Numbered from the stretch's first letter, positions 1-49,518 are shown. The stretch is DNA of 49,518 nucleotides from a virus (IMGVR_UViG_3300033064_001904:1-49518); one strand, 5' to 3'. Numbers and translations: made by a program. Notes: a model not told the origin generated them from the letters alone.

Positions 1-107
1 CGCTGCTTGGGACGCTGCTTGGGACGCTGCTTGGGACGCTACTCGGGACGCTGCTCGGGACGCTGCTCTGAATGCTGCTCGGGACGCTGCTCTGGATGCT
101 GAGGAAA
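1..107 (+). repeat. 12-bp coding tandem repeat, left-end part
   Basis: Tandem units of about 12 bp (consensus TGGGACGCTGCT, alternating with CGGGACGCTGCT) run from base 1 to about 107, with degenerate units at the right edge. The same array ends the window at about 49345-49492. Sequence variation between units is mostly in the first codon (TGG, CGG, CTG) and the second codon (GAC, AAT, GAT). Confidence 0.9.
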
Positions 108-265
108 TACTCGTATCAGAAAAGATTAAAGATAAGTATCCTAATGGCGCCTTCCAACAATTATTCAAACTTTGGGAAATGGGTCTTTATCCTGTAGGCG
201 TATTAAAGAATAAGAAGTTTGTTATTTATGTCCCTGCTTGTTCACAGGAATTTCCATTCAAATAA
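1..265 (+). CDS. C-terminal part of a WDAA/RDAA-repeat protein (continues from the window end)
   Basis: Reading from base 2, the first ~107 bases encode eight 4-residue units of the form W/R/L-D/N-A-A. A unique 50-odd-residue tail follows and ends in TAA at 263-265. The tail (KDKYPNGAFQQLFKLWEMGL, then a V-rich end) looks like a small folded domain. The N-terminal part of the same protein is at 49129-49518, which also ends in the repeat, so this is one gene split by the break in a circular or permuted map. The last codon overlaps the next start (TAATG). Function unknown; similar Trp/Asp/Ala-rich repeats occur in phage hypothetical proteins as far as I recall. Confidence 0.8.
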   Translation, partial: AAWDAAWDAAWDATRDAARDAALNAARDAALDAEEILVSEKIKDKYPNGAFQQLFKLWEMGLYPVGVLKNKKFVIYVPACSQEFPFK

Positions 266-699
266 TGCACGAAATTGAATGTCTCCAATGTGGCAAGGAA
301 GTTGAAGTGACTCGCAAAGTAAGAAAGTTCTGTGGTATTAGCTGTGCAAACAAATGGAAAGCTCCAAGTATGAAGAAAGGAATATGGAAACAGTGTAAAT
401 GTGGTAAGTGGTTTTACAGAATGCAATCACAAGCAAAGACAGCTAAGCATTGTTCTAACAGGTGCAAGGCTCTTGCGAAGAGAAGGAGATTGAAGAGTTG
501 CTGGAAGTGCAATACAAGATACCTAAGAACCAAAGAATACTTTTACAAGAACAGATCAAGCTGTGATGGGTTACAAGGTATATGCAAAACTTGTGATAAA
601 ATACGGAGGCGCAAATCTGTTTATGCACCCAGTCTCCCATCTGATCTGATAGACGCAAGAGAAGGATTGCTTATTACTTATGTTCCCACTCCAGTATGA
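265..699 (+). CDS. multi-zinc-finger (treble-clef-like) protein
   Basis: 144 aa. I chose ATG 265 because it overlaps the upstream stop as TAATG. At least three Cys clusters are visible: CLQCGK followed by FCGISC (about residues 5-28), CKCGKWF followed by HCSNRC (about 45-70), and CWKCNTRY followed by CKTCDKIRRR (about 80-115). The FCGISCANKWK and HCSNRCKALAK patterns resemble treble-clef fingers found in HNH-associated or DNA-binding phage proteins. It is strongly basic between the clusters, so nucleic-acid binding is likely. This is the first gene after the WDAA-repeat gene and overlaps the next start by ATGA. Confidence 0.75.
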   Translation: MHEIECLQCGKEVEVTRKVRKFCGISCANKWKAPSMKKGIWKQCKCGKWFYRMQSQAKTAKHCSNRCKALAKRRRLKSCWKCNTRYLRTKEYFYKNRSSCDGLQGICKTCDKIRRRKSVYAPSLPSDLIDAREGLLITYVPTPV

Positions 700-839
700 A
701 TCAAGAACAAGCACAGGAAATTCTCACAGAACTCCTTGAGAGAATCTGTCCGAAGGGCGAAAAAACCTTAACACGGGGAGAAGCCCTTGTAGCCTTAGCA
801 CTTTATCTTATTGAACTTTTCCCCCCTTCACATGACTGA
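696..839 (+). CDS. small hypothetical protein
   Basis: 47 aa, start ATGA-coupled to the stop of the preceding gene. Sequence starts MNQEQAQEILTELLERIC and is predicted helical, with a hydrophobic C-terminal half (ALVALALYLIELF). Its end overlaps the next start by 8 nt, and its Pro-Pro codons are the C tract that precedes that next start. Function unknown. Confidence 0.6.
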   Translation: MNQEQAQEILTELLERICPKGEKTLTRGEALVALALYLIELFPPSHD

Positions 840-1128
840 CCAACAAACCATAGAGAGATTAGCGGCTTTTATGGGGTGGGAGAATGCCCCATCAGATGAG
901 TGGAGAATGTCCGATGGAATGGAGTTTATGTGCATGAAGAATGAATGGAACCCCCTTAAAGATTGGAACCACACCCACCAAGTACTTGATAAGGTGATGG
1001 AGGATCCCAAATTACATACTAAGTTTGCAATTCAATTCCACACAATAAATAGCTGTATGAACTACATGAAAGCCTCCCAAGTGACACTAATGGACACTCT
1101 CGTTTCTGTTCTCCCCCCCTCCACATGA
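832..1128 (+). CDS. phage ABA sandwich domain protein (paralogue 1)
   Basis: 98 aa. ATG 832 is preceded at 5 nt by a six-C tract (821-826). The core IERLAAFMGW, then WNPLKDWNHTHQVLDKVMED, matches the widespread phage family I know as the phage ABA sandwich domain. A paralogue lies at 8614-8997 with the same MGW, NWNPLKDWNH and ALVSVLPP motifs. Role unknown; such proteins are typical of early/accessory blocks. It overlaps the next gene by ATGA. Confidence 0.7.
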   Translation: MTDQQTIERLAAFMGWENAPSDEWRMSDGMEFMCMKNEWNPLKDWNHTHQVLDKVMEDPKLHTKFAIQFHTINSCMNYMKASQVTLMDTLVSVLPPST

Positions 1129-1730
1129 AGAGTGATCTAACACCAAAGGCGATTGAAGAAATGATTGAGAAGGTGAAGGTTCTTCAAAAAAAACTTCCAC
1201 ATCTCACGGGTGTCCACGAAATATTCTCGGCTTTTCTCCAACTCTCAGAAGAGAACAAAAATCTTAGAGAGATAATAGATCAAGCTCCTGATAACTGGTG
1301 GAAAGGTTATGACAAACTGTCTTGTGAGAACAAGGAACTCAAAGAGGAGAACAAGCTCCTAAAAGCAACTGCAAACTACAAAATGATCTCTGAGCAACAG
1401 AAGAGAATAGAGAAATTGAATAACGACATCCAATCACTCCGTCCTCAAAATAGACGATTACAGGATGCTGCTGTTGCAACTGCAAAAGAGAACAAGGAAC
1501 TCAGATTGTTGTGTAAACAGAGCCATGAAGAGAAACCTCTTACCGCATCAGAAATAAGTCAGAGTCAGAAATTTTCTCGTTCTATATTGAAAGAACTAAA
1601 AATCATGGAAAAAGAGCGTAACGAAGCAAGAGAAGCTTTACTCTCACTGGAACCGCAGGAATGTAAATGCGGAGCAATGAAAGGACAATTGCATAGTAAT
1701 GGTTGTGTATTTATGGCACTAACCCCCTAA
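1125..1730 (+). CDS. coiled-coil protein with C-terminal zinc knuckle
   Basis: 201 aa, ATGA overlap with the preceding gene, start preceded by a seven-C tract. Most of the chain is predicted coiled coil (EENKNLREI, KELKEENKLLKA, EQQKRIEKLNNDI). Near the end comes KERNEAREALLSLEPQ and then a CKC-x6-8-H-x3-C knuckle (CKCGAMKGQLHSNGC). The same KRIEELE, ERNEARE and knuckle modules recur in other combinations at 1736, 2785, 3717, 4142 and 5636. Probably a structural or adaptor protein that may bind nucleic acid; function unknown. Confidence 0.75.
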   Translation: MKSDLTPKAIEEMIEKVKVLQKKLPHLTGVHEIFSAFLQLSEENKNLREIIDQAPDNWWKGYDKLSCENKELKEENKLLKATANYKMISEQQKRIEKLNNDIQSLRPQNRRLQDAAVATAKENKELRLLCKQSHEEKPLTASEISQSQKFSRSILKELKIMEKERNEAREALLSLEPQECKCGAMKGQLHSNGCVFMALTP

Positions 1731-1735
1731 CCCCT

Positions 1736-2029
1736 ATGAGAACAGAAGATACAGTACAGGCTATGGAGAAGGTGAAAGACATACTCTATTTCAATAAGTT
1801 CCTTAACGATAATAAAGCAAAACATATAGGGGAGAGAGAAGATTTGTACAGAAGGATTGCTGATCGCGCTCCTGATGTAGCCCAACTCTGCGACCATCAA
1901 CAAAAGAGAATTGAGGAGTTGGAGGAGGCTATGCGGAACTATCAAAAAACTAATCCTAGCAACAGATGGATTGATGAAGCCCTCACCGACAAACCACCTT
2001 CCCCCCCTCCCCCCACTAACAATGAGTGA
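1736..2029 (+). CDS. tagged coiled-coil early protein
   Basis: 97 aa. ATG 1736 follows the upstream stop by 5 nt within CCCCCTAACCCCTATG. It begins with the shared tag MRTEDTVQAMEK, then an acidic/basic helix, RAPDVAQLCDHQQKRIEELE (coiled coil), and a proline-rich tail PPSPPPPTNNE. The tail is encoded by the C-rich tract that precedes the next gene, overlapped by 8 nt. Member of the mosaic paralogous family of this region; function unknown. Confidence 0.7.
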   Translation: MRTEDTVQAMEKVKDILYFNKFLNDNKAKHIGEREDLYRRIADRAPDVAQLCDHQQKRIEELEEAMRNYQKTNPSNRWIDEALTDKPPSPPPPTNNE

Positions 2030-2561
2030 AGAAACAATAAAAGTTTGTCACAGATGCGGAACACCGCTTGTATGGACGTTCGCCTTCATGGGTGCTGAAT
2101 ACTACTGCATTGGTTGCGGAGGAAATTATGGGATGCTCGGTGCAGGTAGAAATGAAGAAGAGACACCCGAATTAAAAAAGCAATTTCTCTCCGTGAAAAT
2201 AAAATGGGGACAAGTAGCAAAACATTTGCAATCGGGTGGAGGATGGAAAACAGACTGTGAGAAATGCAAGCCTATGGTTAGAGGGAATGAACACTATACC
2301 CATCTAACGGATGAGGAGATCAAAAAACATGAATGGGCTATGAAGAGACTAGAAGCAATGTTACTTCCTGAATATCAAAATACCCCCTCCCCCCCACTAA
2401 CAATGAGTGAAACAATGACACGCTATGGATACTGGCTTACGGCAAATGAAGATGATCTCCGTGAACAATGGGATTCCATGAAGGAGGTTGAACAACACGA
2501 GATGGGTGAAACTTTTGAAAACTATTGCCAGCTACAATATACCGATGGATATGGTCTATAA
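2022..2561 (+). CDS. zinc-ribbon protein fused in frame to a duplicated small module
   Basis: 179 aa open frame. The N-terminal part (about residues 1-127) has CHRCGTPLVW and YYCIGCGG (a four-Cys zinc ribbon) and CEKCKPMV. At residue ~124 the frame runs through the same C-rich start cassette seen before other genes (TPSPPLTMSE). It then enters a second module (MSETMTRYGYW to TDGYGL), which exists as a separate 52-aa gene at 3305-3463. So this is either a genuine fusion or two proteins, with an internal start at 2403. ATG 2022 is preceded by C7 and C6 tracts. Function unknown. Confidence 0.65.
   Translation: MSEETIKVCHRCGTPLVWTFAFMGAEYYCIGCGGNYGMLGAGRNEEETPELKKQFLSVKIKWGQVAKHLQSGGGWKTDCEKCKPMVRGNEHYTHLTDEEIKKHEWAMKRLEAMLLPEYQNTPSPPLTMSETMTRYGYWLTANEDDLREQWDSMKEVEQHEMGETFENYCQLQYTDGYGL
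2403..2561 (+). repeat. direct duplication, copy 1 (159 bp)
   Basis: This 159-bp segment is almost identical to 3305-3463, with only a few substitutions near the start and end. Both encode MTRY(G/E)YWLTANEDDLREQ and onward to TDGYGL. In this copy the preceding gene has no stop before it, so the module is read through. Recent duplication of a whole small gene together with part of its start region. Confidence 0.9.
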
Positions 2562-2624
2562 TCCCCCTCCCCCCACTTACGAAGATGAGTCTAATTAGAC
2601 CAATACTGTACCTATTTTATACCT

Positions 2625-2795
2625 ATGAAAAAACAAGACACAACATCGGCTATGGAGAAGTATTTGCTAACAAGGCTCAAGACAAAGCCTAAGACTGGAT
2701 ATGTCTATATTACACCACACGAAACTTGTATTTGTCATTGTCCTTGGCTTGGGAAGTGTAAATGTTTCTTTTCCCGAATGTACTATGACCACTAA
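2625..2795 (+). CDS. tagged Cys-rich microprotein
   Basis: 56 aa, too short for many gene finders. It begins MKKQDTTSAMEKYLL, a variant of the shared early tag (EDTAQAMEK), which supports this frame and start. The C-terminal half has CICHCPW and GKCKCFFS, a possible zinc site. A C-rich start cassette at 2563-2587 leads instead to an ATG at 2585 in another frame (35 codons). That frame may be a remnant or an alternative product. Ends overlapping the next gene start. Confidence 0.5.
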   Translation: MKKQDTTSAMEKYLLTRLKTKPKTGYVYITPHETCICHCPWLGKCKCFFSRMYYDH

Positions 2796-3312
2796 ACCAA
2801 CACCACAGGAGACTATGGAGCATGGACAATTAAAAAATGGTACCCAACCGAGTCAGGCTTCCCACATGACCGAGGCAGGTAAAGGGGAGGGTAAAACCTC
2901 CCCCAAAATGCCAAAAGAAGTTATCTTGTGCAATGATTCTGTTTGTGATGGGGCATATTTGGTTAAAGTCTGCGAATCCCAACAGAAGAGGATAGAGGAG
3001 TTGGAGGCACACCAAACAGAAATTGATTTTATGCTGAAAGATGTTGGTGGAACGCAAAAAGTTCTGGCTATGCGTAAAGCATTTCCCGATGAGCACAGGA
3101 CACGTACCGAAATGGTTATACGTCACGAAGTAGAATTGAAAAGGATGGAAAAGCAATGCAACGAAGCCAGAGAGGCATGTAGGAAGCTGAGAGGATTATT
3201 GTTAGATATGAAAAGCCACCCATGCAATTTCTGTAATAATAAAGGAGAATCCCATTCCACACTCTGCCCTATTAGTAAAGCCCTAGCCTCTACCCCTAAT
3301 TTCAATGACTGA
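2785..3312 (+). CDS. tagged coiled-coil protein with C-terminal zinc knuckle
   Basis: 175 aa. I prefer ATG 2785 over upstream in-frame starts because the protein then begins MTTKPTPQETMEHG, matching the tag family, and TTTTCCCG lies just upstream. Modules in order: tag; charged linker; CESQQKRIEELE coiled coil (about residues 70-82); MEKQCNEAREACRKLRGLL helix; zinc knuckle CNFCNNKGESHSTLC (about 150-164). Related to the proteins at 1125 and 3717 but with the modules in another order. Function unknown. Confidence 0.7.
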   Translation: MTTKPTPQETMEHGQLKNGTQPSQASHMTEAGKGEGKTSPKMPKEVILCNDSVCDGAYLVKVCESQQKRIEELEAHQTEIDFMLKDVGGTQKVLAMRKAFPDEHRTRTEMVIRHEVELKRMEKQCNEAREACRKLRGLLLDMKSHPCNFCNNKGESHSTLCPISKALASTPNFND

Positions 3313-3463
3313 AACAATGACACGCTATGAATACTGGCTTACGGCAAATGAAGATGATCTCCGTGAACAATGGGATTCCATGAAGGAGGTTGAACAACAC
3401 GAGATGGGTGAAACTTTTGAAAACTATTGCCAGCTACAATATACTGATGGATATGGACTTTAA
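3305..3463 (+). CDS. duplicated small acidic protein
   Basis: 52 aa, MTETMTRYEYWLTANEDDLR and onward. The start overlaps the previous stop by 8 nt. It is the stand-alone copy of the module fused at the end of the 2022-2561 frame. Acidic and aromatic, probably helical. Function unknown; near-identity of the copies supports that it is translated. Confidence 0.65.
   Translation: MTETMTRYEYWLTANEDDLREQWDSMKEVEQHEMGETFENYCQLQYTDGYGL
3305..3463 (+). repeat. direct duplication, copy 2 (159 bp)
   Basis: Second copy of the segment at 2403-2561; see that entry. The stretch between the copies (2562-3304) holds two other small genes, so the duplication is dispersed, not tandem. Confidence 0.9.
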
Positions 3464-3492
3464 TCCCCCTAACCCCCCTCCCACTCCTCTAT

Positions 3493-3702
3493 ATGACTCC
3501 ACTACGATGCAAATTAGGCTTTCACAAATGGAGAATGCGAGCAGGATCTAGCCATAGGGCGATATTTATTTGTATGAAAGAAGGCTGTGATGCTGCTGAA
3601 TCGTTTGATGGATTGGAACATAGGAAATTTTCCCAACAGGACATAAAATTGCCATTCAATAAAGATGCACAATTTATAGATTTTTCCTCACAATGGCTTT
3701 AA
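3493..3702 (+). CDS. DUF1660-like small zinc protein
   Basis: 69 aa, MTPLRCKLGFHKWRM then FICMKEGCDAAESF. The C-x3-G-x-H-x-W motif followed by a C-x4-C pair is what I associate with the small phage family DUF1660 (zinc binding). It starts after a long C-rich stretch (3466-3488). Role unknown in the family. Confidence 0.6.
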   Translation: MTPLRCKLGFHKWRMRAGSSHRAIFICMKEGCDAAESFDGLEHRKFSQQDIKLPFNKDAQFIDFSSQWL

Positions 3703-3716
3703 TCCCAACCTCCTAA

Positions 3717-4145
3717 ATGGTAAATGATAAGAAAGAAACAATGGCAGAGAAGTTGATACCGAAGGGGACAAAATCTGCTTGGCATAGATTAAAAGGTTCA
3801 TCATATTGCCAGTTCTGCCATGCAAATTCACAAGGATTTCATTCAGAAAAATGCCCTGTTAGTATTGTTCTTAATGAATATAAGGAATTAGAAGAAGCGG
3901 CAGAGGAGAGCGATGCACAAAATGGAATAATTGATACCTTAAACAAAGTAATTGAATTTACAGAGCAAGAACGCAACGAAGCTAGAATAGAAGTCAAACG
4001 ATACCGAGAAGCATTGGAGTATTATGCAAACAAAGATAATTGGAAGACTGAAAATGTAGACACAGAAGATGATAGTTTCAGTTTTACTTGGATTGAGGGA
4101 AATCATACATACGCAGAAGCAGCACTTTTACCCCTAACCTTATGA
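3717..4145 (+). CDS. mosaic protein: N-terminal zinc knuckle, coiled coil, C-terminal phage-conserved tail
   Basis: 142 aa. Starts MVNDKKETMAEKL (tag-like). It then has a knuckle CQFCHANSQGFHSEKC at about residues 31-46, so the module that is C-terminal in the 1125 and 2785 genes is here N-terminal. A coiled coil with QERNEARIEVKRYREALEYY (about 82-101) follows, then an acidic end (NKDNWKTENV). The YREALEYYA..NW ending is common in phage small proteins. Function unknown. Stop overlaps the next start (TTATGA). Confidence 0.7.
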   Translation: MVNDKKETMAEKLIPKGTKSAWHRLKGSSYCQFCHANSQGFHSEKCPVSIVLNEYKELEEAAEESDAQNGIIDTLNKVIEFTEQERNEARIEVKRYREALEYYANKDNWKTENVDTEDDSFSFTWIEGNHTYAEAALLPLTL

Positions 4146-4456
4146 CAACAGAAGATACAGCACAGGCTATGGAGAAGGCACGGAAGTTTAGGAAAAGGCA
4201 CGATATTAAGATGTCTTTCTGGGGCACAGAAACTCCAAGGGCAAGATGGATGGTAGAAATAGTGGAGATACTAGACTCCTACGAATCCCTTTATGCTGAG
4301 AACAAGAGATACCGAGAGGCTTTGGAGACTATTAAATTTGGAGCTGGCGAACAGACCGAGGATGAGGCAGATTATGAAGAATTTGAAACATATTACAATG
4401 CACTTGCTAGATGCTACTCAATATCACAACAAGCCCTTCATCCCCCAACCCAATGA
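4142..4456 (+). CDS. tagged coiled-coil early protein
   Basis: 104 aa. Begins with the archetypal tag MTTEDTAQAMEK, then a basic stretch, SYESLYAENKRYREALETI (coiled coil), an acidic segment, and the ending SISQQALHPPTQ. The same ENKRYREALE and QQAL modules appear in the 5636 gene. ATG is preceded by TACCCCTAACCTT. Function unknown. Confidence 0.7.
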   Translation: MTTEDTAQAMEKARKFRKRHDIKMSFWGTETPRARWMVEIVEILDSYESLYAENKRYREALETIKFGAGEQTEDEADYEEFETYYNALARCYSISQQALHPPTQ

Positions 4457-4695
4457 GTGATACACCTACACCACAGGCAGAGGAGAAGTGTGAATGCTAT
4501 TACGGTGTTGCTCCGCATACACACGACTTGAGTAGAACAGGCTCCTTTATTGGGAGCACTGTCCTGAAACCAAAAATAGAATATCCTCCAAACTTCCATG
4601 AAGACCCCGAATGTGAAGGATGTGGAACATATATATGCACACATTGTTTGCAAATGTCAGATGGTTCTACCCCTCCCCCCACTAACAATGAGTGA
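4453..4695 (+). CDS. tagged zinc-binding early protein
   Basis: 80 aa. ATG 4453 follows ATCCCCCAACCCA. Tag variant MSDTPTPQAEEK, then CECYYGVAPHTHD and a second cluster CEGCGTYICTHC, which together suggest one or two zinc sites. Ends in the same TPPPTNNE tail as the 1736 gene, because its end overlaps another copy of the C-rich start cassette. Function unknown. Confidence 0.65.
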   Translation: MSDTPTPQAEEKCECYYGVAPHTHDLSRTGSFIGSTVLKPKIEYPPNFHEDPECEGCGTYICTHCLQMSDGSTPPPTNNE

Positions 4696-4879
4696 ACCCA
4701 TGAATAAGAAAGTACCAACGGCAGAGGAGACTATGGAGAATAATGAGATTAAACAAATTTATTTGGACACAAAAAGTGGATTTGATTTCTTCCTCTCGCC
4801 AAGTGAGCAAATGGATTTTTGGGCTACCTTTGGGCAGAATGTTTATTCTAAATTTCTTTCCGATCCCCCCTCCCCCTAA
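4688..4879 (+). CDS. tagged small early protein
   Basis: 63 aa, MSEPMNKKVPTAEETMENNE then a hydrophobic/aromatic half (FDFFLSPSEQMDFWATFGQ). Start preceded by CCCC-T-CCCCCC-ACTAACA-ATG (cassette copy 4). Ends DPPSP because of the next C tract. Function unknown. Confidence 0.6.
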   Translation: MSEPMNKKVPTAEETMENNEIKQIYLDTKSGFDFFLSPSEQMDFWATFGQNVYSKFLSDPPSP

Positions 4880-4884
4880 CCTCT

Positions 4885-5220
4885 ATGACAACAGAAGATA
4901 CAGCACAGGCTGAGAATAAAATTATTCGTAATGGAAAAGTCGCAGTCGCTATATCTCCTGGCTTTGGCTCAGGATGGACAACATGGAATGATGAAATATC
5001 CCCATTCGAACCGAAGATTATTAGTATGATAGAAGAGGGAAGGAAATCAGAAATCACACAAGAATGGTGCAAGCAACATTTAGGAATAAGCGATGTTTAT
5101 TGTAGTGGCGTGGACGACATTAAAGTTGTTTGGGTTCCTATAGGAATATCCTTTTCTATAAATGAATATGATGGAAGTGAATCTCTTCATCAATCTGATG
5201 AATTGAAGTTCACCGCATAA
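4885..5220 (+). CDS. conserved phage protein with GFGSGWTTWN motif
   Basis: 111 aa. Tag MTTEDTAQAENK is joined to KVAVAISPGFGSGWTTWND, ISMIEEGRKSEIT, VYCSGVDDIKVVWVPIG and INEYDGSESL. From memory, the part after the tag matches a conserved ~95-residue phage hypothetical family that normally starts directly at the KVAV strand. If so, the tag was added upstream of an existing domain. Function of the family is unknown to me. Start preceded by C6 and C5 tracts. Confidence 0.75.
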   Translation: MTTEDTAQAENKIIRNGKVAVAISPGFGSGWTTWNDEISPFEPKIISMIEEGRKSEITQEWCKQHLGISDVYCSGVDDIKVVWVPIGISFSINEYDGSESLHQSDELKFTA

Positions 5221-5247
5221 CCCCCTAACCCTCTACCTATTACCTGT

Positions 5248-5394
5248 ATGAGAACCAACCCTACCGCCAAGGCTTCGGCAGATAGAAACCATCTTGAGCT
5301 AATGTACGAATTACAGGAGTTCTTCCACCATCCTTTGTATGGCGATGACGAAGAAGAGGATATTGAAAAGATGCTAAAGATTCTTAACCCCTAA
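5248..5394 (+). CDS. small acidic helical protein
   Basis: 48 aa, MRTNPTAKASADRNHLELMY then an acidic DDEEEDIEKMLKIL end. The N-terminus is a loose version of the early tag. It ends LNP followed by TAA inside the C-rich start region of the next gene. Start preceded by CCCCCTAACCC. Function unknown. Confidence 0.55.
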   Translation: MRTNPTAKASADRNHLELMYELQEFFHHPLYGDDEEEDIEKMLKILNP

Positions 5395-5400
5395 CCCCCT

Positions 5401-5646
5401 ATGACCAAAGAAGATACAGCACAGGCTATGGAGCCAAAATATGGAGAGATTAAAATTCTCACATACTATGGCAAAGATTGGAAAGAGATATGGAGATGCA
5501 ACAACAAGGGGGAAAAAATAGAATTATTGTTTGAAACTGATGATAGAGAGAAGGATTATTCAGATGTAAAAGAAATGGACATTGTTGAAGAGATGCCTTG
5601 GTCAGAGTTTTGTAACAAATACCGCAATTCTAAATATGCAATCTAA
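5401..5646 (+). CDS. tagged small early protein
   Basis: 81 aa, tag MTKEDTAQAMEPK then a beta-rich domain (GEIKILTYYGKDWKEIWRC, KIELLFETDD) and an acidic helix. Start ATG 5401 lies in CCCCTAACCCCCTATG. The domain after the tag is not recognised. Confidence 0.65.
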   Translation: MTKEDTAQAMEPKYGEIKILTYYGKDWKEIWRCNNKGEKIELLFETDDREKDYSDVKEMDIVEEMPWSEFCNKYRNSKYAI

Positions 5647-5980
5647 CCCCACCCCACAGGCTAAAGATACTAACCCCAAAGATAGTTCACAAGAAGATAC
5701 AACATTGGCTACGGAGAAGGTGAGAGAAATTGCAAAAGAGCTAGTCAAATATGTAGACGAACATCCTGACCATACTTTTATTCTATGGAGAGAAAGAATA
5801 AGGTCTGTAGCCCAACTCTGCGAATCCCTCTACGAAGAGAACAAGAGATACCGAGAGGCTTTGGAGAAGTACAGTTCTCACGAAGAACATTGTTCGTTTG
5901 GATCTCCTAATAGAAAAACAGGTGGAACCCGTGAATGTGATTGTTTCCTAAAGATAGCCCAACAAGCCCTAACCCCCTAA
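5636..5980 (+). CDS. tagged coiled-coil early protein with Cys end
   Basis: 114 aa, ATG 5636 overlaps the previous gene. It contains two tag-like segments in series (SNPTPQAKDT and QEDTTLATEKVREI), then SVAQLCESLYEENKRYREAL (coiled coil), then a Cys/His-containing segment EEHCSFGS..ECDCFLK, ending IAQQALTP. It combines modules seen separately in the 1736, 4142 and 4453 genes, good evidence of recombination among these paralogues. Function unknown. Confidence 0.65.
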   Translation: MQSNPTPQAKDTNPKDSSQEDTTLATEKVREIAKELVKYVDEHPDHTFILWRERIRSVAQLCESLYEENKRYREALEKYSSHEEHCSFGSPNRKTGGTRECDCFLKIAQQALTP

Positions 5981-5990
5981 CCCTCTATCT

Positions 5991-6278
5991 ATGACCACTA
6001 AGAAAACTCTACACGGCTGGGATAAAGATCACTGGCAGTACCACTGTATGGGTTGCAAGGATCCTCATCCCAGTTACTGGAAGACTGTAATTGAATCTAA
6101 AGAATGGGATAAGTGGTACAAAGAACAAATGAAACGAATGGGGGAATGTGAATGCTTTGATGGCGAAGGGAAGGAATGTAAATGCGAGACTTTTGATATT
6201 GATGAATCTATGGCTTGTAATGCCATTTCTCCTGACCACTTTGCTGCATTCTGTAAATTTGTTAAATCTCTTCCATGA
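5991..6278 (+). CDS. Cys-rich small protein
   Basis: 95 aa. MTTKKTLHGWDKDHWQYHC, then CMGCKDPHP and CECFDGEGKECKCETF clusters, and an aromatic C-terminal helix (DHFAAFCKFVKSL). Likely zinc binding. Start preceded by CCCCCTAACCCTCTATCT. Stop overlaps the next start. Confidence 0.6.
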   Translation: MTTKKTLHGWDKDHWQYHCMGCKDPHPSYWKTVIESKEWDKWYKEQMKRMGECECFDGEGKECKCETFDIDESMACNAISPDHFAAFCKFVKSLP

Positions 6279-6391
6279 CTGAAGAAGTTAAATCAATATT
6301 GTGGCTTATGCTCATTATGTGTGGTGGGTGCTTACTAGCGGTATTGTCTCTTACAGTTGTTAATTTTATTGGTTTCCCTGTTTGTATATGA
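6275..6391 (+). CDS. small single-pass membrane protein
   Basis: 38 aa. MTEEVKS followed by one hydrophobic helix (ILWLMLIMCGGCLLAVLSL). ATG 6275 overlaps the stop of the previous gene and its TGA overlaps the next ATG (ATGA). The tight coupling on both sides supports translation. Function unknown. Confidence 0.55.
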   Translation: MTEEVKSILWLMLIMCGGCLLAVLSLTVVNFIGFPVCI

Positions 6392-6702
6392 GCCCTACAG
6401 AAAGAACGCTGGCATATATGAGGAAGAGAGGTTACATAGCTGAGGTAGTTGAAAAATGGATCCCGAAGGTTAATGTTAGAAAAGATTTTATAGGCATAAT
6501 CGACATTCTCTGTTTTTCAGACTTTGAGATAGGTTGTATCGGAATTCAAACAACTACTGCTACAAATCACTCAACCAGAAAAAAGAAAGCTCTGGCAGAG
6601 CCACGATTAAAAATCTGGTTGTTATCAGGACAACGTTTTATCATCCACTCATGGAAAGGTAATGTACTCCGTGAAGAGGAATTAACCCTTAAAGATTTAT
6701 GA
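6388..6702 (+). CDS. PD-(D/E)XK-like nuclease-fold protein
   Basis: 104 aa. MSPTERTLAYMRKRGYIAEV, then VRKDFIGIIDILCF, IGIQTTTATNH, KIWLLSGQRFIIHSW. The layout D-x-hydrophobic then a beta strand with Q-T-T-T-A-T-N-H, preceded by a helix and followed by a WLxxG-xRxxxxxW end, matches small phage proteins I associate with the PD-(D/E)XK restriction-like fold. The usual D-ExK pair is replaced by D-QxT, so catalysis is uncertain. ATGA-coupled on both sides; next gene is the HTH regulator. Confidence 0.6.
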   Translation: MSPTERTLAYMRKRGYIAEVVEKWIPKVNVRKDFIGIIDILCFSDFEIGCIGIQTTTATNHSTRKKKALAEPRLKIWLLSGQRFIIHSWKGNVLREEELTLKDL

Positions 6703-6887
6703 CTATAGCAGAACGATTCGGAAAAAGGCTCCGCAAAAAACGCCTTGAGGAAGGGCTTACCCAGACCAAATTAGCCAAGAAAATAGGCTGTCACAGGGTG
6801 CATATATCTAACCTAGAAAGGGGTCTATTGTCCAAACGAGCCATGATTACCTTAAAAGTGGCTAGTCGCTATGGTGTTACTTTGTAA
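6699..6887 (+). CDS. Cro/CI-type HTH regulator
   Basis: 62 aa, a single xre-family helix-turn-helix: RLRKKRLEEGLTQTKLAKKI, then GCHRVHISNLERG and a scaffold helix. It is the only clear single-domain DNA-binding regulator in the early block. It ends just before a strong sigma70-like promoter (6895-6923), so it may control that promoter and the similar one at 48506. Whether it binds the shared palindrome (7697, 48494) is inference. Confidence 0.85.
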   Translation: MTIAERFGKRLRKKRLEEGLTQTKLAKKIGCHRVHISNLERGLLSKRAMITLKVASRYGVTL

Positions 6888-6894
6888 TTACCTA

Positions 6895-6923
6895 TTGACA
6901 TTCATTCTCAGGAAGCCTATAAT
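6895..6923 (+). promoter_or_regulatory. sigma70-like promoter
   Basis: TTGACA at 6895-6900, 17-bp spacer, TATAAT at 6918-6923: a perfect consensus match. Located directly after the HTH gene, it would drive the block of small membrane proteins starting at 6954. Predicted start near 6930. Confidence 0.85.
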
Positions 6924-6953
6924 AGAGATGTTTTATTTCCTACCAATATCCAC

Positions 6954-7073
6954 ATGTACAAATACCCACAGCTCACCATCGCTTGTATCATGCTTATGAT
7001 CTGGTTGATGACAGCATACTATGTCGGAGTCAAAACGTCTGGAACGTTCCAGATAGCACCACCTGTTCTTTAG
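6954..7073 (+). CDS. small single-pass membrane protein
   Basis: 39 aa, MYKYPQLTIACIMLMIWLMT then a short polar tail. First gene after the 6895 promoter. One TM helix. Function unknown. Confidence 0.55.
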   Translation: MYKYPQLTIACIMLMIWLMTAYYVGVKTSGTFQIAPPVL

Positions 7074-7106
7074 CCTTCTTTTGTGTTTTGTGTCCCCCCT
7101 TATCTA

Positions 7107-7175
7107 GTGAAAAAATACCTACAGTTCGTACCGCTTATAATCATTATTACTTTATTCCTTATCGCACTAGAATGA
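7107..7175 (+). CDS. possible 22-aa membrane microprotein
   Basis: GTG 7107 is preceded by a six-C tract (7094-7099) and would encode VKKYLQFVPLIIIITLFLIA-LE, ending in an ATGA overlap with the next gene. Arrangement and hydrophobicity fit the neighbours, but the length makes it uncertain. Confidence 0.35.
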   Translation: MKKYLQFVPLIIIITLFLIALE

Positions 7176-7606
7176 AATTCCTAAAATACAAGTACCCCAT
7201 CATCGGCCTTTCCATCCTTATACCCGTAGTAGCTATAGCCTTGTGGCCAGACTCTAGAGATAGGATTATCTCAAAAGCCTACAAAGAAATTGACCGGGCA
7301 AAAGTAGAATATACTATGGCAGAAAAAGAACGCTCTCTATGGGAGACTGAATATATGAAATTAGCAGATCAACTTGAGGCTACTTGGGCGAAGCAACGTG
7401 AAGCAGAACTGGAACAACTTTGTGCTCAGTGCCGCGCCCTACATCAAAGGTATATTATTTGTAATCTTGGCGTACCAGAAATCTGCGAAGACGCAGACCA
7501 GAAAGAATTTGCCATCATAAATAGCTGGTTTGGTGAGATAGAGGATATTTGTTACACAGACCATGATGAAAAGCCACGTTGTGTTACTGACCCTTATCCC
7601 TTCTGA
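7172..7606 (+). CDS. membrane-anchored coiled-coil protein with Cys motifs
   Basis: 144 aa. N-terminal TM (IIGLSILIPVVAIALW, residues ~10-25), then a charged coiled coil (EIDRAKVEYTMAEKERSLWE), and a Cys-containing C-terminal domain (LCAQCRALHQRYIIC, EICEDAD, DICYTD, RCVTD). The even number of Cys suggests an extracytoplasmic, disulphide-bonded domain. ATG 7172 is ATGA-coupled to the small upstream frame. Could act in superinfection exclusion or as a spanin-like protein; unproven. Confidence 0.65.
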   Translation: MKFLKYKYPIIGLSILIPVVAIALWPDSRDRIISKAYKEIDRAKVEYTMAEKERSLWETEYMKLADQLEATWAKQREAELEQLCAQCRALHQRYIICNLGVPEICEDADQKEFAIINSWFGEIEDICYTDHDEKPRCVTDPYPF

Positions 7607-7767
7607 TGTATAATTTTACGAGATCATGGGTGGCTTTTCTGATACCGTTTTCAGTGTTAGCTATAGTACTAATCCCCGATCTTTACAAGCCTATTCTGTC
7701 AACGACTATTGACAGGGAAACAGGGAAGGATTACTCTAATGTCACGTACCCCTCTGCACATGACTGA
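7606..7767 (+). CDS. small membrane protein
   Basis: 53 aa, start overlaps the previous stop (TGATG). MYNFTRSWVAFLIPFSVLAI is one TM segment, followed by a polar tail. The tail codons contain the palindrome and the -35-like TTGACA at 7709. Ends overlapping the next start by 8 nt. Confidence 0.5.
   Translation: MYNFTRSWVAFLIPFSVLAIVLIPDLYKPILSTTIDRETGKDYSNVTYPSAHD
7697..7714 (+). promoter_or_regulatory. putative operator with overlapping -35 element
   Basis: TGTCAA-N6-TTGACA inverted repeat at 7697-7714. A 20-bp context nearly identical to 48493-48512 recurs at the other early promoter. Here a weak -10 (TACTCT, 7732-7737) lies 17 bp downstream. Candidate binding site for the HTH regulator encoded at 6699 or a host factor. 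Confidence 0.5.
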
Positions 7768-7894
7768 TCTAATCACACCCTTCCTAAACGAGTTCGTAGA
7801 CCCTGACAAGCAGGACAAAGCCAAGGTTGATCTTGAAAATATAATGCTGATTACAGCAAGCGAATCAATTACTTCTATCTTTAACCAACTTTAA
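7760..7894 (+). CDS. small hypothetical protein
   Basis: 44 aa, MTDLITPFLNEFVDPDKQDK and onward, predicted helical. ATG 7760 is preceded by TACCCCTCTGCAC. An upstream in-frame ATG at 7739 is possible. Function unknown. Confidence 0.5.
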   Translation: MTDLITPFLNEFVDPDKQDKAKVDLENIMLITASESITSIFNQL

Positions 7895-7895
7895 C

Positions 7896-8093
7896 ATGAC
7901 CCTCAATCAAATCTTACTACCGTTATTTATTATTATAATTATTCTTGTCGCAATATTATTGAAGCCGATACCTACTCCAGAAGCAATGAGATGTCATCAG
8001 GAACCTAATATTAAATACTATTCTGAAGGTGAAAGTTATGAGACAGAATATAAAACAATGACATGCACTATTTATTATCACCCCATATTATGA
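7896..8093 (+). CDS. small membrane protein with MTLNQIL start
   Basis: 65 aa. MTLNQIL followed by a long hydrophobic helix (LPLFIIIIILVAILL), then a polar Cys-containing tail (MRCHQEP, MTCTIYY). The first seven codons are nearly identical to those of the next gene, which is otherwise unrelated, so the start region was duplicated. Function unknown. Confidence 0.6.
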   Translation: MTLNQILLPLFIIIIILVAILLKPIPTPEAMRCHQEPNIKYYSEGESYETEYKTMTCTIYYHPIL

Positions 8094-8614
8094 CCCTCAA
8101 CCAAATCCTGGAAACAGCAGGCGAATCTGGAATAAACTTTGAAGTTACCTCTATAGGTTCCGAACGAGACTTCCCTAAAAAGGATGGAGGTACATATAAA
8201 TCCTGTTCAGTAGAATTAAAAATCCCCTCTACAGGACAGGTAGAAGATGCTCGGTTATTTAAGAGTCAGATAGAACAATGGGGAATGAAAGTAGGATGCA
8301 CGTTAAATGGAAAAGCTGGAAAGTACGCAGGTTCTAAATACGCAGTATGGACTCCTGTAAGAACAGGAGAAGAAGTTTTAAATGAAACACCACAGAATAA
8401 CTACCAACAAGTTAAAGCAGAACGGGCAGTCTCTGAAGCGATGACCGAAGAGAGACGAAAGGATCAGGTCAAGCAGGCTATGATCTCTCTCGCCGGTCTA
8501 ATGCAAGCACATATAAGCGCAGGGATGGATAATAAAGGCGCTTTGGAGGCTGCCCAAGAAGCACGTAAAATGCTGCTGGAAGCGGCTGTAGAAGAAGTTA
8601 CCCCCTCTATGTAA
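8090..8614 (+). CDS. hypothetical protein, possible OB-fold N-terminal domain
   Basis: 174 aa. MTLNQILETAGESGINFEV, a beta-rich N-terminal domain (about residues 15-95: SCSVELKIP, KVGCTLNGKAG, KYAVWTPV), then a helical, charged C-terminal half (ERRKDQVKQAMISLAGLMQ). Domain order resembles small phage single-strand-binding-like proteins, but no signature lets me be sure. ATG 8090 overlaps the previous stop and follows CACCCCATATT. Confidence 0.6.
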   Translation: MTLNQILETAGESGINFEVTSIGSERDFPKKDGGTYKSCSVELKIPSTGQVEDARLFKSQIEQWGMKVGCTLNGKAGKYAGSKYAVWTPVRTGEEVLNETPQNNYQQVKAERAVSEAMTEERRKDQVKQAMISLAGLMQAHISAGMDNKGALEAAQEARKMLLEAAVEEVTPSM

Positions 8615-8997
8615 TGACTGATACTGAAATCATTGAACGGCTTGCGGAGTTTATGGGGTGGAAAGCAGAAGAGTGTGAACAACACATGCTCAAACAAGGC
8701 TTGTATGAACACTTAGGATCAAAACTATGTTGGTCTACAGGAAAGATGATAAAAACAAGTGGCACTCGCCCTGATTGGAAAGAGCAAGTTGATTATAATT
8801 GGAACCCTCTCAAAGATTGGAACCATTGGAGACAGGTGGAGGAGAAGTTGATGGAGGATTGGAGGCTGATGAGAAAGTTCTTTGAAAGTTACCAGGATGG
8901 CTATGCTCAATTTAGAAATGACAGTATTGAAAAATACCTACAAGCCGACCTCCCTACACACTGTAAGGCTCTTGTTTCTGTTCTCCCCCCTAAATAA
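8614..8997 (+). CDS. phage ABA sandwich domain protein (paralogue 2)
   Basis: 127 aa. IERLAEFMGWKAEECEQ, NWNPLKDWNHWRQVEEKLME, and the ending ALVSVLPPK match the 832 gene. An insertion of about 25 residues (GLYEHLGSKLCW) lies between the blocks. Start preceded by TTACCCCCTCTATGTA. Role unknown. Confidence 0.7.
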   Translation: MTDTEIIERLAEFMGWKAEECEQHMLKQGLYEHLGSKLCWSTGKMIKTSGTRPDWKEQVDYNWNPLKDWNHWRQVEEKLMEDWRLMRKFFESYQDGYAQFRNDSIEKYLQADLPTHCKALVSVLPPK

Positions 8998-9188
8998 TGC
9001 TAACCCCCACACAACTTCGGGAGAAATACGGAGACCGCTGGTGGGATGAAACCCTACCATGCGAGAAGTGTGGAGAAGAAATTGGAAAACAAAAAGTGGC
9101 TTTTTCCAGAAAGAACTACGATAAGAATCCCCGCTATTGTGTCCCCTGTGGGAAGGCTGAAAGAAAATTTTACCACAATAACCCATGA
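8997..9188 (+). CDS. four-Cys zinc-ribbon microprotein
   Basis: 63 aa: LREKYGDRWWDETLPCEKCG, EEIGK, then RYCVPCGKAERKFY. CxxC pairs 26 residues apart make a zinc ribbon. TAATG overlap with the preceding gene, C6 tract upstream. Likely nucleic-acid or protein binding. Confidence 0.65.
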   Translation: MLTPTQLREKYGDRWWDETLPCEKCGEEIGKQKVAFSRKNYDKNPRYCVPCGKAERKFYHNNP

Positions 9189-9322
9189 GTTCACCTAATC
9201 CGGAAGACGAGTACCAAACATGGCTGGCTAATAATCTGGTAGAACTCCAGAGGGATTATGCAGAAGAAAATAAGGATGACTTTGCTGAGTTCTGCAAAGA
9301 AATTTCCGAAAATGTACAATGA
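9185..9322 (+). CDS. small acidic protein
   Basis: 45 aa, MSSPNPEDEYQTWLANNLVE and onward, acidic helical. ATGA-coupled on both sides. Function unknown. Confidence 0.5.
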   Translation: MSSPNPEDEYQTWLANNLVELQRDYAEENKDDFAEFCKEISENVQ

Positions 9323-9528
9323 GTTTCAGATCCATCAGATATCAGAACGTAAAAGGCTCCAGCCTATACCCTCCCCCAAAGAGCGTATCTAAACCTAAAA
9401 CCCAGCGTGGAGCTAAAATGGAAGACGCTGAGAAACATCGTACAGGAGATAGGAGGATTTATGAGGAACAGTACTTTGGATTACAACTTGAAATTAAAAC
9501 TGTTCCCCGCCCAAAGAATTATGAGTAA
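9319..9528 (+). CDS. small basic hypothetical protein
   Basis: 69 aa, MSFRSIRYQNVKGSSLYPPP, basic, no recognised domain. Start is ATGA-coupled and the end overlaps the next start by 8 nt. Confidence 0.5.
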   Translation: MSFRSIRYQNVKGSSLYPPPKSVSKPKTQRGAKMEDAEKHRTGDRRIYEEQYFGLQLEIKTVPRPKNYE

Positions 9529-9973
9529 AACCTTTCTATTAGTGGCTATTGTATTCTGGGGTGGACTAGGATTCTTACTAGTAAATGGAACTAATTTAAC
9601 AGAATGCAGTTTGTTCGATAGGATCGTTACAAAGGCTAGGATCGTTACAAAGGTTAAACAGCCAGAGTCTAAGTTTTTCTTAAAGGCTGGCATAAACAGT
9701 ACGCAGGAATTCTTAGAATTTGTGGCGATAGATGATGCAATACCAAGCGGAGATAAGCTAACACTAGAACAATATATATTTGGCGAATTTTGTTCTCCAC
9801 GATATAGATCAGAAGTTATTGAATTTTCTAAGATAATAGATATGCACAAAACTCTCAGTTATGGAATGGGAGATAAATCTATAACAGAAGTTACCTACCT
9901 TGTTCATGGTCTAAGGCGTGGCAATGGTGCAATGGCTTGGGCTAGAGGTACTGTTATTACATTCATAAAATGA
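9521..9973 (+). CDS. membrane-anchored or exported protein
   Basis: 150 aa. I chose ATG 9521 over two upstream in-frame ATGs because it overlaps the previous stop and follows TTCCCCGCCC. It then starts with a signal/TM segment (FLLVAIVFWGGLGFLLV). The remainder (EFLEFVAIDDAIPSGDKLTL, TYLVHGLRRGNGAMAWARG) is predicted extracytoplasmic. A short tandem repeat RIVTKA/RIVTKV lies at residues ~36-47. Function unknown. Confidence 0.6.
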   Translation: MSKTFLLVAIVFWGGLGFLLVNGTNLTECSLFDRIVTKARIVTKVKQPESKFFLKAGINSTQEFLEFVAIDDAIPSGDKLTLEQYIFGEFCSPRYRSEVIEFSKIIDMHKTLSYGMGDKSITEVTYLVHGLRRGNGAMAWARGTVITFIK

Positions 9974-10386
9974 ATCTAATAGAACAATCAAAGGCTTGTC
10001 TCATAGCTCTTGTAGAAGAGACTAAGCGTATGGATGAGAGTGTACCTAGTCCCTATAGGTTAGCAGGTATTCAGGCTGAGATACTTGAGTGTTATATCAA
10101 AGTAGGACAAGAGAAAGCCCGTAGGTTTTCATCGAAAGAGAGTAGTTACCTTAGACGTAAAATAGCTCAGGCTGTACAGTTTAGAAAAGGAAGACTTGAT
10201 GAGAAGATTAAAAGTGCAAAGGACGCTGAAATGCAAGCTGTAGGTATGATTGAAAAGGAGTGCCAAGATGAGATTGATACGGCTACTACTTATCTCGAAT
10301 ACCAGATACTCTTATCCTCTCTTGATAGGGGCTTTGAACATGCAAGGTCAATCCTTAGCCTTATTAAGACTACTGAAAAACGATAA
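9970..10386 (+). CDS. helical hypothetical protein
   Basis: 138 aa, ATGA overlap with the previous gene. Almost entirely helical and charged (AKRRFSSKESSYLRR-like middle, CQDEIDTATTYLEYQ), with possible coiled coil. Not recognised. Confidence 0.6.
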   Translation: MNLIEQSKACLIALVEETKRMDESVPSPYRLAGIQAEILECYIKVGQEKARRFSSKESSYLRRKIAQAVQFRKGRLDEKIKSAKDAEMQAVGMIEKECQDEIDTATTYLEYQILLSSLDRGFEHARSILSLIKTTEKR

Positions 10387-10407
10387 TGATCATATTCCCC
10401 ATCAAAA

Positions 10408-10773
10408 ATGTCAGTGCCCAAGCCTTCCTTAGCTTATCCAAAGCCGACATACAAAAAAGATTTAAGGAAACGCAAGCGAGACAGGAAGAAGAAAGATCGA
10501 GAGATACAGGAGTGGGCGAACAAACAGATATGCTGGGTGGAGAACTGTTACAATCAGGCAGTAGCCCATCATGTGAAACCCCGACGCTACCTGAAAACAA
10601 GACACAACACTCTAGCAGCGATCCCGTTCTGCGTCCTTCACCATACGGGAGACTTAGGCATTCATGCCCTCGGAGTTGGAAAGTTTCTAAGAAAATATCC
10701 AGTCGTGTCAGTAACTTATCAGCTCAGGAGTACACTGATAGATTTAATTCCTAACCTCTCTGATTATGTTTGA
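10408..10773 (+). CDS. HNH-like/DUF968-like zinc endonuclease
   Basis: 121 aa. Strongly basic N-terminus (KKDLRKRKRDRKKKDRE), then CWVENCYNQAVAHHVKPRR, PFCVLHHTGDLGIHALG. The C-x4-C ... AHHVKPR ... C-x2-HH ... IHxxG order is that of small HNH-type (NinG/DUF968-like) phage nucleases thought to act in recombination or junction processing. Start preceded by TTCCCCATCAAAA. A competing overlapping frame at 10386-10754 is low-complexity and lacks motifs, so I treat it as a shadow. Confidence 0.7.
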   Translation: MSVPKPSLAYPKPTYKKDLRKRKRDRKKKDREIQEWANKQICWVENCYNQAVAHHVKPRRYLKTRHNTLAAIPFCVLHHTGDLGIHALGVGKFLRKYPVVSVTYQLRSTLIDLIPNLSDYV

Positions 10774-11221
10774 ACAAGTATCAATTGAAGAACTTGCGGA
10801 TAGCGTATTTAGGGTATCTGATGAATCAATAAGAGCGAACGAAGAAGAGGAAATTCGACAAAGCACTATGTCATTTTCACAGTCTGCCAAGGATAGTAAC
10901 ATAGCAGACTCAACTGGCAGTGATCTTGCAGATGAAGGCATACAGGCTGCGATGGATAACGCTAACGAGAAATGGAAAGCAGATGTACTTGAGATACTTA
11001 GATATTTATCTATAACACATAGAGAGTTCAATGCTGACGATCTTGCAAGGATAATGAAAACGGATGGAGTTCCCAATACTCACCCTAATGCAATAGGCGG
11101 TCTATTCAGAGAAGCAAATAAGCGAAATTGGTGCAAAAAAACAGATAAGTATGTAAAATCAAAAGTGCCCAAAAAACATAGCAGAATATTGTTAATTTGG
11201 GAATCCCTACTACATGACTAA
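10766..11221 (+). CDS. hypothetical protein with C-terminal winged-helix-like domain
   Basis: 151 aa. Acidic, low-complexity N-terminal half. The C-terminal ~75 residues (HREFNADDLARIM, AIGGLFREANKRNWC, KHSRILLIWES) resemble a domain at the C-terminus of several phage proteins, ending in a basic, W-containing strand. Likely DNA binding; exact role unknown. Confidence 0.6.
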   Translation: MFEQVSIEELADSVFRVSDESIRANEEEEIRQSTMSFSQSAKDSNIADSTGSDLADEGIQAAMDNANEKWKADVLEILRYLSITHREFNADDLARIMKTDGVPNTHPNAIGGLFREANKRNWCKKTDKYVKSKVPKKHSRILLIWESLLHD

Positions 11222-11411
11222 TATCTTTAAACCTTACAGCCGTACTACCGACCTCTTAGCAGAGGCGATAGAGGATGGTAACTTTACAGATGGAGCCGTA
11301 CATAAAATTCTTCAAGACCTCAGATCTGAATTAGCTCAGTGTCTTAAGCGTAGACTGTTAACAAGAGATCAAGTAAGAGAACTTGTTTCAAGACTACCTG
11401 AGGTTATATAG
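11214..11411 (+). CDS. small hypothetical protein, last early gene
   Basis: 65 aa, MTNIFKPYSRTTDLLAEAIE, helical. Overlaps the previous gene by 8 nt and is convergent with, and overlaps by 18 nt, the last late gene on the other strand. Function unknown. Confidence 0.6.
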   Translation: MTNIFKPYSRTTDLLAEAIEDGNFTDGAVHKILQDLRSELAQCLKRRLLTRDQVRELVSRLPEVI

Positions 11412-11603
11412 TTTGGTACAAGTCACCTGTGCTTTCTTTTGGGGGTTTTCAAACCCTTGTTCTTTGTAGATAAGAGTCCTTTCAAAAATACAAACCCTTA
11501 ATCCATTGCTCATGTTAACTGGTGTTATCTCTACTGTTCTTGTGTAGAACAACGAGAAGATGAGGAGTAGGACTAGGGCTGTGTAGAGAATTTTAGATCT
11601 CAT
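11394..11603 (-). CDS. small membrane protein of the lysis cassette
   Basis: 69 aa. N-terminal TM (ILYTALVLLLIFSLFY) then a polar, Cys-containing tail. ATGA-coupled to the holin-like gene. Position after holin and endolysin suggests a spanin-like or regulatory lysis protein; not proven. Confidence 0.55.
   Translation of the reverse strand: MRSKILYTALVLLLIFSLFYTRTVEITPVNMSNGLRVCIFERTLIYKEQGFENPQKKAQVTCTKLYNLR
11443..11456 (+). terminator. weak intrinsic-terminator-like hairpin at the convergence point
   Basis: GGGTTT-TC-AAACCC followed by TTGTTCTTTG on the plus strand. It lies just after the last early gene, inside the antisense coding region of the last late gene. Short loop and mixed U tract make it a weak call. 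Confidence 0.4.
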
Positions 11604-11824
11604 TTATTCTTAGGCTTGAACCACGCAGGACCAGTGGCTACCATTCTGCCGTAAAGGGCAAGAATAGAACCGAGGATAATGAATGTCTCATCCGCTGCAC
11701 GAGCGAACTGTACGGGGAATGCCTCTGAGACATCAAAACCTAGAAACCCTGCTATAACTGGTATTAGAACGATAACTACGCCTATTATTGTCTTTTTGCC
11801 GCTAAGCCAATTAGTATTTGCCAT
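11600..11824 (-). CDS. holin-like membrane protein
   Basis: 74 aa. TM1 (TIIGVVIVLIPVIAGFLGF, about residues 12-30) and a second hydrophobic segment (TFIILGSILALYGRMVA, about 47-63). The order TM, GFxVS, second TM with LALYGRxVAT matches small phage membrane proteins placed with endolysins. Next to the endolysin gene (11857). Start has TTTCCCCCCTATAGAAA upstream. Confidence 0.6.
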   Translation of the reverse strand: MANTNWLSGKKTIIGVVIVLIPVIAGFLGFDVSEAFPVQFARAADETFIILGSILALYGRMVATGPAWFKPKNK

Positions 11825-11856
11825 TTTCTATAGGGGGGAAAGTAAACAAAGTATAA

Positions 11857-12417
11857 CTATTTGATTCGGTTAAGCAAGCGGTCTTCCTCTTTTGCCAGAC
11901 GGTTAGCCAGAGATAACATGCCCCATCTGACTGCCCTCTTATAAGCCCTTCTGAGCGTTTTAATTTGCCTCTGTGCTAGATTATCACTCTCAACTGTTTG
12001 CGGCGTTTCTAGTGGTGTTTCTAGGACAAGTTTTGCCATGTCTGTAAGTAACATATCTGGATATAGGTGCCATTCGGGTAGTTGACGTATGAGAGACTGA
12101 CAATATCCATTAGGGTTGTTTCCATCGTCTGATGGTGCGTAGACCTTTATATAGTCCAAGAATGTAGGGTTCTTAGAGTAATCTATATGAGCGCTGTTGC
12201 CGCATATCTTTGCCTTTATATCATCTTTAAGTGCCCGAAAGCCTATCTCATAGGAAGGGAAAATTACAAAGTTATGTGCTCCAGGTTTTCCACCGTATCC
12301 TTTGTGGTAGGGGCGGTAGCGAAGATTGCCTGGGTTTGCCTGTCTGAAGGATACCGATCCTGGGTAAAATCCTTCATGTCTAGTATGAGCAAGAGCCAGC
12401 CTATCTAAAAAATTCAT
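11857..12417 (-). CDS. lysozyme-fold endolysin (NPGNLR type)
   Basis: 186 aa. The motif HEGFYPGSVSFRQANPGNLR (about residues 12-31), then PYHKGYGG, FVIFPSYEIGFRALKDDIKA, and YIKVYAPSDDGNNP matches the phage peptidoglycan hydrolase family recognised by FRxxNPGNLR and YAP-SDxNxP. The E in HEGF is the likely catalytic acid. It cleaves host cell wall at lysis. I chose ATG 12417 because everything upstream in frame runs into the hairpin. Another ATG lies at 12423. C-terminal ~60 residues are basic and helical. Confidence 0.7.
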   Translation of the reverse strand: MNFLDRLALAHTRHEGFYPGSVSFRQANPGNLRYRPYHKGYGGKPGAHNFVIFPSYEIGFRALKDDIKAKICGNSAHIDYSKNPTFLDYIKVYAPSDDGNNPNGYCQSLIRQLPEWHLYPDMLLTDMAKLVLETPLETPQTVESDNLAQRQIKTLRRAYKRAVRWGMLSLANRLAKEEDRLLNRIK

Positions 12418-12423
12418 ATACAT

Positions 12424-12453
12424 ATTATACATAACTCCTTGCACTAAAAGCAA
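12424..12453 (-). promoter_or_regulatory. candidate promoter for the lysis genes
   Basis: On the minus strand TTGCTT (12453-12448), 18-bp spacer, TATAAT (12429-12424). The predicted start falls at about the endolysin ATG, implying a very short or leaderless 5' end. The promoter overlaps the hairpin in front of the antisense HNH gene. Confidence 0.4.
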
Positions 12454-12465
12454 CAAGGAGTTATG
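12430..12465 (+). repeat. 12-bp perfect hairpin upstream of HNH gene 1
   Basis: CATAACTCCTTG, 12-nt loop, CAAGGAGTTATG. It is followed by CTGTTC and, 15 nt after the stem, the HNH gene. The homologous hairpin at 24836-24870 has the same 12-nt loop length. It differs in the stem by a paired change (T:A to C:G), which suggests that the structure is maintained. Confidence 0.8.
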
Positions 12466-12479
12466 CTGTTCATGGTGAA

Positions 12480-13091
12480 ATGAACGAAAAGAATATACAT
12501 CAAAGGCAGTGCTCAATACAAGGATGTACGAGAGTCCATGCAGCCCAAGGCTTATGTGGATTCCATTACCAAAGAGCAAGGAATAGTGGTGAGTTAAAGA
12601 TTGTACAATATAAAATACATCACACATTCTCTAATCCTAAGCATATCGAGCAGACACTTCTCAAGTGCCGTAATGTTACTACGGATGGATGCTGGGAGTG
12701 GACACGGGCTAAGACTTATGGATATGGGAGAATGATGATAGATGGAAAAAATTATATGGTACATAGAATATCCGCTTGGATTTTTAAAGATTTTGACCTA
12801 AATGGAAAACTTATTGTATGTCATCATTGTGATAATCCTACGTGTTTTAATCCTGAGCACTTATTCATTGGTACAAATACAGATAATGTTCAAGATATGC
12901 TTTCTAAGGGGAGAGACAATTATCTTAAAGGAGAAAATAATGGGAGAGCTACTTTTAAAAATGTAGATGTAATAAAAATTAGAGAATTGTGGAGGAATGG
13001 ATATAGCACTTATAAGCTAGCAAAAATATTTAATTCAAACACTGGAACGATATCCAATATTGTTAGATACGAAAGTTACAAATATATCTAA
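12480..13091 (+). CDS. free-standing HNH homing endonuclease 1
   Basis: 203 aa. N-terminal zinc site CSIQGC..GLCGFH (about residues 11-29); GCWEWTRAKTYGYGRM; HNH core HRISAW ... CHHCDNPTCFNPEHLFIGT (about 97-133); TDNVQDMLSKGR; C-terminal HTH-like DNA-binding part (IRELWRNGYSTYKLAKIF). This is the standard layout of phage free-standing HNH endonucleases. It lies antisense to the late operon between the endolysin gene and a small membrane-protein gene. Lower GC and A-rich codons compared with neighbours fit a mobile gene. Related to the gene at 24883. Confidence 0.85.
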   Translation: MNEKNIHQRQCSIQGCTRVHAAQGLCGFHYQRARNSGELKIVQYKIHHTFSNPKHIEQTLLKCRNVTTDGCWEWTRAKTYGYGRMMIDGKNYMVHRISAWIFKDFDLNGKLIVCHHCDNPTCFNPEHLFIGTNTDNVQDMLSKGRDNYLKGENNGRATFKNVDVIKIRELWRNGYSTYKLAKIFNSNTGTISNIVRYESYKYI

Positions 13092-13139
13092 CTGCTAGAG
13101 CTAGGCGATCTAAGAATGTCATTTAATTAGGGGTAAAAA

Positions 13140-13382
13140 TTATGGACGAGAGTAAATATATTTAAGAACTTCATCTAATTTTAAATCCATTGCTTCAACA
13201 AGTCTAACAGTTTCCATGTTAGCTTTTTCTGCCCCTATTACCCTCTCTTCATTACGGATACTACGATCAGTGTTTGTTCCTATTTGCTTCGTAGAAGTAG
13301 TTATCGAAAATACCAGAACAGAACCTATCACGACTGCGATAATACTAATCACACTTTTGCCGTTGGTTGGTGGGGTATTCAT
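13140..13382 (-). CDS. small membrane protein with coiled-coil tail
   Basis: 80 aa. TM (VISIIAVVIGSVLVFSI, about residues 10-27) then a charged helix (SIRNEERVIGAEKANMETVR). Near the lysis cassette, so it could be a second holin-type or inner-spanin-like protein. Start preceded by CCCCAATTAATCCCTACT. Confidence 0.55.
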   Translation of the reverse strand: MNTPPTNGKSVISIIAVVIGSVLVFSITTSTKQIGTNTDRSIRNEERVIGAEKANMETVRLVEAMDLKLDEVLKYIYSRP

Positions 13383-13437
13383 AGTAGGGATTAATTGGGG
13401 TTAAATTCGGTAAGAGTAAAATGATCTTTGGTAGACA

Positions 13438-14184
13438 TCAGGGGAATGCGTGGAAGAAGTCGCGGTTTACTTTTTCTGTTACTGCTGGAGGGGCTGCTGT
13501 TGTGGTATATACTTTAAAGTTATCCATTTCTGAGCTACCGCAATCAGAACCATCAACAAAGATATCTCCCATTCCTAGACCACCTTCCCCAGCAGAAGAA
13601 TGTGAAGTGTCAGTTACACTTGATACTTCGGTATGCGTTTCAGCGCTTCTATCTCCAAATCCCCATGAGATCGTAGTTCCATCTCCTTCTAAATACATAA
13701 TCTCTCCATCTGCTATACCAGCATCTGATTGTTGCGATTCTAACGGTAGAAATGCTCCAGTTGCAGATGTTGCCTTAAAAAGTTGTCCAGCTCCTGTTAC
13801 GTATCGTAACGTATAAAAATCATTTACCCCAGCAAATCTAATAAATAACCAGCTATAATCATCTCCAGTATCCATTGCAGGATTATCTACTTGCACATAA
13901 TAATTTGCAGTACTATATGAATCCTGTGCTGTATATGCGGCACCATTATTTAATCCTGCATCATCACATGCAACAAAGTCATCATTTTCATCTATATTAA
14001 GACAGCTAGGGCCACAGGTATTTTGAATCTTTACAGTCCATGAAGTTCCTGTTTCCATTCCAGCATGATCTTCTAATGCGACGTTATCAGGATCAACCGT
14101 GAAGGAATCACTGAATATAAGTACATCGGCTGCATAGGCGATAGGGATTAACAGGCTCAATAGAAAGAGAATAAATTTATTCAT
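13438..14184 (-). CDS. exported LamG/lectin-like protein
   Basis: 248 aa. Signal peptide MNKFILFLLSLLIPIAYA followed by ADVLIFSDSFTVD. The mature part (GTSWTVKIQN, YYVQVDNPAM, YSWLFIRFAGVNDFYTLRYV, GEIMYLEGDGTTISWGFGD, FVDGSDCGSSEMDNFKVY) looks like a concanavalin/LamG-type jelly roll, typical for carbohydrate binding. ATG 14184 overlaps the upstream stop. Second in a row of three exported proteins. Could decorate the virion or coat the host surface; see findings. Confidence 0.6.
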   Translation of the reverse strand: MNKFILFLLSLLIPIAYAADVLIFSDSFTVDPDNVALEDHAGMETGTSWTVKIQNTCGPSCLNIDENDDFVACDDAGLNNGAAYTAQDSYSTANYYVQVDNPAMDTGDDYSWLFIRFAGVNDFYTLRYVTGAGQLFKATSATGAFLPLESQQSDAGIADGEIMYLEGDGTTISWGFGDRSAETHTEVSSVTDTSHSSAGEGGLGMGDIFVDGSDCGSSEMDNFKVYTTTAAPPAVTEKVNRDFFHAFP

Positions 14185-14572
14185 ACTTCCATAGTTGTCG
14201 GAATTGAATTGCACCCTTTCCTAAATAACAACGTGCAGACAATAGCCGATCCCTTTCGTCTTCATCGAACACTTGCTCAATAGAGTCACACGTATAGTTG
14301 TTATCTATAGCAGTATTTTTACATCTGATCCGTGTTGGGCTTCGTACCTCTATTTCGTTACAGCTTACAAGAACCTCTCCCATATTGGCTTCTGGTGCAA
14401 GACCTACCCAGCCCACTAGTGTAGTTCCACTTATAGTAACAGCCTGAACAACTGAACCAGACCCTGTTACGAATTTTCTCTCATCTGATACTTCTAGTGT
14501 TGGACTATCTGCCATTACAATAGGGACTAAGAGTCCTGCTATGAATGCCAAGAATGCTTTAATATTAGACAT
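14177..14572 (-). CDS. exported hypothetical protein
   Basis: 131 aa. I chose ATG 14572 just after the stop of the giant fibre gene (TAATATG). Signal peptide MSNIKAFLAFIAGLLVPIVM then ADSPTLEV. Cys pairs (VSCNEIEV, RIRCKNT, YTCDSIEQV, ARCYLGKG) could form disulphides, in line with export. Not recognised. Confidence 0.6.
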   Translation of the reverse strand: MSNIKAFLAFIAGLLVPIVMADSPTLEVSDERKFVTGSGSVVQAVTISGTTLVGWVGLAPEANMGEVLVSCNEIEVRSPTRIRCKNTAIDNNYTCDSIEQVFDEDERDRLLSARCYLGKGAIQFRQLWKYE

Positions 14573-14573
14573 A

Positions 14574-17500
14574 TTACTGACCAAGAGTGTACTGGAAGTA
14601 AAGCATTACTGTAACTCCGCAGCCTGAAACAGTCGAACCTATTTGGTCTACATCAAGTGTTACTGTATCACCTTTGTCGATAAACGTATCAGAGAATACA
14701 TGGCTCCCAGTTTCTGTAGTAGTTCCGATATCCATCTGTGGTTTTGTAGAAAGTACAGTCGAACCAGCTTCATTAATATCAATTACAAAGTCAGCACCAG
14801 TCGGAGCTATATCAGCATCCATCTTAACATCTTTGAGTATCATATCTACAGGAGCGTAGTAAGTAGCAACATAATCTGTTGCAACCTGAATATCATCATC
14901 AAGATACCATACAAGCATTCCTGTACCCGTAAGGTTCGTAAACTTAGGAGCGTCTGTGCCTTGTGAGACTAGTACCTGTCCTGACGAGCCTACGGCTGTG
15001 TTTTGGAGGCTGGTTCCATCACTGTAAACAATACCTCCATCTGTAGTGAGTGTTGTTGCCGATATTACACCCGTAATAGCCAGAGTACCTTGTATAGAAG
15101 TAACTCCTTCAATTGACAATGTGCCAGAAGATGTGAGATCATCCTGTGCATGGATGGATGCTCCTGAGATAGTTCCAGAAACATCTAGAGTTGCGTTTGG
15201 TGTCGCATCACTAATACCAATTCTATCTAGTCCAGCATCTAAGAAGAAGAGGTTTGTATCAGCATTACCTTCAATTCTGAAATCTTGATTGTCACCTACG
15301 TCATTGAATACTGACCCTCCGCCGCCAACTGCAATCCAAAAATTACTTGTAGTGTTAGATGCACTTCCGATAAGCACACGATTCACAGACGAATCAACAA
15401 ATAACATATTTTCCTTTGTATCACTCTCAACCCTAAAATCATAATTCCCATCACTATTTTCATTTACTATAAGGCCGCCAGAGATTATCAAAGAGCCTGT
15501 CATAGTGTCCCCTGCTACGTTCACATACCTCGCATCACCGCTTGTTTCTGTTATCCCTGTTCCACCAGCGTCTGCTTGACATTCCATTCCTCCACTACCA
15601 TCGCCACCTATAACTTGGGCGTCTGTGCAGTTAAGATCACTAATCAAAAGTGTTGTACCTGAGATTGTCCCTGAGACATCCATTACACCAGAACCAACAT
15701 CCTTTGGGTGTATGGATAAATTCGTTCCGTCATAGAAGATCGAGGAGTCTTGCCCTTCTCCAAGGACTAATTTCTGATTATCTCCATCAAATAACCAATC
15801 CCAACCTGTATCGCTTACCATGTCATATTTATTTGTTGCAGTTCCTCCTGTTACCGGAGTGTCAAAGTACAAATTTCTGAATGTTCCAATCGTTCCTGCC
15901 TTATAGTATGGGGTTACTTTTATTGCATTTACAGTGTCTATAGTTCCTGTCATCCCATCGTTCGCACCTACTACAAAGTTAAACCCAAATAAATTAGTCA
16001 AAGTTCCTGACATTCCAGCGGCTCCCAATGCCTCTCCTCTTACAGCACTCAAACTTCCTGTATTTGTTATTCCGGCGTCAACTTCTGGTACTGTATTAAA
16101 CGACATACCTCTTGTGTGATAACTCCCTGTTTCTGTTGCCTGTGTTGTGAAATCTAAATGAACTCCATATCTTGAGTTAACATCTGCGGTTGTCCTTTCA
16201 ATTAATAATTGTTGTTGAGAAGCTGCAGTTCCACCAAAAGCAGATACGCCATCAACAGTCAGATAAGTTGAAACATGAGCATCTCCGGTAACATCCAATA
16301 TGTAAGCTGGAGCCGAATTTCCTATACCGATTCTTTCACTGGTCGTATCCACGTTTAATATTGGTGTTCCGCCATTTGCGTCCAGGATTTGGAATCCTGT
16401 GGTTGAGTCTGTTGCGTTCTGGAAGCGCGCAAGGCCTTCTACCGACAATGCTCCGCTTGCGCTCATGCTTCCTGTCGCATAAACACCCGTAGCAGTTAAG
16501 CTCGCCCCCTGAATGACCAGATCTCCCGTCATCGTATCCCCGCTCGTATTTACATAACGATTGTCGAAGACAGTCTGTAAAGCACCTGTTGAGGATTGAG
16601 TGTCAACATCTGCTGTACAATCTTCCGATGCCCCACTTGCATCCACACCTAAAGGATATTGTCCTGCACTACAATTAGCCCCATTGGCAGCTAAAGCAGT
16701 AGCTGTAGAAGCGTTCCCTGTTAATTCACCTGTAACATCACTATATGTCATAGTCTCTACAGAGAGGACTCCGCTAGAAGCAAGGGAAGTGGTTACATGC
16801 AAAGTTGTACCAGTTATAGTTGCTATCCTGCTAAACACAGTTCCAGTTAAGTCGAGTCCCTCACCTGCTGAATAAGTAGTATCGCTTTCATTATCATCAA
16901 CATACTTTTTATTTGCTACTTCATAATCTGCGTCTGGTGCTGATGATGGTGTTGAGGGAAAAGTATCCCAAGTAAAATTATCTACTAAATGTTCTGGGTC
17001 TATTGAGTTGGCAGCGTAATCTGCACTATCAATGGTATCGTCCTTTATGTCCGCACCAACAATCATGCTATCAGTGAGAGCACCTTCTGTGATAGTTACA
17101 ACACCTTGTAAGGAAGCCACTCCATCAACAGATAGAGTTCCTGATGACGCAAGAGAAGTTGCTACTTGTAAGGTAGCTCCAGTAATAGCGGTATTCAACG
17201 AGAAGAACTCTGAGGCAAGTGTAAGCCCCTGTGCCGCAGAATACGTTGTATCAGTATCCGTGTCTGCAGCCCAACTTAATGTCCCAGATGAATCAGTCTT
17301 AAGTACCCATCCGCTACTCACTCCATCCGAAGGAGGAAAAGTATACACTACACCGTTTAACGATAACGTTGATTCAAGCACTAATGCCCCAGTCATTGTG
17401 TCACCTGCCGTATCAACCCAGCGATCATCTGAACCAAAAATCGTGAGCACGTTTCCAGTACTGAATCCTGATGCGCTGTCATCATCCGTGCACACAACTT

Positions 17501-20500
17501 GTCCGTTTGAAGTTATGCTTAACGCTCCACCATTTTCATTTCCTGAACAATTAAGACCACTGACAACAAGAGTAGCCCCAGACATTTCCCCGAATATTTC
17601 CAGTGAACTTCCTGTTATGGTTGCTATTCTTGAGAATACTGTTCCTGTTAAATCTATGCCTTCTCCTGCTGAGTAGGTTGTATTCGTATCTGTCACCCAT
17701 GATAATTGACCGCTACTATCAGTTGCTAGGATTTTTCCACTGGAAGCTCCATCGCTATAGGGGAAAGTGTACACTGTACTATTAAGAGAGACAGTAGAGT
17801 CAAACGAAACAGCACCACTCACAGAGAGATTACTTGTCAGAATAGCCGAGGATGCTGTTAGATTTCCCTGAATTATCAGAGCACCCGTCATGGTGTCGCC
17901 TGAGATGTTTACGTACCTGCTATCGTCAGTAGCTTGAGTTGTATATGCCGTGTCTAGTGTGCAAGTCGTACCGTTGCAAGTCCAGTCTCCAAAATCAGCA
18001 GAGGCTAAATCAGCCACCACGATAGTCCCGTCCTTGATATCAGCACTAACCACAATGCTGTCTGCCAGTTCGCCTTCTGCAATATCGGCGGCTATGTCAT
18101 CTGATACAGATGAAATATCAAGTTCACTTACCTGTACGGCATCAGCCCCAATATTGTCAGCATCTATAACACCTGAATCAATCGTACAGGCATCTTCTCC
18201 TGCACAGCTAAATTCGCCAAAATCTTCTGTTTGCAAATCCTCATCTCCAATCAAACCTGTAGCTGTGACTGCTGTAGTGAGAGTGATTGAAGCTATGCTG
18301 ATACCATCGTCAATTGTCGGACTAGCCCAAGTCCCTCCAAGTTCTCCTCCTGGAGTTTCTGTAGCATTATAAACTGCATTACCTCCTTCTGTAATAGTAG
18401 CTCCTTCTATCGTTCCTGCAGAAGTTACATTACCAGTTAGATATGAAAGTCCATCCACAGATAATGCTCCTGATGAAGTTAGCAAATCTTGTGCATGAAT
18501 CACCCAGCCTGATGCTGTTGCACTCACATCCAAAGAACCCGTCATCGTATCTCCACTGACATTCACGTATCGTGCATCTCCATGAAATACAGTAATACCT
18601 GTACTACTGCTAGTTCCTCCTCCCCCTCGTGATATTTGGAAAATATCAACAGTAGATCCTGTGTTTATTATAATAGTATCAACGCCTTGTGAATCTACAG
18701 AAAATTCAACATAGTCGTTAGCTGATAATTCCTGAATCGTAGAAATTGTTCGTTCTACTGGATCAACTGAGCTATGGATTTTCATAATAGAATGATCCCA
18801 AACCGAAGCACCGTTTACACTAATAACCAGTCGTGGAACAGCAATCGAAGAATCCGTAATTATCAGATTCGCACGAATAACATAAGTACCCTCATTTAGC
18901 GCTGTGAACCTTCCATTGCTAGGTGTAAAACCAAACCCATTAGAAGATCCTATGGAATAATCAAAACTTGAATCAGGATAGCTTGTATTATCAAACATAT
19001 CATAAAGACTTGCGTTGGCAGTTGTACTCTCAAGTGACTGCATATTTATATGAAAACCAGATGCGGATTCACCAACGCCACCTCCACTATCTGTGCCACA
19101 AACAAAGACACCCTGTCCATTTGTATCTATCGTATTGCAGTTTTGTAAGTTATCTACAGTCAAACTTGATCCTGATAAACTCGCCCTAACCTTGAGTGCT
19201 CCTGTCATTGTATCCCCTCCAGTTTCTACGTATCTGTTATCAAAAACACTCATTAACGCTCCTGTGTCAGAGCTTCCACCACCAGTATTAGCATCTGTTT
19301 TCCAAGTTAATTGCCCAGCGGAATCAGTAGCAAGGACTCTTCCTGATGCCACACCATCACTATAAGGGAATGTGTAAACAACACTATTAAGAGAGATTGT
19401 CGAATCTAAGGATACTGCACCGCTGACTGATAATGCACTTGTAAGGATCGCCGAAGAGGCAGTTAAGTTACCTTGTATTATTAAGGCTCCAGTCATAGTG
19501 TCACCAGCCGTGTTAACATATCGGGAATCCCCCCTAGTTACATTTATATATTGAATGTGGTCATCATCTGTTAAGCCGCTTATACCTCCGTGATCTATTC
19601 CTGCATCGTTAATCACAATATTGACCTCAAATTCAGGGTTCTCTGTTAAATTAAAGTCATTACCGTCAAAATCAGCAATTGCTCCTGTCTGGGCTACTAC
19701 TACATCACCTTCCTCAAAAATAATCGACCCTGAGATAGTTGATCCTGCTGCGCCTGTCTGATCTGTACCGCATGAGATATTCCCAGCAGCATCTGTTTTT
19801 AGCGTACAGTTTCCATATCCCGTGAGAGACATATAAGCACCTGTCATCATCCCTGTGGTTTTTAAGTCCTCTGATGTATCAGTCCAGTCTATGTGCTCAT
19901 TCCCTACAAAATTAGTAAGTGCATCATGGTCTACTGCATCTCCACCACCGCTTGCGTGTTCGCTTGCGTGGGTTTCTTCCTCCAGGTCGGCTGTAATGTC
20001 AGTTCCTGCGTCTGGTGTTATCCACTCAAAATTAGTACCTGTGGTATCGTAAGTTAAAATATCTCCATCGTCAGGAGTAGAATCTGCGTTTAGATCGGGT
20101 TCAATAATAAGCCCATCTGTGATAGCTGTAGCAAGGTGAACCAAGTCTGTTATGTCTGACTCTGTGGGCTCATAACACCCCTCTACTACGCCATATTCAT
20201 CCACACCCAATGGTATTTCGCCTGGATCACAGTTCGCGCCATCACTATGTTGGGTATCAGAATCTGTAGCCCACGTTAAAGTTCCCAATGCGTCTGTTGC
20301 AAGAACCTTTCCGGAAGCCGCACCATCGGAGGCAGGAAATGTATACTCCACGCCACCCAATGAAACAGTAGAACCAAGCAAGGTTGCCCCACTAACATTA
20401 AGAGCGCCATATACCAAGGCCTCACCATCAATTATTAAGCTTGATCCTGATAAGTTCGCTCTAACTTTAAGAACTCCGGTCATCGTATCTCCTGCGGTCT

Positions 20501-22466
20501 CGACATAACGGTTATCGAATACTGTTATAAGAGCGCCAGTTGACAACTGTGTATTAGTATCCGTATCAGTATCTGTGACCCAAGATAATTGTCCCGCCGA
20601 ATCTGTGGCTAAAACTTTACCTGAACTTGCACCATCACTATATGGGAATGTGTAAACAACACTGTTAAGAGAAATTGTAGACTCAAGCGAGAGAGCACCA
20701 CTGACTGTTAAATTTTCTGTAATAATTCCACCCGAAGCGATAAGATTCTTGCCCTGTAGGATAAGGTCTCCGGTCATTGTATCACCTGCCACAAGAACGT
20801 ATCTTGCATCACCACTAGTCTCTGTGATCCCTGTTCCACCTTGATCTGTTCCACATGAGAATACACCAGTGTCGCTCCATAGTAGTTTACTTGTTGTGGC
20901 GTTATCACAATCTGTAAGTCCCGCACCACTAAGAGCTGTAGTTGCAAAGAGATCAGAACCAGAGATTGTTCCTTGTACTTCCAACTTTGTAGATGGATTA
21001 TTTAGACCAATACCTATATTGCCTGTGCTTACACCTGTACCTGTTCCATCTACACCTGTTCCAAAAATAAGATTGCCTATGGTCATTTGGTTTGCAGTTG
21101 TTGTACTTGGCAAATCTAAATCATAACCTAATACTATTGATTTATTAGCAGATGTCGCATTATCACCTGATTTGTAACCAATAAAGGTATGACCACTCCC
21201 ATTTTCAACATTAAATCCAGATTGGAAACCAACATACACTGACTTTTGAAGATTACTATTATTTTGTGCATTTGCAATCCCATGCCCCAATCCCACAGTA
21301 TCATTGATAGAATCATAATAATTACCACCCAAATTACCACCTACCATTACATTTTTTTGTGAATTCTGTGATATATAACTTAATGCAGCAACCCCTATTC
21401 CTACATTACTTTCCAATATTGGTTCATCATTACCAGATGCAAAACACGCATCAGTTCCTATGCAAACATTCCTTTGGTGCACAGCATTCGCGCTGCCAGG
21501 TGCTAGAACATTAAATCCAACAGCAACATTTCCAAAAGCACTTTCGGCTCCATGTAGTGCAGCATAGCCTATGGCGACATTTTCTCCACACTGTTTAGTA
21601 GTATTGTCTGAGCAAGACTCAAGAGCATTAGCACCAATAGCAACATTCCCACCATAAGAATCGGCTGCCATATTCCTACCAGCATGTTTCCCTATATAAA
21701 CACCAACTTGGGAATTGCCTCCTCCTCTCGTATTTGGAGCAGCATTCAATCCTATTGTTATATCACCACCCTGCTCAAAACCACCTCCTGAACCTTCATC
21801 AGCACGTATACTTATCAAAGAAGAAGATCCGGTGCGTGAATAATCATCATCTAAGTATCCAATATCAAGTAAATATCCACTACCTCTCATGTACCAATTC
21901 TTTCTATTTAGTTCTCCATCTGTATCTTCCAACAATAACATTCCATTTGGTGATGATACGTGCAAATCTCTTTGTGGAGTATCTGTTCCTATCCCTACTT
22001 TTCCTAATATATAAGAATTAGCTCCTGACATTACTGTCAAGCTATCCCCACTCATCGTGCCGATAACGACCAAGCTTGGTTCACCACCTTCATTATCAAT
22101 TGTAAGCGCCCCCGTCATCGTATCGCCTCCGACATTCACGTAACGCGCATCCCCTGAGCCAACAGTAACCCCCGTCCCAGCCAAAGTTGCAGTCCAAGAT
22201 AATGCCCCTGCTCCATCTGTTGTGAGAACATATGTACTGGAACCATCTGAAGCTGGGAAGGTGTAGGTGACACCGTTGATGGTAACAGTTGAACCGAGAG
22301 TTGTTGTGCCAGTTACATATAAAGTTGAACCTGAAACACCCCATGAATTGTTCAATGGTCTTAGATATGTAGTACCGCTATACTCCTTTGGATACCAAAG
22401 ACTAGTTGATTGAGCAAATATGATAGTTGGTAGCAACAAGCCAACGATAATGATGAACTTTCTCAT
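14574..22466 (-). CDS. giant fibre/adhesin (2630 aa) with signal peptide
   Basis: 2630 aa. Signal-peptide-like start MRKFIIIVGLLLPTIIFAQS. About ten fibre repeats of the form RYV-x3-GDTMTGAL are spread over the chain, and about six copies of YTFPxSDGxxSGxVLxTDSxG. A YadA/Hep_Hag-like head region (NVAIGANALES, VAIGYAAL, VAVGFNVL, VGIGVAAL) spans roughly residues 255-450. A C1q/TNF-like jelly roll (FHINMQSLES to VDIFQISRGG) spans roughly 1133-1280. A compact C-terminal domain starts around 2510. It fits a trimeric receptor-binding fibre. The signal peptide is unusual for a virion protein, and no C-terminal S74 chaperone or membrane anchor is evident. ATGA overlap with the upstream gene. Confidence 0.8.
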   Translation of the reverse strand: MRKFIIIVGLLLPTIIFAQSTSLWYPKEYSGTTYLRPLNNSWGVSGSTLYVTGTTTLGSTVTINGVTYTFPASDGSSTYVLTTDGAGALSWTATLAGTGVTVGSGDARYVNVGGDTMTGALTIDNEGGEPSLVVIGTMSGDSLTVMSGANSYILGKVGIGTDTPQRDLHVSSPNGMLLLEDTDGELNRKNWYMRGSGYLLDIGYLDDDYSRTGSSSLISIRADEGSGGGFEQGGDITIGLNAAPNTRGGGNSQVGVYIGKHAGRNMAADSYGGNVAIGANALESCSDNTTKQCGENVAIGYAALHGAESAFGNVAVGFNVLAPGSANAVHQRNVCIGTDACFASGNDEPILESNVGIGVAALSYISQNSQKNVMVGGNLGGNYYDSINDTVGLGHGIANAQNNSNLQKSVYVGFQSGFNVENGSGHTFIGYKSGDNATSANKSIVLGYDLDLPSTTTANQMTIGNLIFGTGVDGTGTGVSTGNIGIGLNNPSTKLEVQGTISGSDLFATTALSGAGLTDCDNATTSKLLWSDTGVFSCGTDQGGTGITETSGDARYVLVAGDTMTGDLILQGKNLIASGGIITENLTVSGALSLESTISLNSVVYTFPYSDGASSGKVLATDSAGQLSWVTDTDTDTNTQLSTGALITVFDNRYVETAGDTMTGVLKVRANLSGSSLIIDGEALVYGALNVSGATLLGSTVSLGGVEYTFPASDGAASGKVLATDALGTLTWATDSDTQHSDGANCDPGEIPLGVDEYGVVEGCYEPTESDITDLVHLATAITDGLIIEPDLNADSTPDDGDILTYDTTGTNFEWITPDAGTDITADLEEETHASEHASGGGDAVDHDALTNFVGNEHIDWTDTSEDLKTTGMMTGAYMSLTGYGNCTLKTDAAGNISCGTDQTGAAGSTISGSIIFEEGDVVVAQTGAIADFDGNDFNLTENPEFEVNIVINDAGIDHGGISGLTDDDHIQYINVTRGDSRYVNTAGDTMTGALIIQGNLTASSAILTSALSVSGAVSLDSTISLNSVVYTFPYSDGVASGRVLATDSAGQLTWKTDANTGGGSSDTGALMSVFDNRYVETGGDTMTGALKVRASLSGSSLTVDNLQNCNTIDTNGQGVFVCGTDSGGGVGESASGFHINMQSLESTTANASLYDMFDNTSYPDSSFDYSIGSSNGFGFTPSNGRFTALNEGTYVIRANLIITDSSIAVPRLVISVNGASVWDHSIMKIHSSVDPVERTISTIQELSANDYVEFSVDSQGVDTIIINTGSTVDIFQISRGGGGTSSSTGITVFHGDARYVNVSGDTMTGSLDVSATASGWVIHAQDLLTSSGALSVDGLSYLTGNVTSAGTIEGATITEGGNAVYNATETPGGELGGTWASPTIDDGISIASITLTTAVTATGLIGDEDLQTEDFGEFSCAGEDACTIDSGVIDADNIGADAVQVSELDISSVSDDIAADIAEGELADSIVVSADIKDGTIVVADLASADFGDWTCNGTTCTLDTAYTTQATDDSRYVNISGDTMTGALIIQGNLTASSAILTSNLSVSGAVSFDSTVSLNSTVYTFPYSDGASSGKILATDSSGQLSWVTDTNTTYSAGEGIDLTGTVFSRIATITGSSLEIFGEMSGATLVVSGLNCSGNENGGALSITSNGQVVCTDDDSASGFSTGNVLTIFGSDDRWVDTAGDTMTGALVLESTLSLNGVVYTFPPSDGVSSGWVLKTDSSGTLSWAADTDTDTTYSAAQGLTLASEFFSLNTAITGATLQVATSLASSGTLSVDGVASLQGVVTITEGALTDSMIVGADIKDDTIDSADYAANSIDPEHLVDNFTWDTFPSTPSSAPDADYEVANKKYVDDNESDTTYSAGEGLDLTGTVFSRIATITGTTLHVTTSLASSGVLSVETMTYSDVTGELTGNASTATALAANGANCSAGQYPLGVDASGASEDCTADVDTQSSTGALQTVFDNRYVNTSGDTMTGDLVIQGASLTATGVYATGSMSASGALSVEGLARFQNATDSTTGFQILDANGGTPILNVDTTSERIGIGNSAPAYILDVTGDAHVSTYLTVDGVSAFGGTAASQQQLLIERTTADVNSRYGVHLDFTTQATETGSYHTRGMSFNTVPEVDAGITNTGSLSAVRGEALGAAGMSGTLTNLFGFNFVVGANDGMTGTIDTVNAIKVTPYYKAGTIGTFRNLYFDTPVTGGTATNKYDMVSDTGWDWLFDGDNQKLVLGEGQDSSIFYDGTNLSIHPKDVGSGVMDVSGTISGTTLLISDLNCTDAQVIGGDGSGGMECQADAGGTGITETSGDARYVNVAGDTMTGSLIISGGLIVNENSDGNYDFRVESDTKENMLFVDSSVNRVLIGSASNTTSNFWIAVGGGGSVFNDVGDNQDFRIEGNADTNLFFLDAGLDRIGISDATPNATLDVSGTISGASIHAQDDLTSSGTLSIEGVTSIQGTLAITGVISATTLTTDGGIVYSDGTSLQNTAVGSSGQVLVSQGTDAPKFTNLTGTGMLVWYLDDDIQVATDYVATYYAPVDMILKDVKMDADIAPTGADFVIDINEAGSTVLSTKPQMDIGTTTETGSHVFSDTFIDKGDTVTLDVDQIGSTVSGCGVTVMLYFQYTLGQ

Positions 22467-22888
22467 GTGTAATACACATAAGTAATTTTGTCTCCATTCT
22501 CTGTTGAATCAATATATAAATCGTTAAGATTGTCGACCTCAAAAGGATAAATCTGTGTGTTAAATAATTGTAAACCTCTTCTTCCTGCCGATGCCGCAAC
22601 AACTGTAGAACCTCCTATGACTACTGACCCGCTATTGCCTTGGTGGGCTTGGATTTCTACACGTTTACATGCTACGTTTGATAGCTGGACTCTAGTTCCT
22701 GCGGTTGTTACTGTTGCTGTACCATCTGCAACACCTGTAAATCCAGCACCACGGATAAGAATTGCACCATCAGAACCTACAAAAACATCTTGTATTTTAC
22801 CATCCCCATCCTTACCGGCGATTAGATTTGAAAATGACGGTGCAGTGTTACCATCTTTGCCTACATTTGAATTTGGATTAAAACTCAT
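22463..22888 (-). CDS. small virion (decoration-like) protein
   Basis: 141 aa, beta-rich and glycine-rich: GKDGNTAPSFSNLIAGKDG, GTRVQLSNVACKRVEIQAH, SGSVVIGGSTVV, and an ending with YIDST..YVYY. The order TRVQLS..C..VEI.A...N.G.VxVG is frequent in small phage structural proteins near fibre genes. Probably virion-associated. Confidence 0.6.
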   Translation of the reverse strand: MSFNPNSNVGKDGNTAPSFSNLIAGKDGDGKIQDVFVGSDGAILIRGAGFTGVADGTATVTTAGTRVQLSNVACKRVEIQAHQGNSGSVVIGGSTVVAASAGRRGLQLFNTQIYPFEVDNLNDLYIDSTENGDKITYVYYT

Positions 22889-23057
22889 TAAGAGTTTTGA
22901 GGGTAGTTTCTATAACCTTTAGTTCCTCTTTTGCCTTTAAAATATCTATATCGTTTTGTAGGGCTTCTGCCACTTTAAGATCAATAGATAGTTCACAATG
23001 TCTTTCTTCTTTAGCACGGATGCGATCTTTTAACATTTGAGTTGCGTCATATTTCAT
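22878..23057 (-). CDS. small coiled-coil protein
   Basis: 59 aa, MKYDATQMLKDRIRAKEERH, heptad-like throughout. ATG 23057 gives an ATGA overlap with the upstream small gene. An alternative ATG lies at 23063, closer to the C5 tract. Position between fibre genes suggests a fibre chaperone or adaptor; unproven. Confidence 0.55.
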   Translation of the reverse strand: MKYDATQMLKDRIRAKEERHCELSIDLKVAEALQNDIDILKAKEELKVIETTLKTLNEF

Positions 23058-23230
23058 ATACATGAAGGGGGTATAAATTCAATAGGGCGTTTAGGACGTT
23101 TATTAAATAATCCTCTGTATAGGATTTCACTTTTATGTTTTGTTATTTTTAGCTTGCCAACTTGGTTGCTAGAATCCCGCACTGACCTGAAATCCTCTGA
23201 TGTAATAATGTAGTCATTCTGTGATAACAC
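23054..23230 (-). CDS. small basic protein with GTG start
   Basis: 58 aa from GTG 23230, overlapping the previous gene and ATGA-coupled to the next. Contains KLKITKHKSEILYRGLFNKR and PKRPIEFIPPS. It fills a gap otherwise without a gene on this tightly packed strand. Not recognised. Confidence 0.5.
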   Translation of the reverse strand: MLSQNDYIITSEDFRSVRDSSNQVGKLKITKHKSEILYRGLFNKRPKRPIEFIPPSCI

Positions 23231-23981
23231 GGCAGAAACAGGCAGGAAATACAGTTAATATTTGATTCTTTTTAAGTATAGCTCCTACTTCAACTGATAC
23301 TTTTGCCTCAATCTCACCACCATCAAATCCTAATACTGTTATATTAGTGATCTTCCTTCCTACAAGTTTACTCGGAACAAGCAAGTACGCACCAAAAGTT
23401 ATCTCTTCTGGCTCCTCTACTTTTTTTATGATCTGTACTTCACTTTTCTTATCAATTAGTTTCTTTAACTTCTCAATATCTTTTGAGTAGTCAGGAATTT
23501 CTAAGTTCGCTAGTTCAGCTTCTATCCTTTTGATTGCGCTTTTTAAGCTTGAATGTGCATGGTTCACTTCTGCATACTCCTTCTCGGAATTCATCTTGAG
23601 CTCTTTTCCACCTTCTATTCTTGATATTGGAATATCACCACGAATTTCACTTACTGAATGTCCATGTTCAACCTCAGCGTATTTCTTTTGTGGAATTGCT
23701 TTAATCTTTTTATCTACAAATTCACATCCTCCTTGGATCTCAGAAATCTCATGTTTATGATCTTCATTCGCAAGTCCTTTACGCACACTGGATATATCTT
23801 CAATTTCAGAGACTTTATGCTTATGAATTGGCTCTGCGTATTCCTTAACCTCTTGAGCATTTAGAGCATCGTTTGTGATTTTCTCTACATCTACTTTGGT
23901 TAGTATTTGAGGTAGAAGCGTTAATACTATATCTAGTATTTTCTTAATCTCTTTATCGCCTTTGGTTGAAAGTTTTGACAT
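23214..23981 (-). CDS. tail-fibre-like protein with HxH repeats
   Basis: 255 aa. Helical N-terminus, then four spaced H-x-H motifs: HKHKVSEIED, HKHEISEIQG, HGHSVSEIRG, NHAHSSLK. HxH pairs in trimeric phage fibres can coordinate metal ions in the shaft, which is known for T4 gp37-type tips. A coiled coil and a small beta domain (EITFGAYLLVPSKLVG) follow. Start overlaps the upstream stop (TAATG). Likely fibre or fibre-attachment protein. Confidence 0.65.
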   Translation of the reverse strand: MSKLSTKGDKEIKKILDIVLTLLPQILTKVDVEKITNDALNAQEVKEYAEPIHKHKVSEIEDISSVRKGLANEDHKHEISEIQGGCEFVDKKIKAIPQKKYAEVEHGHSVSEIRGDIPISRIEGGKELKMNSEKEYAEVNHAHSSLKSAIKRIEAELANLEIPDYSKDIEKLKKLIDKKSEVQIIKKVEEPEEITFGAYLLVPSKLVGRKITNITVLGFDGGEIEAKVSVEVGAILKKNQILTVFPACFCRVITE

Positions 23982-24460
23982 TATAATATGGTGCAATATT
24001 CAAGCATTAACGTGGCAGTATGATCACTGGTTGGGTCTGTAAGCGTCACTCCTCTCAAGTATTCCCCTGAGCCAACCTTGAACGCATTACCATAACCATA
24101 TAATAGCCATGAGCCACTAGATGTAGCGTTGTTGTCAGATTGAACTGATCCTGATGTTGTAAGAGATGTACCAACTGTCCAATCAACACTAATTACTGCG
24201 GGACTGTCCCCAACAGTCCAATATAATTTTATTACAACAGAACCTGAGCCTGAATCGTCTACAGGTTCCTGCCAGTTACAGTAAGGATACTTAGCCAGTC
24301 CACCAGTACCTGTACATGATACATATTCTGTTTTGCATTCTACAGGATCAGTGCCGCCTTTTAGTGAAAAAGCAACACCCGCAGATAGTGCTACAATCGC
24401 AAGTGCACCTACTGTGGCGTATCTTCCAAGTGCCGCTACATTGACATTAAGTAAGTTCAT
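23981..24460 (-). CDS. exported or membrane-anchored beta-rich protein
   Basis: 159 aa. N-terminal hydrophobic segment (YATVGALAIVALSAGVAFSL, about residues 14-33), then a Cys-containing beta domain (VECKTEYVSC, YPYCNW, LEYCTIL). Another protein in this structural block with an export-type N-terminus. Not recognised. Confidence 0.55.
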   Translation of the reverse strand: MNLLNVNVAALGRYATVGALAIVALSAGVAFSLKGGTDPVECKTEYVSCTGTGGLAKYPYCNWQEPVDDSGSGSVVIKLYWTVGDSPAVISVDWTVGTSLTTSGSVQSDNNATSSGSWLLYGYGNAFKVGSGEYLRGVTLTDPTSDHTATLMLEYCTIL

Positions 24461-24756
24461 TAGTAAATAGCGAGAATATCAACTGTCTGAGTCCCCGAAG
24501 CCGCTTTAAGGAAAACCCTCGCAAAGTCCTTAGGTGATACGGTCAAAGAAGACCCTGGGGGGATAGGGAACTTAGCACCTGCGCTGTTTTTCCCGAATAG
24601 CACGTTGGCTGCACCTGCGTTGTAAATAATAATCTGTCTTCCTTTGGCGAAATCTAAATTAGTGAATAGTGCGGATATGGTACCGCCAGTGACGTCAACA
24701 CTTTGCTCGTCTGCGTCTAGCTGCACAAAAGGAATGTTTACACTCATGATAGACAT
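24460..24756 (-). CDS. small beta-rich virion protein
   Basis: 98 aa, FVQLDADEQSVDVTGGTIS, GRQIIIYNAGAANVLFGK, FPIPPGSSLTVSP. The order N-x-G...NVxFG...PIPPG...SxTV is common in small phage decoration or tail-associated proteins. Start 24756, or a second ATG at 24747. Confidence 0.55.
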   Translation of the reverse strand: MSIMSVNIPFVQLDADEQSVDVTGGTISALFTNLDFAKGRQIIIYNAGAANVLFGKNSAGAKFPIPPGSSLTVSPKDFARVFLKAASGTQTVDILAIY

Positions 24757-24814
24757 ATAATCTTTTGGGAAATTACTTGTATTATTGTGTTGATTATTTC
24801 AATAGTCTATTTGG

Positions 24815-24834
24815 TTGTATCCCATAGGATACAA
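24815..24834 (+). repeat. 8-bp perfect hairpin in the HNH insertion gap
   Basis: TTGTATCC-CATA-GGATACAA, immediately before the HNH-2 leader hairpin and upstream of the late gene starting at 24756 on the other strand. No U tract, so not an obvious terminator. Confidence 0.6.
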
Positions 24835-24835
24835 A

Positions 24836-24870
24836 CATAACCCCTTGATATTTCTCAACCAAGGGGTATG
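24836..24870 (+). repeat. hairpin upstream of HNH gene 2
   Basis: ACCCCTTG, 12-nt loop, CAAGGGGT, extended by CAT/ATG pairs past one bulged A. Homologous to 12430-12465, including the following ATGCTGTTC. Confidence 0.75.
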
Positions 24871-24882
24871 CTGTTCGTGACT

Positions 24883-25518
24883 ATGAACAATCCAAGTTTA
24901 CACGATAAAATTTGCCCTGTCGATGGGTGCAATAAGGCAAGAAAGCACAGAAGAAAACATTGTCCTATGCACTACTCTAGAATGTGTAGGAGAGGAACCT
25001 TTGATGTATCAAGGATGATGACAAAAGAGATCAATAAGGAAAATGCTAAGAATAAAATTTTTAGGTACACAAAAATCAATAAAGAAACTGGATGCTGGGA
25101 ATTGACAAGTCATGTTACAAAAAAAGGATATGGGAGAACACGAATTGGGGGCAAATTGATAAGCTCTCATAGGCTATCTGCATATGCGTTCCTAAATTTT
25201 GATTTGAATAGTAAATTATTCGTATGTCATAATTGTCCAAATGGAGACAATAGAAAATGTTGTAATCCTGATCACTTGTGGATAGGAACAAATGAACAAA
25301 ATATTAATGATGCAGTTAAAAAAGGTAGATTTACAGGTAACCATTCTAGAGGCTCTCTAAATATGAATGCAAAATTAACAGAAGATGATGTTCTAGAAAT
25401 TAAAAAATTGATACTAAAAAATATTACATATCGTACTATTTGTAAAAAATTCAATGTTTCTAGGGGTACAATTGGTCGCATTAATACTGGTGGAAGCTGG
25501 AAGCACGTACAATTATGA
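24883..25518 (+). CDS. free-standing HNH homing endonuclease 2
   Basis: 211 aa. N-terminal CPVDGCNKARKHRRKHCPMH zinc site; GCWELTSHVTKKGYGRTR; HNH core SSHRLSAYAF ... VCHNCPNGDNRKCCNPDHLW; NINDAVKKGR; C-terminal NUMOD-like HTH (ITYRTICKKFNVSRGTIGRI). Start 24883 by alignment with HNH 1; an in-frame ATG at 24868 inside the hairpin flank is possible. Antisense to the late operon, low GC, and overlaps the end of the 25513 gene by 6 nt. Confidence 0.85.
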   Translation: MNNPSLHDKICPVDGCNKARKHRRKHCPMHYSRMCRRGTFDVSRMMTKEINKENAKNKIFRYTKINKETGCWELTSHVTKKGYGRTRIGGKLISSHRLSAYAFLNFDLNSKLFVCHNCPNGDNRKCCNPDHLWIGTNEQNINDAVKKGRFTGNHSRGSLNMNAKLTEDDVLEIKKLILKNITYRTICKKFNVSRGTIGRINTGGSWKHVQL

Positions 25519-25716
25519 CATCCTAACTAGAGGATTAACCATCATCCTGCATTCTGGTAAAAATTCCTTGTATTTCCTTAATGTTTTATATACTGGATTT
25601 GTAGTCTCATAGTGTAAGAATACACGTATTTCCTCTGCTCTCGTTATACCAAGACTGTAGACAAGGAGTATCGAAATTTCATGTGGCTTTGCCTCTGGGG
25701 GTATATTGGTTGGCAT
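25513..25716 (-). CDS. small helical protein, paralogue of the 38173 gene
   Basis: 67 aa. IPPEAKPHEISILLVYSLG, ITRAEEIRVFLHYET, then a basic helix. Clearly related to 38173-38355 (IPEDTTPRETAVLIVYYVLG, DDIRKLLHY). The predicted three-helix pattern with an R-rich end suggests DNA or RNA binding. Its 3' end abuts HNH gene 2. Confidence 0.6.
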   Translation of the reverse strand: MPTNIPPEAKPHEISILLVYSLGITRAEEIRVFLHYETTNPVYKTLRKYKEFLPECRMMVNPLVRMS

Positions 25717-25765
25717 TCATTAGAGGAAGGGTATAGTGGGGATATGGGAATTATCTTTGGATTCA

Positions 25766-27643
25766 TCATTGGGATGGCGATAAGTCATTTTGTGACTGAG
25801 GAAAAGTTGGGATTCTAACCCCTGTCTGCAAAGCACCTCTTCCTGTGGTTTGTATCCCCCTAGATGCATGTGCCTCGAAACCTTCTGTCAAGAGCCTTCT
25901 ACCAAATTCTGTTGAGAATATTCTTGAGAATATAACATCTTGTGCAGCTATGCCAACAGCTATCTCTGGATTGCCCGAACCTATTGCAGTAAAGAACGCC
26001 GCAGTTTTTGCTAAGAATGCTGTTTGAGAACCTCTTGCTGCACCCTGTCCTCTGTCTACGGCTTTTGCCAGTTGTGCTACTTCACGAATACCCTCTGCTG
26101 TTTTTTCATCAAATAAATCATCAATCACACTGCCAAATTTATTTATAGAATTAGAGAATTTGGAACCACTAACCCTTCCATCGGTCTTCGCCTTGTCCAC
26201 TAACTTTCTTAGGAATGCAGCTTGAACATTTTTTACTCTTTGCTCTCCACCTTTTGTAGAACCTATAAGCTCGACCAATCTTCTGGCTTGGCTAGTTTTG
26301 CCTGGCTTTAACAAAGTATCAACAATCAATTCTGGACTATCAGACAATCTAGCAACGTTTCTTCCAACTTCACTTTCTAAGAGTTGTATACCACTTCCAT
26401 AGAACTCATCAGCAGCACCCAAAGCCTTTCCTATCTCTGGTTGAACCAATTTAATATGGCTATCTAAATCTCTCGATAGAGTAGCTGCCACCTTTTTGAG
26501 TGCAGCAGTATCACCAGTACTAACTAGAGTATTCCCAAATGGAACCATTTTATTGATTTCATCAAGAGTATCGCTTAATACTTTAATTGATAGCTTCTTA
26601 TCAAGATTTTTCCTTAAGACCTCTAGTCTACCAACATCTACAAATTCACCAAGTAATTCCCTAGCTCCCGCCTTGGTGGACAAGATCTCATCTAAGGCAA
26701 CCTTGGTTTTATCAACATTTATAAATTCTTTACCTAAGGTTTCTGCCCTGCCTGCAACTATTTTGTCAGCTTCTTCATATAGCTTCCTTTTAGTACCTGT
26801 CCATGATTTTTTGTAAGATTCTGCACCTTCTATAATTGCTTTTCCTGCAAGTCCAAGATCTTCTGTGCCACCTATCTTGCCAATAACATCATCAGAAACC
26901 TTTACAATATCATCGTTAGCTTGGGTTATTATCTTTTGCACTCTGCCACCAGTAAATCCCTTGGCAGCAAATGCTTCCCCCTGTCTTACGACTTCGGATT
27001 CTGATAATGCAGATATTGGTAGTTTAATACCAAATTTATCTGCTATTCTGGCAATTTGTGCATTAAATTGTTGTTTGAATGGTGACAATGCCTTGCCGAC
27101 TGCTTTAGTAGCTACTTTCCCACCGAATTCAGCAGTAGCACCAAATAATGCTTCTTTGCCTATTTCTCCAAATTCAAACCCCTCTTGCTCTCCACCAAAT
27201 CTTTTTTCAACACCAATGGTTTGACCTATAGCCTGTCGTCCTGTTTCTAATATTCCAGCTCCTGCTCCAGCCCCAAGTGGCGCAGTAACTATTCCAGGAG
27301 CTGCAATTATCCCCCCTCCGATTGCACCAAATATAGGCAATGCTGGGCCGACAACATCGGCTATATCTCCTGGCAAATCAGCTATATCAAATCCCTTACT
27401 TGTCTCGAATCTGCCTTCTCTCATATCTCTTGAACCAAAACCTCGTTGCAATCTCTCTGGAACACTTTTAAGACTTTCAAAAAGTCGTTGACCAAACGTA
27501 GTCCTTGTTGGTTTTGGCTCAAATATATCAATATCGAAACCAAGTTCATGCCCATTACCTTTTAACGTCTCTGAGAGTATCTCAGGAGTTGTATTAGCAT
27601 CCTGTAACATTTTCCGAAAATCTGATTCAGGGACTATAGGCAT
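25766..27643 (-). CDS. internal virion / DNA-ejection-type protein
   Basis: 625 aa. Charged N-terminus, then a long Gly/Ala-rich membrane-active stretch (PALPIFGAIGGGIIAAPGIV, about residues 93-130), then long helices. This composition and position after the tail genes is typical of podovirus ejection proteins (P22 gp16/gp20- or T7 core-type), which leave the head and form a conduit through the envelope. No enzymatic motif seen. Confidence 0.6.
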   Translation of the reverse strand: MPIVPESDFRKMLQDANTTPEILSETLKGNGHELGFDIDIFEPKPTRTTFGQRLFESLKSVPERLQRGFGSRDMREGRFETSKGFDIADLPGDIADVVGPALPIFGAIGGGIIAAPGIVTAPLGAGAGAGILETGRQAIGQTIGVEKRFGGEQEGFEFGEIGKEALFGATAEFGGKVATKAVGKALSPFKQQFNAQIARIADKFGIKLPISALSESEVVRQGEAFAAKGFTGGRVQKIITQANDDIVKVSDDVIGKIGGTEDLGLAGKAIIEGAESYKKSWTGTKRKLYEEADKIVAGRAETLGKEFINVDKTKVALDEILSTKAGARELLGEFVDVGRLEVLRKNLDKKLSIKVLSDTLDEINKMVPFGNTLVSTGDTAALKKVAATLSRDLDSHIKLVQPEIGKALGAADEFYGSGIQLLESEVGRNVARLSDSPELIVDTLLKPGKTSQARRLVELIGSTKGGEQRVKNVQAAFLRKLVDKAKTDGRVSGSKFSNSINKFGSVIDDLFDEKTAEGIREVAQLAKAVDRGQGAARGSQTAFLAKTAAFFTAIGSGNPEIAVGIAAQDVIFSRIFSTEFGRRLLTEGFEAHASRGIQTTGRGALQTGVRIPTFPQSQNDLSPSQ

Positions 27644-30303
27644 TATTCTGAGAAGAAGGAACCATAACCATATTCGCTTACTGTATCTTGTACATTCTTG
27701 CCTGGATTGAATTCTGCAAGATCATTTACATTTCTAAATGCACTTTCAGGAAGACCAAGCCTTTTAGCTTCTACTCTAACACGAGGGAGAATATCCTCAT
27801 TATAGGAATCAATAGTCTCCTGCGAGATTCTATTAACAGTTTCTAAGAACTGCGCACGACCAAGTTTACCAAATAATCTTCCTGCTGTAATTTTGGCTAA
27901 AATTTGTTCTGGATTCCATTTGTCTATCCAAGGTACGGCAGCAACAATCCTTTCTATATCATCATTTCTAACAGCCATTCCAGGATCTTTAATTCCTCTT
28001 TGCAAGAGTTCAATAGCAGTAGAATCTCCTTGTCCTGTTTTCAAACTTAGCACTACACCAATTCTCCTAAGAATGAAATTTGCATTGGCAGCAGACCTAT
28101 ATTCATCTGTATTTCTTATTCTTTTCACAAAAGGCTCATATCGTTTAACTTGTTCATCAGTGAATTGTGGGAAGTCAGGTACATATCCGTTTGTTCTATA
28201 TCTATCTACCTGCTGAGCAACTTCCCTTTCAGAGACTTGCCAAGTTTTTGCAGCATTTTTAATTGGATTTGTACCTCCAAACTGTCCATCCAATACATCT
28301 TTAGCAGCATTATCAACTGCCACATTTCCACTAGATGGGAGATTATCAATAGATGGCGCAACCAGAGCATTGTGCTGCTTTTTCCATATTTCTGCATTTT
28401 GAATTTTCAATTCATCTCGTGTAGCAATAGAGAATGTTTGCCCTTGCAACTCCTCCTCTTCTGCTATCTTTTGTGCAGTAAATTCATCAAAACTAATAGC
28501 TGGCTTCTGTTCTGGCGTAGGCAAGAATCCACCTCCTACACCCCCACCAACTCCCACACTTCTAGCTTTAGCAATTTTTGCCTTTGCATCTAACGGTACA
28601 AGTCCAGCTAATCCAGAAGCATCAAAGCTAGTTATGTCTTTAGCTAATTCTTTAATCATGTCTGCTACTTCATCTGGGGCAAAATTAGATGATAAGTATT
28701 CTATCCTATCTAGAGCATCTTGTTCCTTTTGGAGCTTTTCATTCTTGCTATCTTTAATAGCACTAATCATTATATTAGTAGCAGCTCTTACATTCACGGC
28801 TGCCCTTTCGTCTTCCTTTGATTTTCTGTCCCAATAATCAACATACATTTTAGCCTTCAGGTCACGCCTCTCCTTTGCGTCTAAGCTCACAGTCTTCTGT
28901 AATTCTATAAGACTATCTTCAAAGTTATTGTCAATAATGTTCTGGTTTGATTCGTAGTTATTTAGAGCAGTCTTAACGTCTAGGTTGTATTGGCCTCCTA
29001 TCTGCATTGCGTATTTCGCTGACTGTAAATCGCCAAACTGGCGCATGTTCTCAAGGTGCTCTGCCCCCTTCCGTACTTCTTTCTGTAAGAATTGAAGACC
29101 ATTAGTGCCTTGTTCGATACCTAACCTGTTTGCTAGTCTCCGGTTCTTTATCTCATTCTCTACATTAAGTTCGATCTGGTCTTGTTCTGCTTTTGCTTGT
29201 CCGAGTTCAAATTGTGACTTCTCAAGTACAGCCATATCTTTTCTTATTTTGGCAGCTTCAAGGGCTATATCTCTGTTCTCCTTTTCTATAGCATCTCGTT
29301 TTTCTGCTCGTTTCTCTAAGACTTTTTCTCTTGCAGCTACACCTTCCTCAACATCGTCCGAGACTCCGCCCCTATCCAAGTCCTCTGCCATAAAATTAAG
29401 CATCTGGCTTGTGAATATTGCTTCCGCACTAGAGGCTGATTGTCTGCCAAGAAGCTCCTGTACGAGAGGTGCTACGTTAGAATAGATAGGATTCGTTTGC
29501 ACTTCTTGTAGAAGGGAGTTTAGATTTGCGGTGTTTTGTTGTCCCGTATCGGGGATTGAGTAATCCAAGGTTTGCGGAATTGATGTACCCTCTTGGCTTT
29601 CTTTTTGCTGCTGTTCAAATATTTTCCTTTGCTCGTCTGATTGCCTTTGGGCATCTTCGTCATACCATGCCTGTCTCGCTTTTGCTTCTGCCTTATCAAG
29701 TGCAGCTTGCACTTCATAAGATGGAGTTGCCGTGCCTCTTGATTCATCAACTTTCTTTATATTCTCAAGCGCAGCTCCTCTCGCTTCCTGTACTGATTCA
29801 GTAATCGTCTTTCCTTTTCCGGAAATACCCAAAGCTCCAGGTTTTCCCATAGCTCCTGCTTCTGGGCTTTTTAATGGTGCACCAGCTGGGGATCGTTCAA
29901 GTTGTGCTGTCGCGTCTCCTGCCTGTTTAACAAGCCCCCCGTATACATCTATGTTAGTCCTTCCTGCATCCTGAATACCAATGGAGGGATCTTTAAACCT
30001 AGCTATGGCTGCTTCAGTTGCAGGGGTTACAGCACCGGTTTTTGTGTATTCATCCTGAGCAGCGAGTTGGGCATCCTCCAGTGTGCTGTATGGTGTTCCA
30101 ACTCCAGCCCCCTGATAGCCCTGTGTTGGGACACCTACGCCCTGTTGTATAAGCGCAGCAGCATGAGTAGCCATTTGTTGCTTGTTCTGCACTTCTGCGG
30201 ATCTTGGATTAATAACTGTCGCAGTACGAGCTGGAGTAGCCACAGTTGGGACTTCAAGCCTCTTTTTCTTACGTGCCGCGACATTTTGTTGGAGAGTGGC
30301 CAT
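27643..30303 (-). CDS. large internal virion / ejection-type coiled-coil protein
   Basis: 886 aa. Basic Pro/Ala N-terminus (NVAARKKKRLEVPTV), about 300 residues of Gln/Ala-rich sequence, then coiled coil (EKRAEKRDAIEKENRDIALE, VENEIKNRRLANRLG) and a helical C-terminal part. The stop overlaps the start of the 625-aa protein. The pair resembles podovirus internal core or ejection proteins. No lytic transglycosylase motif noted. Confidence 0.6.
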   Translation of the reverse strand: MATLQQNVAARKKKRLEVPTVATPARTATVINPRSAEVQNKQQMATHAAALIQQGVGVPTQGYQGAGVGTPYSTLEDAQLAAQDEYTKTGAVTPATEAAIARFKDPSIGIQDAGRTNIDVYGGLVKQAGDATAQLERSPAGAPLKSPEAGAMGKPGALGISGKGKTITESVQEARGAALENIKKVDESRGTATPSYEVQAALDKAEAKARQAWYDEDAQRQSDEQRKIFEQQQKESQEGTSIPQTLDYSIPDTGQQNTANLNSLLQEVQTNPIYSNVAPLVQELLGRQSASSAEAIFTSQMLNFMAEDLDRGGVSDDVEEGVAAREKVLEKRAEKRDAIEKENRDIALEAAKIRKDMAVLEKSQFELGQAKAEQDQIELNVENEIKNRRLANRLGIEQGTNGLQFLQKEVRKGAEHLENMRQFGDLQSAKYAMQIGGQYNLDVKTALNNYESNQNIIDNNFEDSLIELQKTVSLDAKERRDLKAKMYVDYWDRKSKEDERAAVNVRAATNIMISAIKDSKNEKLQKEQDALDRIEYLSSNFAPDEVADMIKELAKDITSFDASGLAGLVPLDAKAKIAKARSVGVGGGVGGGFLPTPEQKPAISFDEFTAQKIAEEEELQGQTFSIATRDELKIQNAEIWKKQHNALVAPSIDNLPSSGNVAVDNAAKDVLDGQFGGTNPIKNAAKTWQVSEREVAQQVDRYRTNGYVPDFPQFTDEQVKRYEPFVKRIRNTDEYRSAANANFILRRIGVVLSLKTGQGDSTAIELLQRGIKDPGMAVRNDDIERIVAAVPWIDKWNPEQILAKITAGRLFGKLGRAQFLETVNRISQETIDSYNEDILPRVRVEAKRLGLPESAFRNVNDLAEFNPGKNVQDTVSEYGYGSFFSE

Positions 30304-30503
30304 TATCTAAAGCGGTTAAAAAATCTCCCCCAGAAGGTTAGAGATTTCATGTTCCTTTCTACTCCTTTCCTTCCTTCTCTTTTCATGCTCTTGTTATGTT
30401 CACGGAGTACTGTCTCACGTACTGCGTTCTGCTTGTCGGCGTTCTTTTGTGCACGTCTACGGTTGTAGCGTCTTTTCTGGCCTGTTGATTTAGGGTGCTG
30501 CAT
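30303..30503 (-). CDS. small very basic protein
   Basis: 66 aa, MQHPKSTGQKRRYNRRRAQK then KREGRKGVERNMKS. Arg/Lys-rich, probably nucleic-acid binding or virion-internal. ATG 30503 or 30515. Overlaps the fibre-like gene upstream and abuts the 886-aa gene. Confidence 0.55.
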   Translation of the reverse strand: MQHPKSTGQKRRYNRRRAQKNADKQNAVRETVLREHNKSMKREGRKGVERNMKSLTFWGRFFNRFR

Positions 30504-31995
30504 AATGAATAACATGGAAGTTATAAAGGACTACTTCGTTATTACTGCTGGAAGAACTTGCTTGATAGCTTGTTTGCAGGGTCAATTCCTGAGTAGTATC
30601 AATAGTCTGCCCTGTGCCTGTCATTAGGCTTGTGGGAGACACATCTGCTGCGTTATGTGTTACCATTCCCACGCCCCTTGCCTTCCCTGTACCACCTATA
30701 GAATCAATGGTAATCATCCCATTGCCAGAGAATGTTCCCCTTTCCGTGTCTGAACCTTCTGTTTCCAGCACAGACCCACTCATAACAACAACAGTATCAA
30801 GTTGAACCTCTATAAGAATGGAATTAGTTTGTGCAATATTCATAATCCCCCCCCATGTGATACCTATTGAATCTCCTGCGCTTAATTGGTCAGCAGCAAT
30901 AGGACATGTATAGCCAACATCTGTATAGACTTCCTCAGAAGTCGTACTTGTAATTGCGTGAGTTGTACCATTCACCTTAGCAACACAAAGAACTGGAGTG
31001 CCCAATACGAATACGCCACCACTTGCTGTTAAGAGGGATTTTTTAGTCCCTGCACTTGAAAGTCCAGTACCTCCATTACCAATAGGCACGGCACTTGCCT
31101 CTTTAAATGCGCCTGTCCCTTGTGTCAAAAGAATATTCCCAGATCCCCAACTGCTACCTGTCCCCGTGCATCCAAGTTTTACACTACAAAATCCATCTGA
31201 ATTAAGCATTGGAATATAGCCTGAATATTTTTCTGCTCCTGTCATTGTCAAACTATGCAGACCAAGTACAAGTTGCCCCTGTGTACCAGAGCCTGTTCTG
31301 TTTATAAGCTGACTTCCAGTTCCAATTTGAGTCTTTCCAGATATGGTTGTGGAGGCGTTAGCTGTACCAGTATCACCTCTTTGCACCCATACCCCACCTA
31401 GGAAGTCAAATTTAACACCTAAATCAGTATCGTAAACTTCATCACCATTAGCTGCGGTCATAGCTAACCTTTGGGCAGTTGTTACATAATTTGATCTTAA
31501 CAGAGCTATAGTAGTAGACGAGCCCCGTATGGCTCCGCTTCCTGAGAATGTGTTAACCCTATCAGTCTTAGCTGCCCTGTTAAAGAGCCTCATATCGTTT
31601 GTAAACGTAACTATTGTACCTCTTGACCATACTCTCCCGTCCTCACAAGAAGCGAAAGTATCCGTATCCCAACAGAAGCCTCTTGTTACTCCGTAGAGGG
31701 TAACAGTTAGATCAGATGCAAGAGAGCCTGTAGAATAGTAAATGTATTCCTGATAACGTGAGCTTTTTAATTCAAGTATCCCTCCTGATAACGCAGGGTA
31801 GGAAACAGCATCTCCGTTTCGTATGGGTGCAGTAAGAGTGATTCCTGTTGTAGCTGTGGCAGATATTCCCTTGTTTAAGTACATCGAAGGGATATTAAAT
31901 ACTGTATATGACGTAATCGTAGCAGCTTTGAGTTGTGTAGCGTGTGTTACAGCTAGGAGAGCAAATGTTAATAGTAAACCATATTTTCTCATCAT
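30490..31995 (-). CDS. exported fibre-like protein
   Basis: 501 aa from ATG 31995, which overlaps the upstream stop. Signal peptide MMRKYGLLLTFALLAVTHAT, then beta-rich fibre-like sequence, with GGTGLSSAGTKKSLLTASGG resembling a fibre repeat. The C-terminal ~150 residues (VAKVNGTTHAITSTTSEEVY to the end) look like a compact jelly-roll tip. Second large fibre-type protein with a Sec-type N-terminus. Confidence 0.65.
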   Translation of the reverse strand: MMRKYGLLLTFALLAVTHATQLKAATITSYTVFNIPSMYLNKGISATATTGITLTAPIRNGDAVSYPALSGGILELKSSRYQEYIYYSTGSLASDLTVTLYGVTRGFCWDTDTFASCEDGRVWSRGTIVTFTNDMRLFNRAAKTDRVNTFSGSGAIRGSSTTIALLRSNYVTTAQRLAMTAANGDEVYDTDLGVKFDFLGGVWVQRGDTGTANASTTISGKTQIGTGSQLINRTGSGTQGQLVLGLHSLTMTGAEKYSGYIPMLNSDGFCSVKLGCTGTGSSWGSGNILLTQGTGAFKEASAVPIGNGGTGLSSAGTKKSLLTASGGVFVLGTPVLCVAKVNGTTHAITSTTSEEVYTDVGYTCPIAADQLSAGDSIGITWGGIMNIAQTNSILIEVQLDTVVVMSGSVLETEGSDTERGTFSGNGMITIDSIGGTGKARGVGMVTHNAADVSPTSLMTGTGQTIDTTQELTLQTSYQASSSSSNNEVVLYNFHVIHYAAP

Positions 31996-33704
31996 GTAGA
32001 TTGGGAAAGTAATACATCTTTCTCCGGAGGGTTTATAGCGAAATCTCCCCATGCAAAAGCAGTTCCTTCGGCTGCCACTTCCATTTGGAGCTGGATAGAT
32101 TCTCCCTCGAGGAGAAAGTCAAAGGGGATAACGAATGGGAAAGCCTCGACAAATTGTCCGATGCTTCCTATTAGCTCTCCACCTATTGCCCCAGCTCCAA
32201 TAAACACACCGTCTTGTAAGGACATATAGCCCTTATTTATCAAATACTTAGCAGTGAAATCATACGTAAGGATTACATCTCGTACCTTTACCTTTAAAGT
32301 AAATTCACCTGTAGCATTCAATAAACCAGAGAAGATAAGATTCGTAAATTCAAATGTTGTCCTCTTCGGTTTCTTAGTTAAAACCCCTGTAGCAAAGAAC
32401 GATTCTATGGGGATCGTATTATCAGTACGTCCGTAGTTCTCTTCGTAAATCTTCCCGTCATTATCTGAACCTGCATAGACCTTTCCATTTAAGTACGTTC
32501 TCGACATAAAAGGTTTCCCGAAGTCCCTTGACCATGTTCCGAGAGATTCGTTTAAAACGTACTCTCTATATAGACCGTCTATTGATACGTTCACAATTAC
32601 TTCTGATCTCAGAGGATCATAGAACGCGCCCGAAAGAGTCTGAGACTTGTCCATTTTCTGAAGATCGGAACGTATAGCCCAATCTAAAGCCTTAGTCTGG
32701 TCTTTAGGGTCTACAATTCTACATCCGCTGTCATCATTGACTATGGGTAGAACACGGTTTGTATTCGTAAGAACATAAGTAATATTCTGCCCTTGAGCGA
32801 ATGCTCTGAAATTATAAACACCATGCTGATCATGGACAGGATTTTTATTTACAGTAAGTTCGTCTGTAGTTGCATCAAATTGAGAAACAAAGTTTATTCC
32901 TTTCTTTAATCCGAACAGGACTCCGTTGTTTATCTTCCCCATGGCAATACAATCAGTTGTAGCAGGATCAGACCCTCCTCCACTTACTGTTGTAAAGTCA
33001 TAAGCATATTCAGGGTTATCGTCTGTTCGTGGTGCACTGTAACCTACCACAGAGGGCTTAGATGCCTTATTACTCACAAGAGTAGACCCTTCTAGCTCTG
33101 AGATGGCGTTTCCCTTTGGGGCATTAGCAGGTTCACTCGTCTGTGTAACGATATCACCTACTGCCATGGCAGCAGTAAGACCAACACAACCAGTATAATC
33201 ATCAGTTGATAACGTCCCACTTGATACCGCGATTCCTCTGACATAGAACGTAGCGGAGCTGAAGTTTTCACCATCTCCTGTCGTTACACTTAGCGTTGCT
33301 GCTACAGAATCTACAGCAGCGATCTTTGATACAGCGACCCTTGTAAAAGCATCAGTCTGGTTTGTAATAAATACATTCTTCTCAATAGTCTCAATAGCGT
33401 CTATCTCTCCTGCCGTGCGAGTTAAGCCAGTAGTGTAAGCATGATCTACCCAATCTGTAGACTGATAAATGGCCGTACCAGACTTTGCGAACATAACATC
33501 TAACCTGTCATGCGTATGAATGTTATCTACCCTAGCGTCTGTGCCTAAGTCTCTAAGAAGGATATGCCCTAGACGGACTTCTACACGACCATCACTTGTG
33601 AAGCGTCCATTATCTGCTATTGAAAGTGTTTCAGGTTTAAGGTTCTCAACATTAGAAGTCATGTCGAGCCTCTTTATTGCCGTTGATTCGATAAGACTAG
33701 GCAT
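31992..33704 (-). CDS. tail stabilisation-type protein
   Basis: 570 aa. Start 33704 chosen for overlap with the upstream stop; 33716 is possible. The N-terminus LKPETLSIADNGRFTSDGRV and repeated beta-propeller-like blades (GVLFGLKKGINF, VYNFRAFAQGQNITYVLTNT, GKVYAGSDNDGKIYEENYG) resemble podovirus stabilisation (gp10-like) or tail-tube B proteins. Placed after the head-tail adaptor. Confidence 0.6.
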   Translation of the reverse strand: MPSLIESTAIKRLDMTSNVENLKPETLSIADNGRFTSDGRVEVRLGHILLRDLGTDARVDNIHTHDRLDVMFAKSGTAIYQSTDWVDHAYTTGLTRTAGEIDAIETIEKNVFITNQTDAFTRVAVSKIAAVDSVAATLSVTTGDGENFSSATFYVRGIAVSSGTLSTDDYTGCVGLTAAMAVGDIVTQTSEPANAPKGNAISELEGSTLVSNKASKPSVVGYSAPRTDDNPEYAYDFTTVSGGGSDPATTDCIAMGKINNGVLFGLKKGINFVSQFDATTDELTVNKNPVHDQHGVYNFRAFAQGQNITYVLTNTNRVLPIVNDDSGCRIVDPKDQTKALDWAIRSDLQKMDKSQTLSGAFYDPLRSEVIVNVSIDGLYREYVLNESLGTWSRDFGKPFMSRTYLNGKVYAGSDNDGKIYEENYGRTDNTIPIESFFATGVLTKKPKRTTFEFTNLIFSGLLNATGEFTLKVKVRDVILTYDFTAKYLINKGYMSLQDGVFIGAGAIGGELIGSIGQFVEAFPFVIPFDFLLEGESIQLQMEVAAEGTAFAWGDFAINPPEKDVLLSQST

Positions 33705-34530
33705 AGATAAAGTCATCAGTTTCGTTAATGTCAGCACTGAGAGCGTTCTGTAGAGCCTCAGCAGCTAAAGCGAGTTCTGTATTCATCGAGTCAAACTTAC
33801 GTCTTTGTCTCTGAATATACGCGTTTAACATATGGAAAGGATAATCAAGGAAATCAACTGGGATTTGGGTATCTCTTGCTTTGTCTACCGTAGTATCACC
33901 AGTGTCTAAGTCTGTAGCTCCTTTCTGATACTCAAGACGCACATCACGAGTTCCTACGTCTTTAGGGAATAGCATGTAATTTCCTTTTAACATGTAATAT
34001 CGTCCAAGTGGTAACTGGTCTGAGTCGATAGGATCGAATTTTGTTCCATCTACAAACAGCTCTAATACACGATTAAAGTCAGTAGGAAGTGCGTATAGGA
34101 GTTCTACATGGTCTGTGTCGTGGTCTATATCGACCTGCTCACCATCCGTATCTACAGTGAGAGTAAGCGTAGAGATTGACGAGTAATCTACTATGTCAAT
34201 AACGTCCTTGCTTGTGTCCATCCATACCCGCCCGCTTGTTGGGAAGCCTGTTACGGAAGAGACTGCGAATGTTAAAGCTCCCGAACTTATAGCTGCACTT
34301 AAAGCTGTAGCATCATAGGTTTCAAATACCTTCTCTGAGTCATTCATCCAGCTCCAACTCTCATTCGTAGCTTCTGTTTTAGGAGCGTTAAGAAACCTTC
34401 TATTGATACGATCTATTTCCCTTACTAACGCTTCATCCTGTAGAGATGTTTGAGTCGATACTGAACTACCTAACGTCTCAGCGATTGAAGCATCTAGTAT
34501 TGTGCCTACAGGCAGAAACGAATAGATCAT
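33697..34530 (-). CDS. head-tail adaptor / tail-tube-A-like protein
   Basis: 277 aa. Helical N-terminus with REIDRINRRFL, a beta domain (TGFPTSGRVWMDTSKDVIDI; LTLTVDTDGE), YMLKGNYMLFPKDVG, and a C-terminal helix (FHMLNAYIQRQRRKFDSM). The pattern and location fit an adaptor protein below the portal in podoviruses. Confidence 0.55.
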   Translation of the reverse strand: MIYSFLPVGTILDASIAETLGSSVSTQTSLQDEALVREIDRINRRFLNAPKTEATNESWSWMNDSEKVFETYDATALSAAISSGALTFAVSSVTGFPTSGRVWMDTSKDVIDIVDYSSISTLTLTVDTDGEQVDIDHDTDHVELLYALPTDFNRVLELFVDGTKFDPIDSDQLPLGRYYMLKGNYMLFPKDVGTRDVRLEYQKGATDLDTGDTTVDKARDTQIPVDFLDYPFHMLNAYIQRQRRKFDSMNTELALAAEALQNALSADINETDDFIYA

Positions 34531-35054
34531 TCATCTGATTTGTTAGTAACTTTCTTAGGAGTTTTCTTCTCTTCTTTCTTCTTATCAATTGCCTTCCTCT
34601 TTCTCTTAACAATAGGATCGACTGGCACTTCTTCTGGTTCTTTGTCTTCTACAAGGCTTGTATTGTCATCAAGCCATTCAGAGAAAAGAGTTGCTTCTCC
34701 TTCGGTTAGAAGAGGAACACAGTTATCTTTCCTGTTACGATAGGTACGATTGAAGTGTTGCTTCTCTAAGAGCTTCCAGTACTTTTCAGGGCTTAGTCCT
34801 ACACGCCATCCCTTAAACTCTTCATCTTCAACATGACCGTAGTTTTCTTTCAATTCTACCATTTCATATTTTCCTGTTTCAGAATTCTTGCGCCTCTTCT
34901 TAACTAGACGATATTTGCTCTTTACACCACGTTTCAGACCAGTCTTAGGGTCTATGTCTTTGGGGTCTACAACGCCCATCCTGATAAGTTTCTGGATGTC
35001 AGGCTTACCTGCTGCGACGATTTCCATTTCTTCATCTTGGAATTGTATGGGCAT
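34527..35054 (-). CDS. basic late protein of unknown role
   Basis: 175 aa. KLIRMGVVDPKDIDPKTGLK, then basic stretches and a Lys/Glu-rich C-terminus (KRKRKAIDKKKEEKKTPKK). ATGA overlap with the adaptor gene. Probably a head-completion or assembly protein. Start preceded by CTCCCCAATACT. Confidence 0.5.
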   Translation of the reverse strand: MPIQFQDEEMEIVAAGKPDIQKLIRMGVVDPKDIDPKTGLKRGVKSKYRLVKKRRKNSETGKYEMVELKENYGHVEDEEFKGWRVGLSPEKYWKLLEKQHFNRTYRNRKDNCVPLLTEGEATLFSEWLDDNTSLVEDKEPEEVPVDPIVKRKRKAIDKKKEEKKTPKKVTNKSDE

Positions 35055-35100
35055 AGTATTGGGGAGAAAAATAAGAGTGAGGTGTCAAGTCCGCACATCC

Positions 35101-35120
35101 CTAGCTTCCGTAGAAGCTAG
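35101..35120 (-). terminator. hairpin after the capsid genes (attenuator-like)
   Basis: CTAGCTTC-CGTA-GAAGCTAG, extended by C/G pairs with a bulge, in the only gap between the capsid-decoration gene and the tail genes. On the minus strand it follows the 35131 stop. No strong U run is present, so it may be an mRNA-stabilising or partial termination element that raises capsid expression relative to tail genes. Confidence 0.45.
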
Positions 35121-35130
35121 AGGGTATGGG

Positions 35131-35856
35131 CTATTGGAGTCTACGGCAGTCAAAATTATAAGACCCTGCAAGGGTTTCTCCACTCTGCGTACCGGTGGCT
35201 ACGATATTGATATAATCTGTAGCACCATCGGCAGCGTTGAGTTTGAATGATTGGGGATACAAATATGATCCAGTTGAACCTAATCCAGTATTGTTCGCAA
35301 TAATATTATTGAGAGCAGAACCTGAAAGAGTGTACGTACCTGTAGCTGAACCTGCTGCGAGAATGAGGTTATCTGTAATATTAGTTCCAGAGCCACATTT
35401 CGCAAGACCCAAACATTTATTCTGACCTGATGCAACAGCACCCGAAGCAGTACCAATATCAAGATACGTTGCCGCAGTAGGAGATGTCGTTACATCAATA
35501 ATTGCATCACGACAAACAACATCAAACGGATAAGGATTCTGAATTGATAATGTTCCACTGGCAGCACCTGCGACTTCTGCGAGAGTCAACGCTCCATAGA
35601 TAGGAGCGGTGGAGCCAGACTGTACAAAATTACTCCCAGCGTATGTCAGTTTTGGAGCCGAATTGACATATATCGCAGGATAAGGATTTGCAGCGGTTAC
35701 AAAGTGCAAATTCTCTGTAAGGATTGAAGTTCCTTGATAATCTGCAGGTGTAGGCGCAGCATTTCTTATCGCATTGATCTGAGTCTGCAATGCAGTAGTC
35801 AACCCTATAGCCGCTACAATGAGCGTTGTTCTCGTTACGTTTCGTGCCGAGGGCAT
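35131..35856 (-). CDS. capsid decoration / head-fibre-like protein
   Basis: 241 aa. Helical N-terminus with TTALQTQINAIRNAAPTPAD, then a beta-rich, Ala/Ser/Gly-rich body (AGAASGTLSIQNPYPFDVVC, TYLDIGTASGAVASGQNKCL). Directly downstream of the major capsid gene, so a decoration or head-fibre role is likely. Start preceded by AACCCTTATATATC. Confidence 0.55.
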   Translation of the reverse strand: MPSARNVTRTTLIVAAIGLTTALQTQINAIRNAAPTPADYQGTSILTENLHFVTAANPYPAIYVNSAPKLTYAGSNFVQSGSTAPIYGALTLAEVAGAASGTLSIQNPYPFDVVCRDAIIDVTTSPTAATYLDIGTASGAVASGQNKCLGLAKCGSGTNITDNLILAAGSATGTYTLSGSALNNIIANNTGLGSTGSYLYPQSFKLNAADGATDYINIVATGTQSGETLAGSYNFDCRRLQ

Positions 35857-35875
35857 GATATATAAGGGTTAAAAA

Positions 35876-36862
35876 TTAAGAATTATGCTGCGTGATGTCA
35901 AAGGCATCCCTAACACCGTAGTCGTAATGGAGATCTGTCTGAATAAGAACATTACGAGTCCTTTGGACAAGCTGAGGTGCGTAAACAATTGGGTTCTGAG
36001 AAACCTTCGCCTGAAGGCTCTCTGCACCACGGTTTACTGTTCCCCAATAATCAGCTTTATCCGTATCGACTGCACGAAGGTTCGTAGCATCAAGATATTC
36101 CATGATGATATGTCCATATCGAGTACCTTGGGCACGAGAGAAGTTCGTATTGTAGACGTTTAAGCCGTGTGCTTCGTCTTCAACGTGACCACGAGCGTTC
36201 CTGTACTCATCAACTAGGTTGACGAGACTTGGAGTGCGTGTCGTGTAAATGTCAGTTGAGATACGATCTGTCTGTTCTCCATCGTGGTTGATAAAGTTCC
36301 TTTGCAGGAGTTCGTCTGCCTCAAGTCCGGTCTGCCCGAAAGCAGTAGCATCAAGGTTTCCGAATGTACCTCCTGAACGAACAGTATGAGTTGCGGTAAC
36401 GAACAGGTTAATCGAGTCAGCAGACTGTGTAGAGATGGTGTTACCATCAAGGTCTTCATAACTTGATCCTGTTCCCTGACCGACCAAAAGCTGTAGGTCG
36501 AGCTCAAAGCGGTTAGCACCTGATGTACCAAGACCTTGAATTCCTTTAAGAACGTTAACAACGCTATATTTGTCATACATTCCGATTTCCTTTGTATGCT
36601 CAAATGATTGTGTGAATTTAGCCTGAGTAAGAATCAGGTTATATCCCTTTACGGGATCGGATGAGGCGTACACACCGCCTTCTCCTGTATTGCGTGAAAC
36701 TTGGTCAAAGCTGTACGTGTCAGACTCCGTAATCTTGTCTTTGGTCATCTGGACATTGAAGATCATTCGTCCAGCCTTCGGAGCCAACTTAGTACCTTTC
36801 GAGAACGCCACTTCGGCATTCTTCGTCAGTGCCGTGCCAAGTTGAGTGAATGTAGCTAGCAT
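35876..36862 (-). CDS. major capsid protein
   Basis: 328 aa. MLATFTQLGTALTKNAEVAF, KAGRMIFNVQMTKDKITES, then LQLLVGQGTG, VYNTNFSRAQGTRYGHIIME, and a C-terminal VQRTRNVLIQTDLHYDYGVR. Size and position (scaffold, small protein, this gene, decoration gene) identify it as the HK97-fold-type capsid subunit. The family assignment rests on synteny more than on a diagnostic motif. Confidence 0.75.
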   Translation of the reverse strand: MLATFTQLGTALTKNAEVAFSKGTKLAPKAGRMIFNVQMTKDKITESDTYSFDQVSRNTGEGGVYASSDPVKGYNLILTQAKFTQSFEHTKEIGMYDKYSVVNVLKGIQGLGTSGANRFELDLQLLVGQGTGSSYEDLDGNTISTQSADSINLFVTATHTVRSGGTFGNLDATAFGQTGLEADELLQRNFINHDGEQTDRISTDIYTTRTPSLVNLVDEYRNARGHVEDEAHGLNVYNTNFSRAQGTRYGHIIMEYLDATNLRAVDTDKADYWGTVNRGAESLQAKVSQNPIVYAPQLVQRTRNVLIQTDLHYDYGVRDAFDITQHNS

Positions 36863-36875
36863 TGGTTAGAAAGGG

Positions 36876-37322
36876 TTAGCGGACAATAGGCGGCTGGCGA
36901 TGTCCCCATAGAGCGACACGACCTTTTACCTTAGTTCCTGAAATAAAACGAGTTACTTGAACATGGTCTTCAGTTGATTGTGTGACGTCCAGTGCATCTT
37001 GTGGAGCAGTGTCGTCTACATCAACAAAACCATCTTCATCATTGACGTCTGCGGTTCCTGTATCGACATCAAATTCAAATTCTGCATCTTCATCAATAAG
37101 AACGGGAACCCTTGCGACAACTAAATACTCAGCACTTGATGAGGTAATAGTCTTGAGAATGAACCCTGCAATATTGGCTGCCGTGGCAGTCATTATCGCA
37201 AATTCTTGGTTTGTTGCATCCTCATTACTTGTCAGCATATCCATATACGCAAAGGCAACGGATATTGGCGCCCATTTCCAATCGACCCTTGGATTTAAGG
37301 GATTTTGATGCTTAGTAGCCAT
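36876..37322 (-). CDS. small virion protein next to the capsid gene
   Basis: 148 aa, beta-rich, acidic middle (EDAEFEFDVDTGTADVNDED) and a basic C-terminal RVALWGHRQPPIVR. Lies 13 bp upstream of the capsid gene. Likely decoration or head-assembly protein. Start preceded by TTCCCTTTCAATCACT. Confidence 0.5.
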   Translation of the reverse strand: MATKHQNPLNPRVDWKWAPISVAFAYMDMLTSNEDATNQEFAIMTATAANIAGFILKTITSSSAEYLVVARVPVLIDEDAEFEFDVDTGTADVNDEDGFVDVDDTAPQDALDVTQSTEDHVQVTRFISGTKVKGRVALWGHRQPPIVR

Positions 37323-37347
37323 AGTGATTGAAAGGGAATAAAAATTA

Positions 37348-38007
37348 CTACTTGAAGTCCTCCGCTTTGTATCCCATCTGGCTGATCATTATGGCTTGTA
37401 CATCCTTGTTACCTGTAAGATCAGGAACAGGAGACTTACCTGTGACCGGGACGGAACCTGCAAACGGATCAGACTCACTCTTTTCGAGTTCCCTTTTTGT
37501 GAGTTGAACTTTCGGATCGTCTTCTCTAAGAAGTTTCCAGATTTCAGGATAGTCTAACTTGTGATACTTACTTTCTGGATCAAGTTTCTCTTTACATGCT
37601 TTCGTCCATGCCTCTGTGTACTTTTCAGATATGGAGGCAGGGACTTCACGTTCAAAGTCTTTGCGGAGATTGTCTTCTTTAAGTGTACTAACTTCAGTCT
37701 CACTGGCTTTTAGACGTTCTTGTATTAGCTCAATTGGATCTTTTCCCTTAGATTCCTCTTCGGGAATGTCCAGAGCTGTAAGAAGTTTATCGAGCTTCTG
37801 AGCTTTTTCTTCGGTTAGTTGCCACTTCTTGTCAGATTTTCTCTGCTTGGCATGTTCAGAATCAGATTTCTTTTCTTCAACTACTTCTGCTTTTTCTTCT
37901 TTCTTTTCTTCAACGACTTCTGGTTCTGCTGCGCCATCAATTAAAGATGATTCAATGTGACCAGCGTCACCAGCTTCCGCTGCCTGCTGACCCACCTGAT
38001 CTGTCAT
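37348..38007 (-). CDS. scaffolding protein
   Basis: 219 aa, highly charged and helical: EVVEEKKEEKAEVVEEKKSD repeats, AQKLDKLLTALDIPEEESKG, LKASETEVSTLKEDNLRKDF coiled coil, and a short C-terminal domain that could contact the coat protein. Composition, size and position between portal and capsid are typical of phage scaffolds. Start preceded by TTCCCCCTTTCACCT. Confidence 0.7.
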   Translation of the reverse strand: MTDQVGQQAAEAGDAGHIESSLIDGAAEPEVVEEKKEEKAEVVEEKKSDSEHAKQRKSDKKWQLTEEKAQKLDKLLTALDIPEEESKGKDPIELIQERLKASETEVSTLKEDNLRKDFEREVPASISEKYTEAWTKACKEKLDPESKYHKLDYPEIWKLLREDDPKVQLTKRELEKSESDPFAGSVPVTGKSPVPDLTGNKDVQAIMISQMGYKAEDFK

Positions 38008-38029
38008 AGGTGAAAGGGGGAATAATAGA

Positions 38030-38171
38030 GCGAGTGCTCTGTTCTGGGGGCGTCATAGTGGGGATTTCCCCAGAACGCAGCACTCGCATAAGGGCAGTAG
38101 TGTAAAAGAACTACTGTAGCTATACATAAAAACTTGCGTTCTGTCTTGTAGTGTGTTGCCTTGTAGCAACA
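38030..38171 (-). promoter_or_regulatory. three-hairpin structured leader upstream of scaffold/capsid genes
   Basis: Hairpin 1: GCGAGTGCT ... AGCACTCGC (38030-38038 with 38079-38087), continuing after a 2-nt internal loop into GTTCTGGGG/CCCCAGAAC (38041-38049 with 38068-38076), 18 bp in total around an 18-nt loop. Hairpin 2: CAGTAGT/ACTACTG (38095-38116). Hairpin 3: TGTTGC/GCAACA (38154-38171). No reading frame uses the gap. Candidate RNA processing, stabilisation or attenuation element for the high-copy capsid genes. Confidence 0.6.
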
Positions 38172-38172
38172 A

Positions 38173-38355
38173 TTAGCGTTTTTGTCTTTCCCTTATTCTC
38201 TTTCTGTGTTTATGTAATACTCTTGTGATTGAGGATCTGTGTCTGTAATGTAAAAGTTTTCTAATGTCATCTGTTCGTTTGATACCGAGAACATAATACA
38301 CGATAAGCACTGCTGTTTCCCTTGGAGTGGTGTCCTCAGGTATGTCATTCCACAT
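38173..38355 (-). CDS. small helical protein, paralogue of the 25513 gene
   Basis: 60 aa, IPEDTTPRETAVLIVYYVLG then TDDIRKLLHYRHRSSITRVL and a basic RKRIRERQKR end. Related to 25513-25716. A helical DNA-binding fold is plausible from pattern only. Overlaps the preceding gene by ATG/TGA. Confidence 0.6.
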   Translation of the reverse strand: MWNDIPEDTTPRETAVLIVYYVLGIKRTDDIRKLLHYRHRSSITRVLHKHRKRIRERQKR

Positions 38356-38572
38356 TAAATTCAGAGAGAATAGATATAAGCTCTTCGATGCGTGTGGCGT
38401 ATGTAATGTCTTTCTCTAATACCATAGACTGAGCGTGTTCTGCTATGCGATTGTTAAGTCTCTTTATTAGTGACTTGAACTTGGCATCAGCTACAAGCTC
38501 ATCAATGTCAGATTTATCCTCGTCTGTTTCCTCTATGTAAGCCGGTAGTTTTTCCTCAGAGTATTTTTCCAT
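38345..38572 (-). CDS. small helical protein
   Basis: 75 aa, ATG 38572 chosen for overlap with the GroES stop. Acidic N-terminus, helices (FKSLIKRLNNRIAEHAQSM, ATRIEELISILSEF). Not recognised. Confidence 0.5.
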   Translation of the reverse strand: MEKYSEEKLPAYIEETDEDKSDIDELVADAKFKSLIKRLNNRIAEHAQSMVLEKDITYATRIEELISILSEFNVE

Positions 38573-38861
38573 GAATAGAAGAGATGTGAATGGATTTAAG
38601 GCGTTCGATACGCTTGCCGTCATCGTATAAATTAACTTCTTCTGCTGCGAACTTCGTGAATTGTACTTTATCACCAACCTTTAGCCTTTCAAAATTCACT
38701 TGTTGCTCCTTGTCGGTGACACATTCTGGCATAGCCCATATAACTCCTGATCCTGTTATGGGTAGTCCTTCCTGACCGACTATAAATCCTGACTCTGTTT
38801 CATGCTCTTCTTCCTTCTCCTCTATGAGGTAAATAAAATCATTAAGGGGCAACACTTTCAT
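38556..38861 (-). CDS. GroES-like co-chaperonin
   Basis: 101 aa, close to the usual ~97. Order of Cpn10 features: PLNDFIYLIEEKEEEHETES, mobile-loop region with a hydrophobic tripeptide (SGFIVGQEGLPI), G-S-GVIWAMPE, LKVGDKVQFTKFAAEEVNLY, and an ending with ERLKSIHISSI. It would cap the phage GroEL (43801) or the host GroEL. Lies between portal and capsid genes, where capsid folding is the likely job. Start preceded by TTCCCCCTCCAGTAG. Confidence 0.8.
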   Translation of the reverse strand: MKVLPLNDFIYLIEEKEEEHETESGFIVGQEGLPITGSGVIWAMPECVTDKEQQVNFERLKVGDKVQFTKFAAEEVNLYDDGKRIERLKSIHISSIHGKIL

Positions 38862-40950
38862 CTACTGGAGGGGGAATACTGGTAAGTGGAACTCTTGTAG
38901 CTTTGTACGTTTTGACCGCATCTTCATCTTTGGTGTCTTCCTCTTCGTCCTTGATCTCGTCAGGTCTTCCCAGAGCTGATCTTAGAATCTTAATCTCTTC
39001 CTTCAGATCAGGTAAATCTTCACGGTCTATTGCAGCTGGTTGTCCTTCTACTGTTGGTACGGTCAGCTCATACAACCTTGTGTACAGTTCTATAAGCCTC
39101 ATGGATTGTTCTGCGTTTACTGCTCTGATTTCTCCAGCCTTACGCTTTGTTGAAACAGTAATGTCTACTTCGGAAGACCTTACATATTCAGGACGAGAAA
39201 GGAACGAATTAACACCAGTCTCATCTTCTGACAAATAATACTTGTATGTTCCGTCCTTCCTCTTCTTCCTTCTCTCCTTCAACTTGAGACTTGTAGGGAT
39301 AAGCCTGTATCTCTTTCCTGCTAGAGCCTTGCCGTCTTCGTCCTCCTCTACCTCGTCAAACCTCTTTAACTCTTCTTCACTCTCTAGCCCTGTAATCCTG
39401 ACTACTTCTGGCTTGGAGTAATATTGTTGGATTAGCTTAAACGTAATCATTCCATCTCTGGTCTCTCCATTCTCCTCGTTGTACTCAATACCGTTTTCAA
39501 GACGAGCCATTGAAGTCTCTCTCATTATTGCCGCTTCTGTAGCTGTTTTAGTCTTAGCGTCTTGTGACAGGTTGCGCGGGTCAATACCTATCAAGAGGAC
39601 TTTATTCGTGAACAAGTAGTCTAGCATCTGACGGATATCTCCTGCTGTTGATTCAGCTAGACGGACAACTTCAAACTTGCCTTTCATTCCTACAGCCTGA
39701 TCGCCTGTCTTCCAGCCCTTATTCTTAAACTTGTACCCCTTATCCGTGGCTACGATAACTTCAGAAGATATCTTTAAGTTACGGAACATTGCCCTTGTGA
39801 AGCCTGTATCTAATTGAATAAGCTCTCTCATGGACAGTGGATCACCACGAGTCCAGAAGACTTCCTCATCTTCTAAAATACTAGCACTTGAAACAGCCTC
39901 ACCATCTGGGGATACGATAGAAGGATCACCGAATATCTCTATTACGAACTGTGTATCGTTATGATAGGAAACGAATGGTAGTTCTTTGTGATCGTCTGGT
40001 AGAGGATTGGCTATAAATACCTTTTCTTCGTTTCCCTCACTGTCTAGTATGGGTTTGTCATCCTTCATCCTTGCTTCCTCTGTTACCGGTGTGATCAGAA
40101 CTCCATTCGCAACCATAACCCACTCATCTAAAATCTTGTTAAAGTATTCCTCAATTACTATGGAGTCATCCTTGATAGATTCTTCTAAGACAAAGTTACC
40201 TTGGTTATCAAATGTGAACTTAGCACCTGGCTTGACCTTGTCTACGTTAATAAATCTAGGATCATGTCCGTAAATCTCCTTAAATGATTCAGGGTTTTCT
40301 ATGTGAGTGTGTACACAGTCCATTGCTTCATCTAAAGTTTTGTTAGGATCAATAGCAAACTCAAAAGGTGAAACCATATCCTCAAACAAGTCATCATACA
40401 TAGGGACAAGGATACGTTTGTACACGACACCTCTTGCATCATCATCACTCTCTACTCGCTCCTTAATCCATCTCATAGTCTTTCTGTATCCTTTACGCTT
40501 GAGTGAGAGACCGTCTATGTTCTTGTTACGAGTCATACGATGCCTCTTTGCTCGCTTCTTTATTCTACGGTCTACGTGGGCGTTTACATCCTTAATGAGT
40601 TCTACTTTCCATGAATCCTTATTGCTCTTAACCGGAGTATACTCGTATTCATTCATTGCCTTTACCTCTTCAGATGTCTTTGCTTCCACAAAGGACTTGG
40701 CAAGTGGCATAACATGCTCAAAGTCTCTCTTGTCCTTCTTCTCATCTGTAGAAGGTATTTTACCCTCATAGATCATTCTACCCTCTCGTATTCCGGGGTA
40801 AAACTTCTCTGCGTGTTGCTTGAGAACCTTGATACGCTTTATCTTTGATCGTAAAAACCTCTCCTGTACGTTGTCACGTTCCGTCCACAAAGGTTTTACA
40901 TCACCTTCCCCTTTTGATTTCGTGTCTAGTCTTGCGGTTGCGAGAGCCAT
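38842..40950 (-). CDS. portal protein
   Basis: 702 aa, podovirus-sized. Basic N-terminus, ERFLRSKIKRIKVLKQHAEK, AKSFVEAKTSEEVKAMNEYE, YDDLFEDMVSPFEFAIDPNK, IVIEEYFNKILDEWVMVANG, VLLIGIDPRNLSQ, RETSMARLENGIEYNEENGE, and an acidic C-terminus. Location right after terminase and before GroES/scaffold/capsid is the standard portal position. Start preceded by GACCCCACTATGCT. Confidence 0.75.
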   Translation of the reverse strand: MALATARLDTKSKGEGDVKPLWTERDNVQERFLRSKIKRIKVLKQHAEKFYPGIREGRMIYEGKIPSTDEKKDKRDFEHVMPLAKSFVEAKTSEEVKAMNEYEYTPVKSNKDSWKVELIKDVNAHVDRRIKKRAKRHRMTRNKNIDGLSLKRKGYRKTMRWIKERVESDDDARGVVYKRILVPMYDDLFEDMVSPFEFAIDPNKTLDEAMDCVHTHIENPESFKEIYGHDPRFINVDKVKPGAKFTFDNQGNFVLEESIKDDSIVIEEYFNKILDEWVMVANGVLITPVTEEARMKDDKPILDSEGNEEKVFIANPLPDDHKELPFVSYHNDTQFVIEIFGDPSIVSPDGEAVSSASILEDEEVFWTRGDPLSMRELIQLDTGFTRAMFRNLKISSEVIVATDKGYKFKNKGWKTGDQAVGMKGKFEVVRLAESTAGDIRQMLDYLFTNKVLLIGIDPRNLSQDAKTKTATEAAIMRETSMARLENGIEYNEENGETRDGMITFKLIQQYYSKPEVVRITGLESEEELKRFDEVEEDEDGKALAGKRYRLIPTSLKLKERRKKRKDGTYKYYLSEDETGVNSFLSRPEYVRSSEVDITVSTKRKAGEIRAVNAEQSMRLIELYTRLYELTVPTVEGQPAAIDREDLPDLKEEIKILRSALGRPDEIKDEEEDTKDEDAVKTYKATRVPLTSIPPPVDESVAP

Positions 40951-41017
40951 AGCATAGTGGGGTCACACTATGACTATGTCAAATATACATGTGTTTGAAA
41001 GTGGGCGCAAGTGGTAT

Positions 41018-41416
41018 TCATTTCTCACTCTTCCTGCTAATAAAAGCGCCTTTTGCTATGGGTGTGTATTGGAAGTCTGTCGTTCGCGCTTCTTGGTTAG
41101 CTTTGTAGTCGTCATAAGAGTCAAACTTAACTTGCTTACGGTATGCGTCATGTCTGCCTTTCCATGCTGCTCTTGGGTCTACTTCTTGTTTCGGATTAGC
41201 CAGTCCTTCGTCTATTAGTACATCAGGAGGCATCATAAACCCTGCTACGTTGATATGTCCGCATGAGAAGCGGTGCATCCACCTTATCCTGTTCTGAAAT
41301 ACTACTGCGTTCTTCTTGGTTCCACAGAATGGACACTTCATTCCTTTTAGCTTGAGCCCATGTTTGTAGTGGACGTATTTAACCAAGTGCTCCTGCGGAA
41401 AGGTCAGTACCATCAT
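41018..41416 (-). CDS. zinc-ribbon late protein
   Basis: 132 aa, overlapping the end of the terminase gene. CPFCGTKKNAVVFQNRIRW then HRFSCGHINVAGF (C-x2-C ... C-x-H) forms a likely zinc site. The C-terminal part is basic and polar. Position between TerL and portal suggests a packaging accessory, but this is inference. Confidence 0.55.
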   Translation of the reverse strand: MMVLTFPQEHLVKYVHYKHGLKLKGMKCPFCGTKKNAVVFQNRIRWMHRFSCGHINVAGFMMPPDVLIDEGLANPKQEVDPRAAWKGRHDAYRKQVKFDSYDDYKANQEARTTDFQYTPIAKGAFISRKSEK

Positions 41417-42869
41417 ACTCCTCCTCGTTATCTCTTGCGTCAATATCTTCATCTACGAACGTAAGCATGAGAGCATCGAAGTGGTCAGGAGACTTCAGCC
41501 CCTCCTTAGCCATTTCCACCTTTGGCATTAACTGTATCTTGCCTCTCACGTTTCGCTTATAGCGCGGTGTTTTAATATCCTCCCAGCCTTCATTGTCTAC
41601 AAGATCAGCACCCTTATGTAGCCATTCCTTAACTCTCCATGCCGCTTCTGCTCGTTTGTTCATAAAGATGTCCTTATCATCCGCGTCCATATCTACGTTT
41701 ACACCCATAACATCATGCCCCATTGTTGCCAGTATCTGATATGTTTCAGCACCTACACCAAATATGTCAATAGTACAGTCCTCATCTTCAATGCCTTCCT
41801 TTAATAAGATAGTAGCCACTTGTTCTGCTATCTGCATAGGAGTTGATTTCTTGTATGAAGCGTAGACCTCTGCTTTAAACTTGTCTCTCATTACGAATAC
41901 AGTCTTGTTGTTACCCATGCCTGACGGGTCCACGCCTAGTTTCTTACGTCCTATGTAATCAGCCTCAGAGATAACAGTATACGAAGGTATTAGCTGAACG
42001 TATCCCTTTTCATCTATTCCATCCTCTAAAGGGAACCTACCCACTACACGTATCCTCCATTCTGTACTGCCTTCACCATACTTTGTACGGATGAGATCAA
42101 TGTATGAACTGTCAACTATAGGAGATTCAAGAGAAGAGAACTGCAGTCGCTGCCATCTATCCTTCTCTGCCTTGTTGTTGTGAGAATCATAGAAGTATCC
42201 TAAGTTTCGTGTAGGGTTTGATATTAATAGTACGAGTGTATTCTTGTTAGTAAGCGATCCGTGTGCTGTTTTGTAAATCACCTCATCCACTCCACTAGCT
42301 TCATCTACGAATAGCCCAAGGTTATCAGCATGTAGACCAGCTAATGCCTCAGGCTTGTCCTTACGTGAAGTCCTAGCCCTAGCGTACCAAGCTGGTTCAT
42401 TCTCTACTATACGTAAGTAGTCCGATTGCCAGTTGTATAGTTTTTGTACTGGTTCTGGCATCTCTCTGAGCCATAGAGATATCTCGGACCACAAAACATC
42501 AAACAACTGATCCCCTGAAGGTGCTGTACATCCTATCTTTGAGTTCTTCCACACGAACAAGAACCATAAAACGAGCCATGCTTCTGTAGTTGACTTGCCT
42601 ATACCATGACCAGCACTAACAGTTATCCATCTTATGCCGCCCTGCATTGCGTTCTCTACTGCTCTAAGTATAAGCCATTGCTGCCACGTGACATGCTTAC
42701 CTTTAATAAAGTCTTCAAACATATCTGGGTTGTAGTCCTCAGCAGGTAAATCACTTCTAAGAAGTAATTTTAGTGGTTGGGGTGTAAGTCCCCACATGTC
42801 TTTAATGAAGGCAAGAGGAGAGAGTCTGTACTCATTGATCGTCCTTGCCATCCTGTCTAGTTGATCCAT
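41379..42869 (-). CDS. terL: terminase large subunit
   Basis: 496 aa. Packaging ATPase: deviant Walker A SAGHGIGKST (about residues 85-94), Walker B LGLFVDEAS (188-190 VDE), coupling motif LISNPT (about 215-220). RNase-H-like nuclease: GVDPSG (312-317), DIFGVGAE, and DHFDALM near the C-terminus. Full length. Start could also be ATG 42851. Overlaps the small subunit gene. Confidence 0.9.
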   Translation of the reverse strand: MDQLDRMARTINEYRLSPLAFIKDMWGLTPQPLKLLLRSDLPAEDYNPDMFEDFIKGKHVTWQQWLILRAVENAMQGGIRWITVSAGHGIGKSTTEAWLVLWFLFVWKNSKIGCTAPSGDQLFDVLWSEISLWLREMPEPVQKLYNWQSDYLRIVENEPAWYARARTSRKDKPEALAGLHADNLGLFVDEASGVDEVIYKTAHGSLTNKNTLVLLISNPTRNLGYFYDSHNNKAEKDRWQRLQFSSLESPIVDSSYIDLIRTKYGEGSTEWRIRVVGRFPLEDGIDEKGYVQLIPSYTVISEADYIGRKKLGVDPSGMGNNKTVFVMRDKFKAEVYASYKKSTPMQIAEQVATILLKEGIEDEDCTIDIFGVGAETYQILATMGHDVMGVNVDMDADDKDIFMNKRAEAAWRVKEWLHKGADLVDNEGWEDIKTPRYKRNVRGKIQLMPKVEMAKEGLKSPDHFDALMLTFVDEDIDARDNEEEYDGTDLSAGALG

Positions 42870-43359
42870 CTGCTTTGTCGAGAATATTAGTAAGCCCTAT
42901 CAATTCTAATTTCCCTTCTGTCTCAGTTTTGTCTTTCCAATCAAAGTTCTTAAGTGCAAATATATCGCCTGATCTGCCCTGTCTTTGTAATGCTTGTTCA
43001 TATTGATTCTCTACCATTAATTTTGCCTTTTTTATAGTGTCAATAAATTCATCCTTCTCTTCGTACTCAACCAATGTTTGTCTTGATGTGTCAAGTGCCA
43101 GAGCTAAGCCTGTGATACTATAACGTTCCTTAAGCTTTAACTCCCCACTCATCAATATACATCCATTAGTTGGTAGTCCGTACTTATCTATTATCTTTGA
43201 CTTACAGTTTTTACATATTTCTTTGTCTTCGTATTCTATATACTCATCATGCATCCAAACCCTTGTATCTTCATCTCTATCACATTCATTAAAATAAGCA
43301 TTTATCTTCTTTTGTAGCTCTTTCACAGTCTTGAACTTTAATGGTCGTCCTGCTGGCAT
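42832..43359 (-). CDS. terS: terminase small subunit-like protein
   Basis: 175 aa. MPAGRPLKFKTVKELQKKIN, an inserted zinc-like pair CKNCKSK with a second pair-less Cys, then YSITGLALALDTSRQTLVEY (HTH), ENQYEQALQRQGRSGDIFAL, NFDWKDKTE. This layout is that of phage DNA-packaging small subunits. The Cys-containing insertion is unusual. Start is not preceded by a C tract. Confidence 0.8.
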   Translation of the reverse strand: MPAGRPLKFKTVKELQKKINAYFNECDRDEDTRVWMHDEYIEYEDKEICKNCKSKIIDKYGLPTNGCILMSGELKLKERYSITGLALALDTSRQTLVEYEEKDEFIDTIKKAKLMVENQYEQALQRQGRSGDIFALKNFDWKDKTETEGKLELIGLTNILDKADGSTRQDGKDDQ

Positions 43360-43377
43360 GTAAACATACTATACTTA

Positions 43378-43524
43378 TTATTCTGATTGTCTACCTGATT
43401 TAGAGATAGTAACTTCAAACGTCTTGTCTTTGATTTTCCTAACAGACAGGTTTAATACTTCAGTATTAGGATACTTTTCAAACAAACGACTGAAGTACGG
43501 ATCCGGTAGTCTTATTTCATCCAT
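43378..43524 (-). CDS. small hypothetical protein
   Basis: 48 aa from ATG 43524, overlapping the upstream stop: MDEIRLPDPYFSRLFEKYPN, then a beta hairpin. Not recognised. Confidence 0.45.
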   Translation of the reverse strand: MDEIRLPDPYFSRLFEKYPNTEVLNLSVRKIKDKTFEVTISKSGRQSE

Positions 43525-43804
43525 GTTTGGGCTTGGTAAAAGGATAATGCCAATCATATAATTTAAGATCATGTTTCTTTCTCCACTTTCTATACTTCTC
43601 TTTCATTCGTGTCCTTTTGATTGAGAGCCTTGGCTTTACTTGAGAGTGGACGTGTCTCATCCCTGCTCTCCAATCTGCTCTGCTTCCATTTGATTTAGGA
43701 GTTGGGTTCTTTGAGGTATGTTTAATCTCTTTACGATATGCTGCAAGTGCTCTGCGCCATGCAGGTCTGTTTGGGTAAAAGCCTCTTTTGGGATATTGGC
43801 TCAT
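43517..43804 (-). CDS. small basic protein
   Basis: 95 aa, Arg/Lys/Trp-rich (WRRALAAYRKEIKHTSKN, RTRMKEKYRKWRKKHDLKLY). ATGA-coupled to GroEL. Probably nucleic-acid binding; not recognised. Confidence 0.5.
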   Translation of the reverse strand: MSQYPKRGFYPNRPAWRRALAAYRKEIKHTSKNPTPKSNGSRADWRAGMRHVHSQVKPRLSIKRTRMKEKYRKWRKKHDLKLYDWHYPFTKPKHG

Positions 43805-45414
43805 TTCCCTTTAAAGGTAAAAGGCTCTGATCTGTCCTCATCTATATCAGCGACAACACATTCTAGAGTTAAGAACATACTGGCTACTGATGCAGCGTTT
43901 TGTAGGGCTACACGATTTACTTTCTTTGGGTCGATTACGTTAGCTACTACTAAATCTTCTACTCTGTCAGTAGTTCCGTTATACCCTTGGTATCTTTCAT
44001 CTTTGAGAACTTCTTTGAGAGTTCTTTTGGGTGCTCCGCAGTTCTGAATAATTTGTTGTGAGGGAGAGATGAGAGCTTTCTTCACTATATCAATACCGGT
44101 TTGTTCGTCCTTGTCTTCTGCTTTTAGGGTAGAGTTTTGAATTGCCCTTAAGTAAGCAACTCCTGAGCCGGGGACTATTCCTTCTTCCCATGCTGACTTG
44201 GTCGCCCCGATAGCGTCCTCTACTCTGTGGTGTCTTTCGGTACGCTCAATTTCGGTAGCTGCGCCGACCTTTATAACTCCAACTCCTCCGCTAAGCCTTG
44301 CGATTCTCTTGTTGATGTAATCAATATCAAATGCCTTATCCTTAGGTAAATCTTTAACGTCTGCTTTCATCTTGTCTATTCTTTTTTGGACTTCAGTTTG
44401 TTCTCCACCACCGTTTACGATGATTGTACTGTCCTTACTTACTATAACTCTACGGGCGTAGCCTAAGTGTTCTGGTTTTAGATCCTCTATGTTCTTGCCA
44501 TGTTCTTTTATAAACGCTGTCGCGGAAGTGTAAGCTGCTATGTCCTCTAGGACTGCCTGACGGTACAAATCGTACAGTGGTGCTCTTATTACGGCTGCTT
44601 CAAGTTTAGATTGTGCTACGTTCGATATGAAGGAGGCTAACGCTCCTCCGTCCATTGTTTCACAAATAACTACTATCTTTCTTACTCCCTTCTTTGACAG
44701 TTCTTCTAGGAGTTTAAGTACCTGTTCAAATCTCATTATCTTGTTATCGGTTACTATGATCGGTACGTCTTCTAATATACATGTGGCATTCTTGTAATCG
44801 TTAATACATATCGGGAAAAGGTCTCCATATCCTGAATCAAATAACATCCCGTCAGTGTACTCCTTAGTTATGCCTACTTCTGACTGTGGTTCTACGGTTA
44901 CTATTCCGTCCTCTCCAACCTCTGTCATTACTTCAGAGACTATTTTTCCTATCTCTTCGTCTTGAGAGGATATCGTTGCAATGGCTTTAAGCTGAGAGTT
45001 GTCTACCGATATGGAGAATTCTTCCAGAAAATTACAGACTTCTTCTACTGCTTTGTCTATGCCACGTTTCATTAAAATCGCATTAGCACCTTTTCTCATA
45101 TACTTCATACCCTGTTCCATTATTGCGTAAGCTAAGATTGTAGCAGTTGTCGTACCATCTCCTGTTGATTCGTTAGTCTTATTGGCTGCTTCTCGGACAA
45201 GCTGAGCACCGGAGTCTTCAATTGTATCTTCCAGGTGGATTTCGTTTGCTGTGGTAACACCGTCCTTTGTTACTAGATTTCCTTCTCTCTTTCGGATTAA
45301 GACGTTTCTTCCGTTAGAACCCATAGTTACACGAACTGCCTTGGCTAGTTTTTCTGCTCCAGCTAGTATTTTTTCACGGGCATCAGTGGAGTAGAATATC
45401 TTTTTAGGAATCAT
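43801..45414 (-). CDS. GroEL-like chaperonin
   Basis: 537 aa, full-length group I chaperonin. ATG 45414 chosen because it lies just after a C5 tract (ATTCCCCCACTTAAT). Key residues are present: TKDGV (Asp equivalent to D52), GDGTTTAT at 85-92 (D87 equivalent), RRVIVSKDSTIIVNG, RIARLSGGVGVIKVGAATEI, and RVEDAIGATK (D398 equivalent). It lacks the C-terminal GGM repeat of cellular GroEL. Divergent from bacterial GroEL by eye. Probably folds capsid or fibre proteins with the GroES-like protein. Confidence 0.9.
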   Translation of the reverse strand: MIPKKIFYSTDAREKILAGAEKLAKAVRVTMGSNGRNVLIRKREGNLVTKDGVTTANEIHLEDTIEDSGAQLVREAANKTNESTGDGTTTATILAYAIMEQGMKYMRKGANAILMKRGIDKAVEEVCNFLEEFSISVDNSQLKAIATISSQDEEIGKIVSEVMTEVGEDGIVTVEPQSEVGITKEYTDGMLFDSGYGDLFPICINDYKNATCILEDVPIIVTDNKIMRFEQVLKLLEELSKKGVRKIVVICETMDGGALASFISNVAQSKLEAAVIRAPLYDLYRQAVLEDIAAYTSATAFIKEHGKNIEDLKPEHLGYARRVIVSKDSTIIVNGGGEQTEVQKRIDKMKADVKDLPKDKAFDIDYINKRIARLSGGVGVIKVGAATEIERTERHHRVEDAIGATKSAWEEGIVPGSGVAYLRAIQNSTLKAEDKDEQTGIDIVKKALISPSQQIIQNCGAPKRTLKEVLKDERYQGYNGTTDRVEDLVVANVIDPKKVNRVALQNAASVASMFLTLECVVADIDEDRSEPFTFKGK

Positions 45415-45415
45415 A

Positions 45416-45949
45416 TTAAGTGGGGGAATTGTAGCCTTCATCCTTCATTATCTGAGTAAAGGACTTATCTCCGATTAAAATATCGCCCAAGAATCTTCCG
45501 TATTTCCCTTGTTTATCCTTGTACGTCTTAAGTGTAACAATCTTATCAATAGGTAGCAACTCTTTTGCTCGCTCCATGGCTTGTTTTCCTTCCTCTACGT
45601 CCTTGTTTGTGTAGCCTTTTATCTTACGGATTTCTTTGGTGTTTAGGTCTTTAATTCTAATTATCTGAGTTATGTAGATGTTGAATCCAACTGAAATCTC
45701 CAGCTCCGCAGTATCGCCATCTAAGATTCTTATTACTTTAGCTTTATAGGTGTACAAACAATCCTTCTCATCCCATAACTTATCCAGTCCTTTGCTTAGG
45801 TCTTCTACAGGGATTTTGGTTTTGTCTACATATTTGTCTACATTTTCTGGACGGTATTTTGCTAACTCTTCATCCCATTGCTTTTTCCACATACGTTCTT
45901 CTATAAAGTATTGTCTAATCATTTGGATGTATCCCCAGGGTGATTTCAT
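45416..45949 (-). CDS. thermonuclease (SNase)-like protein
   Basis: 177 aa. Helical N-terminus (~60 residues) then an SNase OB fold: YKAKVIRILDGDTAELEISV, IIRIKDLNTKEIR, IVTLKTYKDKQGKYGRFLGD, SFTQIMKDEGYN. DGD and the GRFLGD Arg are in place. The usual R-x-R-G-I-x-T-P-E segment reads RIKDLNTKEIR, so the catalytic Arg/Glu pair needs checking. May degrade host DNA or take part in virion DNA processing. Adjacent to GroEL. Confidence 0.75.
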   Translation of the reverse strand: MKSPWGYIQMIRQYFIEERMWKKQWDEELAKYRPENVDKYVDKTKIPVEDLSKGLDKLWDEKDCLYTYKAKVIRILDGDTAELEISVGFNIYITQIIRIKDLNTKEIRKIKGYTNKDVEEGKQAMERAKELLPIDKIVTLKTYKDKQGKYGRFLGDILIGDKSFTQIMKDEGYNSPT

Positions 45950-46020
45950 TCTTTAGGAAGGAAGTGGAATCCTGTTGCAGGTTTTCCTTGTTCTTTGACA
46001 GTAGAAGATTTCTTTGCCAT
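45946..46020 (-). CDS. possible 24-aa microprotein
   Basis: MAKKSSTVKEQGKPATGFHF and onward, ATGA-coupled to the nuclease gene. No C tract upstream. Accepted only because this strand is otherwise gap-free. Confidence 0.3.
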   Translation of the reverse strand: MAKKSSTVKEQGKPATGFHFLPKE

Positions 46021-46023
46021 ATC

Positions 46024-46125
46024 TTAATTGTACCAATCTCTGCAAAACTGACAATTGACTTTCCCTACAGGAAGTATTGTAACATTAGTATCCTTGCGCT
46101 TGGCTTTATCTAGAATCTCCCACAT
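46024..46125 (-). CDS. possible 33-aa microprotein with CxxC
   Basis: MWEILDKAKRKDTNVTILPV then CQFCRDW. Overlaps the end of the 46106 gene in another frame, as many neighbouring genes do. The CxxC pair gives slight support. Confidence 0.4.
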   Translation of the reverse strand: MWEILDKAKRKDTNVTILPVGKVNCQFCRDWYN

Positions 46126-46354
46126 TCTGAGTTCCGCCTGCTTGTGGTGCCTGTTGCACGCTTTGAGGGTTACTTGCATTCTGTAGGAATTGAATAACAG
46201 CAGAAAGGTTCTGTTCCATTTCTAACATGCGCTCTTCTTGACTTATAGATATCTCGGTACTCTTAATGTCAGATGTATCACCGACAAGAATCACAGTTGC
46301 TCCTGTGCTGTACATAGCAAGAATTATACAAATGGTTATGAGAACCTTATTCAT
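46106..46354 (-). CDS. small membrane or exported protein
   Basis: 82 aa. TM/signal segment (VLITICIILAMYSTGATVIL), then a coiled-coil-like part (SQEERMLEMEQNLSAVIQFL) and a Gln/Pro-rich end. Function unknown. Confidence 0.5.
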   Translation of the reverse strand: MNKVLITICIILAMYSTGATVILVGDTSDIKSTEISISQEERMLEMEQNLSAVIQFLQNASNPQSVQQAPQAGGTQNVGDSR

Positions 46355-46532
46355 TGTCCCTATTGTAGTTTGAATCTCTTATCATGGAAACAAGTTCTCT
46401 TGCTAACGCATGTGTTATGTGTCCTATTTGGTTTAGGTGAAATACCAAATTAAAATACTGATTTTGCTGTTCGACTGGAGCCCGGATCAAGGACTCTGCT
46501 TTTAACCTTAGATGTTCAGGTGTAAGTTCCAT
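46347..46532 (-). CDS. small helical protein
   Basis: 61 aa, MELTPEHLRLKAESLIRAPV, helical. ATG 46532 (a GTG lies one codon upstream). Its end overlaps the next start. Function unknown. Confidence 0.5.
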   Translation of the reverse strand: MELTPEHLRLKAESLIRAPVEQQNQYFNLVFHLNQIGHITHALARELVSMIRDSNYNRDNE

Positions 46533-46624
46533 CACTTGTAAAAACGATAGAAAAACGCAATAGTTACACTATGTATACCCCCAAGAACCTGCGTGAGCAA
46601 GTCTATAGGACTCACCACCTAAGT

Positions 46625-46918
46625 TTATCCTATTTGATAAAGCTCAAACCCTTCAGCCACAGGCATTGACGGGGTAACGGGAGGAGTTTCTACGGCCTTC
46701 TTGACATCGTATTCATGTTCATGTCCCGAGTAAGGGACCTCAACACCAACACCAACGGTATCCTTGCCCCTTGGTTCAAAAATACTTTGCACATGTTCTA
46801 AAGCATCGCCAGCCGTGGCATGTCTAACAAAAAAATGTTCGAGGCGATCTTCTGTTTCATTGCCTCCATTGAAACGATTGTTGAATTTATACTTAACTCT
46901 GACGTAATAAGAATTCAT
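46625..46918 (-). CDS. small hypothetical protein, first late gene
   Basis: 97 aa from ATG 46918: MNSYYVRVKYKFNNRFNGGN, a beta/alpha domain (EHFFVRHATAGDALEHVQSI) and a Pro/Glu-rich end. First gene behind the minus-strand promoter at 46963-46990. Confidence 0.55.
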   Translation of the reverse strand: MNSYYVRVKYKFNNRFNGGNETEDRLEHFFVRHATAGDALEHVQSIFEPRGKDTVGVGVEVPYSGHEHEYDVKKAVETPPVTPSMPVAEGFELYQIG

Positions 46919-46962
46919 AGTAATAAGTGGTAAATAATAAATAGTAGGTGGTGAGTATTTAA

Positions 46963-46990
46963 AGTATACCCTCAAAACAGGAATGTGCAA
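46963..46990 (-). promoter_or_regulatory. late-operon promoter candidate
   Basis: On the minus strand TTGCAC (46990-46985), 16-bp spacer, TATACT (46968-46963). Predicted start about 46956, 38 nt upstream of the first late gene. Confidence 0.6.
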
Positions 46991-47322
46991 TGGTTAAGCG
47001 TAGACGCCCTCAAACACTCACGTTAAGCAAGTGTGGAGGGCAAAGACCGGAAGGCGCATTCCACTGGCAAGGTTTGACTTGCAGGGCCAGCCTAACCAAT
47101 ACACGATTGCCCCGTGTACTCGTGGAGCTAGCCAATCAGGGTCGAAATTATAGCGGCTCACTGTCCGCCACAGTGAAAGAGCCGAACTTAGTATACCACA
47201 AACTAAAGGGGGAACCGAAGCTCCCCCTAGTCTCTCTGCCTTTCTTTTTCCCTTCTGTTGGGAGTTGAGCGTATAGCTCATCAGAGAGGTTTATATTATA
47301 TTCTCTTGGTGTGGGTTGTCTA
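46991..47322. other. GC-richer structured non-coding control region
   Basis: About 330 bp without a convincing gene. The open frames on both strands here have no recognisable protein features. Multiple hairpins: GCAAG-N6-CTTGC near 47069, ACACG-N7-CGTGT (about 47101-47117), CGGCTC ... GAGCCG (47154-47159 with 47179-47184) with an inner ACTG/CAGT, and AGGGGGA ... TCCCCCT (47207-47213 with 47222-47228). The last is followed by a pyrimidine run on the plus strand and by TTTAGTTTG on the minus strand. Could be a small RNA, a bidirectional terminator or the replication origin. Confidence 0.55.
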
Positions 47323-47350
47323 TTGCTTTTTAAAATAGGGGTGGTAGAAT
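47323..47350 (+). promoter_or_regulatory. candidate early promoter before the replication gene
   Basis: TTGCTT (47323-47328), 16-bp spacer, TAGAAT (47345-47350). Predicted start about 47357, immediately before the pseudoknot leader at 47360. Confidence 0.45.
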
Positions 47351-47359
47351 AGTTGGTGA

Positions 47360-47445
47360 TGCAGGTAGTCCACTTATCTATTTACGGCTTTTCCCCTCTC
47401 GGCAGGACAAATGGGTTACCTGCAAGTTTCTCGAATCCTGCCGAG
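47360..47445 (+). ncRNA. predicted H-type pseudoknot leader RNA
   Basis: Stem A pairs 47360-47372 with 47412-47424 (TGCAGGTAGTCCA with TGGGTTACCTGCA; 13 pairs, two of them G-U). Stem B pairs 47398-47407 with 47436-47445 (CTCGGCAGGA with TCCTGCCGAG; 10 Watson-Crick pairs). The 5' arm of B lies in the loop of A and its 3' arm lies outside, so the stems interleave as a pseudoknot or act as alternatives. It ends 29 nt before the replication gene start. No known riboswitch class is recognised. Confidence 0.6.
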
Positions 47446-47474
47446 TGTGGAGGAGCTGTTTTTCAACTTATTCA

Positions 47475-48275
47475 ATGAAAGAAAACTCTCTCTGGTTTCG
47501 GCATGATGCTAATGCAGGTATGGATGCTAGGATTTTAAGGCTCAGAAGTAAGCATGGATTGGAAGGTGTAGGTATGTATTGGCTTCTCATAGAAGCCTTA
47601 TATCAAAACGAGGGTTACTTACCACAAGATGTAATTGAGTCTCTATTTAATGGTGTAGCAAATGCTAAGCAAATGCTAGACACTTGCTTAAGTGTTGGTT
47701 TAGTTTTGCTAGAAGAAGAAAACATTTACTCACAAAGATTGCTAGATGAAATACAACGAAGATCACACATAATTGAAAAACTAAAAGAAGCAGGTCGCAA
47801 AGGGGGGCTAGTGAAAGCCAAAAACAAGACTGTAGCAAATGCTAAGCAAAATCCTAGCAAACACCTAGCGAGTAGAGTAGAGGAGAGTAGAGTAGATAAG
47901 AGTAGAGAAGAAGTACTTATTCGACAAGAAACGAAGGACTTACACGAATGGATCAATACAAGATGTGGAGAGTTAAACCTAGAAAACAAAGTTAAGATGA
48001 AGACACTAGACGAATATGTGAATAAGTATCTCGGGAAGGTTAAATTGAGGATTAAGTTGGACTCCTACCTAATATGGATGTTTGATAACAACAAGAGGGT
48101 TCTCAAGTCTGCTTCTGTTGGGAATTGTTTTGAGCGAGAATTGTCCCACCAGAAAAAACAAATTTTAAAGAAGCAACAAGAATTCCACGATACAAAGGTT
48201 AATCAGCCACCACCACAAGATTTTAAAATCGACCCTAAGTTAAAAGCTCAACTTACTTCCTCCTCCAAATTATGA
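47475..48275 (+). CDS. DUF4373/Lin1244-type replication protein
   Basis: 266 aa. N-terminal domain MKENSLWFRHDANAGMDARI, LRSKHGLEGVGMYWLLIEAL (about residues 5-90) is the Lin1244/Lin1753-like (DUF4373) domain. It is found in phage replication-initiation or DnaD-like proteins. A basic linker and a helical C-terminal half follow. I prefer ATG 47475; an upstream in-frame GTG at 47445 would run into the pseudoknot stem. It is the only replication-associated gene seen and probably recruits host replisome parts. Confidence 0.75.
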   Translation: MKENSLWFRHDANAGMDARILRLRSKHGLEGVGMYWLLIEALYQNEGYLPQDVIESLFNGVANAKQMLDTCLSVGLVLLEEENIYSQRLLDEIQRRSHIIEKLKEAGRKGGLVKAKNKTVANAKQNPSKHLASRVEESRVDKSREEVLIRQETKDLHEWINTRCGELNLENKVKMKTLDEYVNKYLGKVKLRIKLDSYLIWMFDNNKRVLKSASVGNCFERELSHQKKQILKKQQEFHDTKVNQPPPQDFKIDPKLKAQLTSSSKL

Positions 48276-48427
48276 GTTGTGATCATTGCTATTGTGAATT
48301 TTCCGAAAATGAAATGTGCTGCTGTATGTGTGGATTGTGTAAACTACTTCCTGCCGTAGAGAGACAAGAACACATTGATGATTCTGGTTTTGAAAAGGCT
48401 TCTGATATTTTCTCCTCATCTAAATGA
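48272..48427 (+). CDS. Cys-rich microprotein
   Basis: 51 aa, MSCDHCYCEFSENEMCCCMC then GLCKLL. Nine Cys in the first 25 residues indicate a zinc cluster. ATGA-coupled to the replication gene. Function unknown. Confidence 0.6.
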   Translation: MSCDHCYCEFSENEMCCCMCGLCKLLPAVERQEHIDDSGFEKASDIFSSSK

Positions 48428-48489
48428 ATATAGAGAGTCCCGCGCAGTTTGTTACTCGCTGTAAGTATTATTCAAGTAATGTCAATTGA
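48424..48489 (+). CDS. possible 21-aa microprotein
   Basis: MNIESPAQFVTRCKYYSSNV and one further residue; ATGA overlap with the preceding gene, ends just before the operator. Weak call. Confidence 0.25.
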   Translation: MNIESPAQFVTRCKYYSSNVN

Positions 48490-48493
48490 ATCC

Positions 48494-48534
48494 TGTCAAT
48501 GACTATTGACAAGGTATTCCCCTTCCTATATACT
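48494..48534 (+). promoter_or_regulatory. promoter with overlapping palindromic operator
   Basis: TTGACA (48506-48511), 17-bp spacer, TATACT (48529-48534). The -35 box is the right arm of the inverted repeat TGTCAAT-GACT-ATTGACA (48494-48511). The nearly identical palindrome at 7697-7714 suggests a common regulator. Confidence 0.75.
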
Positions 48535-48569
48535 AGAGACAGTTCCTTCCTAATTCCTTCCCACCTAAT

Positions 48570-48749
48570 ATGACCAAAGCCAAAACATCATCGACCCCTT
48601 GGGATGATGCTCGCCTCATTGCTGCTGCACCTGAGCTTTTGATAGAACTTGAAGCAGCTTATGAACTTGTAAGAGATCGTAGTGATATTCTTGATGAAGA
48701 TGAAGTAGAACGAATTGAAAAGCTAATCTCCAAGGCTAAAGGAAAATAA
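48570..48749 (+). CDS. small conserved phage protein (RLIAAAPELL motif)
   Basis: 59 aa, PWDDARLIAAAPELLIELEA then an acidic helix with EVERIEKLISKAKGK. The (A)RLIAAAPELL motif is very common at the start of a small helical phage protein of unknown role. First gene of the 48506 promoter. Start preceded by TTCCCACCTAAT. Confidence 0.65.
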   Translation: MTKAKTSSTPWDDARLIAAAPELLIELEAAYELVRDRSDILDEDEVERIEKLISKAKGK

Positions 48750-48790
48750 GCGAAGGAAGTATGCGTCCCCCCCTTTATCCCACAATTACC

Positions 48791-48949
48791 ATGAGCTTCA
48801 CTCTCACCTGCAACTACTGTAATCAATCTGTTCCTGTCGGATGTCAGGATGGTCACCAGTGTAAACCCGGATCTCACAGAAAGAATGTAGAGGTAGTCCA
48901 CAAGACAGATGAAAAGGAAATAGATATTCTTAAAACTCTCTTATCATGA
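48791..48949 (+). CDS. zinc-finger microprotein
   Basis: 52 aa, MSFTLTCNYCNQSVPVGCQD, then GHQCKPGSH and a polar helix. C-x2-C ... C ... H/C suggests zinc. ATG 48791 follows a C7 tract and CCCACAATTACC. An upstream in-frame ATG (48761) would translate the C tract. Confidence 0.6.
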   Translation: MSFTLTCNYCNQSVPVGCQDGHQCKPGSHRKNVEVVHKTDEKEIDILKTLLS

Positions 48950-49104
48950 ATCTTGACGACCTCAGTAATTGGCTGGAAGAAAGACCAATCTTAATGTGGA
49001 TCGTGTATCCGCTTATTTGGATTGTTGCAATATTATTGGTCATTCCTTTCTTTATAATCGCACTGCCTCTTATCCTTTCTAATATTTTTAATGCACAAGA
49101 TTGA
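48946..49104 (+). CDS. small membrane protein
   Basis: 52 aa, ATGA-coupled. MNLDDLSNWLEERP followed by a long hydrophobic region (WIVYPLIWIVAILLVIPFFI and more), one or two TM helices. Function unknown. Confidence 0.55.
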   Translation: MNLDDLSNWLEERPILMWIVYPLIWIVAILLVIPFFIIALPLILSNIFNAQD

Positions 49105-49128
49105 CTTATCTCTTTCCTATTTATCCAC

Positions 49129-49518
49129 ATGCTCACTTTAAAAGATGACAACGGCAAACCATTACCTAAGAAGATACAGAAACGTGTGAATAATTTTATA
49201 GATCATTTAAAAGATGTTCCTTGGTTTAATCCTTCATCTAATCTAAAAAAAGAGGATGTTGAGAAACAAGTTAATTTCACTCTTAAATGCTTTGGTGTGA
49301 AAGCGGGGATTGAATATAGACAATTGAAGACAGGAGAAGATTGGGACGCTGCTCGGGACGCTGCTCTGAATGCTGCTTGGGGCGCTGCTCGGGGCGCTGC
49401 TTGGGACGCTGCTCGGGACGCTGCTTGGGACGCTGCTCGGGACGCTGCTCGGGACGCTGCTTGGGCCGCTGCTCGGGACGCTGCTTGGGCCGCGCGAGGT
49501 CTTCTTGTGGAAGACCTC
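49129..49518 (+). CDS. N-terminal part of the WDAA/RDAA-repeat protein (continues at window start)
   Basis: 130 codons, open to the window edge. Unique N-terminus MLTLKDDNGKPLPKKIQKRV, WFNPSSNLKKEDVEKQVNFT, LKCFGVKAGIEYRQLKTGED, then at least 12 units of W/R/L-D/G/N/A-A-A. The last 27 bases (from GCGCGAGG) depart from the repeat and end in a palindrome. The frame at 49518 does not join directly in phase to the frame used at base 2, so units or bases are missing at the junction. Function unknown. Confidence 0.75.
   Translation, partial: MLTLKDDNGKPLPKKIQKRVNNFIDHLKDVPWFNPSSNLKKEDVEKQVNFTLKCFGVKAGIEYRQLKTGEDWDAARDAALNAAWGAARGAAWDAARDAAWDAARDAARDAAWAAARDAAWAARGLLVEDL
49345..49492 (+). repeat. 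12-bp coding tandem repeat, right-end part
   Basis: Array of about 12 units alternating TGGGACGCTGCT and CGGGACGCTGCT with a few GGC, GCC and AAT variants. Shares longer sub-blocks (for example CGGGACGCTGCTCTGAATGC) with the left-end array at 1-107. Copy number in the real genome cannot be read from this assembly. Confidence 0.9.
49496..49518. repeat. 9-bp inverted repeat at the extreme window end
   Basis: GAGGTCTTC-TTGTG-GAAGACCTC. It sits exactly at the end of the sequence, does not match the repeat array, and is not mirrored at the left end. Snap-back assembly or amplification artefact is the simplest explanation. Confidence 0.7.

Follow-up and report, generated by a model that had tools for sequence, protein, structure and literature searches.

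Why do about ten small proteins encoded in one phage operon begin with the same short peptide? The DNA analysed, hereafter the window, is a viral sequence of 49.5 kb (49,518 nt; IMGVR_UViG_3300033064_001904:1-49518). From about 0.7 to 9 kb it carries a dense operon of small genes on the + strand, and the structural genes run in the opposite direction. Judging only from position and strand, the genes of this operon would be early genes. The part that spans 1.1-6 kb contains ten genes whose products carry an N-terminal peptide in two wordings. The original prediction left two explanations side by side: a start-region cassette that spreads by recombination, or a tag that is itself a sorting, loading or degradation signal.

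A repeat covering leader and gene start

ATG open reading frames are genuine at every start listed in the original prediction. The core wording, EDT(A/V)QAMEK, is found in genes 1736, 4142 and 5401; gene 4885 matches it up to AQAE and gene 2625 has a looser form (QDTTSAMEK). The second wording, (P)T(P/A)(Q/K)(A/E), begins genes 2785, 4453, 5248 and 5636 and is found at residue 10 in gene 4688. Gene 5636 has both wordings in tandem, PTPQAK at its start and QEDTTLATEK inside (DNA copy at 5692-5720). Gene 3717, proposed as a weaker member, is merely a faint look-alike, and gene 1125 (LTPKAIEEMIEK) fits the tag as well or better.

To score the resemblance, the N-terminal 16-mers of 22 proteins were compared by their best 8-mer BLOSUM score, with a threshold of 20. 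Twenty-five N-terminal pairs reached at least this score, against maxima of 8 for interior segments and 9 for shuffled N-termini (200 trials each). The shared tag on about ten early genes is therefore real, with a similarity above that of all 200 control trials. The near-identity claimed for the DNA also holds: GAAGATACAGCACAGGCT is exact in genes 4142, 4885 and 5401 and has one mismatch in gene 1736.

These four core genes are closely alike in DNA between about -13 and +31 around the ATG and have different bodies. Counted from the A of ATG, the stretch between about -12 and +31 has a mean pairwise identity of 0.75-1.0 at most of its positions; by +36 the value is down to background (about 0.2-0.27). 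Alignment of the starts with their upstream DNA shows a sharp block whose downstream end falls at different codons among copies (+26, +32 or +36). The block takes in a non-coding C-rich leader as well as the coding start. Hence the repeated unit does not begin at the ATG and starts upstream, at about -13 and up to -20. A self-comparison of the window DNA (+ strand, 0.6-9.2 kb, direct matches) gave 23 significant matches. Fourteen link one gene start with another (best E 2e-13), three link a start with the tag copy inside gene 5636, and one reflects an entire small gene present twice, the duplicated DNA running from its start codon to the next leader. The other five are the 832/8614 pair and matches between coiled-coil blocks.

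Copies of the shared start, leader repeats and associated blocks in the window
Feature	Coordinates	Strand	Evidence
Start cassette copy: leader, ATG1736 and 12 codons MRTEDTVQAMEK	1723..1772	+	92% over 49 nt to 4142 copy; family D1
Reference start cassette copy: leader, ATG4142 and MTTEDTAQAMEK	4129..4178	+	
Start cassette copy: leader, ATG4885 and 9 codons MTTEDTAQA, homology to +26	4872..4911	+	97% over 39 nt to 4142 copy
Start cassette copy: leader, ATG5401 and MTKEDTAQAME, homology to +32	5384..5433	+	88% over 50 nt to 4142 copy
Diverged copy of the tag, MKKQDTTSAMEK, with a leader that is not C-rich	2622..2660	+	79-81% to 1736 and 4142 copies
Internal tag copy (QEDTTLATEKVREI) in gene 5636, without leader	5691..5730	+	82-86% to 1736, 2625 and 4142 copies
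Second wording MTTKPTPQETME	2785..2823	+	86% over 28 nt to 4688 gene start; protein test
Second wording with leader, MSDTPTPQAEEK	4440..4489	+	62% to reference; protein test
Second wording MSEPMNKKVPTAEETMEN	4688..4741	+	4715-4740 88% identical to tag of unrelated G004 gene (E 0.007)
Second wording MRTNPTAKASA	5248..5280	+	ORF call, protein test
Second wording MQSNPTPQA	5636..5662	+	Start alignment, protein test, pN/pS set
Leader type B and ATGAGTGA; other frame is C-terminal tail PPPTNNE of gene 1736	2003..2030	+	27/27 nt identical to 4670-4696
Leader type B, translated in frame within ORF 2022-2561	2383..2411	+	97% to 2003-2030
Leader type B, also C-terminal tail PPPTNNE of gene 4453	4670..4696	+	Identical to 2003-2030
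Duplicated cassette gene (MSETMTRYGYWL...), start codon to next leader	2401..2574	+	96% to 3303-3478
Second copy of duplicated cassette gene (MTETMTRYEYWL...)	3303..3478	+	96% to 2401-2574
Body of gene 4885, GFGSGW domain	4918..5217	+	Homologous to untagged free-standing Vibrio phage proteins
Body of gene 4453, phrog_5457-like domain	4489..4692	+	PHROGs E 1e-7
Coiled-coil block common to both intervals	4279..4328, 5818..5867	+	90% over 50 nt
Coiled-coil block (QQKRIEELE) shared with 2966-3007	1884..1925	+	81% over 42 nt

The C content before starts peaks at about -13 to -8, the usual position of a Shine-Dalgarno sequence. CCCC within 25 nt upstream is seen at 52% of early window starts and at 48% of those in the related phage G004 (see below), against 4.5-6.4% of all ATGs; in the window the enrichment is about tenfold (52% vs 4.5%). 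None of the 49 window starts checked has AGGA, GGAG or GAGG at -18 to -4. These phages would belong to a lineage with a C-rich, non-Shine-Dalgarno initiation element, and the leader would act in initiation. Predicted RNA folding at tagged starts (-4.6 kcal/mol) was no weaker than at untagged ones (-4.1 kcal/mol), so that no extra benefit of the tag for initiation is seen and a tag that reduces structure in the start region is unsupported. Tag and leader are separable, as the copies at 2625 and 5692 illustrate. The leader repeat at 2003-2030 and 4670-4696 gives the upstream protein its tail PPPTNNE and the downstream protein its MSE. Since each leader runs over the end of the gene before it, the proteins of 1736 and 4453 have this C-terminal tail in common. 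Leader repeats lacking the tag thus give common peptides, and therefore shared DNA alone can make shared peptides here.

Bodies behind the shared start

The expectation that the downstream bodies differ holds for genes 4885, 4453 and 5401 and fails for genes 1736, 2785, 4142 and 5636, which have coiled-coil blocks in common besides their tags. Judged from these blocks, the latter four are partial paralogues. Similarity over whole proteins, which would make the family one of simple duplicates, is accordingly seen only in part: the four coiled-coil proteins share pieces beyond the tag, and the other three do not.

The gene 4885 product had been described as a free-standing phage domain with a tag in front, and its untagged Vibrio phage homologues agree with this. 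They start MGKVIKDGMVAV..., and the window protein starts MTTEDTAQAEN-KIIRNGKVAVA.... On this alignment, the tag is an addition that takes the place of the homologues' first residues. An AlphaFold model of the protein, computed with no alignment, was too poor for use (pLDDT 46), and phmmer matches to gp41 constructs were judged spurious. The body of gene 4453 matched phrog_5457 in a PHROGs search (E 1e-7); every other Pfam or PHROGs match among the early proteins was at chance level. With tblastn, the 4453 protein had a weak match in Cronobacter phage CR8 (E 0.02), where the start is different. This body is probably a second domain from an untagged family, also present in Certrevirus phages. 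The same search against phages gave no match for window proteins 5636 and 5401, nor for G004 proteins 23500 and 24155.

Start words in related phages and selection on the tag

Portal and capsid queries retrieved only three relatives of the window from IMG/VR (G004, L011 and L010). A terminase query found no relative, and neither did two scans of genome contigs. The L010 contig, from a fourth phage, does not include its early region. G004 is 46 kb long; its capsid protein is 69% and its portal 62% identical to those of the window. In its comparable region the leaders are C-rich too, and several genes share a start peptide private to G004 (MTHPEKPSA), found at the starts MTHPEKPSAYEE, MTHPEKTTADKK, MIHSEKPSAKSEE and MTHPEPPITPSAEEI, with DNA repeats at -12 to +27 (E 1e-8). 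At a score of 24, seven G004 N-terminal pairs stand against a control maximum of 3; at a looser score the 11 pairs, against a control maximum of 10, are no clear excess. The G004 word is absent from all other IMG/VR contigs. A single cross-genome match joins the tag of window gene 4688 to that of G004 gene 23500 (88% over 26 nt, E 0.007), so that the tags of the two phages probably share descent.

L011 has a 22-nt exact repeat, one copy of which spans the start of gene 4543 (MTTNNKTAEGT...). The second copy follows a C-rich leader and opens a 10-codon mini-ORF (MTTNNKTLND-stop) whose frame is not that of the gene it overlaps. Here the cassette would have moved as DNA, leaving the next protein untagged, unless this copy is a decayed tag. 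The three related phages thus have three different start words. Two tag patterns searched against IMG/VR gave one match each, both dismissed as chance: one lies within a long L008 protein read as a tape measure, and the other is in the unrelated L019. A search with leader plus tag gave 0 matches.

Selection was estimated as pN/pS from substitutions counted between copies. The tag gave 0.88 for 12 window copies, 1.42 for the four core copies and 2.42 for G004. Two body blocks gave lower ratios, 0.15 (duplicated gene 2403/3305) and 0.24 (one of the shared coiled-coil blocks); counts are small, and the copies are related and were picked by similarity. For the 12 copies, shifted frames (0.75 and 1.11) bracket the true-frame 0.88, so that the test has low power. 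Constraint on the tag residues is not detectable, which falls short of proof that there is none. Both wordings retain the T and A of T-x-x-A through synonymous changes, the T being invariant partly as the alignment anchor, and the G004 tags look alike (TPKPAAEEIMEK). These two features hint at weak amino-acid constraint or at common descent. The result is thus near to a tag free of constraint, except that T and A of T-x-x-A may be preferred.

Origin of the shared start

We consider it probable that a translation-start cassette has been copied by recombination and that its copies are homogenised in each genome, the peptide being largely a by-product. A short stretch of DNA, made up of C-rich leader, ATG and 8-12 codons, would have been placed before different small genes of one operon via recombination between short repeats, and the shared peptide would be what its coding part specifies. 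Concerted evolution would keep the copies alike within each phage genome. The source was probably a small coiled-coil family whose members have an N-terminal helix and a short disordered start; this start would later have passed to the unrelated bodies of 4885, 4453 and 5401. It may have been retained mainly as a working translation start in a phage that makes no use of Shine-Dalgarno sequences, and the peptide would be tolerated, not selected for its sequence. Spread of a cassette, as the original prediction proposed, is supported by the presence of the leader inside the repeat, by boundaries that are sharp and variable, by a gene duplication ending at start codon and leader, by the private word of each phage and by the out-of-frame copy in L011. 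We infer that recombination did the copying and that the peptide has no function. The repeated starts may also have been kept as junctions where genes get swapped. Repoila and co-workers are said to have suggested in 1994 that flanking repeats may help shuffle internal-protein genes in the T4 family.

Plain paralogy is unlikely to explain the whole pattern. It would have one small coiled-coil ancestor duplicated repeatedly, with resemblance left at the N-terminus, where the helix starts. The four partial paralogues fit such a history, as do G004 proteins 25530 and 23500, in both of which a tag occurs together with the segment ENKR(M/L)R. However, the bodies of 4885 and 4453 come from other, untagged phage families, which refutes the idea for 4885, and the identity takes in non-coding DNA and breaks off sharply between +26 and +36. 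A tag acting at the protein level is rather improbable. Such a tag would be a docking or packaging leader, by which diverse small effectors end up inside the head or bound to a single partner. In T4, the internal proteins share just an N-terminal leader, which is a demonstrated capsid-packaging signal (PMC12373910, PMC3012670), and here likewise about 10 N-terminal residues are common to otherwise unrelated small phage proteins. Unlike the T4 leader, the window residues are not conserved, with pN/pS near or above 1 from small counts and another word in G004 despite its similar capsid and portal, and the leader DNA is a start region inside an operon. The out-of-frame copy in L011 also argues against it, and a scan of ten late proteins recognised no prohead protease, although most of the ten lack any family match.

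A modular loading tag with a fast-changing partner, the private word of each phage being an address label for diverse effectors, seems equally doubtful. We regard as highly improbable an N-degron-like tag that gives early proteins a short half-life: many of the proteins are small with short hydrophilic N-termini, yet residue 2 is variable (R, T, K, S, Q) and the tag residues lack detectable constraint. For a sorting, loading or degradation signal in general we found no positive support: amino-acid and synonymous changes are equally common in the tag, and a phage with a 69% identical capsid protein has another word.

In position and spread, the repeat comes closest to the start-associated sequences (SAS/ESAS) of cluster K mycobacteriophages. 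SAS is a 13-bp AGGAG-containing repeat (consensus GGGATAGGAGCCC, with a Shine-Dalgarno core), similar across the cluster, which lies fully upstream of the start codon, by a few bases, in front of many non-structural genes of different families and for which a role in translation initiation was proposed (PMC3203893). The window repeat likewise occupies the ribosome-binding position before non-structural genes that belong to different families. In contrast to SAS, its leaders are C-rich, with no Shine-Dalgarno core at the 49 starts checked, and it extends 9-12 codons into the gene, with a word of its own in each phage. Shuffling of phage protein domains also produces near-identical N-termini on unrelated C-termini, whole domains being exchanged between genomes (PMC10684548), whereas the window repeats comprise about 10 codons plus leader within one operon.

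Copying of a gene-start region would be a concrete route by which a foreign domain gains an existing translation start, a peptide scar remaining. A shared N-terminal "tag" on phage proteins is not necessarily a signal. Three related phages with three words offer a test case for gene conversion versus selection on a targeting peptide.

The Ead/Ea22-like early proteins of lambdoid phages are small mosaics with a common N-terminus and variable bodies. None of the ten early proteins matched their Pfam family (PF13935) at E up to 1; the window proteins resemble them in being small and mosaic and in sharing an N-terminus.

C-rich leaders and a fusion ORF

In the window and in three related IMG/VR phage contigs (L010, L011 and G004), CCCC is found at about -13 to -8 before genes, and Shine-Dalgarno sites are nearly absent upstream of genes in all four phages. 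These C-rich leaders precede both early and late gene starts in the window. They are possibly a non-Shine-Dalgarno initiation element of the phages' host. ORF 2022-2561 of the window runs in frame through an internal leader, NTPSPPLTMSETMTRYG, which links a zinc-type protein with 2403, a small gene that is duplicated. This ORF is a natural fusion by way of a cassette (leader, ATG and first codons).

Record ends and other genes

One 12-nt repeat array is present at both window ends (1-101 and 49299-49507), which suggests that the genome is circular or terminally redundant and that the cut lies within one gene. The window phage encodes GroES-like and GroEL-like proteins, and GroEL-like ORFs are likewise present in L010 and G004. 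An intein-like insert splits the Walker A motif (GVGK...HNS) of the terminase large subunits of L010 and L011; the terminases of the window and G004 lack it. A family with the motif WNPLKDWNHW has two copies in the window and one in G004, with 83% DNA identity across 60 nt.

Coordinates of features in the window and related contigs
Feature	Record	Position
Terminase large subunit with intein-like insert	L010	6566-9055
Terminase large subunit with intein-like insert	L011	1697-4261
GroES-like and GroEL-like proteins	Window	38559-38861 and 43804-45441
WNPLKDWNHW-motif family member	Window	832-1128
WNPLKDWNHW-motif family member	Window	8614-8997
WNPLKDWNHW-motif family member	G004	25613-26026
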